Positions 1-64,000 of a stretch of 64,000 nt of DNA are shown piece by piece; position 1 is the stretch's first letter, and each line of letters opens with the position of its first letter. The position numbers and the translations under genes were made by a program. Origin of the DNA: Solirubrobacterales bacterium (GTDB taxonomy: Bacteria; Actinomycetota; Thermoleophilia; Solirubrobacterales; Solirubrobacteraceae); the NCBI GenBank assembly GCA_003138355.1, contig PLFX01000052.1, forward strand, positions 1-64,000, given 5' to 3'. Below the pieces are notes generated by a model, which ran no database searches, was not told the origin of the DNA, and was given only the letters and a program-made list of their open reading frames with translations.

Positions 1-94
1 TGGCGATGACGCCGAGCTGCTCCCTCTCGCGCTCAGCAGCTGCGTGCGGTGGCCGGTCGCTCGCTGCTCCTTTCGCAGAATGCGAGCGCCGTCG

Positions 95-472
95 CTACTG
101 GTAGGAGATGAACTCGAGCAGCGTCCCGTCGGGATCCCGGAAGTACACGCTCTGACCCTTGCCGCCGGCGCCGTCGCGCTCGACCGGTCCTTCCTCGACC
201 GGGACGCCGCGCTCGCCTAGGTGTACGACGGCGTCCGTGATCGGGCCGTCCCAGACGAAGCAGAGGTCGCTGTTGCCGGGCTCCACTGGAATCCGTGCAA
301 CTGGTCCCGCTGAGACTCCGGGACCGTGGACGTTCAGCTGCTGCCCGCCGAAGCGGGACGCCCACCCCGACTCGCGGGCAACGAGCTCGGCACCGAGGAC
401 ATCACGGTAGAAGCCGTTGGAGCGCTGCCAATTGGACACGGCGATCACGCAGTGATCCAAACGAGCTTGCAC
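95..472 (-). CDS. VOC family (glyoxalase/bleomycin-resistance fold) protein
   Basis: A 125-residue single-domain protein of the vicinal oxygen chelate superfamily. It opens with the typical first strand (RLDHCVIAVSNWQRSNGFY) and ends with the matching C-terminal strand (FRDPDGTLLEFISYQ), where the Glu of LLEF is a usual metal ligand, as is the His of LDHC. Length is normal for a one-module VOC protein. The substrate cannot be told: relatives include glyoxalases, dioxygenases and antibiotic-binding proteins. It stands alone, reading away from the adjacent IS element. The start is the Met just before the fold begins. Confidence 0.85.
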   Translation of the reverse strand: MQARLDHCVIAVSNWQRSNGFYRDVLGAELVARESGWASRFGGQQLNVHGPGVSAGPVARIPVEPGNSDLCFVWDGPITDAVVHLGERGVPVEEGPVERDGAGGKGQSVYFRDPDGTLLEFISYQ

Positions 473-529
473 GCGATGATCGTAGCCGGACCGCAGGCAA
501 CCGCTGCTCGCGCGATGCGAGCGTCAGGA

Positions 530-539
530 GTGGGGGTTT
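530..539. repeat. Left copy of IS target-site duplication
   Basis: GTGGGGGTTT, identical to 1979-1988 on the other side of the IS element. Confidence 0.85.
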
Positions 540-1978
540 GGTCGCGTCCCAGAACTGCTGTAAATAGCCGCCGGGTGCTGTCAAGGCGACGGCGTAGGTT
601 CCCTCAAGTCCTGCAAGACGATGAAGGAGGCCTACGCCGTGAAACGCACCGTACCGCCATCGGCGGAGATACAGAAGAGCATCGACAGGCTGCTCGCGGG
701 CGGGCTTGTTGAGGACCCGCCGAAGATGCTTTCGGAGCTCGCCCGGCTTGGGGCGAGGTTGATCATTCAGCAGGCTGTCGAGGACGAGTTCGATCAGTGG
801 CTTGGCCGCGCGCGGTATGAGCGCCGGCCCGAGGTCGGAACCGGGAAGCGCAATGGGTTCAGGCCGCGGAGCGTGCAGACCGGGGAGGGCGAGCTGGTGG
901 TCGAGATCCCGCAGGTTCGTGAGGCGGCTGAGCCGTTCGTCTCGAAGCTGTTCTACCGCTGGCACCACAAGCGCTTGTTGCGGACCGATCCGCTGAGGGC
1001 GCTGATCGTTGGTGCGTTCGTGCGCGGCCTGTCGACTCGCGACGTCGAGTCGCTGTGCGAGGAGGCAGGGCTCGGGCGGACGTCGAAGTCGACGGTCGCC
1101 AGGGTCTGCAGCGAGCTGCACGAGCGCTTCGAGGCGTTCTCGCGCCGCAGCCTCTACGACGTGAAGCTCGTCGTCTTGTTCTTGGACGCGATCTATCTCG
1201 CGGTCCGTCCGAGCGGCCCGAAGGAGGGCGTCGTTTGCGCCTGGGGGATCAATGAAGACGGGGAGCGCGTGCTGGTCTCGGTGCGTCTGGGGATGCGCGA
1301 GTCACGCGACGACTGGCTCGAGCTCGGGCGCGACCTGACCCGGCGTGGCATGCCGGCGCCACGCCTGATCGTCGCCGACGGTGCGCCCGGGTTGATCTCG
1401 GCGGCCGATGAGCTGTGGCCGCGCGCTGAGCGCCAGCACTGCGTCGTTCACCGCCTGCGCAACCTGCTCGCCAAGCTCCCCAAGAGCGAGCAGCAGCGCG
1501 TCCGCGCCGCCTACTGGCAAGCACTCAACGAAGCGACCAGCATCAAAGACGGCAAGCTCCGCCTCCAAGTCCTGATCTCAGACCTCGAGCGCCAGGGCTA
1601 CCAGTCGGCTGCCCGCTGCCTCACCGACGACCTCGACGCGCTCGTCGTGCACCTGCGCTACCCGCTCAGGCACCGCCACCGCTGGCGCTCAACGAACCTG
1701 CTCGAACGATCACTCGGCGAGGTCCGCCGGCGCACCAAAGTCATCGGCCGCTTCCCCGGCGAGACCAGCTGCCTCTCAATGGTCTGGGCCGTCCTGGACC
1801 TGTTCTTCAGCCACGCCAGCAACGGCGCCACCTTCACCGATCTGGACCGCCAACACCTCTACCGAATCAAATACCAGGCGGCCGAACCGATCGCCATCGA
1901 CGAGGAGGTCACCGCCGCCTAAACTCACCCCGGGAACCTGAACCGCGGGCGAAGTTACAGCACTAAAGGGACGCGACC
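540..1978 (+). mobile_element. IS256-family insertion sequence, complete
   Basis: A 1,439-bp element holding one transposase. The ends are imperfect inverted repeats: both read GGTCGCGTCCC inward, then five mostly mismatched bases, then TGCTGTAA (540-563 and the reverse complement of 1955-1978). It is flanked by an exact 10-bp direct repeat GTGGGGGTTT at 530-539 and 1979-1988, the target duplication; the next base also matches, so an 11-bp repeat is possible. IS256 elements usually make 8-9 bp duplications, so the exact boundary may shift by a base or two. Intact ends and an intact gene point to a recent insertion. Confidence 0.92.
639..1922 (+). CDS. IS256/Mutator-type DDE transposase
   Basis: About 427 residues. 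The DDE catalytic core is complete: first Asp in VLFLDAIY, second in LIVADGAPGL, followed by the family signature HCVVHRLRNLL, and the Glu in TNLLERSLGE. It should cut and paste the element through its inverted repeats. I prefer the GTG at 639 because AAGGAGG lies at 624-630 with proper spacing; an ATG at 621 in the same frame would overlap that ribosome site. The reading frame is uninterrupted, so the enzyme may be active. Confidence 0.93.
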   Translation: MKRTVPPSAEIQKSIDRLLAGGLVEDPPKMLSELARLGARLIIQQAVEDEFDQWLGRARYERRPEVGTGKRNGFRPRSVQTGEGELVVEIPQVREAAEPFVSKLFYRWHHKRLLRTDPLRALIVGAFVRGLSTRDVESLCEEAGLGRTSKSTVARVCSELHERFEAFSRRSLYDVKLVVLFLDAIYLAVRPSGPKEGVVCAWGINEDGERVLVSVRLGMRESRDDWLELGRDLTRRGMPAPRLIVADGAPGLISAADELWPRAERQHCVVHRLRNLLAKLPKSEQQRVRAAYWQALNEATSIKDGKLRLQVLISDLERQGYQSAARCLTDDLDALVVHLRYPLRHRHRWRSTNLLERSLGEVRRRTKVIGRFPGETSCLSMVWAVLDLFFSHASNGATFTDLDRQHLYRIKYQAAEPIAIDEEVTAA

Positions 1979-1988
1979 GTGGGGGTTT
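1979..1988. repeat. Right copy of IS target-site duplication
   Basis: GTGGGGGTTT, identical to 530-539. Confidence 0.85.
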
Positions 1989-2261
1989 GCGCATGGTCGC
2001 TTTGGTGGCAAAGGAGTCACCGATCCCACTGCCCCCTCCGTGACCGCATCCGCTCGCGTGAAAGCAGCGGCGGAGATTCGCTCGACGAGCGCATCGCCTG
2101 GCGGGCACGAGCTGTTGGCTGCGCGGCTCGTGGCATCGCATGCGAGCTTCGCAGCATGCTCAGGGCTTCCAAACCGGTTCCATCGCACCTGATCGATTAG
2201 GTGATGCGGACCGGGCCACCCACGATGCCAAACCGCCGCGTTTACCAGGCGCATTCCGTGA
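1989..2261. other. Intergenic stretch between IS element and tRNA-Ile
   Basis: About 270 bp with no convincing gene. A short inverted repeat (CACCT, 8-nt loop, AGGTG) lies near 2188-2205, downstream of the tRNA on the minus strand, and could help end its transcript, but it has no T tract. Joined to the left flank of the IS this would have been one intergenic region before insertion. Confidence 0.5.
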
Positions 2262-2335
<74 letters not shown>

Positions 2336-2472
2336 GTTCTGTGCGCGCCCCGAGGCGTGCTCTGGCCGCGCCATGTTAGCGCCCGCGCTCTGCCGCGTTG
2401 GCCATTCCGGCGTTGGCGCGTACCACCCGAAGGGGGCATGTAACAAATGCCACTTGCGCACGCGGGGGGCGG

Positions 2473-3381
2473 TCAGACGGTCGGGGCTAAACGAGCGGCG
2501 AGCTCGAGCGCCTCTTCGGCGCTGGCGAACGAGAGCTCCGCCCGATACCCGCGGCGATGGGGTGCCACGCGCACCTCCGCGCCGAGCGCCGCGGAGAGTC
2601 GATCCGAGATCTCGCCGCAGGCCTCGATCTGGTCGGGGTGCGCCGCGGTGGCGCGCCGGCGCGCCGGTGTGGCATCAGTCGTCGTGGCGGTGCGCGCCGC
2701 CTGCTCGAGCGTGCGGACCGACCAGCCCTCGGCGGCAGCCTGGCGCGCCAGCGCACGGCGAGCGTCGTGGCCCGTTGCAAGCAGGAGCGCCCTGCCGTGG
2801 CCCTCGCTGAGCGCCCCGCTTTCGAGTAGCTGGAGTGCCTCATCCGGCAGGTCGAGCAGGCGCAGCAGATTCGAGACCGCCACACGGCTGCGGCCGACGC
2901 GCAGGCCGACCTCCTCGCGCGAGAGCCCGAGCTCCTCGACGAGGCCCGCGCAGGCGCGCGCCTCCTCAACGGGGTTGAGGTCTTCGCGGGCCATGTTCTC
3001 GATCAGCGCTAGCTCGAGCGACTCCGCGTCGTCGCGCGGCCTGACGAGCGACGGTATGAGCTCGAGGCCGGCGAGCTTGGCGGCGCGCCAGCGCCGCTCG
3101 CCGACGATCAGCTCGTAGCGACCGCCGGGGATCGGCCTAACGAGGATCGGTTGCAGGACGCCGCGCGTGCGCAGCGACTCGGCCAGCGCCCCAAGCGCCG
3201 TGTCATCGAAGTGGCGGCGCGGCTGGCGGGGGTTCGCCGAGATCAACTCGACCGAGAGATCGCGCAGGTCGTCGCGCTCCTCGGCGCCCGTCTGCGAGAC
3301 CGCCAGGATCGCCGACAATCCGCGGCCCATCCCGCGGGGCCTTGGCCCGCCGCCGGGCGAGGTCCCCGGCCAGCTAGCCAC
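2473..3381 (-). CDS. parB: Chromosome-partitioning protein ParB
   Basis: 302 residues. It binds parS sites and spreads as a CTP-dependent clamp for origin segregation. Visible: the N-terminal GRGLSAIL segment that contacts ParA, the CTP-binding box GERRWRAAKLAGL, the ENMAREDLNPVEEA motif, a helix-turn-helix (LSREEVGLRVGRSRVAVSNLLRLLDLP), and a C-terminal dimerisation region. Its start overlaps the 3' end of parA by 8 bp; a second Met 17 codons in (GMGRGLSAIL) is an alternative. It is the last gene of the minus-strand origin operon. Confidence 0.95.
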   Translation of the reverse strand: MASWPGTSPGGGPRPRGMGRGLSAILAVSQTGAEERDDLRDLSVELISANPRQPRRHFDDTALGALAESLRTRGVLQPILVRPIPGGRYELIVGERRWRAAKLAGLELIPSLVRPRDDAESLELALIENMAREDLNPVEEARACAGLVEELGLSREEVGLRVGRSRVAVSNLLRLLDLPDEALQLLESGALSEGHGRALLLATGHDARRALARQAAAEGWSVRTLEQAARTATTTDATPARRRATAAHPDQIEACGEISDRLSAALGAEVRVAPHRRGYRAELSFASAEEALELAARLAPTV

Positions 3382-4252
3382 CGGCTGCTACCTCGCGCGC
3401 GAGTGCCACGTAGGCATCCGACCCAGCGCAGAACGGATCGTGCAACGTCACCGGGACGCCGAAGCTCGGCGCCTCGCTGAGCCTGACGTTGCGCGGGATC
3501 ACGGTGTCGAAGACCAGCCCGGGGAAGTGTTCGCGCACGTCGCGCTCGACGTCGCGGCCAAGGCGCGTGCGGTTGTCGTGCATCGTCAGGAGCATCCCGG
3601 CGACGCTCAGGCGGGGGTTGAGCTCACGCTGGATCAGGCTGATCGTGTCGAGCACCTGCGCGAGACCCTCGAGGGCGTAGTACTCGGTCTGGACCGGCAC
3701 GATCACCCGATCGGCCGCCACGAGCGCGTTCACCGTCAACGGGCCGAGCGAGGGCGGGCAGTCGATCAGAATGAACCCAAAGCGCTCGCGAAGCGGAGCG
3801 AGCGCATCGCGCAACCGCTGCTCTGAACGGGCGACCGTGGGCAGCTCGACCGAGGCGCCGACGAGATCGCGTCCCGAGGGCAGCAGCCACAGCCGGTCGA
3901 CCGGCGTGGCGTGCACGGCTTGCTCGGCGGTGCACTCGCCGCACAACACGGCGTACACGTTCGGCTCGAGGTCGCGTGGCTGACCCAGCCCTACCGTTGC
4001 GTTGGCCTGCGGGTCGATGTCGACGATCAGGACGTCATAACCCGCTCCGGCCACCGCCGCTGCGAGGTTCACGGCCGTCGTCGTCTTGCCAACGCCGCCC
4101 TTCTGGTTTGCGATCGCAAACACCCGCACGTCCGACACCGTAGCGGTCCGTGGCGCGGTCGTGGTGCGCGGGTCCCCGTGGGCGCGCCGAGCTGCGCCCG
4201 AGACTCGCAGCGTGCGGCCAATGAACTCGCCTGCAAGACCGCGCGGGCTCAT
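3374..4252 (-). CDS. parA: Chromosome-partitioning ATPase ParA (Soj)
   Basis: 292 residues. A deviant Walker-A ATPase that forms nucleoid-bound dimers and is driven by ParB. Visible: the P-loop KGGVGKTTTAVNLAAAV, Walker A' DIDPQANATVGLG, and the Walker B region FILIDCPPSLGPLT. The ATG at 4252 overlaps the rsmG stop (ATGA), which favours it. It gives a 38-residue Arg-rich N-terminal extension before DVRVFAIANQ. A GTG just before SDVRVF would make a more typical protein, so the start is not settled. Confidence 0.95.
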   Translation of the reverse strand: MSPRGLAGEFIGRTLRVSGAARRAHGDPRTTTAPRTATVSDVRVFAIANQKGGVGKTTTAVNLAAAVAGAGYDVLIVDIDPQANATVGLGQPRDLEPNVYAVLCGECTAEQAVHATPVDRLWLLPSGRDLVGASVELPTVARSEQRLRDALAPLRERFGFILIDCPPSLGPLTVNALVAADRVIVPVQTEYYALEGLAQVLDTISLIQRELNPRLSVAGMLLTMHDNRTRLGRDVERDVREHFPGLVFDTVIPRNVRLSEAPSFGVPVTLHDPFCAGSDAYVALAREVAAGG

Positions 4253-4956
4253 GCTTGGCGGCCGAGCGGTCGCTTTTGCGCAGCGCCGGGGCGGCGCGGG
4301 AACCGGGCGGGAGTGTCGGCGATCTTCATGTACACGTGTAGATGGTGCGAGACGCTTCCAGGATATGGCGCGGTGCGGACCACAGCAGCGGGGTCGAGCC
4401 CGAGCTCGCGCGCCGCGCTCTCGCCGGCGGACCGCTCCACACGCGAGACAGACCCTTTCCAGGCCACGAGTGCCCCGCCGAGTGCGAGCAATGGCGCCGC
4501 GTACTCGCAGACGAGCGCAAGCTCACCAAGCGCCCGTGCAACGACGAGCTCGGCCCACTCTCGACCCTCCGCCCAGGCCTCCGCTCGTGAGCAGACGACG
4601 CGCGCATTCGCCGCTCCGGCAACGGTGCGCGCGCGTCCGAGAAACTCACATTTGCGCCGCGAGCTCTCGAGCAGGACGACGGCGGCGTGCGGGCGCGCGA
4701 TCGCCAGCGGCAGTCCCGGGAACCCGGCGCCGGAGCCCAGATCGACCACGCTCCCTGCCCGCGCCACCTCCGGCAGCTCGAGGGCGCTGAGCGAGTCCGC
4801 GATGTGCACCTCCGCGGCGTGCTCCGGATCGCGCACGCTGCTCGGCGCCGCGGGATCCCGGGCCAGCAGCTCGAGCAGCGCCAGCAGCCGATCCGTGGCT
4901 CCCGGCTCGAGTCCGTGCAGGCCGACCAGCCGTTCGACTCGCGTGCGCGCCGTCAA
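4249..4956 (-). CDS. rsmG: 16S rRNA (guanine-N7) methyltransferase RsmG (GidB)
   Basis: 235 residues. It methylates G527 of 16S rRNA with S-adenosylmethionine; loss gives low-level streptomycin resistance in several bacteria. The SAM-binding motif is VVDLGSGAGFPGLPLA, followed by LLESSRRKCEFL and the VVARALGELALV segment typical of the family. The start is a TTG overlapping the stop of the upstream small gene (TTGA), so translation is probably coupled. Length matches the family. Confidence 0.95.
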   Translation of the reverse strand: MTARTRVERLVGLHGLEPGATDRLLALLELLARDPAAPSSVRDPEHAAEVHIADSLSALELPEVARAGSVVDLGSGAGFPGLPLAIARPHAAVVLLESSRRKCEFLGRARTVAGAANARVVCSRAEAWAEGREWAELVVARALGELALVCEYAAPLLALGGALVAWKGSVSRVERSAGESAARELGLDPAAVVRTAPYPGSVSHHLHVYMKIADTPARFPRRPGAAQKRPLGRQA

Positions 4957-5306
4957 CGCGCGCGGATCCGGGCGATGTAGTCCGCATAACGGACGCGCAT
5001 CTGCGCAAGACGGCCGGCGGCGTAATCATCGATCGCGGGGTGTAGGTGGCGTTCGAGTAGGGGAAGCACGTCCTCGACCAGGACCACGCCCCGAGCCATC
5101 CACTGGTAGTAGCTCCTGCCCCCGTGGCCGTAGGGGCCGTAGAGGCGCGAGCGCGGGAACCGGTCGATCAACCAGCGAAACAGAGCCTCGTGGCGGACGT
5201 GCATCCGTAGCGTGACCTGCGGCTGCTTGCCATCACCACCAAACGACCCTTCGCCGATCAGGATGCCGACGACGACGCCGGCGTCGAAGTCCGTCAGCTC
5301 GCCCAC
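4953..5306 (-). CDS. Small LAGLIDADG-like protein in the origin operon
   Basis: 117 residues. It carries one LAGLIDADG-type helix (GVVVGILIGEGSF), a beta segment (PQVTLRMHV), and later SRLYGPYG and YYQWMARG, which follow the LAGLIDADG endonuclease half-domain. The Glu of GEG, where the metal-binding acid sits, is kept, but the preceding Asp of the usual LIDGEG is Ile. One motif means it would act as a homodimer. It may be a domesticated homing endonuclease or a DNA-binding regulator (WhiA also uses this fold). It is not inside an intron or intein. GACACT (minus strand, 5313-5318) lies 6 nt before its GTG, suggesting its own promoter and a leaderless message. Confidence 0.7.
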   Translation of the reverse strand: MGELTDFDAGVVVGILIGEGSFGGDGKQPQVTLRMHVRHEALFRWLIDRFPRSRLYGPYGHGGRSYYQWMARGVVLVEDVLPLLERHLHPAIDDYAAGRLAQMRVRYADYIARIRAR

Positions 5307-5335
5307 CGCGCGAGTGTCGCAGCCGCGACGGACGT

Positions 5336-5364
5336 TGTTTCACCGTCACGAAAAACGTGAAACG
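5336..5364. promoter_or_regulatory. Split parS-like palindrome / possible operator
   Basis: TGTTTCAC at 5336-5343 and GTGAAACG at 5357-5364, separated by 13 bp. The halves are those of the ParB site TGTTTCACGTGAAACA, but the site is opened at its centre. Inside lies a second repeat, TCACG-AAAAA-CGTGA (5346-5360). The block sits between jag and the LAGLIDADG-like gene, reaching the expected -35 position of the latter. It may be a spoiled parS, an operator, or a weak hairpin. Confidence 0.5.
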
Positions 5365-5829
5365 CTACGAGGGCGCGACGATCAGGCGCCGCTGCGGCTC
5401 GTCGCCCTCGCTGTGCGTCCGAACGTCCTCGCGATCGCGCAGGTGCTCGTGCACGACGCGCCGATCCGCGGCGAGCATCGGCGACAGCGCCACGGGCTTG
5501 CCCTCCGCGAGCGCACGCGCGGCTGCGCGGTCGGCCTCCGCCCGCAGCTCGGCCTCGCGCTTGCCCCGATAACCGGCGATGTCGACGCGGACGCGTAGCC
5601 CCTCCCCGCCGCGTAGAGCCACGCGCTGCGCCAGGTGCTGGATTGCGTCGAGCACGCTCCCGCGATCGCCAACGAGGCCCTCCGCGCCACTTCCTTCAAT
5701 CGTGCCCAGCAGGACGCCGTCCCCCTCCTCGATTGCGACCTCGGCGTCGAGCTCGAAGGCCTCGACCAGCGTCTCGAGCAGGTCGCGCAGGGCCTCGCTC
5801 GGCGTCAGCTCGGTGTCATCCGTCTCCAT
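5365..5829 (-). CDS. khpB: RNA-binding protein Jag/KhpB (KH-R3H)
   Basis: 154 residues. It binds RNA and affects cell division and envelope growth in Gram-positive bacteria. A short acidic N-terminus is followed by a KH-like region (VLLGTIEGSGAEGLVGDRGSVLDAIQ in pieces, with the GDRG loop) and an R3H domain (RAAARALAEGKPVALSPM and RRVVHEHL). The N-terminal Jag domain found in Firmicutes is missing, as is usual in actinobacteria. It stands directly after yidC, its conserved neighbour. Confidence 0.93.
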   Translation of the reverse strand: METDDTELTPSEALRDLLETLVEAFELDAEVAIEEGDGVLLGTIEGSGAEGLVGDRGSVLDAIQHLAQRVALRGGEGLRVRVDIAGYRGKREAELRAEADRAAARALAEGKPVALSPMLAADRRVVHEHLRDREDVRTHSEGDEPQRRLIVAPS

Positions 5830-5838
5830 CCGCGCGCG

Positions 5839-6741
5839 CTATCGCCTACGGCCAGAGCGCTTCTTGCGCTTACGCGGCGCCTGCGGCGGCGGCGCGCTGC
5901 GCGTGGGCTTGGTCGACGCGGCGGCACGACGCGCAGCCGCCGGCGCGGCGCGACCGTTGGCGGCCGCCGCGCTCGCCGGCGCCACCGCCGGCACGCGGCG
6001 GCGGGCGTACCACTGCAGCGGGATCTGCGTCATGTTCGACGTCGTCCAGTAGAGCAACAGCCCCGCCGGGTACTGGATGATGATCACCGTGAAGACGAGC
6101 GGCAGGACCATGAACATAATCCGCTGGTTGCGCTCGACCTGCATCGTCGAGAAGTACGACGTCATCAGCATCGTCGCCAGGTAGGCCGCGATCAGCACGA
6201 TCAGCGTCCCGCCCGTCGCCTTCAGCGTGATGTCGTGGATGAAGAGGAAGCTCGCTGAATTGTGCGCGCCGGCAATCTGCGAGCAGCCGTGCTTGCCGAG
6301 GAACGTCGTGAGCTGCTTGCTCGACAGGCTCGGGTGCGCCGCCGCGGCCTGGACGCCGCAGATCTTCTGCTTCAGGTCCGTGCGCAGCATGTAGAAGAGC
6401 GAGATCAGCACCGGCAGCTGGATCAGCAGCGGGAGGCAACTCGCGAACGGATTCACTCCGTACTCGCGGTAGTACTTCATCGTCTCCTCGCTCATCCGCT
6501 GGCGGTCATCCTTGTAGCGCTGCTGGATGGCCTTCAGCTCGGGCGCGTGCTTCTGCATGATCGCCATGCTCTTGAACTGCTTGATCATCAGCGGCAGCGT
6601 GACGACGCGGATCGCCATCGTCAGGCCGATGATCGCCCAGCCCCAGCTGCCGCCGAGAATCGTGTGCGCTTCGACGAGAATCGCCTTGAAGACGGCGATC
6701 AGCGGCCCGAATGCGCTCTGGATGACGTTTGCGAGGATCAT
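5839..6741 (-). CDS. yidC: Membrane protein insertase YidC
   Basis: 300 residues, of the short Gram-positive type. It inserts membrane proteins with or without SecYEG. Visible: a first membrane segment, the loop [24 protein letters not shown] (with the conserved charged cytoplasmic hairpin), further membrane segments around [17 protein letters not shown] and [20 protein letters not shown], and a basic tail ending in [11 protein letters not shown] that can contact ribosomes. The ATG at 6741 overlaps the yidD stop (ATGA); a longer frame upstream merely shadows yidD. Confidence 0.96.
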
Positions 6742-7016
6742 TGGCGTGAGCCCGCCGCCTCGGCCCCGCAGTCGTGCGCGCGGAACAGTCGCTGCGCCGA
6801 CACCGGATCGAAGCCCCCGCGGCTCAACGGGTTGCAACGCACTACCCGCCAGCCTGCAAGCACGAGCCCGCGCAGTATGCCGAACTCGCGGATCGCCTGC
6901 ACGGCGTAGTGCGAGCAACTCGGCTCGTAGCGGCACCGGGGCGGGATCAGCGGCGAGATCAGGCGCTGGTAGGCCAGCAGCGGCAGGACGGCCAGCTCGC
7001 GCGGTCGGGGCCTCAC
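6738..7016 (-). CDS. yidD: Membrane protein insertion efficiency factor YidD
   Basis: 92 residues. It supports YidC-dependent insertion at the membrane. The family core is present: [30 protein letters not shown] and [17 protein letters not shown] choose the GTG at 7016 because it overlaps the rnpA stop as GTGA, matching the coupling seen at yidD/yidC; an ATG at 7070 would intrude 58 bp into rnpA. Confidence 0.94.
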
Positions 7017-7405
7017 GCGCGCACCTCGCCTTCGCGCTTGACGGATGTCAAGAGCTCCGCAAGTGCGCACTCGATGCCCGCGAGCCCGTGCTCGCGCGCG
7101 AGCGCTGCCGCATCAGACCGCGCCACCACGACGACATCGTGGCCCTGCGGAATCGCCTCCGCGTGTGTCGTGCACGCCTCTCGCAGCAGGCGCTTCACGC
7201 GATTGCGTTCGACCGCACCGCCGACCTTGCGCCCAACCGAGAGGCCCACGCGCCCGAGGTCGCTGCCATCGCGCGGGAATGCGTAGAGCACGAGGTAGCG
7301 GTTCGCGACGGACCGGCCGTTGCGGTACACGCGGTCGAACTCGGCGCTGCGCGAGAGCCGTCCCGGGCGCCGTCGGGGGGCACCGGCGTGCCGGGCCTCC
7401 GTCAC
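7013..7405 (-). CDS. rnpA: Ribonuclease P protein component
   Basis: 130 residues. It is the protein subunit that helps the RNase P RNA trim tRNA 5' ends. The family signature [11 protein letters not shown] is intact, after [14 protein letters not shown]. The N-terminus is basic ([20 protein letters not shown]). The GTG start overlaps the rpmH stop by one base (TAGTG), so the two should be cotranslated. Confidence 0.96.
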
Positions 7406-7539
7406 TAGACCGTTAGCTGCTTGCGACCCTTGGCGCGGCGTCGCTTCAGCGTCAGACGCCCCGCGCGTGTGCGCATGCGCGTGCGGAACCCGTGCGTGCG
7501 GGCGCGCTTGCGCTTCTTCGGCTGGTAGGTGCGCTTCAT
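7405..7539 (-). CDS. rpmH: 50S ribosomal protein L34
   Basis: 44 residues starting [18 protein letters not shown], the near-invariant L34 N-terminus, and rich in Arg/Lys throughout. It is the first gene of the minus-strand origin operon and faces away from dnaA. A much longer open frame runs upstream on the same strand but is a shadow of dnaA. Confidence 0.97.
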
Positions 7540-7758
7540 CGCGAGGAGCCGCGCGGGGATTGCGCGTAGCCGGCCAGTATACCCAGGCACGTAGCGCGAT
7601 ACAGCCCTCAAGCGCCGCCGCGCTTTTTTCCCGCCAAATGCGTTCTGCCCCGCTCGGCGGCCCACTGGGTCGTTGCTATATTCGCCGCTCCCGGGGGTCG
7701 TCGGATCCCCCATTCGAATGTCGTAAACACCGTCCCCCGTAGGGAGGACTGCGCGCGC
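7540..7758. promoter_or_regulatory. Divergent rpmH/dnaA promoter region
   Basis: 219 bp between rpmH (minus) and dnaA (plus), so it must hold promoters for both. A TATATT hexamer at 7677-7682 could be the dnaA -10, but I see no good -35. No DnaA box matching TTGTCCACA or TTATCCACA is visible here, so the origin more likely lies after dnaA. AGGGAGG at 7741-7747 is the dnaA ribosome site. Confidence 0.5.
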
Positions 7759-9078
7759 TTGTCCGGAGATATTGACCAGTCGTGGCAGCAGATCCGCCTT
7801 GCGCTGCGCGACAGCGTCGGCGAGCGCACCTACGAGCTCTGGCTCGCGCCGCTGCGCTGTCTCGGACTGGACGGCGAGACCCTCGTGCTCGACGGGCCAC
7901 CAGAGGTCGCGGCGTGGGCGCGCGCACGCTATGCGCCGGCGCTGCGCACCGCGGCGGCATCCGTGCTCGAACACCAGGTCCGCGTCGCGTTTGCCGACGA
8001 TCGCCCGCCGCCAGCCGCCGCCGTGGCGCAGTCCAGCGGCCTGCCAGCCGTAGCGCTGAACCCCAAGTACACGTTTGAGCAGTTCGTGATCGGCACGTCC
8101 AATCGCCTTGCCCACGCAGCCGCGCTGGCGGTCGCCGAGACGCCAACGCAGGCGTACAACCCGCTTTTCATCTACGGCCCGCCGGGGCTCGGCAAGACCC
8201 ACCTCCTCCACGCGATCGCGAACTACATCCGCAGCTTCGGTGCCGGAATGACGGTCCGCTATGTGACGGCGGAGGACTTCACGAACGCCTTCATCGCGTC
8301 CCTGCACACGCGCGGCACCGACGCGTTCAAAGCGCACTTCCGCGATGTCGACGTCTTGCTGATCGACGACGTCCAGTTTCTCGAGCGCAAGGCGCGCAGC
8401 GAGGAGGAGATGTTCCACACCTTCAACTCGCTCTATGAAGCCGGCCGCCAGCTTGTCGTCACTTGCGATCGCCTTCCGGCTGATCTCGACGGGATCGAGG
8501 CGCGCCTGCGCGAGCGCTTCGCGGCGGGGCTCGTCACGGACATCTCGACCCCGGACGGCGTGACGCGCCTGGCCATCCTGCGTAAGCGCGCCACGTTCGA
8601 CCGTATCAAGGCGTCCGAGAACGCCCTCGCTGTGATCGCCGCAATGGTGGCGACGAACGTACGGGCCCTCGAGGGCGCGCTGATCCGTGCCGTCGCCCTC
8701 GCCTCACTCCATGGGCGGCCGCTCGACGAGCACATCGTGCGCGAAAGCCTCGCGCGCAACGGCTGTGTCGGGGCACAGCCATTGCCGGTCACGATCGCAA
8801 TGGTCCAGGAGGCCACTTGCACCCATTTCGCCCTCTCCTGCGACACGCTGATCTCACGCTCGCGTGTCGCACGCGTGGCGTGGGCCCGCCACGTCGCCAT
8901 GTACCTGGCGCGCGAGCTCACGGACCATTCCCTGCCGCATATTGCGCGCGAATTCGGCGGCCGTGACCACACCACAATCCTCCACGCCTGGAAGCGCGTC
9001 TCCCACGAGGTTGTCCACAGCGCGTCGGCGCTCAGCGACGTCGAGGCGATCACGCTCCTACTCAAAGCCGTCGCGTGA
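7759..9078 (+). CDS. dnaA: Chromosomal replication initiator DnaA
   Basis: 439 residues. It binds DnaA boxes and melts the origin. Domain I spans about residues 1-80; domain II is very short; the AAA+ domain III starts at [13 protein letters not shown], with Walker [12 protein letters not shown] and Walker [11 protein letters not shown]; domain IV ends with the box-reading signature [15 protein letters not shown]. The start is TTG at 7759, backed by AGGGAGG 11 nt upstream. At 439 residues it is at the short end of the family because of the reduced domain II. Confidence 0.97.
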
Positions 9079-9201
9079 ACACAACGCTCGGCGCTTTGCT
9101 CACATGTTCTCCACACAGACCGTCCCCGCGAAGTGGGAGCATGCGCGAGTTGCCCACATCCTCACAGGCACTACTTCTTCGAGTTCACTAACAGTCGTCG
9201 A
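9011..9201. other. oriC: Candidate replication origin (oriC), dnaA-dnaN junction
   Basis: A DnaA-box cluster: a perfect actinobacterial box TTGTCCACA at 9011-9019 inside the end of dnaA, then TTGCTCACA (9096-9104, two mismatches), TTCTCCACA (9107-9115, one mismatch to TTATCCACA) and TTGCCCACA (9150-9158, one mismatch), all in the same direction. The dnaA-dnaN spacer is only 123 bp, far shorter than the several hundred bp of Streptomyces or Mycobacterium. A less GC-rich stretch follows at about 9166-9195. Gene orientation flips at the left end of dnaA, consistent with an origin here. Confidence 0.6.
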
Positions 9202-10323
9202 ATGTTGCGCGTAACCCTTACAGCCGATTCTCTCCTTGCTGACTTGCAGACGGCAGCGCGCATCGCGAGCTCGCGAAGCGCCGTCCAGGCACTTTCGGGC
9301 GTGCTCGTGAGCGCCGCTGGCGACTACCTCGAGTTGCAGGCGACTGATATGGAGGTCAGCCTGCGCGTTCGCCTCAGCGCGAGCGTCGAAGAGCCTGGCG
9401 AAGTCGTGCTCCCGGCGCGCCTGCTGCTCGATATCGTGCGCTCGCTACCTGGGGCGAGCGTCACGCTCGCCGAGCGCAGCGATCATCACGACGTCGAAAT
9501 CGCTTCCGGCAACGCGGTGTTCGCGGTGCGCACGCTGCGCCGAGATGATTTCCCGCGGCTACCCGAACCTCCGACCGGCGGCGTGCAGCTCGCCGCGCAG
9601 GCGTTTGTCGACACGATCGCTCGCGTCGCGCGCTCAGCCTCGCGCGACGACACGCGCCCTGTGCTCACCGGCATCATGGTCCACGCGTCAGGTGGCGAGC
9701 TGCGCATGGTCGCCACGGACTCCTATCGCCTGAGCGTGAAGACAACGGCGCTGGACGAGGCGGTCAGCGACTCCTTCGAGGCGAATGTGCCGGCGCGCGC
9801 CCTCCAGGAGCTCTCGCGCATCGTCGCGCAGAGCGAAGCGGATCATGTGACCATCGGCCGACTCGAGAACCAGGTGGTGTTCGCAGTTCACGGTGCCGGC
9901 GGCCCGGCGACGATCTCGTCACGCTTGATCGACGGGCAGTTTCCGAGCTACCAGCAGCTGCTCCCGGAGAGCGTTGAGCACGAGCTGCGCGTCGACCGCG
10001 AGGAGCTCGTGAGCGTCACGCGGCGCATCAGCCTCCTGGCACAGAAGAACGCGCCGCTCCGCTTGGCGTTTGCGGAGGGGCAGCTGCAGGTGTCGGCGCA
10101 GACACCCGACATCGGCGAGGCGCACGAGACTCTGCCCGTGCCGTTCCACGGTGAGGCGTTCGAGATCGGCTTCAACCCCGAGTTTTTTCGCGACGGTCTC
10201 GAAAGCGTCGACTCGCCGGAGGTCCTGCTCCGCCTCACGAGCCCGCTTCGCCCCGGCCTGATCGAATCGGCTGACGAGAGCGGCTTCGTCTACCTCGTCA
10301 TGCCGATCCGGTTGGGCACGTGA
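9202..10323 (+). CDS. dnaN: DNA polymerase III beta subunit (sliding clamp)
   Basis: 373 residues in three repeats of the clamp fold. It forms the ring that tethers the replicative polymerase. Typical elements: MLRVTLTADSLLADLQ at the start, ALSGVLVSAAGDYLELQATDMEV, then DDTRPVLTGIMVHASGGELRMVATDSYRL in the second domain (read in parts), and the C-terminal YLVMPIRL. The ATG at 9202 fits the family; an in-frame ATG at 9133 would start inside the oriC candidate and add 23 unrelated residues. Confidence 0.97.
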   Translation: MLRVTLTADSLLADLQTAARIASSRSAVQALSGVLVSAAGDYLELQATDMEVSLRVRLSASVEEPGEVVLPARLLLDIVRSLPGASVTLAERSDHHDVEIASGNAVFAVRTLRRDDFPRLPEPPTGGVQLAAQAFVDTIARVARSASRDDTRPVLTGIMVHASGGELRMVATDSYRLSVKTTALDEAVSDSFEANVPARALQELSRIVAQSEADHVTIGRLENQVVFAVHGAGGPATISSRLIDGQFPSYQQLLPESVEHELRVDREELVSVTRRISLLAQKNAPLRLAFAEGQLQVSAQTPDIGEAHETLPVPFHGEAFEIGFNPEFFRDGLESVDSPEVLLRLTSPLRPGLIESADESGFVYLVMPIRLGT

Positions 10324-10329
10324 CGCGCC

Positions 10330-14305
<3,976 letters not shown>

Positions 14306-14329
14306 CTGGTTGAGAGGAGGTGAACAGCC

Positions 14330-16870
14330 ATGGCCGGTGATGTGCTGACGGGCGGCAACATCGAGCCCCGCGCGATTGAGGACGAGATGCGCACGGCGTT
14401 CCTCGACTACGCGATGTCGGTAATCGTCTCGCGCGCTCTCCCGGATGTTCGCGACGGGCTCAAGCCGGTCCATCGCCGCGTCCTCTACGGCATGCGCGAG
14501 CTAGGCCTTTCGCGCTCCTCGCAGAAGGTGAAATGCTCGCGCATCGTCGGCGAGGTCATGGGTAAGTACCACCCGCACGGCGACAGCGCGATCTACGACA
14601 CCCTGGTCCGACTCGCGCAGGACTTCTCGATGCGCTACCCGCTCGTCGAAGGTCAGGGCAACTTCGGCTCGGTCGACGACGACCCTCCGGCCGCGATGCG
14701 CTACACCGAGGCGAGTCTCGACCGACTCGCGCTCGAGATGATGCGCGACATCGAGATGGACACGGTCGATTTCGTGCCGAACTACGACGGCAACGAACAG
14801 GAGCCCGTGGTCCTCCCGGCGCGCTTCCCGAACCTGCTCGTCAACGGCTCGCAGGGCATCGCCGTTGGCATGGCGACAAACATCCCGCCGCACAACCTGC
14901 GCGAGGTCATCGACGCGACGGTCGCCTACATCGAGCGCCCCGAGATCACCCTCGAGGAGCTGATGAAGCACGTCAAGGGTCCCGACTTCCCGACTGCCGG
15001 CATGATCCTCGGCCGCGCCGGCATCAAGGACGCGTACGAGACCGGGCGCGGACGGGTGCGCGTACAGGCGCGCGCACACACTGAGCCGCTGACCCACGGC
15101 AAGGAGGCGATCGTCGTCACCGAGCTGCCCTACATGGTCAAGAAGGGCGGCGACAACGGGCTGATGGTGAAGATCAAGGAGCTCGTCGAGGCCAAGCGCA
15201 TCACCGAGATCTCCGACCTGCGCGACGAATCCGACAAGCGCGGCATGCGCCTCGTCATCGAGCTCAAGCGCGACGCGATCCCCAAGGTCGTACTCAACAA
15301 ACTTTTCAAGCACACGCCGATGCAGACCACCTTCGGCGTGAACATGGTCGCGCTCGTCGACGGCGTTCCGCGCACGCTCTCGCTGCGCGAGGCGATCCAT
15401 CATTACGTCGAGCATCAGCGTGACGTCGTCGTCCGGCGGTCGAAGCACGAGCTCGCGAAGTGCGAAGCGCACGCCCACATCCTCGAAGGGCTGCTCATCG
15501 CGATCGACAACCTCGACGCGGTGATCGAGCTAATCCGGCGCGCCAAGGACCGCGCAACCGCCCGCGAGGGACTGATCAGGCACTACAAGCTGACCGTGAT
15601 CCAGGCGCAGGCGGTCCTCGACCTGCGTCTTGCACAACTGACCGCCCTCGAGTCAGGGCAGATCCGCCAGGACCACGCCGACACGCTCGAGCGGATCGGC
15701 GAGCTGCGCGCGATCCTCGGCGACGAGTTGCGCGTGCTCGCCCTGATCAAGGAGGAGCTGATCGAGATCCGCGATCGCTACGGCGACGAGCGGCGCACGG
15801 AGATCTCGCACGCCGAAGGCGAGATCGACATCGAGGACCTGATCGCCGACCAGCAGATGGTGATCGCGATCACCCACTCCGGCTACATCAAGTCGCTGCC
15901 GCTCGACACCTACCGTGCCCAGCACCGCGGCGGCCGTGGAGTCACCGGCATGGATATGAAGGATGGGGACTTCATCGAGCATCTCTTCATCTGCTCGACG
16001 CACGACTACCTGCTGTTCTTCACCAACCGCGGCAAGGTCTACCGGTCGAAGGTCTACGACCTGCCGGAGGCCTCGCGTACCGCGAAGGGGCGTGCGCTCG
16101 TCAACATCCTGCCGCTGCGCGAGGGCGAGCGCGTGCAGTCGGTGCTCTCGACGCGCGACTACAGCGAGGGCCGTTACCTGATCTTCGCCACGCGCAACGG
16201 GATCGTCAAGAAGACCGAATTCGCCGCGTACAACACGCCGATCAACGCCGACGGGATCATCGCGATCAACATCCGCGATGACGATGAGCTCGTGGCGGTG
16301 CGGCGCACCAGCGGCGAGGACGACATCCTGATGGTCTCGCGCAACGGCAAGGCCGTGCGCTTCGCCGAGTCCGCCGTGCGCGCGATGGGTCGCAACACCT
16401 CCGGCGTCAAGGGCATGAAGGTCGCCGAGCGCGACAACTGGGTGCTCGCGATGGATGTCGCCGGCGACACCCACGAACTGCTCGTGCTGACCGAGAACGG
16501 GTACGGCAAGCGAACCGCGCTCAGCGACTACCCGCGCAAGGGCCGTGGCACGATGGGCGTCAAGACGATCGAGTTGACCGCGACCAAGGGTGGTCTCGCC
16601 GGCGCGCTCGTCGTCCGCGAGCACGAGGAGCTCGTTTTCATCAGCGCCGGCGGGATGGTGCAGCGCACCGGGGTGCGCGGGATCAACCGCTACGGGCGCG
16701 CCGCACAGGGCGTACGCCTGATGAACCTCCGCGAAGACGACACGGTCAGCGCCGTCGCGCTCGTGGCCGAGGCGAGCGAGCCCGCAATCACCGACCCGGA
16801 CCCCGCCCCCGACGCGCCCGCAATCGCCGCCCCCGACTCGCCCGAGCCCAGCCCGAACGGCCAAGCCTGA
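14330..16870 (+). CDS. gyrA: DNA gyrase subunit A
   Basis: 846 residues. The DNA-cleaving subunit. The quinolone-determining region reads [17 protein letters not shown], with Ser and Asp at the classic resistance positions (no obvious resistance change); the active-site Tyr is in AAMRYTEA. The C-terminal beta-pinwheel contains the GyrA box as HRGGRGVTG. The last 30 residues are a Pro/Asp-rich tail. A strong ribosome site (GAGAGGAGGTGAA, 14312-14324) precedes the ATG, 24 bp after gyrB. Confidence 0.97.
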
Positions 16871-16896
16871 GCGCCGCGTACGGCGCTCGAGTTTTC
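16870..16896 (+). terminator. gyrA terminator hairpin
   Basis: AGCGCCG (16870-16876), loop CGTA, CGGCGCT (16881-16887), then CGAGTTTTCC. A perfect 7-bp stem followed by a short T run right at the gyrA stop, so an intrinsic terminator. Confidence 0.65.
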
Positions 16897-16910
16897 CGCA
16901 TTCGCCTGCG

Positions 16911-17169
16911 CTACTCTGGAGATACCAGAGAAAGGAGGTGGTCCCTACGTTGGCTGACAGTACTTGCGGGACTCTGGAGGTGGCCGGCCGTTAGGTCGGA
17001 GAAGTCGGCTGGACCCGCCTAGCGGAATCCAACCCGGACCACCGTCGTACAGGTCGCCGGACCTAGTCCCTCCGGCAAGCGCGTCAGTGCACGCGTGGCG
17101 TGACGCGTAAAGCCTGGCCGATCAAGTCCAAGGTCGTCGGAAAGGCCGGGCGCAAAGCCCGGCCTTTCC
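16911..17169 (+). ncRNA. Structured RNA with embedded 14-codon ORF (novel candidate)
   Basis: A self-contained plus-strand unit between the gyrA terminator and its own terminator. It starts with a hairpin CTCTGG-AGATA-CCAGAG (16914-16930), followed by an unusually long anti-16S match AGAAAGGAGGTG, a 14-codon frame, a CCGGCC-GTTA-GGTCGG hairpin (16984-16999), a segment GGACCACC (17036-17043) that exactly complements GGTGGTCC of the ribosome site (16937-16944), then hairpins AGGTC-GCCG-GACCT and CGCGT-CAGTGC-ACGCG. CCAGAG can pair instead with a second CTCTGG at 16972-16977, so two folds compete. No plus-strand gene follows for over 3 kb, so it is not an ordinary leader. I do not recognise the family. 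Confidence 0.55.
16950..16994 (+). CDS. 14-residue peptide in the structured RNA
   Basis: TTG start at 16950 and TAG at 16992-16994 encode MADSTCGTLEVAGR. The ribosome site AAAGGAGGTG (16931-16940) sits 11 nt before the start and is one of the strongest in the window. The peptide has one Cys and no membrane segment. It could be a sensor leader peptide whose translation opens or closes the GGTGGTCC/GGACCACC pairing, or a small functional protein. Translation is inferred from the ribosome site only. Confidence 0.45.
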   Translation: MADSTCGTLEVAGR

Positions 17170-17175
17170 TCCTCT
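17139..17175 (+). terminator. Terminator of the structured RNA
   Basis: A perfect 13-bp stem, GGAAAGGCCGGGC (17139-17151) with GCCCGGCCTTTCC (17157-17169), loop GCAAA, followed by the pyrimidine run TCCTCT. Works best as a plus-strand intrinsic terminator; it also faces the convergent HNH gene. Confidence 0.75.
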
Positions 17176-17295
17176 GAGCACGCCCGTCTGGTGCACACGC
17201 GTGCCGGGCGCAGCGAGCGCACCAATCGCCCAGGCGGGTTACCGCACGCCTGCTGCAGCCGCGCGCCCGCGCAAAGCCCCTGACGCCGTTGGCCG

Positions 17296-17868
17296 TCAGG
17301 CCAACGCCGGAAGGTATGCCCGCCACGCAGTGGGGATCGTCGGGCTTGACACCCGAATAAAGATCTCGGCGTGCGGCTGACGCGGTTGGCGCGCGGGGTG
17401 CATCCCCGATTGGAGCGGCGTGCGATCGGCCTTGCGCCGGTTGCACGGCGCGCAGGAGGCGACGATGTTCTCCCAGCTCGACAAGCCTCCCTTGGACCGC
17501 GGGATCACGTGGTCGACGGTGAGGTTCGCGCGCGCGCCGCAGTACTGGCAGGTCCAGTTGTCGCGCGCAAAGACCGCGCGGCGGGTGATCTTGCGCCGCT
17601 GCGCGTCGCGCGGCACGCGCACGTAGCTCACAAGACGGATCACGTAAGGGCGCCCGAGCGCAACGTGCTCGGAGTGGATCAGCGCCTCACCGACCTCGAG
17701 CACCTCGGCCTTTTCCTTCAGCGTGAGGACGATCGCTCGGCGGACGGTGCAGACGTTCACCGGCTCGAAGCTCGCGTTGAGCACGAGCACCCGACCACCG
17801 TCAGGCCCGCGTCGCTGGTGCTCGCCGAGCGACGCGGACCGCGCCTGTGGTGGTAGCACTGCGGACAT
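17296..17868 (-). CDS. HNH endonuclease family protein
   Basis: 190 residues. The HNH core is complete: CQYCGARANLTVDHVIPRSKGG, with the DHVIPRSKGG catalytic segment, then ENIVASCAPCNRRKADRTP, giving two CxxC zinc knuckles. The N-terminal half (VLVLNASFEPVNVCTVRRAI) is common to a widespread actinobacterial HNH family of unknown role. The ATG at 17868 is preferred over a Met 66 bp upstream because TAGACT (minus strand, 17882-17887) looks like a -10 in between. It may act in DNA repair or defence; nothing nearby decides. Confidence 0.85.
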   Translation of the reverse strand: MSAVLPPQARSASLGEHQRRGPDGGRVLVLNASFEPVNVCTVRRAIVLTLKEKAEVLEVGEALIHSEHVALGRPYVIRLVSYVRVPRDAQRRKITRRAVFARDNWTCQYCGARANLTVDHVIPRSKGGLSSWENIVASCAPCNRRKADRTPLQSGMHPARQPRQPHAEIFIRVSSPTIPTAWRAYLPALA

Positions 17869-17954
17869 TCGCGCGCTAGCGAGTCTAGCGGCGCGGCTGG
17901 CGCGGGCGCGCCTTTTGAACGACGCGGGACTCACTGGGCGCTCAGGCCGACGCC

Positions 17955-18815
17955 CTACGGCGCGCGGTATGACCCCAGCACCCGCACCTCTTCGCAGCGC
18001 TCGCGCAGCCCGGCGATCGCCGCCGCCACCGGCCGCTCAGCGCTCGATCCGTCGAGATCGGCGAAGAACATGTAGTGGCCGAACCCGATGCGCCGCGGCC
18101 GTGACTCGATCCGAGTCAGGTTGACCTCTCGCGTCGACAGCTCGGAGAGGCAGGCGACGAGCCAGCCCGCGGCCTCGTCCCCTGCGCCCCAGAAGACGAT
18201 CGAGGTCTTGCTCCGTGCGCCGCGCTCGACGAGGGCGCGCAGCTCGCCCGCTCGTTCTTCTCGCGCGAGCCACACGAAGCGCGTGAGGTTGCCCGGCTCG
18301 TCGTCGACATCCGCGATCAGTACCTGCGCACCGTAGAGCTCGGCGGCGAGCCTGTTCCCAAGCGCCGCCTCACCGGGCAGTCCTCGCGCTACCACGGCCC
18401 GGACGGCCTCGGCCGTCGACGACGCCGCGACGATCCGCGCGCGCGGCAGCCGCTCGCGCAGGAAGCGCGCGCACTGGCCCGTCGGCTGGGGATGGGAATG
18501 CACGGTCGTGATCGACTCCAGCGGGATCGCCGTCGCCGCGATCAGGCTGTTCCGAACCGGCTGCACGATCTCACCGACGATCGCCACAGCGGCGGCGTCC
18601 GCCGCGAGCGTGTCGAGCGTCACGTCAACCGAGCCCTCGAGCGCGTTCTCGATCGGGACGAGAGCGAGGTCGACCTCTCCCGCATCGACCGCCATCACGG
18701 TTTGGTAGAGCGTTGCGATCGCCACCGCCTCGGCGTCCGCCGGCGGCTGCGCCTCGCGCAGCGCCTGGTGACTGAACGTTCCCTCGGGGCCGAGAAAACC
18801 GATCCGGACCGTCAC
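17955..18815 (-). CDS. pheA: Prephenate dehydratase
   Basis: 286 residues. It converts prephenate to phenylpyruvate in phenylalanine synthesis. The catalytic domain begins IGFLGPEGTFSHQAL and includes VPIENALEGSV and the TxxF-type motif in LTRFVWLAR. A C-terminal ACT domain with the ESRP feedback motif (TRIESRPRR) shows it is inhibited by phenylalanine. No chorismate mutase domain. GTG start 10 bp after the upstream DUF4446 gene, so they form one operon. Confidence 0.95.
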   Translation of the reverse strand: MTVRIGFLGPEGTFSHQALREAQPPADAEAVAIATLYQTVMAVDAGEVDLALVPIENALEGSVDVTLDTLAADAAAVAIVGEIVQPVRNSLIAATAIPLESITTVHSHPQPTGQCARFLRERLPRARIVAASSTAEAVRAVVARGLPGEAALGNRLAAELYGAQVLIADVDDEPGNLTRFVWLAREERAGELRALVERGARSKTSIVFWGAGDEAAGWLVACLSELSTREVNLTRIESRPRRIGFGHYMFFADLDGSSAERPVAAAIAGLRERCEEVRVLGSYRAP

Positions 18816-18825
18816 TCGACGGGCC

Positions 18826-19332
18826 TCAGGCTTCCTGCTCGAGGGCGAGGCGCATGACCTCCTCCTCCTCCGGCGAGAGCTGCAGCTCGCTGCGGCCATC
18901 GTGAATCGTCTTCACGTAAAGGCGCGCAGCGTCGCGATGGAGGATCGAGGACAGGATCACGCCCGAGCGCGACGCGTCGAGCAGCGCCAGCGACAGGGAC
19001 TGGTGCCCGGACATCTCGCCGTATGCGTCATAGCGCACGAGGGCACGCCGGGAGAACGCGTGATCGAGCCGCGACTCGGTTCGTTTGACCCGGCCGTCGA
19101 GCCGCGCTGCGACATCCTCGAGGTAGTCGCGCAGCACGCCGATCTCCTGCTCGAGGCGCACGACGTAAGCGACGACGTCTGTCGCACCAGCCGCGCCGAG
19201 GACGGTGGTCTGTGCGGCACGAACCCTGCGCAGCGCGCGCCAGAGCACGACAACGCCCGCCAGCCCAAGCGCTGCGACGACCGCCGCCGCGACTGCGACG
19301 ATCTCGGCCGTTGTCACTGCGGCCAGTGGCAC
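18826..19332 (-). CDS. DUF4446 family membrane-anchored protein
   Basis: 168 residues. One N-terminal membrane segment (IVAVAAAVVAALGLAGVVVLW), a coiled-coil stretch (VVRLEQEIGVLRDYLEDVAARL), then the conserved DUF4446 region (FSRRALVRYDAYGEMSGHQSLSLALLD in parts) and an acidic C-terminus rich in Glu. Function is unknown. TACGTT lies 6 nt before its GTG on the minus strand, suggesting a leaderless transcript that continues into pheA. Confidence 0.8.
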   Translation of the reverse strand: MPLAAVTTAEIVAVAAAVVAALGLAGVVVLWRALRRVRAAQTTVLGAAGATDVVAYVVRLEQEIGVLRDYLEDVAARLDGRVKRTESRLDHAFSRRALVRYDAYGEMSGHQSLSLALLDASRSGVILSSILHRDAARLYVKTIHDGRSELQLSPEEEEVMRLALEQEA

Positions 19333-19362
19333 ATGGGAAACGTATCGTCCGCCGGCGTGAAG

Positions 19363-20493
19363 CTACTTGCTGAAGCGCACGTAGTAGACCTGCGTGTTGT
19401 TCGAGAGGTCCTTCTCGCCGGCGACCGGAAGGACGGCTGCCGTAAGCTTGAGCACGGGCCCGATCGGCGGCGTCTGCGGGAACCCGAGCGTCGCTGAATA
19501 GGGGTCACCCGGCTGCGTCTCACGGGTTTCCTGAGAGGCCGTCAGAGTCGACGTGGAGGCGGACGAGAGCGTCAGTTGGGTGTGGACGTCGAACTCGTCG
19601 TTGGCGCCGTCGTTGGTGAAGTCGACCGTGAACGTCAGTCCCTTGGTGTAAGTGATCGGGTTGATCACGCCCGAGCCCTGGGCGAGGGCCGTGCCGCCGA
19701 CGAGCACGTCGACCAGGGCGTGGCCGTGGGGACCGGTGCCGACCGCGCCGCCCAGCGCCGGCGGCGTGTAGCCGAGGATCTTCCCTGCCACGTACCCCGC
19801 GGTCGTCCACGACTGGTCGGGGAGGAACGCTGCGCCGTAAACGGCGCCTGTGCCGATCTGGATCCCGGCGTTGGTGAGTGCCTGCTCGATCAGCGGCGCG
19901 GCGCGCACCTTGTAGAGGATGTCGGAGGCGTAGATCATCCCCATGTCGCCGGCGATGTCCTGGATCTGCGCGTTACCGCCGGGGCCGTTTATCGCCTGCA
20001 CGATCGCGGCTTGCACCTTGTCGATCGCCTCGTAGCGCAGGTCGAGGACGATGAGAAGATCGCGCTGCGCGTCGGCGCAGGAGCCGGGCACGCTCCAGCC
20101 GGCGGCGGTCTGCGCGTCCATCCTCGCCGTCACGGCGTCCTGGTAGAGGTTCGATTGATCGGCTGTCAGCGCCTGACCGGACGTGCCGGCGATGTTGTTC
20201 AGCGTGCCAAAGAATTGCTGGGCCACCTGCTGCTGCTCGTTCTGAAGCAGCGTCGTGACGTTGCTGTTGTAGTTCTTGAGCGCCTGCGTTTGCTGGCTCG
20301 TGAGGTAGGCTCGCAGCCCGAAGACCACGACGACGACGACGACCACGAGCGCCGCGATCGCTCCGGCCCGGCGGGCCAGGACGGTGCGCTCATCGAGCGG
20401 CCGGCGAGGCGGTTGGCCGCGGACGCGTCGGCCCGGCCGGCGCTCAGTGGCGATGGTTGTACGGGGCTCGTCACCCTCTTCGAAGAACGACAA
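19363..20493 (-). CDS. Unknown single-pass membrane protein
   Basis: 376 residues. A basic cytoplasmic N-terminus (RRPGRRVRGQPPRR), one membrane segment (AGAIAALVVVVVVVVFGLRAYL), then a large outer part: a helical region rich in Gln (LLQNEQQQVAQQFFGTL) and a C-terminal beta-rich domain (TFTVDFTNDGANDEFDVHTQ ... ETQPGDPYSATLGFP) that resembles a CARDB/Ig-like fold. TTG start with AAGGAG 6 nt upstream. Not recognised beyond this. Its head-to-head placement with a membrane kinase gene is worth noting. Confidence 0.75.
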   Translation of the reverse strand: MSFFEEGDEPRTTIATERRPGRRVRGQPPRRPLDERTVLARRAGAIAALVVVVVVVVFGLRAYLTSQQTQALKNYNSNVTTLLQNEQQQVAQQFFGTLNNIAGTSGQALTADQSNLYQDAVTARMDAQTAAGWSVPGSCADAQRDLLIVLDLRYEAIDKVQAAIVQAINGPGGNAQIQDIAGDMGMIYASDILYKVRAAPLIEQALTNAGIQIGTGAVYGAAFLPDQSWTTAGYVAGKILGYTPPALGGAVGTGPHGHALVDVLVGGTALAQGSGVINPITYTKGLTFTVDFTNDGANDEFDVHTQLTLSSASTSTLTASQETRETQPGDPYSATLGFPQTPPIGPVLKLTAAVLPVAGEKDLSNNTQVYYVRFSK

Positions 20494-20621
20494 GACGCTC
20501 CTTGCCGGGTTTGGATTCCCGCATTATGCGGACCGGGGCTTCGCCAGGGTTTGAGTGCAACTTTGCGATCAACCCCGCTCCTCGGGCAGGATCGCCTCGG
20601 CTGCTCAGCGAAATCGCGCGG

Positions 20622-22361
20622 GTGAACACCCTGCCTCGCGCCGCGCTCGCGCCGGTGCGCGATGCCCCGCGCGCTCCGCGCGGCGAGCTCGTCCTCGACC
20701 GCTACCGGTTACTGGAACCGCTTGGCAGCGGCGGCCATGGCACCGTCTGGGCGGCACGCGATGAGAAGCTGCGGCGCGCGGTCGCGCTCAAGCGCATCCC
20801 GCGCGGCGCCGGATCGTCGGGTGTCGACCAGCGGCGGATCGATCGCGAAGCGCTAGCTGCGGCGCGCCTCTCGCACCCCGCGATCGTCGCCTTCTACGAG
20901 GCGCTCTCCGATCACGACGCGTTCTACCTCGTCAGCGAGCTCGTCGACGGGGAATCGCTCGCGCAGCGCTACGCGACCTCGCGTCCCGACGAGCTCGAGC
21001 TGATCGCGATCGGCGCCGCGCTTGCCGACGCCCTGGGCCACGCGCATGCGCGTGGCGTGGTGCACCGCGACGTGAAGCCGCAGAACGTGATCGTCTGCAC
21101 AGACACGACGGCGGGTGGCGCGCCGGCGAAGCTGACGGACTTTGGGGTCGCGTTGATCGCCGATGAGCAGCCCCTGACCCGGACCGGTGACGTCATCGGG
21201 ACGCTCGCCTACATGTCGCCCGAGCAGGCACACGGCCGTCCGGCTACTGCGGCCAGCGATCTGTATGCGCTCGCACTCACGCTCTACGAGGGGTTCGCCG
21301 GTCATAACCCGTTGCGCGGTGCGAGCGCCGTCGCCACGGTGAGGCGCCTCGGGCGTTCTGTGGCGCCGCTGTCGGCGGCGCGCCCCGATCTCCCGCGGCG
21401 CCTGTCTGCCGCCATCGACCAGGCGCTCGAGCGCGACCCGGCGCGCCGCGGGACGGTCGCGGAGCTGCGCGACGCGCTGGACCGAGCGAACCGCCACACG
21501 ATCACCGCCCGGATGCCGGCTCTGCGGAGCGACCGATCCAAGTCGGACGCGCCGCCGCTCACACCTCGCGGCCAGCGGCTCGTGGGCGCCGTTGCCGCGG
21601 CGATGCTGACCGCCGCTGCGCAGGCGGGCGTTCTCGGCCCGCACTCGAGCATGGCTGTGGTCGTCGCCGCATCGCTCGCCCTGCTCGGTGTCGTCATCGC
21701 CCCGCGGATCGGCTGGCTCCTGCTCGGAGGCGCGGCCTGCGGCGCCCTCGCGCTCGGCGGCCACAGCGGCTCGGCTGTGCTCCTCCTCTGCGCGCTGGCG
21801 CCCGTCCCCCTCCTACTCGCGGGCGATCCCTGGCTATGGTCGTTCGCCGGGCTTGCCCCCGCGCTCGGCCTGATCAGCCTCGCGCCGGCCTTCCCGGCGG
21901 TCGCGGCGCGCGTCGGCGGCGCGTCGGTCCGCCGCCGGGTCGGGCTGGCGCTGGCCGGGTACTGGTGGCTCGTCGTTGTCGAGGTGCTCTCCAACCGCCG
22001 GTTGCTGTTCGGCATTCCGGCCTCGGCGCGCGCCCGCCGCGGCTGGCTCGATTCTCCTGCAGGCGCGTTCGACCACGTGCTCGCGGCCCTGCTGGCGCTC
22101 AACCGACTCGCGCCCGCCCTGCTGTGGGCAGTTGCGGTGTTGGTCCTTCCGTGGCTGATGACAACCTCCCGCGGCTGGTGGCGCGCGCTGCTCGCAACGC
22201 TCTGGGCCACGCTGCTCGTCGCGGTCGCGGCGTACCTCGCCGCCCGCGCCGGCGCGGCGTTCGCGACGTGGGTGCCGGGAGCCGTGGCGTTCGCGGCCGC
22301 GGTCGCCTTGAGCGTCCACCGGGGTCGCCAGCCGACCCACCATCGGCACGAGGTCCCGTAG
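20622..22361 (+). CDS. Ser/Thr protein kinase with polytopic membrane C-terminus
   Basis: About 579 residues. The kinase domain runs from DRYRLLEPLGSGGHGTVW (glycine loop) through AVALKRI (ATP Lys), VVHRDVKPQNVI (catalytic loop), LTDFGVAL and GTLAYMSPEQ to about residue 285. After about residue 315 come several hydrophobic segments (for example LTAAAQAGVLGP, VVVAASLALLGVV, LLWAVAVLVLPWL) instead of the usual single helix, and no PASTA repeats. GTG at 20622 is the best start; earlier in-frame codons run into the divergent gene. It heads the signalling operon. Confidence 0.88.
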   Translation: MNTLPRAALAPVRDAPRAPRGELVLDRYRLLEPLGSGGHGTVWAARDEKLRRAVALKRIPRGAGSSGVDQRRIDREALAAARLSHPAIVAFYEALSDHDAFYLVSELVDGESLAQRYATSRPDELELIAIGAALADALGHAHARGVVHRDVKPQNVIVCTDTTAGGAPAKLTDFGVALIADEQPLTRTGDVIGTLAYMSPEQAHGRPATAASDLYALALTLYEGFAGHNPLRGASAVATVRRLGRSVAPLSAARPDLPRRLSAAIDQALERDPARRGTVAELRDALDRANRHTITARMPALRSDRSKSDAPPLTPRGQRLVGAVAAAMLTAAAQAGVLGPHSSMAVVVAASLALLGVVIAPRIGWLLLGGAACGALALGGHSGSAVLLLCALAPVPLLLAGDPWLWSFAGLAPALGLISLAPAFPAVAARVGGASVRRRVGLALAGYWWLVVVEVLSNRRLLFGIPASARARRGWLDSPAGAFDHVLAALLALNRLAPALLWAVAVLVLPWLMTTSRGWWRALLATLWATLLVAVAAYLAARAGAAFATWVPGAVAFAAAVALSVHRGRQPTHHRHEVP

Positions 22362-22410
22362 CATCTGCCCGGGCAGGTCGGCGCTTCGGCGCTGACCCGC
22401 GCAGCGCCAG

Positions 22411-23142
22411 ATGAGCGTCCTCCGCAACCTCGAGAACAAGATCGCCGGCCTCGTCGAGGGAGCGTTCGGCCGCGCGTTCCCGTCGGAGATCCGCCCCGTC
22501 GAGCTGGCGCGCAGGCTTGCGCGCGAAATGGACGGCCACCGCCAGCAGTCGCTGTCGAGCACGTACGTTCCAAACTCCTATGTAGTCTGGCTTTCGCCGG
22601 GCGATCGGGGTGCGCTCGCGCCGATCGAGGACGGCCTCGTCGAGGAGTTGGCCGCCTACCTGCTGGAGCATGCGCGTGCCGAGCACCTTGCGCTGGCATC
22701 GGCACCCCAGATCAAGCTGCGAACAGACCGCCGCCTCGCGCTCGGGGAATGCGGAATCGAGGCAAAGCTGGTCGCCGGCACGCCGCGGAGCAGGCGCGGC
22801 GACGCCGCGGGAGGCCCGCGCGACGCTGTCGTGCCGCCGGCGGGCGGTGCAAACGCAGGAGGCGCCCAGGCGTATGTGAGCGTCGCTGGGCTGCGGACAC
22901 CGATCGGCCCGCGCGGTCTCGTGATCGGGCGCAGCTCCGACGCCGACCTCGTCCTCTCTTCGACGGAGGTCTCGCGCCGCCACGCCGAGATCGTCCCCGA
23001 TGAGGGAGCATGGATCCTCGTCGACCTCGGCTCGACCAACGGAGTGCGCCTAAATGCGCGGCCGATCGGCGTCCCGACCCAGCTGACCGACGGAGACGTG
23101 ATCGAGATCGGTCCACACGAGCTGACGTTCGAGGCATACTGA
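22411..23142 (+). CDS. fhaA: FhaA-like protein (DUF3662-FHA)
   Basis: 243 residues. N-terminal DUF3662 domain (VLRNLENKIAGLVEGAFGRAF, then RPVELARRLAREMD and VWLSPGDRG), a flexible middle, and a C-terminal FHA domain with GLVIGRSSDADLVL, SRRHAEI and DLGSTNGVRLN. FHA domains bind phosphothreonine. In mycobacteria FhaA binds the phosphorylated MviN pseudokinase and regulates peptidoglycan growth at the pole; the same role is likely here but not shown. Confidence 0.93.
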   Translation: MSVLRNLENKIAGLVEGAFGRAFPSEIRPVELARRLAREMDGHRQQSLSSTYVPNSYVVWLSPGDRGALAPIEDGLVEELAAYLLEHARAEHLALASAPQIKLRTDRRLALGECGIEAKLVAGTPRSRRGDAAGGPRDAVVPPAGGANAGGAQAYVSVAGLRTPIGPRGLVIGRSSDADLVLSSTEVSRRHAEIVPDEGAWILVDLGSTNGVRLNARPIGVPTQLTDGDVIEIGPHELTFEAY

Positions 23143-23174
23143 GCGCCGTCGCGCTCTCGCCAAACCCCATCCAA

Positions 23175-23654
23175 GTGCTGGCAACTCTGCAGCCCGTCTC
23201 GGTCGCCCTGAAGCTCGGCTTCCTCGCCGTGCTCTACCTCTTCCTCCTGTGGGTTGCGTGGAGCGCGACGCGCGACCTACGCGGCCGCGTGGCGCCGTCC
23301 TCGGTCGACCAGGGAACCGGGATGTATTCAGCCAGCGCGGCCGGCGTGATGCGAGCACACGAGCCGCGCCTGGTGGTGGAGCGCGCGCCCGGCCACAGCC
23401 CGGGAATGATCTACGACGTCGGACCCGGCGCCGTCCTCGGGCGCGGCGATGCGGCGGAGATCCGCCTGAATGACCCGTACGCATCATCACGCCATGCGCG
23501 CATCGTGCTCAAGGGCGGCGTCGTGGTCCTCGAAGATCTTGGATCGACGAACGGCACCTATCTCAACGAAGAGCTCCTGCAAGGGCTGGCACCGCTCCAC
23601 CACGGTGACCGCGTGCGGATCGGCGACAGCGAGTTCACCTACGAGGACTCGTGA
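23175..23654 (+). CDS. fhaB: FhaB/FipA-like membrane FHA protein
   Basis: About 159 residues. One N-terminal membrane helix (LKLGFLAVLYLFLLWVAW) and a C-terminal FHA domain with AVLGRGDAAEIRLNDP, SSRHARI and DLGSTNGTYLNEE. The start is uncertain: GTG at 23175 is the first normal start codon in frame after fhaA; a CTG overlapping the fhaA stop (23139) would add 12 residues. Order fhaA-fhaB-pstP is the standard actinobacterial one. Binds phosphothreonine of kinase targets. Confidence 0.88.
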   Translation: MLATLQPVSVALKLGFLAVLYLFLLWVAWSATRDLRGRVAPSSVDQGTGMYSASAAGVMRAHEPRLVVERAPGHSPGMIYDVGPGAVLGRGDAAEIRLNDPYASSRHARIVLKGGVVVLEDLGSTNGTYLNEELLQGLAPLHHGDRVRIGDSEFTYEDS

Positions 23655-24949
23655 TGTTGCGCGTTGCCGAGCAGTTCGCCGGCTCGGACACGGGCCGCCA
23701 GCGGAGGGGCAACGAGGACGCATACCTCGAGCAGGCCCCCCTGTTCGTCGTGGCCGATGGGATGGGCGGGGCCCAGGGAGGCGAGGTCGCCTCCAAGATC
23801 GCCATCGATCTCTTCGCCGAAGGGTTCGACGTCGGCGAGGGGAGCGATCCGGCGAGCGAGCTCGCTGAGCGCGCGGTGGCGGCGAACGCCAAGATCTTCG
23901 CGCGCGCGAACGACCAAGCGGAGCTCACCGGGATGGGAACGACCCTGACGGCCGCCTACGTCGGCCCCACGGAGGTCTCTTTTGCGCACGTCGGCGACAG
24001 CCGCGCCTACCGCCTCCACGATGGCACGCTCGAGCGTCTCACCCAGGACCATTCGCTCGTCGAGGAGATGATCCGCCAGGGCCAGCTCACCGCGGAGGAG
24101 GCGGAGGAGCATCCGCAGCGATCGATCATCACCCGCGCACTCGGCCCCGAGCCCGGTGTCACGGTCGACATGATCACGCTCGACGGAGTCGGTGGAGACG
24201 TCTACCTGTTGTGCAGCGACGGACTCACCTCGATGGTCGCCGAGGCCGAGGTCGAGCGGCTGCTCGCCGAGCGCAAGAGCCTCGCTGCCGCCGGAAAGGC
24301 CTTGATCGCGGCCGCCAACAAGGCCGGCGGGCGCGACAACATCACGGTGCTGCTGTTCCGCCTAGAGGACACCGACGGCGTGGCCGCCGGCCCGGCCCGC
24401 CCGCCGCGCCGTCGCACCCGCGAGCCGTCAATCGAAGATCAGCCCGCGACGGTCGAGCAGTCGCTCGCCGGCACGGCTGTCGCGGACGAGATGCCCGGCG
24501 GCGGAATCGCTCCCGAGACGCTGCGGGATGGCTTCTACACGCGCCCGCCGCGCGCGACGCGGCGACGGCGGCTCGCGCCGCGCATGCCGGTCGAGGGATC
24601 GACGCGGGCGGCGCGCCGATCCCGGCGCCGCGTCCGGCGGGTCGGCAAGCTCGGGGTCGCTCTCGCGTTCGCGGGCGCAATCGCCGCAGCGCTCGTACTC
24701 GCCCTCCAGGGCGTCTACTTCATCGGCACCGATCGCTACGGGCAGGTGACGATCTACAACGGCCTACCGTACACGCTGCCCGGCGGCATAAAGCTCTACA
24801 CGGAGTACTTCGTCTCCGGGGTCACGACCGCCGAGCTCGGCCCGAACGAGCGCCACCGCCTCTTCAACGACCAGCTCCGCTCGCAGTCGGGCGCGGCGGA
24901 TCTGGTGCAAGCGCTGGAGCTCGGCCAGGTCCAGGGTGAGAGCCAGTGA
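23651..24949 (+). CDS. pstP: PP2C-type Ser/Thr phosphatase PstP
   Basis: 432 residues. It reverses the kinases of this operon. The PP2C domain (about 1-240) has RRGNEDAYLE, VVADGMGGAQGGEVAS, MGTTLTAAYV, FAHVGDSRAYRL, LCSDGLTSMV and RDNITVLLF, so all metal-binding Asp residues are present. A basic linker and one membrane segment (LGVALAFAGAIAAALVLAL) follow, then an outer tail of about 75 residues. It overlaps fhaB by 4 bp (GTGA); either the GTG at 23651 or the ATG at 23654 may start it. Confidence 0.95.
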   Translation: MMLRVAEQFAGSDTGRQRRGNEDAYLEQAPLFVVADGMGGAQGGEVASKIAIDLFAEGFDVGEGSDPASELAERAVAANAKIFARANDQAELTGMGTTLTAAYVGPTEVSFAHVGDSRAYRLHDGTLERLTQDHSLVEEMIRQGQLTAEEAEEHPQRSIITRALGPEPGVTVDMITLDGVGGDVYLLCSDGLTSMVAEAEVERLLAERKSLAAAGKALIAAANKAGGRDNITVLLFRLEDTDGVAAGPARPPRRRTREPSIEDQPATVEQSLAGTAVADEMPGGGIAPETLRDGFYTRPPRATRRRRLAPRMPVEGSTRAARRSRRRVRRVGKLGVALAFAGAIAAALVLALQGVYFIGTDRYGQVTIYNGLPYTLPGGIKLYTEYFVSGVTTAELGPNERHRLFNDQLRSQSGAADLVQALELGQVQGESQ

Positions 24950-26373
24950 ACAGGCCGATCGCACGGCTCTTCATCCTCGTCCTGCTGATGTTCGGTGCGC
25001 TCGTCGCCTACACCTCGCGCTGGACCGTGTTCGACGCATCGGCGCTCCAGAACAACAAGCTCAACGCGAGGACGCTGCTGGAGAGCGAGAGCGTCCCGCG
25101 CGGCGTGATCTACGCCGACGATGGCACGACGGTGCTCGCAGTCTCGCGCCGGACGAGCAGTGGCAACTACGTGCGCCATTACCCGCTTGGCGAGCTCTTC
25201 GGCCAGCCCGTCGGCTTCGCGGTCCCCTTGGCGCACCGCTACGCCGGACTCGAGGCTTCGCAGAACAGCGTTCTTGCCGGAACGCCGCTCGAGCACCAGT
25301 CGATCGTCGACCAGCTCGAGGGACACCAGAGCGGGGGCTACAGCGTCTACACGACACTTGACCCGACGGCGCAGGCGCTTGCTACGCGCGAACTCCGAGC
25401 GACCGGTCTCGACGGCGCAGTCGTTGCGATCGTGCCCAGCACGGGCGCCATCAAGGTCTTCGCGAGCGATCCCGGATACGACCCGAACGCGGTTATCGCG
25501 AAGAAGCCGGCAGGATCGTATTTCGACCAGGTCGCTGAGGGCGCGCCCGGCGAGCCCCCCGGCTCGGCGCAAAAGGTCGTGACCGCGATTGCGGCGATCG
25601 ACAGCGGTAGGTTCACCCCGACGTCGGTAGTCAACGGCAATTCGCCGCAGACCTTCCAGGGCATCCCGCTCAGCAACGACGGGAGCACGAGCTACGGGCC
25701 GGTCACCCTGACATACGCGCTGACTAACTCGATCAACACCGCGTGGGCGAACGTCGCCCAGGACCTCGGACCCGCCCTGCTGCAGAAATACATGCTTCGT
25801 CTCGGCTATTACCGCGATCCCCCGATCGACCTGCCGCACGACGAGCTGTCGCCTAGCGGCGCCCGCTACAACGGCCGCCTCGCCCTTCCAGAAAGCGGCG
25901 ACGTCGACGTGCCGCTCGTCGGCATCGGCGAGGGCCAGCTTTACGTCACTCCGCTCCAGATGGTGATGGACGCAGCCGCGATCGCCAACCGCGGCGTCCT
26001 GATGACACCGCACCTCGTGAGTCGCGTCGTCAACGCGGACGGTGTCAAGGTGAAGCAGATCAATCCAACGGTCTTCAGCACCGTGATGAAACCATCGACG
26101 GCGGCCGCGGTAACCATGATGATGGAGCAGGTGGTCAAGGACGGCACGGCAGCGAATGCGCTCGCAGGGTTCAAGATCGTGGTTGCCGGCAAGACCGGCA
26201 CGGCCGAGCTCGCGAATACGCCAAACTCCCCGAACGACGCCTGGTTCATCGCGTTCGCGCCCTATCGCGACATCGCCGTCGCCGTGGTCGTGGACCACAC
26301 CTACAAGTACGGCGCCGACGCCGCCGCCCCGATCGCGCGCGACGTCATACAGTCCCTGGTTGGGAGCGGCTGA
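24946..26373 (+). CDS. pbpA: Class B penicillin-binding protein (PbpA-like transpeptidase)
   Basis: 475 residues. A peptidoglycan cross-linking enzyme facing outside. One N-terminal membrane anchor (LFILVLLMFGALVAY), a short dimerisation domain starting RGVIYADDGTTVLA, then the transpeptidase domain with SxxK in PPGSAQKVV (Ser about residue 207), SxN in TNSINTAWANVA, and KTGT in AGKTGTAELA (about residue 415). The start overlaps pstP by 4 bp. In relatives a SEDS polymerase gene (rodA) lies between pstP and pbpA; it is absent here. Confidence 0.93.
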   Translation: MNRPIARLFILVLLMFGALVAYTSRWTVFDASALQNNKLNARTLLESESVPRGVIYADDGTTVLAVSRRTSSGNYVRHYPLGELFGQPVGFAVPLAHRYAGLEASQNSVLAGTPLEHQSIVDQLEGHQSGGYSVYTTLDPTAQALATRELRATGLDGAVVAIVPSTGAIKVFASDPGYDPNAVIAKKPAGSYFDQVAEGAPGEPPGSAQKVVTAIAAIDSGRFTPTSVVNGNSPQTFQGIPLSNDGSTSYGPVTLTYALTNSINTAWANVAQDLGPALLQKYMLRLGYYRDPPIDLPHDELSPSGARYNGRLALPESGDVDVPLVGIGEGQLYVTPLQMVMDAAAIANRGVLMTPHLVSRVVNADGVKVKQINPTVFSTVMKPSTAAAVTMMMEQVVKDGTAANALAGFKIVVAGKTGTAELANTPNSPNDAWFIAFAPYRDIAVAVVVDHTYKYGADAAAPIARDVIQSLVGSG

Positions 26374-28373
26374 TGGCAACGATCACCCCAGGCATGATCA
26401 TCGACGACCGCTACCGCGTCGTCGCGCGCGTCGGCTCCGGCGGGATGGCCGACGTCTACGCCGTGGAGGACCTCCAGCTCGGCCGGCGCGTCGCGCTCAA
26501 GCTTCTGCACGAGCGATTCGCTCAGGACCAGGAGTTCGTCGAGCGTTTCCGCCGTGAGGCCAAGAGCGCCGCCGCGCTCTCGCACGCGAACGTCGTCAGC
26601 GTCTTCGACAGCGGCGAGTGGCACGGCACCTACTACATCGCGATGGAGCTGCTCGAAGGGCGGTCGCTGGACCAGATCGTCCGTGAGGAGGCGCCGCTCA
26701 CGCCGGAGCGGGCGATCGAGATCACCGAGCAGGTGCTGAGGGCGGCGCGCTTCGCGCATCGCAACGGCATCGTCCATCGCGACCTCAAGCCGCACAACGT
26801 GATCATCGACGGCGAGGGCCGCATCAAGGTGACCGACTTCGGGATCGCCCGCGCCGGCTCCGCCTCGGAGATCACGCAGACCGGGTCGATCATGGGCACT
26901 GCCCGCTACCTCTCGCCGGAACAGGCCCAGGGCGAAGCCATCGGACCGAGCTCGGACCTCTACGCGGTGGGCATCATCCTGTACGAGCTGTTGACGGGAA
27001 CGGTCCCGTTCGAAGGTGATTCGGTCGTCGCGATCGCGCTGCGCCACCTGTCCGAGCCGCCCCGCCCACCCAGTCGGCTGGTGTCCTCGATCTCGCCGAA
27101 CCTCGACGCGATCGTGCTGAAGGCACTGGCCAAGAATCCCGCGCAACGCTTCGCCGACGCCGACGAGTTCCTCGCCGCGCTCGCCGGCGAGCGCGAGCGC
27201 CTGCGCGCCGAGGACGGCAGTCGAACGGCATCGTTCGCACCGGTCGCGTTCCCGCCGGCGCCATCGACGGCGCTCGCGCCGCCGGTCGGAACGACCACGC
27301 AGACTTTGATGCCGGCCACGGCCGGGGTGGCCGCCTACGGCGAGCCCACTTACTGGGATTCGACCTCGCGAACGAGCATCGTCGGTCCGCCCGGTCCGCC
27401 GGCCAGCCGGCGCGGGCCGGTCTGGCCGTGGGCGCTGCTCGCGGCTGTGATCCTCGCCGGCGCGATCATCGCCGCCGTGGTGCTGTCCCAACACGCCCGC
27501 AAAACGGTGCCGAGCGTCATCAACGACACCCAGTTCCAGGCCGGCCAAGCCCTGGCGGGCTTTCACGTCGTGCCACAAAACCAGGCCTCGAGCGCCCCGT
27601 CAGGCATCGTGATCAATCAGAACCCAGCGGCGGGAACGGTCATCACGAGCGGCTCGACCGTCGTGATCACGGTGTCGAGCGGGCCGCCTCCAGGCACGGT
27701 GCCAAACGTTGTCGGTGAGCCTCAGGCGCTGGCCAAGGCGCAACTAAAACGGGCCGGCTTCCGCTATACGACGAGCTCGACGAAGTCGACCTCGGTCAAG
27801 GCCGGCGACGTCGTCTCCACGAGCCCGTCGGCCGGCAGCAGCGCGAACCGCGACAGCGTCGTGCAGTTGACGATCTCCAGCGGCGCGCCGCTGGTCAAGC
27901 TGCAAAACGTGATCAACCTGTCGTTCACCAGCGCGCAGACGATCCTCGAAGCCAACGGCTTCAACGTCAAGGAGGTCAAGCAGGCGTCGGAGTACGCGCC
28001 CGGGCAAGTGCTCGACGAGTCACCCCTGAGCGCGAAGGCGCCGCAAGGCTCGACCGTAACGCTGACGGTTTCCTCCTCGCCGACAAGAGTCACGGTCCCG
28101 GATGAGACGGGGCAGAGCGAGAGCACCGCGATCCAGGCGATCCAGGCGGTGGGCCTGACCGCCGCGACCACGCAGGTCACGGTGAGCAACCCTGAACAGA
28201 ACGGCAATGTGGTGAGCGAATCGCCGGCTCCCGGATCTCGCGTGAAGAAGCACTCGACGGTGACGGTCCAGATCGGTAACTACACCTCCAGCACGGGTCC
28301 GAGCAACACCGGGCAGAGCGGGCCGAGCAACACCGGGTCAAGCTCCCCGACCGGCGCGAGCGGAAGCAGCTGA
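26373..28373 (+). CDS. pknB: PASTA Ser/Thr protein kinase PknB
   Basis: 666 residues. Kinase domain at about 12-270 with VGSGGMADVYAVED, RVALKLL, IVHRDLKPHNVI, VTDFGIARAG and GTARYLSPEQ; a Pro-rich linker; one membrane helix (WALLAAVILAGAIIAAVVL, about 349-372); and four extracellular PASTA repeats (about 375-635) that sense muropeptides or lipid II, beginning TVPSVIND, TVPNVVGE, VKLQNVIN and TVPDETGQ. The tail is rich in Ser/Thr/Gly. The ATG overlaps the pbpA stop by one base. Confidence 0.96.
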   Translation: MATITPGMIIDDRYRVVARVGSGGMADVYAVEDLQLGRRVALKLLHERFAQDQEFVERFRREAKSAAALSHANVVSVFDSGEWHGTYYIAMELLEGRSLDQIVREEAPLTPERAIEITEQVLRAARFAHRNGIVHRDLKPHNVIIDGEGRIKVTDFGIARAGSASEITQTGSIMGTARYLSPEQAQGEAIGPSSDLYAVGIILYELLTGTVPFEGDSVVAIALRHLSEPPRPPSRLVSSISPNLDAIVLKALAKNPAQRFADADEFLAALAGERERLRAEDGSRTASFAPVAFPPAPSTALAPPVGTTTQTLMPATAGVAAYGEPTYWDSTSRTSIVGPPGPPASRRGPVWPWALLAAVILAGAIIAAVVLSQHARKTVPSVINDTQFQAGQALAGFHVVPQNQASSAPSGIVINQNPAAGTVITSGSTVVITVSSGPPPGTVPNVVGEPQALAKAQLKRAGFRYTTSSTKSTSVKAGDVVSTSPSAGSSANRDSVVQLTISSGAPLVKLQNVINLSFTSAQTILEANGFNVKEVKQASEYAPGQVLDESPLSAKAPQGSTVTLTVSSSPTRVTVPDETGQSESTAIQAIQAVGLTAATTQVTVSNPEQNGNVVSESPAPGSRVKKHSTVTVQIGNYTSSTGPSNTGQSGPSNTGSSSPTGASGSS

Positions 28374-29371
28374 TGCGCGTCGCCGTCCTCGGGGGCGGCA
28401 GGTCGGCTGAGCACGAGGTCTCGCTCGTGTCGGCCGCCTCAGTGCGTGACGGCCTCGCTGCGGCGGGGCACGCGATCGTGGCGATTGAGATAACGCGCGA
28501 CGGCCGCTGGTTTAGCGACGGCGGCGAGCTCGCGTTGACCCCGGGTAGCGGCCTGCTCGACTGCGACGTCGTCTTCCCGGCGCTCCACGGCCCCTATGGC
28601 GAGGACGGCACGGTGCAGGGCCTGCTCGAGTGCCTCGATGTCCCCTACGTCGGCTCCGGTGTGGCGGCTTCCGCCCTCTGCATGGACAAGGTTCGCTTCA
28701 AGGGGTTGATGGACGCTGCGGGCGTGCCGCAGGTCGACTCGCGCTCGCTCACCCGGCGCGAGCTCGAGGCGGGCGGCGCCGCCGCGGCGATCGAGCTCGT
28801 CGCACCGCTGCACCGCCCACTGTTCGTCAAGCCGGCGCGAATGGGATCGTCGGTGGGAATCAGCAAGGTCGAGGAGTCCGGGCTCGAGCTACATCATGCG
28901 ATCGAGGCGGCGCTCGCCCACGACGAGCTCGCGATCATCGAGGCAGGCGCACCGGGCATCGAGGTCGAGTGCTCCGTCTTCGCCGGCCCCGACGGCGCGC
29001 GCGCGTCGCAGCCCGGCGAGATCGTCATCGAAGCCGACTTCTACGACTACGAGGCCAAGTACGAGCCTGGCGGGATGACGCTCCGGCTGCCGCCGCGGAT
29101 CTCGCCGAGCGCCGCCGCCACGGTGCAGCGCCTCGCGCTTAGCGCCTTCGAGCTCTGCGGCTGTGCGGACTTGGCGCGCGTTGACTTCTTCGTCGACGGC
29201 GAAACGGTCCTCGTCAACGAGCTGAACACAATGCCCGGCTTTACTCCGACGAGCGTCTACGCGAGGCTCTGGGAGGCTGACGGCATTCCCTACCCGGCGC
29301 TCGTCGATCGCCTCTGCCGTGCGGCCCTGGCCCGTTTCGAGCGCGCCGGTGCAGCCCGAGCGCACGGCTAG
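28373..29371 (+). CDS. ddl: D-alanine--D-alanine ligase
   Basis: 332 residues. ATP-grasp enzyme that makes the D-Ala-D-Ala end of peptidoglycan stems. Motifs: RVAVLGGGRSAEHEVSLVSA, FPALHGPYGEDGTVQGLLE, VKPARMGSSVGISKV and LVNELNTMPGFTPTSVY. It overlaps pknB by one base, so it belongs to the same operon. Its stop overlaps that of the convergent kinase gene (CTAG). Confidence 0.97.
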   Translation: MRVAVLGGGRSAEHEVSLVSAASVRDGLAAAGHAIVAIEITRDGRWFSDGGELALTPGSGLLDCDVVFPALHGPYGEDGTVQGLLECLDVPYVGSGVAASALCMDKVRFKGLMDAAGVPQVDSRSLTRRELEAGGAAAAIELVAPLHRPLFVKPARMGSSVGISKVEESGLELHHAIEAALAHDELAIIEAGAPGIEVECSVFAGPDGARASQPGEIVIEADFYDYEAKYEPGGMTLRLPPRISPSAAATVQRLALSAFELCGCADLARVDFFVDGETVLVNELNTMPGFTPTSVYARLWEADGIPYPALVDRLCRAALARFERAGAARAHG

Positions 29372-30855
29372 TCGGCGCGCGCAGTCGCCTTCCAGAGTCT
29401 CAGGCTCCCGATCCCGGCGCTGATCCAGGCGCCCGTGGGATCCGGCTCGAGTCGCGTGATCCAAACCAAGTAGTAGCGAAACGCCGTGCGCGGCTCGTCG
29501 AGCGCGATCGCGACCTGCGCGCCGACCTTCCGCGCCGCGCCGAGCTGCCGCCAGCCGAGCGCGGACGGATCGAGGTCGCGGGCGGGCTGGCCGGTCGGCA
29601 GGCGCTGGGCTCCGTAGACCTGAAGGTCGATCCCGGGCGTCGGCGTCGCCAGGACGAGCCGCGCGGCCGCCTCGGGCGCGGCGAGTTCCACGAACAGCCC
29701 GACGCCCGACTTGCGGAGCTTGCCGGCGGCATACTCGCTCGTCCGCCAGGCATCGCCCGGCTTCCCGTCGATCGCCAGCGGCGCACCGAGCGGATCGTCA
29801 GGGCCGCCGGTGCCGAACGGGTTATAGGAGATCGCGTGCGCGCCCTGCAGGGCGACGGGGACATACACGACACCCACTTGGGGCCGCACGCGCTCCGGCG
29901 CGCGGCGATCGCCGTGGATGCCCTCGAGCGCGAACAGCGCGACGGCGACGCCGATCAGCCCGACGACCGCGGCGCCGGCGAGCAGCGAGCCGCGGTGGCG
30001 GACGCGCAGGGGCACGCGGGCGTAGGTGGAGCGCGGGAGCGTGCGCAGCACCGCCTCGGCTTCCCCGCTCGCGCTGCCCGCGCGCGCCGTCTCGATGGCG
30101 AGCGCCCGCTCGAGGTCGGCGATCATCTCGCGGGCATCCGGATAGCGCGGCTCCAGTCGCTTCGCGGTCGCCCGGTCGACGACCGCAGCGAGCGCCGCCG
30201 AAACCTCGGGGCGCAGCCGCTGCACGTCCGGGAGCTGCTCGCGAACATGCCGGGTCGCCACGGCGAGCTGGCTGTCGCCGCGAAACGGCAGTCGCCCGGT
30301 CAGCGCCTCGAACAGCACGACGCCGAGCGAGTAGATGTCGGACTGGCCCGTCACTTCGTGGCCGAGCGCCTGCTCGGGCGAGACGTAGTCGGTCGTGCCG
30401 AGCACGCGGCCGCCTTGGGTCAGCGCGACCTGCTGCGCATACCGCGCGATTCCGAAGTCCGACAGCTTGGCGCTACCGTCGTCGCTCAGCAGAATGTTCT
30501 GGGACTTCACGTCGCGGTGCACGATCCCCTGCTCGTGTGCTGCCGCGAGCGCGCGCGCGACCTCGATCGCGTAGGCGGTTGCTTCGTCGACCGGCAGCCG
30601 TGTGCGCAGCAGCCGCTGTTTGAGCGTCTCGCCCACGACGTACTCGAGCACGATGAACGGCGCACCCGCGTCCTCGCCGTTGTCGAGCACGGTGACGATG
30701 TGCGGGTGCTTCAGTTGCGCGAGGGCGCGCGCCTCGCGCCGAAAGCGCTCAAGCTTGTCGGCGTCGACAGAAGACAGCTGCTTGATCGCGACGCGCCGCT
30801 CGAGCACCTCGTCGAAGGCGAGCCAGACGGTCGCGCTGGCGCCCGACCCGAGCAT
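29368..30855 (-). CDS. Ser/Thr protein kinase with discoidin-like outer domain
   Basis: The kinase domain has RVAIKQL, IVHRDVKSQNIL, LSDFGIARYA and GTTDYVSPEQ, then a linker, one membrane helix (GSLLAGAAVVGLIGVAVALFAL) and an outer domain of about 150 residues with SYNPFGTGGPDDPLG, AIDGKPGDAWRTSEY and GVGLFVELAAPEAA, like the galactose-binding/discoidin fold also seen in MviN-type proteins. The first in-frame start codon after purM is ATG 30855, inside the glycine loop, yet homology clearly extends to about 30885 (GRYRLER). The real start is unresolved. Confidence 0.85.
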   Translation of the reverse strand: MLGSGASATVWLAFDEVLERRVAIKQLSSVDADKLERFRREARALAQLKHPHIVTVLDNGEDAGAPFIVLEYVVGETLKQRLLRTRLPVDEATAYAIEVARALAAAHEQGIVHRDVKSQNILLSDDGSAKLSDFGIARYAQQVALTQGGRVLGTTDYVSPEQALGHEVTGQSDIYSLGVVLFEALTGRLPFRGDSQLAVATRHVREQLPDVQRLRPEVSAALAAVVDRATAKRLEPRYPDAREMIADLERALAIETARAGSASGEAEAVLRTLPRSTYARVPLRVRHRGSLLAGAAVVGLIGVAVALFALEGIHGDRRAPERVRPQVGVVYVPVALQGAHAISYNPFGTGGPDDPLGAPLAIDGKPGDAWRTSEYAAGKLRKSGVGLFVELAAPEAAARLVLATPTPGIDLQVYGAQRLPTGQPARDLDPSALGWRQLGAARKVGAQVAIALDEPRTAFRYYLVWITRLEPDPTGAWISAGIGSLRLWKATARAD

Positions 30856-30889
30856 ACGCTCGAGGCGGTAGCGCCCGGCGAGCGATTGG

Positions 30890-31885
30890 CTAGAGAGCGA
30901 TGCCGTGGTGCGGGACCGTGATCGCTCCCGCGCGATCGGTGACCTGGCCGATCTGACGGGAGCCCTCGTGGTGGCGGGCGAGCTGCTCGACGGCGCGCTC
31001 CGAGTCGGCGGCGGGAACGACAGCGATGAAGCCGCAGCCCATGTTGAACACCTGGTAGGCCTCGGCGGGCGCGAGCCCGCCCTGCTCGCAGACGAGTGCG
31101 CAGATCGGCGGCACCGGCAAGGGCGCATCGATCTCGAAGCCGACGGTTTCGCTCAGCCGTCGAAGGTTGAGCAGGCCGTCGCCGGTGATGTGGGCGAGCC
31201 CGTGGACCTCGACCTCGCTACGCAGCAGCTCGAGAATCGCCGCCACGTAGATCACCGTGGGCGCGAGCAGCTCGTCGGTGTGCTCGAGCGCGAGTTCGCC
31301 GAGGATCCCGCGCACGAGCGTGTAGCCGTTGGAGTGAAAGCCGCTCGATGGCAGTCCGATCAACGCGTCGCCGGGCCGGATCGCCGTGCCGGTCACGACA
31401 GCGTCGAGCGCCACGGTCCCGACCGCCGCGCCCGAAAGCTCGAGTCCGTGGACTTGCTCGGGCAGGATGGCGAGCTCGCCGCCGGGGATCTCGATTCCCG
31501 CGAGCTCGGCGCCGCGCGCCAGGCCGATCCCCACCTGCTCGAGCGCGGCGGCGTTCGCGCGTGGGACGGCGATGTAGTCGAGCATCGCGATTGGCTCAGC
31601 GCCGACGCAGACGATGTCGTTGACGTTCATTGCGACGCAGTCGATCCCGACCGTGGCGAGCTTTCCGGCCTGCTCGGCGATCATCAGCTTCGAGCCCACC
31701 CCGTCGGTCGACAGCGCGAGCCCGAGTCCCGGCGCGATCTCGAGCACGCTCGCGTAGTGGCCGGAGCGCAGTCGCGAGCGCGACGGCCGGCCAAGCCGGG
31801 CGCGCCCCAGGGCGCCAACGAGCGCTGCGATCCCGCGGCCGGCCTCGCCTGTGTCCACTCCTGCTGCGGCGTAGGAGTCGATCAT
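30890..31885 (-). CDS. purM: Phosphoribosylformylglycinamidine cyclo-ligase (AIR synthetase)
   Basis: 331 residues. It makes 5-aminoimidazole ribonucleotide in purine synthesis. Motifs: STDGVGSKLMIAEQ, NVNDIVCVGAEPIAMLDYIA, GGELAILPEQ and LPSSGFHSNGYTLVR, GLAHITGDGLLNLRRL and FNMGCGFIAVV. The ATG at 31885 overlaps the uppP stop (ATGA). Its place among envelope genes instead of beside purF or purN is unusual. Confidence 0.95.
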   Translation of the reverse strand: MIDSYAAAGVDTGEAGRGIAALVGALGRARLGRPSRSRLRSGHYASVLEIAPGLGLALSTDGVGSKLMIAEQAGKLATVGIDCVAMNVNDIVCVGAEPIAMLDYIAVPRANAAALEQVGIGLARGAELAGIEIPGGELAILPEQVHGLELSGAAVGTVALDAVVTGTAIRPGDALIGLPSSGFHSNGYTLVRGILGELALEHTDELLAPTVIYVAAILELLRSEVEVHGLAHITGDGLLNLRRLSETVGFEIDAPLPVPPICALVCEQGGLAPAEAYQVFNMGCGFIAVVPAADSERAVEQLARHHEGSRQIGQVTDRAGAITVPHHGIAL

Positions 31886-32664
31886 CGCGGCGGATTGTCG
31901 CGCAGCCGGCGGAACGTCACACCTGCGAGTGCAGCTCGGTAGGCGGCGTAGGGCAGCAGCGACCGCGCTTTCAGGGCGCCGCTCGCGGCAGTCGCGACCC
32001 CCGAGGCCAGCGCTCCGGCCGCCAGCGTTCGCAACTCGCGCCCCTCGACGCCCCGCAGCTCGCGCGCTTTCCACAGCACTGCACCGGCCGTGACGGGCAA
32101 TCCCACGGCCCTGGCCAGGCGGTCCGCATCCTGAGGATGGAACCCCCGCGCGCGTGCGACGGTTCGCGCCGCGCCGCTGCGCGAGACACCAGGCGCCAGT
32201 GCGACCGCCTGCGCCACGCCCAGCAATAGGCCGTCGAGCACGCCAGCGTCTTCCAGGCGCCGCTCGTGGCTGCCGATCCGGTCCGCGATCGCCATCGCCA
32301 CACCGCCGCCAAGGAGCCCGGTCGCGACCTGTGCGGGCTTTCCGAGCCGCCGCTCAATCGCCTCCTGCCCGAGCACTCCGGCGAGCGCTGCCGGCAGGAC
32401 CGCCGGCAAGACGACCCGCGCGAGCCGGCCGCCGCCGTAGGCCGCCCCGAGCTCGCCGCGCGCGATGATTACGAGCCCGACCAGCGAGCCGGCGTGCAGC
32501 GCAACTTCGAAGCGCTTGCGCAGCGCCGGGTCGAGCGTCTCCCAGCCCCAGCCGCGCAGCCACGGCACGAGCGAGGTGTGCCCCGACGATGAGACGGGAA
32601 GGGCCTCTGCGGGGCCGTGCAGCAGCCCGAGCGCGACGGCGCGCTCGAGCGGGAGCTCGCTCAC
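31882..32664 (-). CDS. uppP: Undecaprenyl-diphosphatase UppP (BacA)
   Basis: 260 residues, polytopic. It recycles the lipid carrier for wall and polysaccharide synthesis; extra copies give bacitracin resistance. The two active-site loops are visible: LLHGPAEALPVSSSGHTSL and LAPGVSRSGAARTVA. GTG start overlaps the DedA stop (GTGA). Fits with the neighbouring wall and polysaccharide genes. Confidence 0.94.
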   Translation of the reverse strand: MSELPLERAVALGLLHGPAEALPVSSSGHTSLVPWLRGWGWETLDPALRKRFEVALHAGSLVGLVIIARGELGAAYGGGRLARVVLPAVLPAALAGVLGQEAIERRLGKPAQVATGLLGGGVAMAIADRIGSHERRLEDAGVLDGLLLGVAQAVALAPGVSRSGAARTVARARGFHPQDADRLARAVGLPVTAGAVLWKARELRGVEGRELRTLAAGALASGVATAASGALKARSLLPYAAYRAALAGVTFRRLRDNPPR

Positions 32665-33296
32665 TCGGCCGTTTGCTGACGCGGCGCGTACCGCCACCGG
32701 TAAACGAGATACCCGACGATCGCCACGACCAGCGCAAGACCGACGTAGTCGACGTAGTGCAGGTGGTTCTGGACGGAGTGGTAGCTCGGCCCGAGCTCGT
32801 ACCCGAGTAGCCCCCAAGCCGCCATCCACGGCAGGCCGCCGAGCAGGCTCAGGAGCAGGAACCTCGCGTATGGCATCCGCGCCGCGCCGGCCGGGAACGA
32901 GGTGTACGCGCGAACGAGTGGCAGGACTCGCGAGATCGGGACCGCCGTCGCGCCGTAGCGCGCGAACCAGTGTTCCGCGCGCGCCAGCCGCTCGGGCGTG
33001 ATGTGGACTTTGGCGCCGTGGCGGGCGACCAGCTCGATCATGCCGAAGTAGCCGATCGCGTAGGCGATCGTTGCCCCGGTGAGGTCGGCGGCGACGCCGA
33101 CGATGATGATCTCGGGCACCGAGAAGTGGCCCTTGTAGGTGTCGTAGCCGGCAAACAGCATCACGGCCTCCGAGGAGATCGGGATCCCGCACGACGCGGC
33201 CAGCAGCAGCACGAACATGCCCGGCATGCCGAGCGTGGTGATGACGTGCGTGACGAAGCTGACAAGCGAGCTCGTCACTGACGCGATCTCGAACAA
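32661..33296 (-). CDS. DedA family membrane protein
   Basis: About 211 residues. DedA proteins are lipid scramblase or flippase-like, some of them moving undecaprenyl phosphate, which would suit a gene coupled to uppP. Motifs: MFVLLLAASCGIPISSEAVM, DLTGATIAYAIGYFG, HWFARYGATAVPISRVLPLVRAYTSFPAG (in parts) and GLPWMAAWGLLGYELG. I take the TTG at 33296 because TACCCT (minus, 33306-33311) lies 9 nt before it; a GTG at 33278 is the alternative. Confidence 0.9.
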   Translation of the reverse strand: MFEIASVTSSLVSFVTHVITTLGMPGMFVLLLAASCGIPISSEAVMLFAGYDTYKGHFSVPEIIIVGVAADLTGATIAYAIGYFGMIELVARHGAKVHITPERLARAEHWFARYGATAVPISRVLPLVRAYTSFPAGAARMPYARFLLLSLLGGLPWMAAWGLLGYELGPSYHSVQNHLHYVDYVGLALVVAIVGYLVYRWRYAPRQQTAE

Positions 33297-33305
33297 GCCT
33301 CGGGA

Positions 33306-33315
33306 AGGGTAGCGT
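33306..33315. promoter_or_regulatory. Overlapping divergent -10 elements
   Basis: AGGGTAGCGT. On the minus strand TACCCT (33306-33311) precedes the DedA TTG by 9 nt; on the plus strand TAGCGT (33310-33315) precedes the DUF354 ATG by 9 nt. They share two bases, so the two promoters should compete. No -35 is clear. Confidence 0.4.
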
Positions 33316-33324
33316 GGTGCGCTT

Positions 33325-34320
33325 ATGCGAGTTTGGGTCGACCTGACCAACAGCCCCCACCCGCTCGTCCTGCGGCCAATCGTCGAACGGCTGCGCGAGC
33401 GCGGCGACGAGGTGACCGTGACGGCGCGCGATTTCGCGCAGACCGTCGAGCTTGCGAACGCCCTCAGCCTCGAGCCCACCGTGATCGGCCACCACCGCGG
33501 CGCGCGCCTCGCGAACAAGGCGCTCGGCCTCGCGTCGCGCTCGCTCGCACTCGCACGGTGGGCGCGCGGCCGGCGCTTCGAGCGCGCAATCGGCCACGGC
33601 TCGAACGACATCACGCTCGCCGCGGCCCTCCTGCGGATCCCGGCCGCAACGATGTTCGACTACGAGTGGGCGACGGTCCAGCACTCCGTCAATTGCCGCC
33701 TCGCGGAGGCAGTGGTCGTCCCCGACGCGATCCCGCCGCAGCGCCTGTACCGCTACGGCGCCAAGGGCAAGATCCGCTCCTACCCCGGCCTCAAGGAGGA
33801 GTACTACCTCGCCGACTTCGAGCCGTCAGGCGCCGTCCTCGACGAGCTCGGCCTCGACGCCGCGCAACCGATCGTCGTCGTGCGCACGCCCCCCGACGTC
33901 TCGCTCTACCACCGCTTCGCGAATGACCTCTTTGCGAGCGTCCTCGACCGCCTGCGCGGCACGCAGTCCGTCGTTCTGCCGCGCACCCCGGACCAGCGCG
34001 CAGAGCTGCTCGCGGCGGGGGGCTTCATCGTCCCCGATCGGGCGATCGACGCCCAGTCGCTGATCGCCCACGCGGACCTCGTGATCAGCGCCGGCGGCAC
34101 GATGAACCGCGAGGCCGTGGCGCTCGGCACGCCGGTCTTCACCACGTTCGAAGGGCGCGTCGGCGCCGTTGACGAGCAGCTGATCGCAGCGGGCCGCATG
34201 CGCAAGCTGAGCTCGCCCGCCGAGATCGAGGTCGCGAAGCGAGTTGCGCCCGCGGTCGAGCGAACTCGCCGGGACCCGCAGCTCCTTGTGGACCTGTTGC
34301 TGGGGGACCTTGCCGCGTGA
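33325..34320 (+). CDS. DUF354 family protein (glycosyltransferase-like)
   Basis: 331 residues. Start VWVDLTNSPHPLVLRPIVERL is the DUF354 hallmark; later GHGSNDITLAAALLRIPAATMFDYEW and ISAGGTMNREAVALGTPVFTTF, the last resembling the nucleotide-sugar site of GT-B enzymes such as MurG or UDP-GlcNAc 2-epimerase. The exact reaction is unknown. It opens the polysaccharide region. Confidence 0.85.
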   Translation: MRVWVDLTNSPHPLVLRPIVERLRERGDEVTVTARDFAQTVELANALSLEPTVIGHHRGARLANKALGLASRSLALARWARGRRFERAIGHGSNDITLAAALLRIPAATMFDYEWATVQHSVNCRLAEAVVVPDAIPPQRLYRYGAKGKIRSYPGLKEEYYLADFEPSGAVLDELGLDAAQPIVVVRTPPDVSLYHRFANDLFASVLDRLRGTQSVVLPRTPDQRAELLAAGGFIVPDRAIDAQSLIAHADLVISAGGTMNREAVALGTPVFTTFEGRVGAVDEQLIAAGRMRKLSSPAEIEVAKRVAPAVERTRRDPQLLVDLLLGDLAA

Positions 34321-34737
34321 CCGCGGGAGTGAGGCTTAGCGTGCTGGGCAGGTGTCCTCGCTGACCGAAACCGCCACGTCGAGCGTTGGCGCGCATAGGG
34401 GCGTGAAGTCTGAGTCCAGCGCTGGGATGAGCTTGGCCCGGCCAGGGCGCTTGGCAGCGCCGCCGGGTGTCGTCTGGCTCGCGGTGCGACCTGCGCTTTG
34501 TCGTCGTCGCCGACGCGCTCGTCGTCGCGTTCGTGTTCATCGACGTTCCCGGACGTGCCTACTACCAACGACGACAACGGCAGCCAGCTGTGGACCTGCA
34601 CGGGCCCGGCCGGTCCCTGGTCATCCTTCTGGCGCTCCGTCGAGAACTACGGCTGACGGCCGCTGGCCACCAACACGCGTCCTCGACTTCAGGCGAACGT
34701 ACGACGGGTCCCACAGCCGCCCTACACTGTGCCCTTG
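34321..34737. other. Gap with possible gene remnant
   Basis: About 415 bp with no convincing intact gene. One frame near 34561-34662 ends TNDDNGSQLWTCTG...WRSVENYG and a stop, which reads like the C-terminus of a secreted protein but has no start or upstream body; it may be a decayed gene. TACACT at 34723-34728 is a likely -10 for the next gene. Confidence 0.4.
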
Positions 34738-36651
34738 ATGGGCCGGCGGCTTCGTTCGGCGACGTTCCCGAATCTGCGCCATTCGCTGCCGCAAATGGTG
34801 GCCGACGCGGGATTGATCGCCCTCGCGTACTGGCTCGGCTACCTGTTCCGGCTTGACACGCTGAGCGGGCGCCACGCCTCGGCGACCTACAAGTACGGCG
34901 AGCTCTTCGACCGAACGCTGCCGTGGCTCGTCGGCGGCAGCGTGCTGCTGCTCGCGCTCGGCGGCGTTTACCAGCGGCGCTGGCGTTACACGACGCAGCG
35001 CGACCTGGAACGGCTGCTGCGACTGCTGGTTCTGGACACGATCCTCTTGGTAGCCGGAGTCGCGCTTGTCCAGCCGTACGGATCGCTGAATCCGCCGCAC
35101 GGCACGGTGTTGCTCTACTTCCTGCTCTCGCTCGTCTTCCTCGCGGGGATCCGGCTGTTTGCCCGATCGGTCCACGACGGCCGCCTACGCGGCTTCCGTG
35201 CGCGCCGCGATGCGCGGACGGTGTTGATCGTCGGCGCCGGTGACGGCGGGCAGCTCGTCTTGCGCGAGCTGCTGCGCAACGCGCAGCTCGGGCTGAGCCC
35301 CGTCGGGTTCGTCGACGACGACCCGCGCAAGCAACGGCTGCGCATCGGTGGCGGCTTGCGCGTGCGCGGAACGACCACGGAGCTCCCGCGCGTGCTCGAC
35401 GAGCTCGAGCCAGACGAGGTGATCATCGCGATCCCCTCCGCCCCGGGCGTCCTGCGGATGCGCGTCGTCACGGCTTGCCGCGAGCGCGGCATCCCGGTGC
35501 GTACGCTGCCGACCGTCTTCGAGCTGTTACGCGGCGGCATCGACCTGACGCGCCAGGTGCGCGAGGTCCAGGTCGAGGACGTGCTCGGACGCGAGCCGGT
35601 GCTCATGGAGCTCGAGCGCGTCGGTGCCTACCTGGCCGGCAAGGTCGTGCTCGTTACGGGCGCTGGAGGATCGATCGGCTCCGAGCTCTGCCGCCAGATC
35701 ACGCGCGTCGCGCCCCGGCGGATCGTCCTCGTCGACCACGCCGAGGACAACATCTTCGCGATTCAGCGGGAGCTGCTCGAGGATCGCCACGTGCATCCTG
35801 ATCTACTCGTGCCGGTGCTGGCCGACGTCAAGGAGGAGGAGCGCCTACGCGAGGTGTTCGCCGAGCAGCGCCCGCAGTTCGTCTTCCACGCGGCCGCCTA
35901 TAAGCACGTCGGTCTGCTGGAGTCCAATCCGGTCGAGGCGATTCATAACAATGCGATCGGTACGCGCGTCGTCGCCTCGGTTGCGGGCGACCTTGGTGCC
36001 GAGGCGTTCGTCCTCATCTCGACCGACAAGGCGGTCTCGCCACAGACGGTCATGGGCGCGTCGAAGGCGCTCGCGGAGTGTGCCGTCGAGATGGCCCAGC
36101 GCCGCTTCCCCGCGACGCGGTTCATGGCCGTTCGTTTCGGCAACGTGCTCGGCTCTTCCGGCAGCGTCGTGCCGATCTTTCGCCGGCAGATCGCAGCCGG
36201 GGGCCCGGTGACGGTGACCGACGAGCGGATGACGCGCTTCTTCATGACGATCCCGGAGGCCGTGCAGCTCGTGATCCGCTCAGGCTCGCTCGGCGCGGGA
36301 GGCGAGCTGTTCGTGCTCGACATGGGGGAGCCCGTGTCGATCATGGCGCTCGCGCGCCAGATGATCGAGCTCTCGGGCCTCGCGCCGGAGCGCGACATCG
36401 CGATCGACATCATCGGCGCTCGGCCGGGTGAGAAGCTCCACGAGGACCTCTTCAACCCGTTTGAGCGTCGCCAGCTGACGCCGGCGGAGAGGATCTGGAT
36501 CGCGCAGCGCGACCCGCTGGCAAGCGAGCACGTCGAGGCGATGTTCGAGGAGATTTCACTGCTCGTGCTCGAGGGCGATGTGGCGGGCGTCGCGGCCAAG
36601 GTGGCGCAGCTGATCTCGGTGCGTGGACAACCCCTCAGCGTCGAGCCTTAG
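34738..36651 (+). CDS. Membrane polysaccharide NDP-sugar epimerase/4,6-dehydratase (CapD/WbpM type)
   Basis: About 637 residues. N-terminal membrane segments (ADAGLIALAYWLGYLF, WLVGGSVLLLALGGVY, TVLLYFLLSLVFLAGI), a CoA-binding-like Rossmann domain (VLIVGAGDGGQLVL), and a C-terminal SDR domain (VLVTGAGGSIGSELCRQ, HAAAYKHVGLLE, ISTDKAVSPQTVMGASKA). Such enzymes convert UDP-GlcNAc to 4-keto-6-deoxy sugars for surface glycans. In the SDR active site the usual YxxxK is replaced by MGASKA, as in WbpM-like proteins. TACACT 9 nt before the ATG (6 nt before TTG 34735) suggests a leaderless transcript. Confidence 0.92.
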   Translation: MGRRLRSATFPNLRHSLPQMVADAGLIALAYWLGYLFRLDTLSGRHASATYKYGELFDRTLPWLVGGSVLLLALGGVYQRRWRYTTQRDLERLLRLLVLDTILLVAGVALVQPYGSLNPPHGTVLLYFLLSLVFLAGIRLFARSVHDGRLRGFRARRDARTVLIVGAGDGGQLVLRELLRNAQLGLSPVGFVDDDPRKQRLRIGGGLRVRGTTTELPRVLDELEPDEVIIAIPSAPGVLRMRVVTACRERGIPVRTLPTVFELLRGGIDLTRQVREVQVEDVLGREPVLMELERVGAYLAGKVVLVTGAGGSIGSELCRQITRVAPRRIVLVDHAEDNIFAIQRELLEDRHVHPDLLVPVLADVKEEERLREVFAEQRPQFVFHAAAYKHVGLLESNPVEAIHNNAIGTRVVASVAGDLGAEAFVLISTDKAVSPQTVMGASKALAECAVEMAQRRFPATRFMAVRFGNVLGSSGSVVPIFRRQIAAGGPVTVTDERMTRFFMTIPEAVQLVIRSGSLGAGGELFVLDMGEPVSIMALARQMIELSGLAPERDIAIDIIGARPGEKLHEDLFNPFERRQLTPAERIWIAQRDPLASEHVEAMFEEISLLVLEGDVAGVAAKVAQLISVRGQPLSVEP

Positions 36652-36663
36652 ACTGCGCCGCCA

Positions 36664-38217
36664 ATGACTTTGCTAGCGCTCTCGATCAACGGCGGGATCA
36701 AGACGATCGGTGCGTACGCGGGGCTCGCCGCGGTGATCGCACTCGCGCTGCTCGCGCTGCTCTACTTCTCGCAGGCCCGAGAACTGAAGCGACTGAGCGA
36801 ATGGGCCGAGCGCGAGAGCGCGCGCCGCCAGGCTGCACCCGCCCCGCAGGGCGTCCAGCCGCCGCGGCCGGCACCCGCCGCCCCACCCCCGGCTCCGGTC
36901 GTCATGGCGCCGGTGCCGGCCGGCCCGGGAGCGCCGGTGGTGACGAGCGTCGAGGGCGTCCGTCGCGTGCCGATCCCGACCGGCGCTGCGGAGGAGATGT
37001 CCCCAGCGCCGCCCGTAGTCGCCGCGCCGCCGGACGCGACGACGCTGAGCGGCGAGGTCGCAGCGCCCGCGGAGACAGACGTCGTGGCGCCGGCGGAGGC
37101 GACGGCAACCGGGGACGCGTCAGGCGCAGAGGCGCCGCCGGTGCCGCCGTTCCCGCCGGCTCCCACGCCGGCGGGGTGGCTGGGCGTCGAGACGACGCAG
37201 CCCCCGCTTCCCCCCGCGCCGGCGGCGCAGCCGCTACCGCGGCTGATCGCCGAAGCGGTGCCCGGCCAGCCCGCCGGAACAACGCACGAGATTGGCGCGG
37301 GGCTCTTGATCGGGCGCGGCAAGGTGGCGTCGCTGCGCCTGAGCGACCCGCTCGCCTCCGCTCGACACGCGCGTATTTCAAAGCAAGGCGACCGGTTCAT
37401 GCTCGAGGACCTCGGGTCCACCAACGGTACGTTCGTCAACGGGGTGCTGATAAGCGCGCCGACGCAGCTCGGCGAGCGCGACAGGATCCGCCTCGGTGAG
37501 AGCGAGTTCACCTTCGCGCTCGCGCCCGGCACGCCCGAGCCGAACGGCAGCACGGGGCAGGTTCGGCCCGCGGCTGTCCCGCTGCTTGCGGCGGCCGCAC
37601 CCGAGCGCGAGGTCGAGCTGCCGTTCGAGGAGCCGCCGCCGCCGGCGGCGCACCGCCACCTTCGGTTGCCTTTCTCGCACGACGAGGTGCCTTCGACGCA
37701 GGCGGGCCTACCGCCGGCGCCCGACCCTGAACGCCCGGCGGGACGTGGACGCTGGCTCGCTGTCCTCGCCATCGTCCTCGGTCTCGCCGCCGTCGCGTTT
37801 GCGGTGGTGGAGCTCGCGCCCGGCAACGGTCCCAAGAAGCCCGCACAGCACGCGACGACGCCGCCGGCGAGCTCGGGCGCGACCGCGACGACGACGCAGA
37901 AGCGGAGCTCGACGAGCGGGCCCGCTCCCTCCACGGTGACGGTTGCCGTCTTCAACGCTGCGGGCCGGTCGGGCCTCGCGGGGACCGTTTCGTCGAAGCT
38001 CGCAGGCGACGGCTACGCGAAAGGCGCGGTCGCGAACGCCGCGGCGCAGAGCACCACGACCGTTGGCTACGGCACCGGCGAGCGAGCCGCGGCGCTCGAG
38101 GTCGCGCGTTCCCTCGGCCTTCCGGCTTCGGACGTTGCGCCGATGACGAGCACGGCCGCCGGAGCCGCCGGCGGCGCCGAGGTCGCGGTCACGCTTGGGG
38201 CGAGCTACGGCGGCTGA
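36664..38217 (+). CDS. FHA and LytR C-terminal domain membrane protein
   Basis: 517 residues with an uncommon layout: membrane helix (GLAAVIALALLALLYF), a long Pro/Ala-rich linker, an FHA domain at about 195-285 (LLIGRGKVASLRLSDPLASA, RHARI, DLGSTNGTFVNG), another linker, a second membrane helix (WLAVLAIVLGLAAVAFAVV, about 362-384), and a LytR_C domain at about 425-517 (VTVAVFNAAGRSGLAGTVSSKL). The FHA part would face the cytoplasm only if both helices cross, placing LytR_C inside or outside accordingly. It may link kinase signalling to glycan attachment; that is inference. Confidence 0.85.
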   Translation: MTLLALSINGGIKTIGAYAGLAAVIALALLALLYFSQARELKRLSEWAERESARRQAAPAPQGVQPPRPAPAAPPPAPVVMAPVPAGPGAPVVTSVEGVRRVPIPTGAAEEMSPAPPVVAAPPDATTLSGEVAAPAETDVVAPAEATATGDASGAEAPPVPPFPPAPTPAGWLGVETTQPPLPPAPAAQPLPRLIAEAVPGQPAGTTHEIGAGLLIGRGKVASLRLSDPLASARHARISKQGDRFMLEDLGSTNGTFVNGVLISAPTQLGERDRIRLGESEFTFALAPGTPEPNGSTGQVRPAAVPLLAAAAPEREVELPFEEPPPPAAHRHLRLPFSHDEVPSTQAGLPPAPDPERPAGRGRWLAVLAIVLGLAAVAFAVVELAPGNGPKKPAQHATTPPASSGATATTTQKRSSTSGPAPSTVTVAVFNAAGRSGLAGTVSSKLAGDGYAKGAVANAAAQSTTTVGYGTGERAAALEVARSLGLPASDVAPMTSTAAGAAGGAEVAVTLGASYGG

Positions 38218-38632
38218 GCACGCGCCGGCGGCGCGCGTCGTTCTCGTGGCGCTCGCTGTTGCTGTCGCGGTCGCGCTGCTCGTCGCGCAGCACCTGAAGG
38301 ACAAGCCGCCGCTGATCAACGGCAGCAGCGACATCTGGCACCCGGCGGGGACCGCGTTCGACCCGACCCTGGCGCCCGCAACCTTCAGCTTCGTACCGGA
38401 CTACGGCGATCGACTGACGGTCTCGATCGTCGACGAGCGGACAGGCGCGGTCGCGAAGGTCTTCCCGGCTTTCACGTTCAACCCGCACCGCTACCGCACG
38501 CCCACCTTCCGTTGGAACGGGCGCAGCAGCGACGGCCGTCTCGCGCCGCCCGGTCGCTACGAGGTTCGCGTGCATTTCGCGAGCCTCGACCGCACGACGA
38601 CCGATCCGACGATCGAGTTCACGATCAAATGA
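38195..38632 (+). CDS. Membrane-anchored FlgD-Ig-like protein
   Basis: 145 residues. N-terminal membrane helix (VVLVALAVAVAVALLVAQHL), then a beta-rich domain with FSFVPDYGDRLTVSIVDERTG and FRWNGRSSDGRLAPPGRYEVRV, a pattern of FlgD-like Ig domains. The TTG start overlaps the preceding gene by 23 bp, and the stop overlaps the next start (ATGA). Probably an outer-face accessory of the polysaccharide system; role unknown. Confidence 0.75.
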   Translation: MGRATAAEHAPAARVVLVALAVAVAVALLVAQHLKDKPPLINGSSDIWHPAGTAFDPTLAPATFSFVPDYGDRLTVSIVDERTGAVAKVFPAFTFNPHRYRTPTFRWNGRSSDGRLAPPGRYEVRVHFASLDRTTTDPTIEFTIK

Positions 38633-40113
38633 CGCACGACCTCGAGCGCGCGGGCATCGTCCTCGTCACCCTGCTCGCGGGCGCGCTGCTCGCGCTGCCG
38701 CTGCACCGCCGCGAGCGTGCGCTCGCCCAGCTGGCGACGCTTGTCCTCACACCGGCGCTGCTCGCGCTCACGCTGTGGAACAACCCAAAGCTCGCGACGC
38801 TTCACCACCACCCGGCGCGCGGTGTGGCGGCGGTCGCCCTCGTGCTCGTCGTCGTCGCGGCGCTCGCGTTCCTGATCGACCGCAAGCCCGCACTGCTGCC
38901 GCTGCTTGCCCTGCTTGCGCTGCCATTTCGGATTCCGCTCGGCAGCGTCTCGAACGGACTCTTGCTCCCGCTCTACGCGGTGATCGCCGCGGGCGTCGTC
39001 GTGCAGCTGGTGCGCTCGCGCGAGGCGAGGCCCGCCGGCGCGCTCGAGCGCGTACTGGCGCTCGCGCTCGTCGTCTACGCGTTGCAGGCGCTTTACTCAC
39101 CTGATCTCGGCCTCACGAAGGCGGTCGAGAACGCGGGCTTCTTCTACGTCCCGTTCGCGCTGCTCTACCTCCTGCTGCGCGACGTCGACTGGACGGCGGA
39201 GCTCCAGCGCCGCGCCTTCAAGCTCGTCGTTGCGCTCGGCGTGCTGTTCGCGCTCGTCGGCCTCGCCGAGCTGGCCGATCACGGCCACCTGCTGTTCAAC
39301 CGCGCCCTCGACCAGGACGCCTACTTCATCCGCATCAACTCGCTCTTCTACGACCCGAACGTTTACGGGCGCTACCTCGCGCTGACGCTGCTGCTTGTCG
39401 CGTGCGTCGGCTTGCGCCGCCGCACGCTCCTCGCACGGCAGGGAGCGGTCGTTGCGCTGCTGTGGGCGGGGTTGCTCATCAGCCTGTCGGAGTCGGCGAT
39501 GATCGCGCTGCTGGCCGGGCTGGCGGTGGCGTGGGTCGGGAGCGCGCGGCGGCCCGGTCGGGCGACGGTGATGCTTGTAGTGGGGCTGGCCATGGCGGTC
39601 GGCCTCGCCTTCGCCTTTGCGCGCAGCTCGATCCCTTCGAGCCTGGGCGGGTCGAGTGGGTCCCTGTCGAAGGCGACGAGCGGGCGCACCTCGCTGGTCA
39701 GCGAGGGCGTGGACCTGTTCGGCGACCGCCCCCTGCAGGGCTTCGGCTCGGGTTCGTTCGCGCAGGAGTACCTCTCGCACATCTCGCATCGGCCGAACCC
39801 CTTCGAGCACCACGAGCACCTGCCTTACGAGCAGCCGACCACCAAGGACTCGCACACGACGCCGATCACGATCGCGGCCGAGCAGGGCCTGATCGGGCTC
39901 GCCGTCTACCTCGCGCTGCTCCTCGCCGGCTTCGTGCGGGTACGCCGCGATGTCCTGTTCGCAGCGCTCTTCGCCGCCCTCGTCATCGACACGCTCTTCT
40001 ACGCGGATTTCCTCGAGGACCCGGCGACGTGGACGATCCTCGCGCTCGCCGCGGGGTGCACCCCGTTAGCGGGCGCGACGCCGCGACGCCCTACGCACAC
40101 AGCCCCCACCTGA
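38629..40113 (+). CDS. O-antigen ligase/polymerase-like membrane protein
   Basis: 494 residues with about ten or more hydrophobic segments. The Wzy/WaaL region shows GLLISLSESAMIALLAGLAVA and, in the long outer loop, GRTSLVSEGVDLFGDRPLQGFGSG and KDSHTTPITIAAEQG with the conserved His of this family. It likely joins or polymerises lipid-linked repeat units. ATG overlaps the previous stop (ATGA). Confidence 0.87.
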   Translation: MTHDLERAGIVLVTLLAGALLALPLHRRERALAQLATLVLTPALLALTLWNNPKLATLHHHPARGVAAVALVLVVVAALAFLIDRKPALLPLLALLALPFRIPLGSVSNGLLLPLYAVIAAGVVVQLVRSREARPAGALERVLALALVVYALQALYSPDLGLTKAVENAGFFYVPFALLYLLLRDVDWTAELQRRAFKLVVALGVLFALVGLAELADHGHLLFNRALDQDAYFIRINSLFYDPNVYGRYLALTLLLVACVGLRRRTLLARQGAVVALLWAGLLISLSESAMIALLAGLAVAWVGSARRPGRATVMLVVGLAMAVGLAFAFARSSIPSSLGGSSGSLSKATSGRTSLVSEGVDLFGDRPLQGFGSGSFAQEYLSHISHRPNPFEHHEHLPYEQPTTKDSHTTPITIAAEQGLIGLAVYLALLLAGFVRVRRDVLFAALFAALVIDTLFYADFLEDPATWTILALAAGCTPLAGATPRRPTHTAPT

Positions 40114-40117
40114 GCCG

Positions 40118-41584
40118 GTGCTCGCCTACCTGAAGCGCCTGGTGACGGCGGGCCTCGCCTACCAGGCGGGCGACATCCTCAGCAAGGGCGCGGCGCTCGT
40201 CACGCTGCCGCTGTACACGCATTACGTCTCGCGCACGCAGTACGGCTACGCCGAGGCGCTCCTGACCGGCGTGATCCTCGTCTCGATCGTCCTGCGCCTC
40301 GGGATCGGTGAGGCGTTCATCCGCTTCTACTACGACGACGAGGACCTTGCGCGACGCGACCGGATCGCGGCGGGCGCGGTCGTGCTCTGCGCGGCGACGA
40401 CGGCTGTGGCCGCGCTCGCCGGCGTCGCCTTCGCCGGGCCGCTCGCACGCGCGCTGCTCGGGCCCGGCTCGACGACGCTGTTTCAAATCTCGATGCTCGG
40501 TATCTGGGCGTTCACGAACCTCGAGATCGCGTACGCGCTGCTGCGCGCCGACGAGCGCAAGCGCGCATACATCCGTGCCTCCGTCGCCGACGTCTCGCTC
40601 TCGATCCCGCTGATGGTCTGGCTCGTGGTCTTCGAGCACGACCAGGCGCGCGGGCTCTTGCTCGGCAATTACGCGGCCTCGACGGCGATCCTTTTCGGCC
40701 TCTGGTGGGCAGAGCGCGCGCGCCTGCGCCGTGGAGCGCGCAGCCTGCGCGACGCGGGCATGCGCGCGATGCTCGACTTCGGTCTGCCGACCGTCCCCGC
40801 GGACGCGGCCGTCTACGCGCTCCAGGTCGCCGACCGCTGGTACCTGCTGCGCGCATACTCGGCGACCGCGGCCGGCCTCTATGCGATCGCGGCGAAGCTC
40901 GCGACTGTCGTGTTCGTGTTCGTGCGCGGGTTCCAGTACGCCTGGCCGCCGCTCGCCTACTCGATCGAGGACGACTCGGTCGCCGCTCGGCTGTACGCGA
41001 TGGTCACGACCTATTACGTGCTTGCCACGGGGATCGTCGTCGCGGGCGTAGCGCTGTTCGCGCGCTGGGGGGTGCGGATCCTCGACCACGCCTACTTCGG
41101 CGCCTACCGCGCGATCCCGTGGCTCGCGCTCGGCTGGTCGCTCTACGGCCTCTACCTGATCTTCGTCGTGATCTCGGGCCGCGTGCGGCGCACGCGGCGA
41201 AACGTGCCGGCAGCCCTCGTCGGTGTGGGCGTCAACATCGGATGTCTCTTCGGGCTCGTCCCGGTCTTCGGCATCGCCGGCGCCGGCCTGGCACTCGCGA
41301 TCGCCTACGCCGCGATGATCGTCGCGATCCACCTGCTGACACGGCGCCTCTTCGAGGTGCGCTTCGAGTGGGGTCGCCTGACGCGCCTCGTCCTCGTCTT
41401 CGGCGCGGTCGCCGTGCCCGGAGACGCGTTCCTGCCATCGCACGGGCTCGGCGGGTTCCTCCTGCGCGGCGTGGCCTGGTGCGCAATCTTCCCGCTGCTG
41501 CGCGTGGCGGGCTTCTTCAACCAGGCGGAGCTTCAGCGTGCCGCCGCGCTCGGGATCTCGATCCTGCGCGCACGCCGGCGCTAG
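40118..41584 (+). CDS. Polysaccharide flippase (Wzx/MATE-type)
   Basis: 488 residues, about 12-14 membrane segments. It should move lipid-linked glycan units across the membrane. It begins LKRLVTAGLAYQAGDILSKGAALVTLPLYTHYVSRTQYGYAEAL (read in parts), the typical start of the oligosaccharide flippase family, and later FGLPTVPADAAVYALQVADRWYLLRAYSATAAGLYAIAAKLAT. GTG start 4 bp after the polymerase gene. Its stop overlaps the convergent glycosyltransferase stop (CTAG). Confidence 0.9.
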   Translation: MLAYLKRLVTAGLAYQAGDILSKGAALVTLPLYTHYVSRTQYGYAEALLTGVILVSIVLRLGIGEAFIRFYYDDEDLARRDRIAAGAVVLCAATTAVAALAGVAFAGPLARALLGPGSTTLFQISMLGIWAFTNLEIAYALLRADERKRAYIRASVADVSLSIPLMVWLVVFEHDQARGLLLGNYAASTAILFGLWWAERARLRRGARSLRDAGMRAMLDFGLPTVPADAAVYALQVADRWYLLRAYSATAAGLYAIAAKLATVVFVFVRGFQYAWPPLAYSIEDDSVAARLYAMVTTYYVLATGIVVAGVALFARWGVRILDHAYFGAYRAIPWLALGWSLYGLYLIFVVISGRVRRTRRNVPAALVGVGVNIGCLFGLVPVFGIAGAGLALAIAYAAMIVAIHLLTRRLFEVRFEWGRLTRLVLVFGAVAVPGDAFLPSHGLGGFLLRGVAWCAIFPLLRVAGFFNQAELQRAAALGISILRARRR

Positions 41585-42513
41585 AGCATGCGCGCGTTGC
41601 GCGCCTGCGCGCCTTCGCGCAGCCCCTCCCCGCGCGAGGGCCAGAGCGCGGCTGTGACGTCGCGGCGATAGCGTCGCCAGGTCGGCCGGCGCGCGGCGAG
41701 CGCGACGAGCATCCGCACGAGATAGCTCCATGCAATCAGGACGCGCACCGCGAGTGCGGCCGTGCCCCCGTGATGCTTTCGCATGTAGCGATCGCGCCCG
41801 CGCGCCAACTCGACGATCCGCCGCTCGGGCACGGCATCGGTCGAAAGCTGCTCGTGGTGGATCGCGACCGCGTCGGGGACGTAGAGGTTGTGCCAGCCCG
41901 CGTCGGCGAGCCGCTTCTGGAAGTCGACCTCGTCCGAGTAGACGAAGAACGTCTTGTCCATCCAGCCGATCTGCTCGGCCGCTTCACGCCTGACCAGCAT
42001 TGCTGCCGACTGGCCCCAGTCGATCCGGCGCACGCGCGAGCCCTTGCTCTGTACGACAAAGATCCGGTGCAGGAAGAGCGCCTGCAGCAAAGCCGTGCCC
42101 ACGCCCGGGAACCGCCACGCCGACGGCTGCACTGTCCCATCGGGCCGCTTCAAAACCCCAGCGGCGCACGCCGCGCCCGAGTCCGCCTCGAGCGCGGCAT
42201 GGAGCGCGCGCGTGGCACCCGGCAGGAGCTCCGAGTCCTCGTTGAGCAGCAGGCAGTACCGCCCGCGCGAGCGCTCCATCAGCTCGCTGTCATTGACGGC
42301 CTTCGACCGCCGCTGCGCAATCTCAATCAGCTCGATGTCACTCCCGAGCTCCCGGACGGCGGCGGCCGACCCGTCGTCCGACCCGTTGTCGAGCACGAGC
42401 AGCTCGGTCTCAAAAGCCAGCTCCGCCTGCTCGGCCTCGACGGCGGCAATGCTGCGCAGCAGCACTTGCCGGCCGTTCGTGTTGCAGATGCAGTAGGTGA
42501 GCTCGACCGCCAC
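41581..42513 (-). CDS. Family 2 glycosyltransferase (rhamnosyltransferase-like)
   Basis: About 310 residues of GT-A fold. Visible: ELTYCICNTNGRQVLLRSI, ELLVLDNGSDDGSAAAV (donor site), LLLNEDSELLPGA (DxD-like motif), FVYSDEVDFQKRLADAGW, and a basic C-terminal end. Start: I choose GTG 42513 because a promoter TTGGAG-17 bp-GACAAT (minus strand) ends 6 nt before it; TTG 42531 is the longer option. It opposes the polymerase/flippase genes. Confidence 0.88.
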   Translation of the reverse strand: MAVELTYCICNTNGRQVLLRSIAAVEAEQAELAFETELLVLDNGSDDGSAAAVRELGSDIELIEIAQRRSKAVNDSELMERSRGRYCLLLNEDSELLPGATRALHAALEADSGAACAAGVLKRPDGTVQPSAWRFPGVGTALLQALFLHRIFVVQSKGSRVRRIDWGQSAAMLVRREAAEQIGWMDKTFFVYSDEVDFQKRLADAGWHNLYVPDAVAIHHEQLSTDAVPERRIVELARGRDRYMRKHHGGTAALAVRVLIAWSYLVRMLVALAARRPTWRRYRRDVTAALWPSRGEGLREGAQARNARML

Positions 42514-42548
42514 AACGGCATTGTCCGTCAAGCCGCAGCTCGCTCCAA
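42514..42548 (-). promoter_or_regulatory. Promoter of the GT2 gene
   Basis: Minus strand: TTGGAG, 17-bp spacer, GACAAT, then GCCGTT and the GTG start. Spacing is ideal for a housekeeping sigma factor and predicts a leaderless message. Confidence 0.5.
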
Positions 42549-42607
42549 GGGACGGCGACAGATGCTGCGCAGCAGCAGCTGGGCGCTGTCCCTATTGTCG
42601 TGCCCCA

Positions 42608-43672
42608 GTGAAGGTCCACGTCGTCGACCCACCGGCGTACACGCCGCCCTACGACCACGCGCTCGCTGCCGGCCTCGCCGCCTGCGGCGTCGAAGTCCAG
42701 CTCCTCACGAGTCCGTTTCGCCACGGCGAGACGCCGGCACCGGCCGGCTACGCGCGACGGGAGGTCTTCTACCGGCATGGCAGCTCGCGCCCCGCTCGCA
42801 TCGCTGCGCACGTCCCGGACATGCTCCGCTACCGCGCCACCGCGCGCGAGGCCGACCTCGTCCACTTCCAGTGGCTCACGATCCCCGAGCTGGACGCGCA
42901 CCTCCTCCCGCGGCGGCGCCCGCTCGTGTTCACCGCCCACGACATCCTGCCGCGGGAGCGCATCGCCGGCTCGCGCGCGGCCCAGATCCGCCTCCTCCAC
43001 CGCTTCGATGCGGTCATCGCGCACTCGAACCACGGCCGCAACCGCCTGATCGCGGAGGCCGGCCTCGACCCGGCGCGCGTCCACGTGATCCCCCTCGGCG
43101 CCTTCACCCACCTCGCAGCGCTCCCGGAATCGCCCCTACCGCCCGAGTTGCCCCACACCGATCGGCCGGTCGTCCTCGACTTCGGCCTGATCCGGCCGTA
43201 CAAGGGTCTCGAGGTCCTTCTCGACGCCTGGAGAGGCATCGACGGCGCCGAGCTCTGGATCGTCGGGCGCCCTCGCTACGACATCGACGCGCTGAAGGCC
43301 GCGGCGCCGCCCTCGGTCCGCTTCGTGACGCGCTTTGTCACCGACCTCGAGCTCGCCGCGGTGTTCCGCCGCGCCGACCTCGTCGTCCTCCCCTACCGCG
43401 AGAGCGAGCAGTCCGCCGTCCTCGCCACGGCGCTCGCCTTCGGCAAGCCAATCCTCGCGACGGAAGTGGGTGGCTTCCCCGAGCTCGGCGACGCCCTGCA
43501 TCGGGTCCCGCCCGGCGACGCGGGCGCGCTCCAAGCTGGCCTCGCTGACCTATTAGCGGACGAGCAAGCGCGGTCGAAGCTGGGAGCCTCGGCGGGCGAG
43601 CTCGCCAGCAGCACGCTGTCTTGGGCACGCATCGCCCGCGACACCCGCGCGCTCTATGAGGCGACTAGCTGA
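42608..43672 (+). CDS. Family 4 glycosyltransferase
   Basis: 354 residues, GT-B fold. It opens KVHVVDPPAYTPPYDHALAAGL; the C-terminal donor domain has VLDFGLIRPYKGLEVLLDAW, and VLPYRESEQSAVLATALAFG with the ExxxxxxxE-type motif of GT4 retaining enzymes. GTG at 42608 is preceded 9 nt upstream by TATTGT (42593-42598). Overlaps the 3' end of the convergent DsbA-like gene by 8 bp. Confidence 0.88.
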   Translation: MKVHVVDPPAYTPPYDHALAAGLAACGVEVQLLTSPFRHGETPAPAGYARREVFYRHGSSRPARIAAHVPDMLRYRATAREADLVHFQWLTIPELDAHLLPRRRPLVFTAHDILPRERIAGSRAAQIRLLHRFDAVIAHSNHGRNRLIAEAGLDPARVHVIPLGAFTHLAALPESPLPPELPHTDRPVVLDFGLIRPYKGLEVLLDAWRGIDGAELWIVGRPRYDIDALKAAAPPSVRFVTRFVTDLELAAVFRRADLVVLPYRESEQSAVLATALAFGKPILATEVGGFPELGDALHRVPPGDAGALQAGLADLLADEQARSKLGASAGELASSTLSWARIARDTRALYEATS

Positions 43673-44534
43673 CTTGGGCGATCAGCTGCTTGAGCTGGGC
43701 GATCGTCGGCACGGCTGACAGCTTGCCGGTGCTGTCGTAAGTCTGGCTCTGCCCCGACGCCCCGGTGACGATGATCGTCGGCGTTCCGCGGGGCGCCTCG
43801 ACCTTCGCCGCGCTCAGGTCCGTCTGCGCCTGCTTGATAAGGGTCGAGTTGCCAAGGTTCGCTTGCCACTTGGTGAGGTTGAGCCCCGGCACCTGCTCGG
43901 CGCGGTTCTGCAGGTAGGAGGTGCTGACGTAGGGGACGAGCTCCGCGTCCTGTCCTCCGATCGTGATCGGCTGCTCGTCGTAGATGAGCAGGACGTAGTA
44001 CCACTCCTTGTCCTGCAGTCCGGCGGAGCTCGCGGCGACCTGCGTCGCCTGCCACTCGCTCTGGTTCGCGGTGCCGCTTGCGGTGTCGTCGGCGCGGAAG
44101 ACGAGCTTGACCTTGCCGGTGCGAACTTCCTGCTGGATCAGCTGGGGTTCGGAGGAGAGCGCGAACGCGTCGCAGGTGGAGCACACGAGGTCGCCGAACT
44201 CGGTGATCGTGACGGGCGCGTTCGGCTTGCCGAGCGTGTTGCCGGACTGCGGGATTCCGTCGAGCAGCGACTTGACGTCCGCAACGGCTGCCTTGGGGCT
44301 GTAACCGGCGCCGTCGGCCGCCTGGTTGGACAGCTTCGACGGCGTGAGCGCCTTGAGCGTGCCGGCGCCGGAGGAGCTGATGATGATCACGACGACGACC
44401 GCGGCGATCACGACCGCGACGACCCCGCCGAGCATCAGTATCCGGCTGCGCCGCGCGTGCTCCGCCTTCAGCTGCGCGACCGCCTGCTCGCGCGCTCGGC
44501 GCGCCGCTTCTTTCTGCTCGCGTCTGCTCGCCAC
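43665..44534 (-). CDS. DsbA-like membrane-anchored thioredoxin-fold protein
   Basis: 289 residues. N-terminal basic coiled stretch (REQKEAARRAREQAVAQL), one membrane helix (ILMLGGVVAVVIAAVVVVIII), then a DsbA/thioredoxin domain with CSTC (Cys118-Cys121), a conserved Trp region and cis-Pro segment RGTPTIIV. It would oxidise cysteines of exported proteins. TACACT lies 7 nt before the GTG (minus, 44542-44547). A close paralogue follows upstream, and a VKOR-type partner lies 3 kb away. Confidence 0.9.
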   Translation of the reverse strand: MASRREQKEAARRAREQAVAQLKAEHARRSRILMLGGVVAVVIAAVVVVIIISSSGAGTLKALTPSKLSNQAADGAGYSPKAAVADVKSLLDGIPQSGNTLGKPNAPVTITEFGDLVCSTCDAFALSSEPQLIQQEVRTGKVKLVFRADDTASGTANQSEWQATQVAASSAGLQDKEWYYVLLIYDEQPITIGGQDAELVPYVSTSYLQNRAEQVPGLNLTKWQANLGNSTLIKQAQTDLSAAKVEAPRGTPTIIVTGASGQSQTYDSTGKLSAVPTIAQLKQLIAQVS

Positions 44535-44575
44535 GGCGGGGAGTGTATCGGCGCAGATTGCGCCAACTTAAGTGC

Positions 44576-45433
44576 TCAGCTCACCTGGCTGATCAGGGTC
44601 TGCAGCTGCCCGACCGTCGGAACGACCGACAGCTGACCGTTCGCGTCGTAGGTGACGCGGCCTTTGGGACCGCTGACGATGACCGCGGGCGTGCCGTGGG
44701 GCGCGTCCGTCGCCGCGGCCGCCGCCTCGGCCTTGACCTGCGCGATCACGGCGGGGTTGCCGAGGTTGGTCTGCCAGCGCACCAGGTCGAGGCCCGGGAT
44801 CTGCTGGGCGCGACTTTGCATGTACGCCGGCGTGACGTAGGCGACGTCCTCGGCGTGCTGCCCGGCGATCGTCTGCGGCTGTTCGTCGTAGACGAGCAGG
44901 ATGTAGTCCCAGGCCTTGCGCTGGAGCCCCGCCGACAGCACGCCCGCTTCGTCGGTCACGAACGCCGACTGGTTGGCGTAGGAGCTCGCGGTGTCGGCGG
45001 CCTTGTAGACGAGCTGCGCCTTGCCGGTCCGGACGAGCCGGTCGATGATCTGCGGCAGCGTCGTGGCCGCCAGGTAGGCGCAGACTGGACAGACCAGGTC
45101 GCCGTACTCGGTGATCGTCACTGGTGCGTGCGGGTCCCCGAGCCGGTTGCCCGCCTGCGCTATGCCGCCGAGCGTGCGTTTGACCTCGGCCCTCGCAGCC
45201 GTCGGCGAGTAGTAGGCGCCGTTTGCCTGCGGGCGCGTCAGGACGCTCTTTGGCGTGCCGCCGCCCGAGGAGCTGACGACGATCAGGGCGACGGCGACGG
45301 CTATCACCGCGACGACGACGCCGCCGAGTTGCAGTAGCCGTGTGCGGCGGCGCTGTTGCGCCACCGTCAGCTGCGCGACCGCCTGCTCGCGTGCGGCCCG
45401 CGCAGCCTCCTTCTGCTGCTTGCGGCTGGCCAC
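44576..45433 (-). CDS. DsbA-like membrane-anchored thioredoxin-fold protein, paralogue
   Basis: 285 residues, same layout as its downstream neighbour: KQQKEAARAAREQAVAQL, a membrane helix (LLQLGGVVVAVIAVAVALIVV), and the active site CPVC (Cys115-Cys118) with cis-Pro segment HGTPAVIV. The GTG at 45433 matches the paralogue's start and has TAGCGT 8 nt upstream (minus, 45442-45447); a longer frame exists but looks untranslated. The two genes are a tandem duplication that has diverged. Confidence 0.9.
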   Translation of the reverse strand: MASRKQQKEAARAAREQAVAQLTVAQQRRRTRLLQLGGVVVAVIAVAVALIVVSSSGGGTPKSVLTRPQANGAYYSPTAARAEVKRTLGGIAQAGNRLGDPHAPVTITEYGDLVCPVCAYLAATTLPQIIDRLVRTGKAQLVYKAADTASSYANQSAFVTDEAGVLSAGLQRKAWDYILLVYDEQPQTIAGQHAEDVAYVTPAYMQSRAQQIPGLDLVRWQTNLGNPAVIAQVKAEAAAAATDAPHGTPAVIVSGPKGRVTYDANGQLSVVPTVGQLQTLISQVS

Positions 45434-45552
45434 TGATGATGACGCTACGCCGAAGCCGAGCTCGAGGCCCTCGGGCAAGCCGCAGTGTCGCTACGGGCTG
45501 ACCGAGACCCGTGGCGAGCGCCCGACGGCCCGCGTGCGCCACAATCGCCGCC

Positions 45553-46683
45553 GTGACCGTGGTCGCGGTGATCTTCTGGGCAGCCGTCGGGCTCCTGCTG
45601 TACACGCAGCTCGGCTACCCCGCGCTGCTCGCCGTGCTCGCGCGGCTCGTGTCGGCCCGCTCTGCGCCGGACGCTCCTGGGTTCGAGCCGAGCGTGGCGG
45701 TCATCGTCGCGGCCCACAACGAGGAGTCCGTGATCGGCGCGAAGGTGGCCAACGCGCTCGCACTCGACTGGCCGCGCGAGCGCCTCCAGGTCCTCGTCGC
45801 CGCCGACGGATGCACGGACGCGACCGTCGCACGCGCACGTGAGGCCGGGGCAGACCTCGTGCTCGAGCTCGGTCGCGTCGGGAAGATCCCGGCCCTCGAC
45901 GCGGGCGTCGCGGCTTCGCGCGGCGAGCTGATCGTCTTCTCCGATGCGAACGTCGCGCTCGAGCCCGGCGCGATCGCCCAGCTCGCGCGTGCCTTCGGTG
46001 ATCCTGCCGTCGGCTACGCCTGCGGCCAGGTCGTCTTCCACCAGGCCGGCGCCGGCCCGGGTGCTGACAACCAGGAGGGCCTCTACTGGCGCTACGAGAT
46101 GGCCGTTCGGACGCTCGAGTCACGCCTGGCCTCGGTGACGGCCGGCAACGGCGGCTTGCACGCCGTGCGCCGCAGCGCCTACGTCGTGATCGACCCGCGG
46201 ATGGACCACGACATCTACTTCCCGTTCCAGATGGTCAAGCGAGGCTTACGCGCGGTCTACGTGCCCCAGGCGCGCGCAACCGAGAAGATGGTTCCTTCGA
46301 TCGAGGGCGAGTTTGCTCGCAAGCGTCGCTTCATGACCCATGTCTGGATCACCGTGCTGCGCGGCGGCATGCTCTCCCCGCGCGGCTACGGCCTGCGCTA
46401 CGGGCTGATGATCCTGAGCCACCGTGTACTGCGCTACAGCGCCTGGGCGCTGCACCTGGTTGCGCTCGTCACGAATGCGTTTTTGCTGGGCCGCGGCCTC
46501 GTCTACGACGCGACCTTCGCTGTGCAGGTCACCCTCTATGTCACAGCCGCGTTGGGCCGCGTGCGCCCCTTCCTGATCGCGCGCTACTACGTCACGATGA
46601 ACGCCTCGATCGCCCTCGGCCTGTGGGACTACCTGCGGGCGCCGACACCCACCCACTGGGAGACGGCGGAGGGGACGCGATGA
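45553..46683 (+). CDS. Membrane family 2 glycosyltransferase
   Basis: About 376 residues. An N-terminal helix (VVAVIFWAAVGLLLYTQLGYP), a GT2 domain with VAVIVAAHNEESVIGAKV, LVAADGCTDATV, VFSDANVAL and a DHDIYFPFQM region where ED would bind the acceptor, then K/RxxRW-like ARKRRFMTHVW and C-terminal membrane segments, as in cellulose-synthase-type enzymes. CACAAT lies 7 nt before the GTG, favouring it over a GTG at 45511. Confidence 0.88.
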   Translation: MTVVAVIFWAAVGLLLYTQLGYPALLAVLARLVSARSAPDAPGFEPSVAVIVAAHNEESVIGAKVANALALDWPRERLQVLVAADGCTDATVARAREAGADLVLELGRVGKIPALDAGVAASRGELIVFSDANVALEPGAIAQLARAFGDPAVGYACGQVVFHQAGAGPGADNQEGLYWRYEMAVRTLESRLASVTAGNGGLHAVRRSAYVVIDPRMDHDIYFPFQMVKRGLRAVYVPQARATEKMVPSIEGEFARKRRFMTHVWITVLRGGMLSPRGYGLRYGLMILSHRVLRYSAWALHLVALVTNAFLLGRGLVYDATFAVQVTLYVTAALGRVRPFLIARYYVTMNASIALGLWDYLRAPTPTHWETAEGTR

Positions 46684-47336
46684 TCCGCCGCGCGTTCGAC
46701 ATCCTCGTCGCGGGTCTCGCGCTCGCGCTCGCCTCGCCGATCCTGGTGCTCGCGGCGATCGCGATCAAGCTGACCTCGCGCGGGCCGGTCATCTACCGCC
46801 AGCGCCGCGTCGGACGTGGCGGAGCGGAGTTCGATCTCCTCAAGCTGCGGACGATGGTTCAGGGCGCGGAGCAGCTCGGCGCCGGGCTCTGGGTCGATGC
46901 GGACGATCCGCGCATCACGCGCGTCGGGGCGCTCTTGCGCCGTACGTCGCTCGACGAGCTGCCGAACCTGTGGAACGTCCTGCGCGGCGAGATGTCGCTG
47001 ATCGGGCCGCGGCCGACCGTCCCCGAGCAGGTGGCGGTCTACACGGAGCGCCAGCGCGGCCGGCTCGCGATCCGCCCCGGCATCACCGGCTGGGCGCAGG
47101 TGAACGGGCGCGCCGCCCTGCCCTGGGGCCAGCGGATCGAGCTCGATCTCCAATACATCGAGCACCGCTCACTGGCACTCGACCTGAGGATCCTCGCGCG
47201 CACGCTGCCGCTGCTCCTGCGCGGCGGCGATCTCTATCGGGGGGAGACGGGCGGCTGGGATCTGCCGCCGCTGCCGGGCTACGACCCGCCGCGGTCGGGT
47301 ACGGGCACGACCGAGAACGGCGCGCCGCGTACGTAG
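46680..47336 (+). CDS. Undecaprenyl-phosphate sugar-1-phosphate transferase
   Basis: 218 residues of the bacterial sugar transferase family (WcaJ/PglC type), which starts glycan assembly on the lipid carrier. Features: RRAFDILVAGLALALASPIL reentrant helix, VIYRQRRVGRGGAEFDLLKLRTM, TSLDELPNLWNVLRGEMSLIGPRP (in parts, with the DE catalytic pair) and RPGITGWAQVNGR. It is the short form without the N-terminal membrane bundle. ATGA overlap with the preceding glycosyltransferase. Confidence 0.94.
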   Translation: MIRRAFDILVAGLALALASPILVLAAIAIKLTSRGPVIYRQRRVGRGGAEFDLLKLRTMVQGAEQLGAGLWVDADDPRITRVGALLRRTSLDELPNLWNVLRGEMSLIGPRPTVPEQVAVYTERQRGRLAIRPGITGWAQVNGRAALPWGQRIELDLQYIEHRSLALDLRILARTLPLLLRGGDLYRGETGGWDLPPLPGYDPPRSGTGTTENGAPRT

Positions 47337-47734
47337 CGGATCACGGACAGGACGAAGAGGATCGTGACGAGGCCCGCGCTCGTCAGGCACCACTCGCAGT
47401 ACTGATGCAGCGTGAACGCCTCGCGATAGGTCAAATAGCCGCTGAAGGCGACGCCGAAGAGCGCCATGCCGAGCGTGGCCAAGCGCAGGAGGTCACGATC
47501 CGGCGCGAGCAGGGTCGCCGTGATCGCGACGTAGCCGATCAGCCCGATCAGCGCGACGGGAATCCCGAGGATGTGCGAGTAGATCGAGGTCTGGACGACC
47601 TCGCACGGGTTGCCGCTACCCGTGCACGGCACTTTGATCCGCCCGTAATGGAGGATCGTGAGGAACGTGGTGACGCCGATCCCGAGCACGGCGATCAGCA
47701 GCATCGCCCGGCGCAGGTTGCGGTCGCTTGGCAT
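47279..47734 (-). CDS. Vitamin K epoxide reductase (VKOR) family protein
   Basis: 151 residues, four hydrophobic segments. It reoxidises DsbA-like proteins using quinones. Cysteines: Cys37 and Cys44 in the loop VPCTGSGNPCEVV and the active CEWC (Cys113, Cys116). It likely serves the two DsbA-like proteins at 43.7-45.4 kb. Its last 58 bp overlap the convergent sugar transferase gene. TAACCT lies 9 nt before the ATG (minus, 47744-47749). Confidence 0.93.
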   Translation of the reverse strand: MPSDRNLRRAMLLIAVLGIGVTTFLTILHYGRIKVPCTGSGNPCEVVQTSIYSHILGIPVALIGLIGYVAITATLLAPDRDLLRLATLGMALFGVAFSGYLTYREAFTLHQYCEWCLTSAGLVTILFVLSVIRYVRGAPFSVVPVPDRGGS

Positions 47735-47774
47735 CGGGGCGCAAGGTTAGACGCTCGCGTAGGCTCGCAGCGCA

Positions 47775-48626
47775 ATGCGCCTCCTGCTCGCCGACGAGCT
47801 TCCGACCCGGATCACCCTCGACGAGGACCTCCTGATCGAGGCCGACGCAGATTCTGTGCTGCCACGCCTGCCGGCGGGTGCGTTCGAGCTGATCTATATC
47901 GACCCGCCGTTCAACACGGGGCAGACTCAGCGCGCGCGTTCAATCGCCGTCGAGCGCGATAACGATGGTGACCGCACGGGTTTCGCAGGGCGCCGCTATC
48001 GCTCGACCGCGCGAGGCGAGCTCGCCTACCCGGATAGCTTCGACGACTACGCGGCATTTCTCACGCCGAAGCTCGAGCGCGCCCGGGAGCTGCTTGCCCC
48101 GCAGGGCACGCTCTACGTCCACCTCGACTACCGCGAGGCGCACTACGTCAAGGTCGCGCTCGATGCGCTCTTCGGGCGCGACTGCTTCCTCAACGAGATC
48201 ATCTGGGCCTACGACTACGGCGCCAAGCCCGCGCGCCGCTGGCCCGCCAAGCACGACACGATCCTCGTCTACGTTCGCGACCGGCGCCGCTACCTCTTCG
48301 ACGCCGAGGCCGTCGATCGCGAGCCCTACATGGCGCCTGGTCTCGTCACCCCGCAGAAGGCGGCACGCGGCAAGCGCCCAACGGACGTCTGGTGGCACAC
48401 GATCGTCCCGACGAGCGGGCGCGAGCGCACCGGGTACCCGTCGCAGAAGCCCGAAGGCGTTCTGCGCAGGATCGTCAATGCCTCCTCGCGCCCGGGTGGC
48501 TGGTGCCTGGACTTCTTCGCCGGTTCGGGCACGCTCGGCGCGGTGTGCAAACAGCTCGATCGCCGCTTCGTCCTCGTGGACGCGAACCCCGAGGCGATCG
48601 CGATCGCCTCGGCGCGCCTGGCCTGA
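47775..48626 (+). CDS. Orphan DNA methyltransferase (beta-class, N6-A/N4-C)
   Basis: 283 residues. Motif IV is IYIDPPFNTGQT near the N-terminus; motif I is LDFFAGSGTLGAV near the C-terminus, after SQKPEGVLRRIV (motif X), the order of beta-class amino-methyltransferases. No restriction gene is adjacent, so it may regulate or mark DNA; the target sequence is unknown. TAGGCT (47760-47765) lies 9 nt before its ATG. Confidence 0.9.
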   Translation: MRLLLADELPTRITLDEDLLIEADADSVLPRLPAGAFELIYIDPPFNTGQTQRARSIAVERDNDGDRTGFAGRRYRSTARGELAYPDSFDDYAAFLTPKLERARELLAPQGTLYVHLDYREAHYVKVALDALFGRDCFLNEIIWAYDYGAKPARRWPAKHDTILVYVRDRRRYLFDAEAVDREPYMAPGLVTPQKAARGKRPTDVWWHTIVPTSGRERTGYPSQKPEGVLRRIVNASSRPGGWCLDFFAGSGTLGAVCKQLDRRFVLVDANPEAIAIASARLA

Positions 48627-49789
48627 TGTTCGAGCGCCAGCGGGCCGTGCTCGCAACTCCGCGCGTCAAGCCGATCATGGCCGCGGCGCTGACGGGTCGC
48701 CTGCCCTTCGGCATGGCGGCGCTCGGCATCATCCTGCTGCTGCGCGCCGACGGCCGCTCTTACGCGCTCGCCGGCCTCGTCGACGGTGCCTATGCGGTTG
48801 GCGTCGGGCTTGCGCAGCCGGTGCTCGGTCGCGCGATCGACCGCTTCGGCCTGCGAGCGGTCCTCGGTCCGGTCGCGGGCGCCTTCGTCATCGCCGCTGG
48901 GGCGCTGGCGCAGGCCGGATCCCACGGCGCCGCGATCGGGGCGCTGATCCCGCTCGGGCTTGCGGCCGGCATGACGATGCCGCCGCTCGGTGCCGCGATG
49001 CGCGCCCTCTGGCCGACCCTCGTCGCGGGCGAGCTGCGCGGCAGCGCCTACTCGATCGAGGCTGTGACGCAGGAGCTCGCGTTCATGCTCGGGCCGCCGC
49101 TCGTCGCTGGGCTCGCCACAGCGCTCAGCCCGCGGCTCGCGCTGTTCGCGCTCGCGTTGCTCGCCGCCGGCGGAACCGGCGCCTTCGTGCTCATCGTCCC
49201 GTCCGGCGCCAGGCGCACCCGCGTCGCCGGGGCGCGCGCGCTCGCCTCGGCGGATGCGCGGATCCTGCTCAGCCTGAGCGTCCTGCTCGGCGCGTCCTTC
49301 GGCGCCGCCGAGGTTGCGATGCCGGCCTTCGCGGAGCACCACGGGTCGCGCAACGTGGCCGGCCTGCTGCTGGCCGCGCTCGCGCTCGGCTCCGCTCTTG
49401 GCGGCCTGGCGTTCGGTACGCGCACGCATGATGCGAACGCGAAGCGCCGGCTCTGGATCGGACTCACGCTCTGCGGCCTCACGATCGCCCCGCTCTACCT
49501 TGCGAACTCTGACCTCGCGATGGCCGGTCTCATGGTCCTCGCCGGCCTGCCGATCGCGCCGACCTTCGCGGCCCAGTACCTCCTGCTCGACAGCGTCGCC
49601 GTCCGCGGCGCCGCGACCGAGACGTTCGCCTGGAACTCGACCGCGATCTTTCTCGGCGCTTCGCTCGGCAACGCGCTCGGCGGCGGGCTGATCGCCGCCT
49701 CGAGCTATCGCGCGAGCCTTGCCCTCGCACTCGTCGCCGCGCTCGCGAGCGGCGCGCTCGCCAGAGCTAGGCTGCGGGCCCTCAGCTAG
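48626..49789 (+). CDS. MFS transporter
   Basis: 387 residues, about 12 membrane segments. The motif between helices 2 and 3 reads GRAIDRFGLRAVLG, near the MFS consensus GxxxDRxGRR. Substrate not evident. The ATG overlaps the stop of the methyltransferase gene by one base (TGATG). Confidence 0.88.
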   Translation: MFERQRAVLATPRVKPIMAAALTGRLPFGMAALGIILLLRADGRSYALAGLVDGAYAVGVGLAQPVLGRAIDRFGLRAVLGPVAGAFVIAAGALAQAGSHGAAIGALIPLGLAAGMTMPPLGAAMRALWPTLVAGELRGSAYSIEAVTQELAFMLGPPLVAGLATALSPRLALFALALLAAGGTGAFVLIVPSGARRTRVAGARALASADARILLSLSVLLGASFGAAEVAMPAFAEHHGSRNVAGLLLAALALGSALGGLAFGTRTHDANAKRRLWIGLTLCGLTIAPLYLANSDLAMAGLMVLAGLPIAPTFAAQYLLLDSVAVRGAATETFAWNSTAIFLGASLGNALGGGLIAASSYRASLALALVAALASGALARARLRALS

Positions 49790-50564
49790 CCGCGCCGGCG
49801 CCGGCGCGCCCGGCCCTCAGCTGCTCGAAGCGCTTTTCCCAGTCGTTGTGGCGGCGCTTCGCGTCGCTGATGAACGGCGAGTAAGCGATCGCCCACAGCA
49901 CGAGCCAGTTCAAGAGCCGCGCTGGCTGGCGTAGCGGGCGCACGAAGTCGACGAACAGGACGACGCGCGTCCCGTCCGTGTCGTTCCATGCCTCGTGCTC
50001 GTAGGTGTCGTCGAAGATCATCGAGCGCCCTTCGGCCCAGTGACGCGTCTGCGTGTCGACGCGGATCCCGCACTGCTCGGCCGGTTCGGGGATCAACAGG
50101 CCGAGGTGGTAGCGCATCACGCCCTTGTACGGGCCGCGATGCGGCGGGAGGTGCTTCCCCGGCGCGAGGATCGAGAAGAACGCGGTCTTCATTCCGGGGA
50201 TCTGCCGACAGAGCTTCGCCGTCTGCGGGCAGCGCGCGATGTTCGCCTCCGCGGCGAACCCGTAGCCGTAGAGGAAGAACGTCTTCCAGCGGTCGTCGGT
50301 CGTCATCGTCGCCTGGTCGACCGAGATGTCCTGGAAGTTCGGCAGGTCCGCCTGGTCCTCGAGCACGGCGTCGAGCTCGGTCCGGATCTTCTGCCAGCTC
50401 GCCTCGAGTCCCGCCGCCCAGATGAACTCATCGACCTCGAAGAATGGCTTGTCGCCGACCAGCGACGAGCGCCCGAGCCAGCGCTCGAGCGGCTCCAAGG
50501 CTCGCTCGCCGAACGCGACCGTGAGCTCAACGACGCGATCTCTGAGCCCGGGCACGGCAGGCAT
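49782..50564 (-). CDS. Aspartyl/asparaginyl beta-hydroxylase family protein
   Basis: About 260 residues. A 2-oxoglutarate/Fe(II) oxygenase of the AspH/LpxO group: SILAPGKHLPPHRGPYKGVMRYHLGL (in parts) holds the first iron His and the 2-oxoglutarate-binding Arg, and MIFDDTYEHEAWNDTDG the second His. Hydrophobic C-terminal stretch near LLNWLVLWAIAYSPF. Target could be a lipid, peptide or protein. Two starts are possible: ATG 50564 (chosen) and GTG 50597. Overlaps the MFS gene by 8 bp. Confidence 0.87.
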   Translation of the reverse strand: MPAVPGLRDRVVELTVAFGERALEPLERWLGRSSLVGDKPFFEVDEFIWAAGLEASWQKIRTELDAVLEDQADLPNFQDISVDQATMTTDDRWKTFFLYGYGFAAEANIARCPQTAKLCRQIPGMKTAFFSILAPGKHLPPHRGPYKGVMRYHLGLLIPEPAEQCGIRVDTQTRHWAEGRSMIFDDTYEHEAWNDTDGTRVVLFVDFVRPLRQPARLLNWLVLWAIAYSPFISDAKRRHNDWEKRFEQLRAGRAGAGAAS

Positions 50565-50609
50565 GCTACAGAGCGCAAGGACGTGCCCCACGCGCACCGT
50601 CCCAAGTGT

Positions 50610-50656
50610 TCACGTGTGATGTTTCGGCCGGCAAAGCCGGCGAAAATCACGCGTGA
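50610..50656 (-). terminator. Long hairpin at the end of the glycoside hydrolase gene
   Basis: A nearly continuous stem of about 20 bp: outer arms TCACGTGTGAT (50610-50620) and ATCACGCGTGA (50646-50656) with one G-U pair, inner arms TTTCGgCCGGC (50622-50632) and GCCGGCGAAA (50636-50645) with one bulge, loop AAA. It includes the gene's stop codon. No clear T run, but strong enough to act as a terminator or mRNA end. Confidence 0.6.
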
Positions 50657-52050
50657 ATGACGGTGACCTTCACGGTCGATGTAACGCCATTGGCGTTGTT
50701 GACCGTGGCCGTGATCACGTGCGGTCCGGGCGCGAGGTACTTCGCGCCCTGCCAGTCGATCGAGCCGCTGAGGACGCCATGCGAGTAGCGAGCGTCGACC
50801 TTGTTGATGTACATGATCCGCTTGCCGTCGGAGGAGAGCTCGATCTGCCCGATCGCGTCGCCCGGCGCCTTGCCGTTGCGCCGCGCGGACACGGCGATCT
50901 GCAGCGGACCTTTGTAGTGCTCGCCGTTGTAGGGGTTGGACATGTGCAGCCGTGGGCCCGCGAAGTTGCCACAACCGCCCTTGAGCGTGTCGCCTCTTGC
51001 GGACTCCGTCGCGAACGCTGTGAACGACGGTTTCGGGCTGAGCCCGTAGCTCAGCAGGCCGTAGCGGTTGTAGAAGTTGTCGGGCTTGCCGAAGTCCGCC
51101 ATGTCGAACCACATCGCCGCCGCGACGTACGAGTACTGCGGCTGAGCCAGGCAGTGGTAGGCCTCGCGCAGGTACTTCGCCTGCGTCCGGTCGCTCACCC
51201 CGCCCGCGCGCTTGCCCGCCGACGATCCCGCGCTGCAGGTTGCCTGCGTCGTCGACCAGCCGAGCTCGGTCATGTAGATCGGCTTTGCGCCGTCGCCGTT
51301 TGCGGCCATCACGTCGTGCACCGTGGTGAAGCCGAGGAACGACCAGCGGTTGATCTGGGTCGTGCCCGGGTTGTACGCGAAGGCGTAGGGGGACGTAATC
51401 GAACACGCGTCATCGGTGTGGACGCCGACGGCGTCAAAGGAGTGCCCGGCGCCCGCTTGGTAGAGCTGCTGCAGGTAGAGGTAATCGTTGGCCCCGAGGC
51501 CGCCGAGGATGACGGTCGCGTTCGGGTTCGCCGACTTGATCGCCGGGTATGCGGCTTCGAGCAGGCCCGCGTAATCAGCCGGTGTTCCGGACCAATTGCT
51601 CGGGCTGTCCTCTTCGTTCCAGATCTCGTAGGCCGTCACCGACGGCCCGAAAGCGTTGGCGACGTAGTTGGCGAACGCGCCGAACGCGTGGTCGTTGCTG
51701 GGCGGGCTCGCGGCACTCGCCCCGGCCCAGCTCGGCGTGTCGGCGAGGACCACGTCGATCTTGGTCCCGCTCGGGAGCGCCGCGAAGAACGCCTTCGCGT
51801 TCTCGATCAGCGCGGTGTCATAGGTTCCGGCTGCGGGCTCGACCTCGTTCCACTGAACGAAGACGCGAATCCACGTTGGGTGCAGGCGATCGATGACGGA
51901 CTGGATGTGGGCGTTCTGACCCGGCAGGCCGAACGTGACGTTCAATCCGTCCTGGGCGGCGCCGGCGCTGCCAACCAGTGCCGCCAAGCACGTGCCGGCG
52001 ACCGCTAGCAGCGCCGCGACGGCGCGAAATGGTTTGCGGGCGTGCCTCAT
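50647..52050 (-). CDS. Secreted glycoside hydrolase (clan A, GH39/GH5-like)
   Basis: 467 residues. Signal peptide: basic RHARKPFR, hydrophobic AVAALLAVAGTCLAALVG, cleavage likely after AGA. TIM-barrel catalytic domain with WIRVFVQWNEVEPAAG, acid/base Glu in AYEIWNEED and nucleophile Glu in IYMTELGWST. A C-terminal beta domain (LQIAVSARRNGKAPG ... HVITATVNNANGVTSTVKV) is Ig-like. Substrate unknown; perhaps a self- or host-derived polysaccharide. The ATG at 52050 begins the signal peptide; an upstream Met at 52155 would spoil it. Confidence 0.88.
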   Translation of the reverse strand: MRHARKPFRAVAALLAVAGTCLAALVGSAGAAQDGLNVTFGLPGQNAHIQSVIDRLHPTWIRVFVQWNEVEPAAGTYDTALIENAKAFFAALPSGTKIDVVLADTPSWAGASAASPPSNDHAFGAFANYVANAFGPSVTAYEIWNEEDSPSNWSGTPADYAGLLEAAYPAIKSANPNATVILGGLGANDYLYLQQLYQAGAGHSFDAVGVHTDDACSITSPYAFAYNPGTTQINRWSFLGFTTVHDVMAANGDGAKPIYMTELGWSTTQATCSAGSSAGKRAGGVSDRTQAKYLREAYHCLAQPQYSYVAAAMWFDMADFGKPDNFYNRYGLLSYGLSPKPSFTAFATESARGDTLKGGCGNFAGPRLHMSNPYNGEHYKGPLQIAVSARRNGKAPGDAIGQIELSSDGKRIMYINKVDARYSHGVLSGSIDWQGAKYLAPGPHVITATVNNANGVTSTVKVTVIHA

Positions 52051-52193
52051 CTGCCGTCTTACATCTCGGCTCGTGTGCGCAAGCACCTTAAGAACGGACG
52101 CCGCGGGTAATACAAACGGCCGCGACCGCCGTTCCGCACGCGGCTGCTCTTTCATGGCGCCGCGGCGCGTCAGTCTACATAAAACGGCTACGG

Positions 52194-52850
52194 CTACACA
52201 GCTGCGGCGGCGTGCTGCGCGGCTTCGACCAGCGCACGGACCCCGGCCTCGTCGCCGGCTCGCAGCAGGCCGATCGGATCGGGCTCGCCGTTCACGATCG
52301 CCTCGAAGAAGTCCCGCCGGCGCTGGAAGCTCGGCAGCGTCGCCTTTGCCCAGCCGCGCGCCTCGTTGAGAATCATCGCCAGCTCGGCGTACTCCTCGCC
52401 GAAGAGCTCCGCGATCTCACGCTTCATCCGCTTCGCGAGCGCCGGCGAAGCGCCGGCGGTTGAAATCGCGATCGCGAGCGGCCCGCTGCGGACCACGGCG
52501 GGGAGGATGAAGTTGCACAGAGGCGGCACGTCGACGACGTTGACGAGCATCGCGCGCGACTCGGCATCGTGTGAGACGTCGATGTTCACCTCGCTGTCGC
52601 CTGTGGCGGCGATCACGAGGAACATGCCGTCGAGGTCGTCGCGACTGTAGCCGCGCGCCTCCCACTCGATCGATCCCTCGACCGCCAGCGCTTCGAGCGC
52701 CGGGTGCGCTTCCGGCGCGACAAGGGTGACGGCTGCGCCACACGCGAGCAGTCCCTCGACTTTCTCGAGCCCGACCTCGCCGCCACCCACGACAAGACAG
52801 CGACGCCCCGCGAGGCGCAGGCACGCCATGTAGAACGGGACCGCGAGCAT
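52194..52850 (-). CDS. Siroheme synthase N-terminal domain (precorrin-2 dehydrogenase)
   Basis: About 218 residues. NAD-dependent oxidation of precorrin-2 to sirohydrochlorin and possibly iron insertion, for siroheme. NAD site: [29 protein letters not shown]; middle domain: [32 protein letters not shown]. The methylase half of CysG is absent. A Met at 52931 in frame would add 27 residues with four Cys ([14 protein letters not shown]); this start is possible and would be unusual. Confidence 0.88.
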
Positions 52851-52961
52851 GTCGCGCACGCACGACTGGTCGCAGATTCCGCGGCGGAGTTGGCAGACGC
52901 ACGGCTTGCCCGCATATGCCTGTGCCGGCATTCCGACAGCGTAGCTGTGCCGGTTGGCTCG

Positions 52962-54479
52962 CTAGCGCCGACCGCGCAGCGCGCGGGCCGCGACGCGCGC
53001 GAGTGGCGCCGCGCCGCTGCGCAGCGCGCGCTCACGGTCGCCGGCGCGGGTCCCGTGCAGCGCTACAAGAGCGCCGAGCGCACGCGAGCTCGTCGCGTCG
53101 TACGGGTAGCGCCACGCCGCGCGCGCCCCGTCCGGATCCCACGTGATGAGCTTGCCCGATACGCAGGCTGCGACGGCAGTTGCGGCGTCGCGCGGCAGGA
53201 CCGGTCCGACGACGTGGTCGTTGCACCAGACGACGCCGGCTCGCAGCTCGCGCGCGATCCGCGCAGCATGGCGGCGGTCCGCGCTCCAGACCGACGCGCC
53301 CCGGGCGACCGGCACCGACGCCTCGAGCGCCACCGCCTCGATCGCGCTCTCGACGGCCACGACGCCGATAATCGGCCCTTGCACGCCCGACAGCGGTGCG
53401 AGCTGCTCGGCGCTCCCGCTCAGGACGGTGGGCGCCTGGAAGGCGCCTGCCAGGCCCTCCACGGTCACGGCCTGCCCGCAGTGCATCCGGGCGCCGAGCG
53501 CGAGCGCAGCCAACACGGCTTCCTCCATGCGTCCGTGCCGCGCAGCGCTCGCGAGCGGTCCGAGCTGCGTCTGAGGGCGCGCCGGATCGCCGGGCGTCAA
53601 GTGCTGCGCCGCGGGCACGAGGCGGGCAAGGAAGGGGTCGCGGACATGGCGCTCGACGTAGCAGCGCGCGAGCTTTCCCTGCAGCTGGCCCGCTCCGGCG
53701 CAAGCGGCCCACAAGGCGCCGGCGGCGGCGGCGTCGAGGTCGGAATCTGCCAACACGATCATCGCTTCGCTCGCCGCGATCTCGAGCGTCGCGCCCGCGC
53801 CGCGCGCGGCACAGGCGGCAGCGACATTCGCGCCGGCGGCTTGGCTGCCGCTGAAGAGCACGTGCGCGACGGCGGGCTCGCGAGCAAGCGCGCTACCCAG
53901 CTCCTCGCCACCATGCACGACGGCGACGAGGCCTTCCGGCAGTCCGGCTCGCGCGAGTGCATGGGCGAGCGCCTCCGCAGCCTGGCTCCCACCCAGGGCT
54001 GGCTTGAGCAAGGCTCCGTTGCCGCCGAGCAGCGCACCTGCCACGTGTGCGGCCGGCATTGCAAACGTCGAGCTCTCGGCTGAGAGGACCGCGATCACCC
54101 CGCGCGGCGTGTGCCCGGCGCTCGCGCGCTTGAGCGGATGCAGCGTGCGGGGAAGGGTGATCGCCCGCGCGCTCAGCAGCCGCCGCGCGTTCGTTGCGAG
54201 CCACTGCAGCGTGTCGATCGCCGCGAGCACCTCGAACGCCTCGATCTCGACGCGGGGCCGGCCGGACTCCGCGATGATCAACTCGACGAGTTCGTCGAAG
54301 TCGTCGATCACCGCCTGCGCCGCGCGCTCGAGGTAGCGCGCGCGGTCGGCGACGCGAAGCTGAGCCCAGAGGGGTGTCACGGCGGCGACCCCGGCGACGG
54401 CGGTCGCAGCTGCCGCGGGCGGCGTCGCCGCGACGGCGCCGATCGTCTCGAGTGTCGCCGGGTTGCGCGCCTCGATCAT
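52962..54479 (-). CDS. Aldehyde dehydrogenase homologue lacking catalytic residues
   Basis: 505 residues with the full length and fold marks of the ALDH superfamily: ARNPATLETIG, GVIAVLS, GALLKPALGGSQAAEAL, VAHVLFSGSQAAG and TLEIAAS. But the catalytic Cys (usual GQxC) is Gln in GQLQ (264-267), the PWNFP motif with the catalytic Asn reads SAESSTF (133-139), and the EEIFGP Glu is missing (SGVQGP). Glu233 is kept. It probably binds a ligand or partner or has a different reaction. It sits between siroheme synthase and rarA without overlap. Confidence 0.85.
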   Translation of the reverse strand: MIEARNPATLETIGAVAATPPAAAATAVAGVAAVTPLWAQLRVADRARYLERAAQAVIDDFDELVELIIAESGRPRVEIEAFEVLAAIDTLQWLATNARRLLSARAITLPRTLHPLKRASAGHTPRGVIAVLSAESSTFAMPAAHVAGALLGGNGALLKPALGGSQAAEALAHALARAGLPEGLVAVVHGGEELGSALAREPAVAHVLFSGSQAAGANVAAACAARGAGATLEIAASEAMIVLADSDLDAAAAGALWAACAGAGQLQGKLARCYVERHVRDPFLARLVPAAQHLTPGDPARPQTQLGPLASAARHGRMEEAVLAALALGARMHCGQAVTVEGLAGAFQAPTVLSGSAEQLAPLSGVQGPIIGVVAVESAIEAVALEASVPVARGASVWSADRRHAARIARELRAGVVWCNDHVVGPVLPRDAATAVAACVSGKLITWDPDGARAAWRYPYDATSSRALGALVALHGTRAGDRERALRSGAAPLARVAARALRGRR

Positions 54480-55735
54480 TGCCGCGGATCATCGCGCCCG
54501 CGCGCAGCACGCACGCGTTCAAGCGCCTGCGCGAGCCTGCCCTCCGCATCATCGGGTGCGAAGAAGCGCGCGCGCTCGAGTCCGGAAGGCATGAGCTCCT
54601 GGGGACTCACGTGTCCGGGGTGGGAGTGCGGATAGTCGTAGCCGCGCCCGCCGGGTCGCAGGTAGGCCGGCGGGCGCTGCGCGCCGCGCTCTGAGATCTC
54701 CTCGCGCGCGGCGCCGAGCGCGCTGCCGGCCGCGTTCGACTTCGGTGCGAGCGCGAGGTAGATCGCGGCCTGGGCGAGCGCGTATGTGCATTCCGGCAGC
54801 CCCACGAGCTCGACCGCCTGCGCCGCGGCGACCGCCAGCGGGAGCGCGGCCGGGTCGGCGTTCCCGACGTCCTCAGACGCGAAGATCACCATTCGCCGGG
54901 CGATGAAACGCGGATCCTCGCCGCCTTCGAGCATCGTCGCGAGGTAGTACAGCGAAGCGTCGACATCGCTTCCCCGCGTCGCCTTGATCCAGGCCGAGAT
55001 CGTCTCGTAGTGGCGGTCGGCGGCGGCGTCGTAACGCACGAGGGCGCTCGCGATCGCTGCGCCGGCGCGCTCGGCGTCGATCTCGCCACCAGTCGTCGCC
55101 GCCAGCTCGAGCGCGCCGAGGGCGACCCGCGCGTCGCCGCCGCTGCGCTGCGCGATCAGCCCCGCACCAGCGTCGGTCAGCGTCGCTTCGCCGAGCTCGC
55201 CGCGCTCGACCGCTCGGCGCAGCAGCACCTCGATCTCCCGCGGCGCCAGCGGCTCCATCACATACATGCGAAGCCTCGACAGCAGAGCCGTCGAGACCTC
55301 GTGGCGCGGGTTCTCGGTGCTCGCTCCGATCAGGACGATCGTGCCCTCCTCCACGGCGCGCAGCAGCGCATCCTGCTGCGGGCGGTTGAAGCGATGGATC
55401 TCGTCGAGAAAGAACACCGTCGGGCCCGCCCGGTGGCGGGCGCGCTCGATCACGGCACGCACCTCGGCGAGCCCCGCCTCGATCGCGCTGTGCTCCTCGA
55501 ACGCGGCGCCGCTGGCGTTCGCGATGATCCGCGCAAGCGTCGTCTTCCCGGTGCCCGGTGGTCCGTAGAGAATCATCGAGTGCGGCTGGCCTGCCTCGAT
55601 CGCGGTGCGCAATGGCGAGCCAGGCGCGAGCAACGAGCGCTGCCCGACCAGCTCGTCAAGGACGCGGGGACGCATTCGTAACGCGAGCGGCTGGTGGCGC
55701 CCGCCCGCGTCAGGCTCGTCGAAGAGGCGCTCCAT
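54476..55735 (-). CDS. rarA: Replication-associated recombination protein RarA (MgsA)
   Basis: 419 residues. AAA+ ATPase that acts at stalled forks. Walker A GPPGTGKTTLARII, Walker B VFFLDEIHRFN, sensor IGASTENP, and the C-terminal tetramerisation region with RHYETISAWIKATRGSDVDASLYYLATML (in parts) and SEDVGNADP. ATG overlaps the upstream gene's stop by one base (TGATG). Its stop overlaps the start of the ALDH-like gene by 4 bp. Confidence 0.95.
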   Translation of the reverse strand: MERLFDEPDAGGRHQPLALRMRPRVLDELVGQRSLLAPGSPLRTAIEAGQPHSMILYGPPGTGKTTLARIIANASGAAFEEHSAIEAGLAEVRAVIERARHRAGPTVFFLDEIHRFNRPQQDALLRAVEEGTIVLIGASTENPRHEVSTALLSRLRMYVMEPLAPREIEVLLRRAVERGELGEATLTDAGAGLIAQRSGGDARVALGALELAATTGGEIDAERAGAAIASALVRYDAAADRHYETISAWIKATRGSDVDASLYYLATMLEGGEDPRFIARRMVIFASEDVGNADPAALPLAVAAAQAVELVGLPECTYALAQAAIYLALAPKSNAAGSALGAAREEISERGAQRPPAYLRPGGRGYDYPHSHPGHVSPQELMPSGLERARFFAPDDAEGRLAQALERVRAARGRDDPRQ

Positions 55736-56193
55736 CACCCGTTCGGGCACAGGCGCGTCGTGTGTGCGGCGCCAAAGCAGGCGTAGCGGTTGCGCGCGAA
55801 GTCGCCGGTGTGGGGCGCGAGCCGCCAGCCGCCGATCACGTGACGTAGTCCGCCCACCGCCGGTCCGCTCATGATCAGGCAGATCTGCGTACGCGCGCCC
55901 GGGCGCCCCGGCGATGAGTTGGCGCACGAGATGTCGATCGGCTCGTTGAAGACGAGGCGCCCGGCTGACACGTTGTAATAGTCGCGGCCCGTGTAGTGGC
56001 GCCAGGTCTGCTGGTCGGCGACGAGCACGCCGGCGTCCTGGACCGTCCAGAAGATGTCGTTGAAGGCGACGACCGCCAGCAGGACGGCCGCCGCAAGAAG
56101 GACGGCGGTCTCGATCCGCCGCAGGAGCCGGTTCTCGACCTCGCGCTCGCGCGGGCGCAGCCCGGGTGGAAGCTTGGCAAGCAGCTCGTTCAC
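55735..56193 (-). CDS. Unknown single-pass membrane protein
   Basis: 152 residues. A charged N-terminus (GLRPREREVENRLLRRIE), one helix (TAVLLAAAVLLAVVAFNDIFW), then an outer part with five Cys (SCANSS, TQICLIM, RYACFG, TRLCPNG) that ends right at the stop. Overlaps at both ends (GTGA with the upstream mannosyltransferase-like gene, TGATG with rarA) show it is translated in the operon. I do not recognise the family. Confidence 0.75.
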   Translation of the reverse strand: MNELLAKLPPGLRPREREVENRLLRRIETAVLLAAAVLLAVVAFNDIFWTVQDAGVLVADQQTWRHYTGRDYYNVSAGRLVFNEPIDISCANSSPGRPGARTQICLIMSGPAVGGLRHVIGGWRLAPHTGDFARNRYACFGAAHTTRLCPNG

Positions 56194-57542
56194 GGCACCG
56201 GTCCGTACAGTGGCGATGTCTGGTGGATGACCCAGATCGTCTGGATCACGAGCGTCGCGGTCAGCAGCCGCCTGTCGCGCGTGATCACGGCAAGCGGCAG
56301 TGGCCAGACCGTGTACCAGGGCATCAACCACGTCGTGGTCACGGCGATCGCGAGCATCGCCCAGCCGGACGCCGCGATCCAGTCGTACCCGCGCCAGGTC
56401 CGCCACAGGAGGTAGGCCAGCGCGAGGACGAGCGCGATCGTCAACAGCGTGTGGTCGATCGGGTAGACGCCGGGCTTGCCGAGCAGATGCGAGAGTTGGC
56501 TGGCGAAGCTGTAGGAGGAGACGAGCGCGCCCTCGCGCCGCAGGCCTTCGAAGATGTTGACCGCCGAGCTTCCCCACAGCGCATACCCCACCGCGAGCCC
56601 GGTGGCGAGTGCTGCGACGGCGCCGATAATCGGCGCGAGGCGCCGCTTGGAGGCGATGAGGAACGGCAGCATCACGCCGAGCGTCGCCTTGACCAGCGCT
56701 CCGGCGACAATCGTCGCGGCGCCGCCCGCTTCGCGTCCGGCGCTCGCCGGGCTGCTCACCAGCAGCGCGACGCCGGCCAGCATGAACGCCATCATCAGCA
56801 GGTCGTTGTGCGATCCGCCGAGCGTGTAGAGCGTGTAGAGGGGGTTCGCGCCGACGACGATGATCGCGAGCACGGGGTCGAATCCGCGGACGCGCGCGCA
56901 GCGCCATGTCAGCCAGAGCACGGCGGCACTCTCGATCAGACCCTCGAGCTTGAGGATCCAGATCCCCCCGTCGAGGCTGACGAGCCCCGCCGGCAGCGTC
57001 ACGAGTGTGAACACCACTCCGTAGGGACTGGGCCATCGAACCCAGTCGGGGCTCACGAAGTGGTAGCCGGCGAAGGTCGGCAGCGCCGCGGGCCCATGGA
57101 TGTACGGGTTGATCCCGTTGACCGCCTCGTGTGCGTAGGCGACGTTCGTGAAGAGGTCGGTTGCGAGCAGCACCGGGCCGGCGAACAGGATCAGCTGCAA
57201 CGCGGCAACGAACGCGACCGCCCAGCGCGCGGGTAGGAGCCCGGGCCGCCTGTGCGCGAGCGCTGCAAGCGCCCCGTAGGCGGCGAAGCTGATCAGCAAA
57301 GTCGGCAGGAACTGGTCGTAGCCGAGGCGGGTCCCGATCCCGGCGAGCCAGCTGTCGAAGGCCGGCTGCGCGGGAACCATCGGCGAGAAGCCCTCGGCGG
57401 CGTCGAGCACCACCTCCGCGGCGCCAGCGACCAGAACGAGGGCGAGCAGCGCGGCCAGGCCGGCGGCCAGGCGCTCTGACCCGAGCCGCTCGAGCGAGCC
57501 GTGCTCGGTTTCGACGTCGGCGCTTGCGGTGGCGGAGCTCAC
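56190..57542 (-). CDS. Polyprenol-phosphate-sugar glycosyltransferase, GT-C type
   Basis: 450 residues with about ten or more membrane segments. The first outer loop has LLATDLFTNVAYAHEAVNGINPYIHGP, with an Asp in the place of the GT-C catalytic acid, as in DUF2029/mannosyltransferase-like proteins; also FVSPDWVRWPSPYGVVF and LGGSHNDLLMMAFML. It probably moves a sugar from a lipid carrier to an outer glycan or protein. GTG start overlaps the GNAT stop (GTGA). Confidence 0.83.
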   Translation of the reverse strand: MSSATASADVETEHGSLERLGSERLAAGLAALLALVLVAGAAEVVLDAAEGFSPMVPAQPAFDSWLAGIGTRLGYDQFLPTLLISFAAYGALAALAHRRPGLLPARWAVAFVAALQLILFAGPVLLATDLFTNVAYAHEAVNGINPYIHGPAALPTFAGYHFVSPDWVRWPSPYGVVFTLVTLPAGLVSLDGGIWILKLEGLIESAAVLWLTWRCARVRGFDPVLAIIVVGANPLYTLYTLGGSHNDLLMMAFMLAGVALLVSSPASAGREAGGAATIVAGALVKATLGVMLPFLIASKRRLAPIIGAVAALATGLAVGYALWGSSAVNIFEGLRREGALVSSYSFASQLSHLLGKPGVYPIDHTLLTIALVLALAYLLWRTWRGYDWIAASGWAMLAIAVTTTWLMPWYTVWPLPLAVITRDRRLLTATLVIQTIWVIHQTSPLYGPVP

Positions 57543-58048
57543 GTTGCGACCTGGGCTACGGCCAGCCCGAGTATGACGATGTCGGCCGCCACGCCATCCA
57601 GGCGCGTGACACCCGGAAGCAACCCCCAGCGCGCGAAGCCGGCCCGTTCGAACAGCGCGACACTCGCTTCGTTGTGGCCGAACACCACGGCAACGAGCCG
57701 CTCGAGCCCGAGTGAGGGGGCTCGATCGATGGCGTGGGCGAGCAGCGTTCGCGCGTAGCCCTTGCGCCGCTGCGCGAGATCGACGTAGACGCTGACCTCG
57801 GCAGTGACGGAGTACGCGGCGCGCTCCTTGTAGTTCTCGAGGCTCAACCACGCAACCACCCGACCGCCTTCGTCGAGCACCCAGCAAGGCCGCCGCTTGG
57901 GGTCGTGGCGCGCGAGCCAGGAACGACGCGAGACCACGCTGACCGGCTCGAGGTCCGCGGTCGACTGGCGCGTGGGGATCGTCGCGTTGTAGATCGCGAC
58001 GATCGCCGGCAGGTCGGCGGTGCTGGCGAGACGGATCTTCGCGCTCAA
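57539..58048 (-). CDS. GNAT N-acetyltransferase
   Basis: 169 residues, close to the phosphinothricin/methionine-sulfoximine acetyltransferase group: IRLASTADLPAIVAIYNATI, the acetyl-CoA loop QRRKGYARTLLAHAI, and VFGHNEASVALFERAGFARWG. TTG start at 58048. Substrate unknown. Confidence 0.88.
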   Translation of the reverse strand: MSAKIRLASTADLPAIVAIYNATIPTRQSTADLEPVSVVSRRSWLARHDPKRRPCWVLDEGGRVVAWLSLENYKERAAYSVTAEVSVYVDLAQRRKGYARTLLAHAIDRAPSLGLERLVAVVFGHNEASVALFERAGFARWGLLPGVTRLDGVAADIVILGLAVAQVAT

Positions 58049-58110
58049 GGTCGTACAAGTTACGTTCCGCGGCGCCGCCGCCGCCGCGTGACGCCTCGTA
58101 GGATGAGCGC

Positions 58111-59412
58111 ATGGACACCACCGGCACCGACTCGGTCGAGCTGCTCCAGCGTCTGATCCGCTTCAACACGGTCAACCCGCCCGGCGACGAGCGCCCGGCG
58201 CAGGAGCTGCTGGCCGGCGTGCTGAGCAGCGCCGGCTTCGATTGCGAGCTGCTCGGGCGCACGCCCGAGCGTCCGAACCTCGTTGCCCGCCTCGACGGCG
58301 ACGCTGAAGGCCCAACGCTGTGCCTGCTCTCACACGTCGACACCGTGCTCGCGACAGCGAGCGAGTGGACGCATGACCCTTGGTCGGGCGCGCTTGCCGA
58401 CGGCTTTGTATGGGGGCGTGGCGCGCTCGACATGAAAAGCCAGACGGCGGCCGAGGTCGCGGCGACATGCAGCCTTGCTCGCGGCGGTTGGCGCCCGGCG
58501 CACGGCACGCTCCTCGTGGTCGTTCTCGTCGACGAGGAGACCGGCGGCGCCGAGGGCGCGCAGTGGTTGACCCGGACATACCCCGACAAGGTGCGCTGCG
58601 ACTACCTCGTCAACGAGGGCGGTGGGGGCATCATCGACTACGGCGAGCGCCGCCTCGTCTGCCTCGGCTGTGGCGAGAAGGGGATCTTTCGCTTCGCCCT
58701 GCACACCGACGGCGTTGCGGCCCACGCGTCGATGCCGCGCCTCGGCGACAACGCCCTCATCAAGCTCGCGCCGCTGTTGATGAAGCTAGCCGCCCGCCAG
58801 CCGTCCTATGCGCTCACCGACCACCCGCGTGCCTTCCTCGAGGCCGTCGGCGCCCTCGCGGACGGTGACGCGGCGGCGGCGATCGCGCGCGTGGGCGCGA
58901 TCGACCCGCGGCTCGTCGCGATCGTCGAACCGATGCTCGGCGTCTCGTTCGCGCCGACGAAGGCATTCGGCTCGGACAAGATCAACGTGATTCCCTCGCA
59001 CGCCCGTCTCCAGGTCGACTGCCGCGTCCCGCCCGGAATGGGCCGCACCGAGGTGCTCGCGGCGATCGACGAGGTGCTCGGCCAGGACGGGTATCGCCTG
59101 GAGTGGACAGAGGAGGTGGCAGGCAGCGGTACTCCATTCGACGCGGAGCTCGCGAAATGGATCCGTGGCTGGGTGGCTGAGCACGATCCGCCAGCAACCG
59201 TCGTGCCCACGATCCTGCCCGGTTTCACCGACTCGACGACGTTCCGCGCCGCGTTCCCCGACTGCCAGGCGTACGGCTTCTTCCCGCACCGCGTCCGCAC
59301 GCAGTTCGAGACCGACCCGCTTGTGCACAGCGCCGACGAGCGGATCGACGTGCGCGATCTCGACTACGCCACGAGCTTCTTCGCGGACCTCGCGCGCGGC
59401 CTGCTCGGCTAG
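58111..59412 (+). CDS. M20 family metallopeptidase
   Basis: 433 residues. Dizinc amidohydrolase/peptidase. Metal and active-site residues: LLSHVDTVLA (His, Asp), GRGALDMKSQ (bridging Asp), VLVDEETGGAEGA (Glu base and ligand), and a late His in PHRVRTQFETDPLVHSAD. Substrate class (dipeptides, acyl-amino acids, carbamoyl compounds) is not decided by sequence. TAGGAT at 58099-58104 lies 6 nt before the ATG, so probably leaderless. Confidence 0.92.
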   Translation: MDTTGTDSVELLQRLIRFNTVNPPGDERPAQELLAGVLSSAGFDCELLGRTPERPNLVARLDGDAEGPTLCLLSHVDTVLATASEWTHDPWSGALADGFVWGRGALDMKSQTAAEVAATCSLARGGWRPAHGTLLVVVLVDEETGGAEGAQWLTRTYPDKVRCDYLVNEGGGGIIDYGERRLVCLGCGEKGIFRFALHTDGVAAHASMPRLGDNALIKLAPLLMKLAARQPSYALTDHPRAFLEAVGALADGDAAAAIARVGAIDPRLVAIVEPMLGVSFAPTKAFGSDKINVIPSHARLQVDCRVPPGMGRTEVLAAIDEVLGQDGYRLEWTEEVAGSGTPFDAELAKWIRGWVAEHDPPATVVPTILPGFTDSTTFRAAFPDCQAYGFFPHRVRTQFETDPLVHSADERIDVRDLDYATSFFADLARGLLG

Positions 59413-59432
59413 CCGGCAATAGACTTGGAACG

Positions 59433-59840
59433 ATGTTCGAGCGGATCGACCACGTCGGTATCGCGGTGAGCGAGCTCGACCCGGCGCTTGACCTCTACAG
59501 CTCCCGGTTCGACTGCGAAGTCGTGCACCGCGAGGTGCTTGAGCACCAGTCCGTCGAGGCGGCGGTCCTCGCCGCCGGCGAGGACCGCCTCGAGCTCCTC
59601 GCGCCGCTCGCGGCCGGCACCGCCCTGACGCGCTTTCTCGACCGCCGCGGGCCGTCCGTACACCACGTGGCCTACGCGGTCGCCGACATCGATGCGGCGA
59701 TCGCCGTGCTGCGCGAGCGGGGGGTCGAGATGATCGACGACGTCGCACGACCGGGGATCGATGGCTCACGCGTCGCCTTCGTCCATCCCAAGAGCTCGCT
59801 CGGCGTTCTTACCGAGCTGGTCGAGCACCCGGAGCGATGA
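59433..59840 (+). CDS. mce: Methylmalonyl-CoA epimerase
   Basis: 135 residues. A VOC enzyme that interconverts the methylmalonyl-CoA epimers in propionate metabolism. Start FERIDHVGIAVSELDPALDLY, then EDRLELLAPL, GPSVHHVAYAVADID and FVHPKSSLGVLTELVEH give the metal ligands. TAGACT at 59420-59425 lies 7 nt before the ATG. No mutase gene is nearby. Confidence 0.92.
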   Translation: MFERIDHVGIAVSELDPALDLYSSRFDCEVVHREVLEHQSVEAAVLAAGEDRLELLAPLAAGTALTRFLDRRGPSVHHVAYAVADIDAAIAVLRERGVEMIDDVARPGIDGSRVAFVHPKSSLGVLTELVEHPER

Positions 59841-60055
59841 CTCGCTTCGAGCGCGTCTCCGTCGGCTTCGCGGGCGGTCAGGTCCTCTCGGCGCGCGTGG
59901 CGCCGGCTGAGCTCGACGCGCTGCGCAAGGCACTCGGCGGCGGCGGGCGCTGGCACGTGCTCGTCTGCGAGGACGGCATCGTCCAGCTCGACCTCGCACA
60001 GGTCGCCTACATCCGTGTCGACTCGGATGAGCCCCGCGTCGGCTTCGGCGCCTGA
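59837..60055 (+). CDS. Small conserved-looking protein, unknown
   Basis: 72 residues: MTRFERVSVGFAGGQVLSAR at the start, then VAPAELDALRKALGGGGRWHVLVCEDGIV, ending in QLDLAQVAYIRVDSDEPRVG. Alternating strands and one helix, no membrane segment. ATGA overlap with mce supports translation. Family not recognised. Confidence 0.75.
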   Translation: MTRFERVSVGFAGGQVLSARVAPAELDALRKALGGGGRWHVLVCEDGIVQLDLAQVAYIRVDSDEPRVGFGA

Positions 60056-60614
60056 CCCGCTTGGCGACGCGACCGGCAAGCGTGCCGGGCGGTCGCTGAC
60101 GGGGGAGCTCGAGCGGCTCGACCTCGGGCTGCTGCGCGCGGCTCGCGGCCTCGCCGATCAGCCCGCCCGCGACAGGGCGGTAGCGACCTTCTCCGGGCTC
60201 GGTCAGTACGCCGCGATCTGGCTCGCCCTCGGCGGCGCGGCGAGCGTGCTGGCGCCAACGGAGCGACGTCGGCGCTGGCGCGCGGCCACGGCGACGGTTG
60301 CCGGCGGCTACGTGCTGAACACGGCAATCAAGTTCGCCGTGCGCCGGCGTCGCCCCGAGCTGGCCGACCTGCCGCCGCTGACGCGCACGCCGACGCGACT
60401 GAGCTTCCCGAGCGCGCATGCCACCACCGGCTTTGCTGCCGCGACCGCTTTCGCGCGCGCCGGGGCGCCGCCCGCACCGCTCTACGCGCTCGCGACGGCG
60501 CTCGCCGTCACGCGCCTCTATCTCGGCGTCCACTATCCCTCGGACGTCCTCGCAGGTGTGGTGCTCGGCACGGCGCTCGGCGCACTCGCGCCGCTTGGGT
60601 CCGGGCCCTCGTGA
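60027..60614 (+). CDS. PAP2 family phosphatase
   Basis: 195 residues, several membrane helices. Acid phosphatase motifs: KFAVRRRRPE (KxxxxxxRP), SFPSAHATTGF (PSGH-like) and TRLYLGVHYPSDVLAG (SRxxxxxHxxxD-like). Probably a lipid phosphatase such as for undecaprenyl or phosphatidyl diphosphates. The ATG 60027 is preferred; a GTG at 60015 is in frame. It overlaps the 72-residue gene by 29 bp. Confidence 0.9.
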   Translation: MSPASASAPDPLGDATGKRAGRSLTGELERLDLGLLRAARGLADQPARDRAVATFSGLGQYAAIWLALGGAASVLAPTERRRRWRAATATVAGGYVLNTAIKFAVRRRRPELADLPPLTRTPTRLSFPSAHATTGFAAATAFARAGAPPAPLYALATALAVTRLYLGVHYPSDVLAGVVLGTALGALAPLGSGPS

Positions 60615-61690
60615 AGGTCGGCATCGTCGGCCTGCCGAACGCGGGCAAGTCCACGCTCTTCAACGCGCTGACGCAGGCCGGCGCCGAGGCCGCGAACTAC
60701 CCGTTCACGACGATCGAGCCGAATGTCGCGATCGTCCCGATCCGTGACGATCGCCTCGAGCAGGTTGCGGCGATCGTCGGCGCAAGCGAGCTCGTGTTCG
60801 ACACGATTTCCTTCCAGGACATCGCCGGGCTGGTCGCGGGCGCGCATCGCGGCGAGGGGCTTGGCAACCGCTTCCTCGGCCACATTCGCGAGACCGACGC
60901 GATCCTCCATGTCGTCCGCGCGCACAGCGATGAGCGCGTCGTCCACCCCGAGGGGCGCGTCGATCCGTTACACGACATCGAGACGATCGAGACGGAGCTC
61001 ATCCTCGCCGATCTGGAGCAGGCTGAGCGCCGGCTCGATCGCGTGGTGCGCACCGCGCGGGGCGGTGAGCGCCAGGCGATCGCCGAACAGGCCTGGCTCG
61101 AGCAGCTGATCGCGGCGCTCCAAGCGGGGAAGCCCGCCCGCAGCGTTCCCGTTCCGCCCGAGGCCGGCGACGCGCTGCGCTCTCTCGGGCCGATCACCGC
61201 GAAGCCGACGCTGTTCGTCGCGAACGTCGACGAGGACGTCGCCGAGGTGCCCGCCGCCGTCGCCGCGCACGCCGCCGCAAGCGCCGCCGCCGCGGTGGCG
61301 ATCTCGGCGCGCGTCGAGTCCGAGCTGGGCGAGCTCGAGCCCGAGGATGCCGCCGCCCTGCGGGCCGAGCTCGGCGTCGCCGAATCGGGTCTGGAGCGCG
61401 TCACGCGGGCAGCGTTCGAGCTGCTCGACCAGATCGCCTTCTTCACCGCAGGCGAGGCCAAGCCCGCCCAGTCATGGCATCTGCGCCGCGGTCTCACGGC
61501 CTGGCACGCGGCCGGCGAGATCCACTCCGACATCCAGCGCGGCTTCGTCCGCGCCGAAGTCGTCGACTGGCGCGAGCTCGTCGACGGCGGCGGCTACGCG
61601 GGCGCACGCGAGCGCGGCGTGCTGCGGCTCGAGGGCCGCGACTACCCGATGCGCGACGGCGACGTGCTGACCGTCAAGTTCACCCCCTGA
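60611..61690 (+). CDS. ychF: Ribosome-associated ATPase YchF (OLA1)
   Basis: 359 residues. GTPase-fold protein that prefers ATP. G1 is GLPNAGKSTLFNAL, then PFTTIEPNVAIV and VFDTISFQDIAGLVAGAHRGEGLGN; the C-terminal TGS-like domain has FTAGEAKPAQSWHLRRGLTAWHAAGEIHSDIQRGFVRAEV (read in parts). GTGA overlap with the PAP2 gene. Confidence 0.96.
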   Translation: MKVGIVGLPNAGKSTLFNALTQAGAEAANYPFTTIEPNVAIVPIRDDRLEQVAAIVGASELVFDTISFQDIAGLVAGAHRGEGLGNRFLGHIRETDAILHVVRAHSDERVVHPEGRVDPLHDIETIETELILADLEQAERRLDRVVRTARGGERQAIAEQAWLEQLIAALQAGKPARSVPVPPEAGDALRSLGPITAKPTLFVANVDEDVAEVPAAVAAHAAASAAAAVAISARVESELGELEPEDAAALRAELGVAESGLERVTRAAFELLDQIAFFTAGEAKPAQSWHLRRGLTAWHAAGEIHSDIQRGFVRAEVVDWRELVDGGGYAGARERGVLRLEGRDYPMRDGDVLTVKFTP

Positions 61691-61728
61691 CCCGCGCTCG
61701 CATGCGGTTCAGCTGCTAGGACTCATGC

Positions 61729-63207
61729 ATGGCAGCGAAGCGGCCCGACCTCCGCACAACCCCCTACCTCGATGCGATCAGCGAATACGCGGCGCGCGAT
61801 CCGGCGCGCCTGCACGTCCCGGGACACAAGGGCGGGCCGGGAGCCGACGGCGAGCTGGCCCGCGTCATCGGCGTCGATGCGCTGCGCCACGACATTCCAG
61901 CCCTGACCTGGGGGATCGACGTCGGACCGCTGCCGACTGCCTTCGAGCAGGCGCAAGTGCTCGCGGCGCAGGCGTGGGGCGCGCGCCGGACGTGGTTTCT
62001 CGTCAACGGCGCGTCCCAGGGGAACGTGACCGCGGCGATGACGCTCGCGCACCGCGGCGCCGAGGTCGTGGTCCAGCGCAACGCGCACTCGAGCACGATC
62101 GACGGGCTGATCCTCTCCGGGCTGCGGCCGACGTTCGTCGCGCCCGAGCTCGACGCTGAGCTTGGCATCGCCCACTGCCTGACCATCGAGACGCTCGACC
62201 TTGCGCTCGCTGCAACGCCTGGCGCGGCCGGCGCCTGGATCGTCAGCCCGACGTACTTCGGCGCCGCCGCGGACGTCCGGTCGCTCGCCGAGGTTGCCCA
62301 CTCGCACGGAGTCCCGCTGATCGTCGATGAAGCATGGGGCGCGCACCTGGCATTTCACGCGGCGCTGCCCGAGGATGCGCTCGCGGCGGGCGCCGATCTC
62401 GTCATCTCGAGCACCCACAAGCTCGTCGGGAGCCTCACCCAGTCGGCGATGCTGCATCTCGGGACGGCGAGCCTCCTCGACGCAGAGATCGTCGACCGTT
62501 GCGTAACGCTGACCGAATCGACGAGTCCGAACTCGCTGTTCTTCGCATCGCTGGACGCCGCGCGGCGCCTCGCAGTCACGCGGGGGAGCGAGCTGATCGA
62601 GGAGACGTTGCGCGCACTCGTCGGCGCCCGGGCGCAGATCCGGCAGATCCCGGGTCTCGACGTGCTCGACGAGCGGTTCGTCGGCCGCGCCGGAGTCGTC
62701 GCGTACGACCCGCTGCGACTGGCCGTCGACGTGCGCGGCCTGAATGCCGACGGCTACGAAGTCGCACGGCTGCTGCGTGAGCGCTCCGACATCAACCTCG
62801 AGCTGGCCGGCCAGAACGTGATCGTCGGGGTCTTCGGGATCGCGGGCCCGGCGGCGCCGCTCGCCGAGCGCTTTGTCCTTTCGCTGCGCGACGCCGCAGC
62901 CGAGATCGGCCCTGCGACCGAGCATGCCGCCGAGCGCTTCGCGCCCCCGCCGCCGTGGGGGGAGCTCGTCCTCACGCCTCGCGAGGCCTTCCTCGGTCCG
63001 CAGGAGGTCGTTCCTTCGGGGCGGGCCGCCGGACGCGTCGCCGCCGAATCGCTCGCCGCCTACCCACCGGGGATCCCGAACGTGCTCCCCGGAGAGCGCC
63101 TCACGGCGGAGACGCTCGCCTACATCGCCCGCACGCTCGAGCTCGGCGGCAGCGTCCGCGGCGCGAGTGACCGGCGGCTGCGAACGATCCGCGTCGCGGT
63201 TCGCTAG
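61729..63207 (+). CDS. Orn/Lys/Arg decarboxylase family protein
   Basis: 492 residues. PLP enzyme of the group I fold: LHVPGHKGGPGADGELA, WFLVNGASQGNVTAAMT, VPLIVDEAWGAHLAFH and the PLP lysine in ISSTHKLVGSLTQSAM. The C-terminal domain matches the family (APPPPWGELVLTPREAF, YPPGIPNVLPGE). It is the short, non-Gram-negative form. Likely makes a polyamine or cadaverine; the amino acid used is not decided. Confidence 0.93.
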   Translation: MAAKRPDLRTTPYLDAISEYAARDPARLHVPGHKGGPGADGELARVIGVDALRHDIPALTWGIDVGPLPTAFEQAQVLAAQAWGARRTWFLVNGASQGNVTAAMTLAHRGAEVVVQRNAHSSTIDGLILSGLRPTFVAPELDAELGIAHCLTIETLDLALAATPGAAGAWIVSPTYFGAAADVRSLAEVAHSHGVPLIVDEAWGAHLAFHAALPEDALAAGADLVISSTHKLVGSLTQSAMLHLGTASLLDAEIVDRCVTLTESTSPNSLFFASLDAARRLAVTRGSELIEETLRALVGARAQIRQIPGLDVLDERFVGRAGVVAYDPLRLAVDVRGLNADGYEVARLLRERSDINLELAGQNVIVGVFGIAGPAAPLAERFVLSLRDAAAEIGPATEHAAERFAPPPPWGELVLTPREAFLGPQEVVPSGRAAGRVAAESLAAYPPGIPNVLPGERLTAETLAYIARTLELGGSVRGASDRRLRTIRVAVR

Positions 63208-64000
63208 TTCGACTCGAGGCGCTTGGCGAGGGCAGTCATCCCGAGCTCGCGCGCCGCTGCCGCGCCCGCGGGACGGTCCGTGGGCGCGTCAGGCGGACGC
63301 TCGAGGGCGACGTCCTGGAGCGTGGCGATCTCGCGGAAGGCGCGCAGCTCGCCGGCCTGGGCGCGCAGGGCGAGGCTCAGCCGCGGAGCAAGTCGTCCCG
63401 CGGCCGCTGCGCTGAGCACGCCGTCGAGGTCGCGATGCTCGCGCAGCAGCGCCGCCGCGGTCTTGGCACCGATCCCCTTCGCGCCGGGTAGACCGTCGCT
63501 CGGGTCGCCGCGAAGGGCGATCAAGTCGGGCACCTGCGACGGGTCGATTCCGTAGCGCTCGCGCACCTCGCGGGGCCCGAGCGTTGCGGGCGCGCCGCCG
63601 GGACGGAACGCAACGACCGAAGTTCGCTCGTCGACCGCCTGGTACAGGTCCCGATCCGCGGTCGCGATCAGCGTGCGCCCGCCTGCCCCGGCCTCGAGCC
63701 GCGCGTAGGACCACAGCAGGTCGTCGGCCTCGAGCTCGTCGTGTACCGCGACCGTCCAGCCGAAAGCGGCGAGGAGCGCGTCTGCGCGCGTCCACTGCGC
63801 CCGCAGCTCGTCGGGCATCGGCTCGCGCTGCGCGTGGTAGCCGGCGTACAGCTCGCGCCGGTAGACCGCGTCCTCCGCGCCAAGGCAGCAGGCGACCGCG
63901 CGCGGGGCGAACGCGTCGACGAGCGCGAGCGTCGTGTTGACGGTGCCGAGGAGTGCACCGACCGGCATTCCATCGCGGCCTTTGACTGAGCGCGGGATCG
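63204..64000 (-). CDS. 5'-3' exonuclease (Pol I exo-domain/FEN-like), 5' end beyond window
   Basis: At least 265 residues; the frame is open to the window edge (IPRSVKGRDGMPVGALLGTV...), and PRSVKGRDGMPVGAL matches the early part of the Pol I 5' nuclease, so the start lies past 64000. Metal-binding acids: ELEADDLL and TADRDLYQAV, then the helix-hairpin-helix SDGLPGAKGIGAKTAAALL. It ends after the nuclease domain, so it is a stand-alone exonuclease that could remove primers. Its stop overlaps the decarboxylase stop (CTAG). Confidence 0.92.
   Translation of the reverse strand, partial: IPRSVKGRDGMPVGALLGTVNTTLALVDAFAPRAVACCLGAEDAVYRRELYAGYHAQREPMPDELRAQWTRADALLAAFGWTVAVHDELEADDLLWSYARLEAGAGGRTLIATADRDLYQAVDERTSVVAFRPGGAPATLGPREVRERYGIDPSQVPDLIALRGDPSDGLPGAKGIGAKTAAALLREHRDLDGVLSAAAAGRLAPRLSLALRAQAGELRAFREIATLQDVALERPPDAPTDRPAGAAAARELGMTALAKRLESN

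What the first reader, a model, noticed from the sequence alone, without database searches (positions are those of the whole stretch)
16911..17169. Structured RNA with a 14-codon ORF and self-complementary ribosome site after gyrA
Between two terminators lies a unit with an exceptionally long anti-16S match (AGAAAGGAGGTG), a 14-residue frame, an exact 8-nt complement of the ribosome site 92 nt downstream (GGTGGTCC with GGACCACC), and two copies of CTCTGG competing for one CCAGAG. This is the logic of an attenuator or translation-sensing RNA, but no same-strand gene follows for more than 3 kb, so it may be a free regulatory RNA or a small-protein gene. I cannot name a known family.
Basis: partly seen in the sequence, partly recalled or inferred. 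Interest (0 to 1): 0.85.

Follow-up and report, generated by a model that had tools for sequence, protein, structure and literature searches.

The report
Ribosome-gated small RNA with micro-ORF
The stretch after gyrA is a real, single-copy small RNA, related to the actinobacterial sRNA Ms_IGR-5, that carries a near-perfect ribosome-binding site, a 14-codon reading frame and a second ribosome-binding sequence set just before the stop codon, so ribosomes reading it probably switch its fold.

Summary
Window 16924 to about 17170 is an autonomous RNA gene of a Solirubrobacterales genome, found once per genome across the family and order and better conserved than the gyrA next to it. Reciprocal covariance searches tie it to Rfam RF02471 (Ms_IGR-5, actinobacterial sRNA, no known function), of which it is a divergent branch below the curated cut-off. 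Relatives occur in Acidobacteriota, Zixibacteria, Sumerlaeota, Myxococcota and probably Nitrospirota.

New here: the RNA is built around translation. In 169 copies an in-frame start-type codon follows the extended Shine-Dalgarno (SD1), and an in-frame stop lies exactly 9 nt after an internal SD (GAGGTG, SD2). Stops vary (TAG/TGA/TAA) and the peptide is not under purifying selection. The 5' end pairs with the bases before SD2, and SD2 pairs downstream; both helices covary. In the window's clade the start is TTG, ATC, CTG, ACG, ATA or ATT, never ATG or GTG.

No downstream gene exists. Best reading: a trans-acting, translation-gated RNA. Its output is unknown.

The parts
16912..16917 (+). -10 promoter element TACTCT; predicted 5' end of the RNA about 16924
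   Evidence: TAnnnT present in 131 of 168 copies against about 23 expected, nearly always 7-8 nt before the 5' arm; the RF02471 match starts at 16924
16925..16929 (+). 5' arm of helix P1 (CCAGA)
   Evidence: covaries with 16973-16977: 145-152 of 168 paired at three varying positions against 74-115 in shuffles
16931..16944 (+). SD1, extended Shine-Dalgarno AAAGGAGGTGGTCC
   Evidence: near-invariant; strongest anti-SD complement in the window
16950..16994 (+). micro-ORF, TTG start, 14 codons, TAG stop
   Evidence: in-frame start-type codon and stop at fixed places in 169 copies
16968..16972 (+). GGGAC, can pair with 5' GTCC (16941-16944) or with 3' GTCCC (17066-17070)
   Evidence: RNAalifold gives the 5' pairing, the single-sequence fold the 3' one; partial support
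16973..16977 (+). 3' arm of helix P1 (TCTGG)
16977..16982 (+). SD2, internal Shine-Dalgarno GAGGTG, 9 nt before the stop codon
   Evidence: GAG in 169 of 169 and GTG in 168 of 169 copies, always in frame; stop exactly 3 codons later
17010..17014 (+). post-stop strand TGGAC of helix P4
   Evidence: pairs with the conserved TCCAGTC/GTCCAGC motif near the RNA 3' end; motif in 39 of 44 clade copies against 9.0 in shuffles, with compensatory variants such as L041, L048, L211
17034..17043 (+). anti-SD2 strand CCGGACCACC (helix P2 with 16979-16987, one bulge)
   Evidence: covariation reached by 0 of 500 shuffles in the family; 4.11 against 2.40 bp when SD2 flanks are swapped over 168 copies
17056..17076 (+). 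3' hairpin GCCGG...CCGGC with GTCCC in its loop
   Evidence: compensatory changes
17126..17130 (+). 3' strand GTCCA of helix P4
17139..17169 (+). terminator-type hairpin closing the unit
   Evidence: relatives in other phyla end in hairpins with clear T runs

Best explanation
It is a stand-alone small RNA, a divergent homologue of Ms_IGR-5, whose fold is gated by translation of its own micro-ORF. Shown by comparison: own promoter element, one copy per genome, extended SD1, in-frame start and stop at fixed places, internal SD2 9 nt before the stop, covarying helices P1 (5' end with the bases before SD2) and P2 (SD2 and the last codons with a downstream strand). Inferred: without a ribosome the RNA rests with SD1 inside the P1 hairpin and SD2 in P2. 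A 30S subunit with an intact 16S tail is captured by SD1 and opens P1. The ribosome reads about 12-17 codons and melts P2 on reaching the stop, where SD2 lies about 8 nt upstream of the P-site codon, the geometry of an initiation complex. The post-termination subunit can therefore stay anchored while the anti-SD2 strand and 3' domain are freed to refold (P4, GGGAC:GTCCC) and to act in trans. The act of translating, not the peptide, would be the signal. The target or output is not known.
For: Frame: 169 copies have a stop exactly 3 codons after GAGGTG, with TAG 131, TGA 27, TAA 11; all 169 have an in-frame start-type codon within 8 nt of SD1, against 21-45% in the other two frames. RNA-level rather than peptide selection: GAG and GTG never use synonyms, 2395 nonsynonymous against 218 synonymous single-base codon differences, and two relatives (L126, L193) read GGA GGT instead of GAG GTG yet keep the stop at nearly the same distance. 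Structure. Autonomy: fixed -10, convergent next genes in two different neighbourhoods, promoter and T-run terminator around the copies in other phyla. Homology. Ribosome footprints on Ms_IGR-5 homologues in M. abscessus and M. smegmatis (PMC4974804); transcripts in S. lividans (PMC8079986) and S. avermitilis (PMC8780764).
Against: No expression data for Solirubrobacterales. Footprints come from distant relatives and a tight SD could give them without translation. No target, phenotype or direct evidence of a retained ribosome. Alternative pairings of GGGAC and P4 are only moderately supported. The window RNA's folding energy is not exceptional (z -1.4).
Confidence: 0.6

Rival explanations
1. 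30S decoy: the extended SD1, poor start codons and SD2 at the stop serve to hold 30S subunits, as a ribosome sponge or hibernation RNA, with no downstream output.
For: Strongest anti-SD match in the window; only non-ATG/GTG starts in the window's clade; SD2 at initiation spacing from the last codon.
Against: One gene copy would need very high expression to titrate ribosomes; does not explain the covarying P2, 3' hairpin and P4; other actinobacteria use ATG in 41 of 111 copies.
Confidence: 0.17
2. Small mRNA for a functional micropeptide (MADSTCGTLEVAGR type), the structure only tuning its translation.
For: Frame, start region and stop conserved across phyla; Ser kept by both AGT and TCT codons in the clade.
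Against: Nonsynonymous changes dominate; length varies widely; conserved residues coincide with paired or SD bases; Glu-Val becomes Gly-Gly in L126/L193.
Confidence: 0.1
3. Purely non-coding sRNA; the ORF is incidental and SD1 is a pairing or seed region.
For: Filed as sRNA in Rfam; structured.
Against: 169 of 169 in-frame start-type codons and fixed in-frame stops of three kinds; ribosome footprints in mycobacteria.
Confidence: 0.08
4. Cis-acting attenuator or leader of a neighbouring gene.
For: Leader-like ORF with alternative helices.
Against: The next gene is convergent in the window's clade and in mycobacteria, and a terminator closes the unit.
Confidence: 0.03

Closest known systems
Ms_IGR-5 sRNA (Rfam RF02471, actinobacteria)
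   Same: Full-length covariance match, same order of SD1, ORF, SD2, anti-SD2 strand and 3' GTCC; reciprocal model hits
   Different: Window copy scores 25.9 bits against a cut-off of 45; 5' arm CCAG instead of CACG/CACA; non-ATG/GTG starts; neighbour is gyrA rather than pabC. In the papers read here the family is listed only as an sRNA and no conserved ORF or SD2 is described.
Leader-peptide attenuators
   Same: Works like one: ribosome position on a short ORF decides between alternative helices
   Different: No downstream gene, no run of regulatory codons, single-copy free RNA
Dual-function sRNAs that encode a small protein (SgrS type, from general knowledge)
   Same: Free small RNA with a translated ORF
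   Different: Peptide not conserved; ORF lies inside the covarying structure
infC-type non-ATG starts discriminated by IF3 (general knowledge)
   Same: ATT/ATC/ATA/CTG/ACG starts behind a strong SD
   Different: Here in a micro-ORF of an sRNA, and TTG is about as common as these codons together

Membership tests
RF02471 Ms_IGR-5 | Full-length match to the covariance model | tested here: met
   Model 1-184 at 16924-17101, E 0.0058; best relatives 43.9 bits, E 1.8e-8 in whole genomes, same places as the BLAST hits
RF02471 Ms_IGR-5 | Score at or above the curated gathering cut-off (45 bits) | tested here: not met
   25.9 bits; 0 of 41 relatives pass. So it is called a divergent homologue, not a formal Rfam member
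RF02471 Ms_IGR-5 | Reciprocal: a model of the window's clade finds accepted members | tested here: met
   R1 finds Mycolicibacterium L122 (36.4 bits, E 5e-7; same locus 175.5 bits by RF02471), L068, L127 and others end to end
RF02471 Ms_IGR-5 | Expressed as a small RNA | not testable with these tools
   Shown for relatives only (PMC8079986, PMC8780764)
Leader-peptide attenuator | Regulated gene downstream on the same strand | tested here: not met
   Convergent HNH gene next; no plausible + gene before 20457
Leader-peptide attenuator | Run of regulatory codons | tested here: not met
   None in the aligned ORFs
Small protein gene | Purifying selection on the amino acids | tested here: not met
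   218 synonymous against 2395 nonsynonymous differences in the 5 codons before GGG
Small protein gene | Conserved start and stop in one frame | tested here: met

The most novel reading that the evidence does not exclude
A multi-phylum RNA that reads the state of the translation machinery: a ribosome initiates on a perfect SD, ends on a second SD placed at initiation distance from the stop codon, stays anchored there and thereby releases a trans-acting 3' domain; the Solirubrobacterales branch tunes the sensor with start codons other than ATG and GTG.
Probability: 0.33. Interest if true: 0.88.

Novelty: new variant of a known kind. Interest (0 to 1): 0.72.

Why it matters
An sRNA family listed in Rfam without a function turns out to be organised around translation, with a conserved Shine-Dalgarno sequence at the stop codon, and to extend beyond actinobacteria. 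Its members include mycobacteria and streptomycetes that can be handled in the laboratory. That makes its role directly testable and offers a model for how a free RNA could sense ribosome availability, initiation fidelity or intact 16S tails.

Tried and rejected
SD1:GGACCACC pairing as the conserved switch (no covariation). Two CTCTGG copies competing (one overlaps the -10 box). Cis attenuator (no downstream gene). Rfam SorX, sX14, SNORD23 and ASpks matches in the region (weak, mostly on the terminator hairpin or the other strand). Conserved micropeptide. Promoter and terminator consensus scans (no hits by strict rules). Folding energy alone (z -1.4). Literature under M. tuberculosis names near Rv0812/Rv0813c gave no sRNA paper. 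Rhodobacterales loci first looked like members but are not found by model R1 and have a different frame.

Full report
OBSERVATION. The anti-16S match is exceptional: duplex energy with GGAUCACCUCCUUUCU is -29.0 kcal/mol, the strongest of all scanned sites on both strands of the 64 kb window, the next being -23.2. AAGGAGGTGRTCC occurs once in the 2.76-Mb assembly. The 16S tail GGATCACCTCCTTTCT is exact in seven complete or near-complete relatives.

HOMOLOGY. BLASTN finds the element in about 50 of 61 related genomes and the Rfam model RF02471 (Ms_IGR-5) hits the same places in about 28 of 41, nearly always end to end, best 43.9 bits and E 1.8e-8 per genome, but never over the curated 45 bits; the window itself scores 25.9 bits, E 0.0058 in a 6-kb search. 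A model built from 41 copies of the window's clade (R1) finds the accepted members in return, for example Mycolicibacterium L122 at 36.4 bits, Nocardiopsis L098 at 61.5 and Acidimicrobiia at 74-84, all full length. Named neighbours (Conexibacter L152, Solirubrobacterales L155 and L215) place the window in Solirubrobacterales. The RNA is 88-90% identical to three closest relatives (L003, L004, L215), where flanking gyrA is 78-85%. It occurs once per genome: 76 of 99 family genomes hold the strict pattern (one of them with an extra, unrelated-looking match), with zero matches for the reversed pattern. Outside actinobacteria, Zixibacteria L153 (55.9 bits) and Acidobacteria L104 (47.7 bits) pass the RF02471 cut-off; Sumerlaeota L129 and Myxococcota L140/L183 are weaker but full-length R1 hits; Nitrospirota L170/L209 and Bryobacterales share the architecture only by inspection or with marginal scores. 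Caution: loci L096-L215 were picked with a pattern containing SD1 and GAGGTG, so their SD content is not independent; L001-L095 were found by BLAST or by the Rfam model, and there GAG is 79 of 79 and GTG 78 of 79 (these were still located with a pattern allowing one mismatch in GAGGTG).

ANATOMY. A -10 hexamer TAnnnT stands 7-8 nt before the 5' arm in most copies (131 of 168 have it, about 23 expected), so the RNA starts at about 16924 and the upstream CTCTGG (16914-16919) is not in it. SD1 follows within 10 nt. In 169 copies the frame set by the stop contains a start-type codon within 8 nt of SD1 (other frames 21-45%) and the stop lies exactly 9 nt after GAGGTG (TAG 131, TGA 27, TAA 11). In the window's clade (58 copies) the starts are TTG 30, ATC 17, CTG 8, ACG 1, ATA 1, ATT 1; elsewhere TTG 46, ATG 41, GTG 13, CTG 9, ACG 1, ATT 1. 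The family listing also shows no ATG or GTG at that place (read by eye). Where no better codon existed, the assignment of the start is by position and is an inference. The five codons before GGG differ by 2395 nonsynonymous against 218 synonymous single-base changes (pairwise counts, not independent events), so the peptide is not what is kept.

STRUCTURE. P1 pairs the 5' arm with the three bases before SD2 plus its first G: CCAG/CTGG, CACG/CGTG, CGCG/CGCG, CTTC/GAAG, CGAG/CTCG, CCGG/CCGG and others, 145-152 of 168 paired at the varying positions against 74-115 in shuffles. P2 pairs SD2 and the following codons with the downstream strand: 4.11 extra bp against 2.40 when SD2 flanks are swapped between copies, and 0 of 500 shuffles reach the covariation score in the family. 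RNAalifold finds P1, GUCC:GGAC, P2 and the 3' hairpin unaided. GGGAC has a second possible partner, GTCC in the 3' hairpin loop: present in 142 of 146 copies (56% by chance), flanking pair 108 of 142 against 74.5 in shuffles; the window's own minimum-energy fold uses it. A further helix P4 joins the bases after the stop to a TCCAGTC/GTCCAGC motif near the 3' end (39 of 44 copies, 9.0 in shuffles). P4 crosses P2, so the two form a pseudoknot or exclude each other. All shuffle controls ignore relatedness of the copies; the strongest support is the variety of pair types in P1 across phyla.

CONTEXT. The next gene is convergent in two unrelated neighbourhoods: gyrA, RNA, HNH gene in the window's order (26 loci), and an aminodeoxychorismate-lyase-like gene, RNA, FABP/nitrobindin-like gene in mycobacteria (gene names from reading the proteins, not from a profile search). 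In Zixibacteria, Myxococcota, Sumerlaeota, Rokubacteria and Nitrospirota copies a terminator with a T run ends the unit, and L160 has TTGACA-N17-TAGGAT.

FUNCTION. Expression and ribosome contact are known only for relatives: ribosome-protected in M. abscessus and M. smegmatis (PMC4974804), RNA-seq support in S. lividans (PMC8079986), an sRNA unit in S. avermitilis (PMC8780764). The conserved spacing SD1-start and SD2-stop, the lack of peptide selection and the helices that a ribosome must open in order lead to the translation-gated model. Steps shown by comparison: transcription unit, SD1, frame, SD2 spacing, P1, P2. Steps inferred: ribosome retention at the stop, refolding of the 3' domain, trans action. 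Strong SDs and poor starts also fit a 30S decoy, the main rival.

VERDICT. A real and well-conserved RNA, a divergent homologue of a known family, with a translation-centred anatomy that the papers read here do not describe (the literature search covers open-access papers only).

Noticed in passing
L100, L101, L103, L106, L120, L123, L135, L149, L150, L168, L175, L187, L192, L199, L208, L210, L214: Rhodobacterales carry another RNA with the same extended SD, an 18-codon frame (VSRVILERGVGTVRG...), a purine-rich SD-like stretch before the stop and, in about half of the copies, a 3' strand GGnCCAYCTCC complementary to the SD. No Rfam match to it in the two loci scanned (L103, L149), not found by model R1 in the three searched.
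   Followed up: partly
L108, L109: SAR86 genomes have an extended SD followed by a possible ATT-start frame ISIYLLAGITGGAF with GGAGGT just before the stop and a T-run terminator, upstream of an alkaline-phosphatase-like gene.
   Followed up: no
L126, L193: Two actinobacterial MAGs keep the stop-to-SD2 distance (within one base) but with GGA GGT in frame instead of GAG GTG, evidence that spacing rather than Glu-Val is kept.
   Followed up: partly
window 2262-2335: tRNA-Ile(GAT) without rRNA genes nearby; no AAGGAGGTGATCC (complement of the 16S 3' end) was found in the assembly, so the 16S is probably missing from it.
   Followed up: no
window 16869-16891: Hairpin GAGCGCCG/CGGCGCTC followed by GAGTTTT right at the end of gyrA, probably its terminator.
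   Followed up: no
G309:C158:10634-10696: One family genome shows a second pattern match that lacks the conserved ORF tail and looks like a chance hit inside a gene.
   Followed up: no
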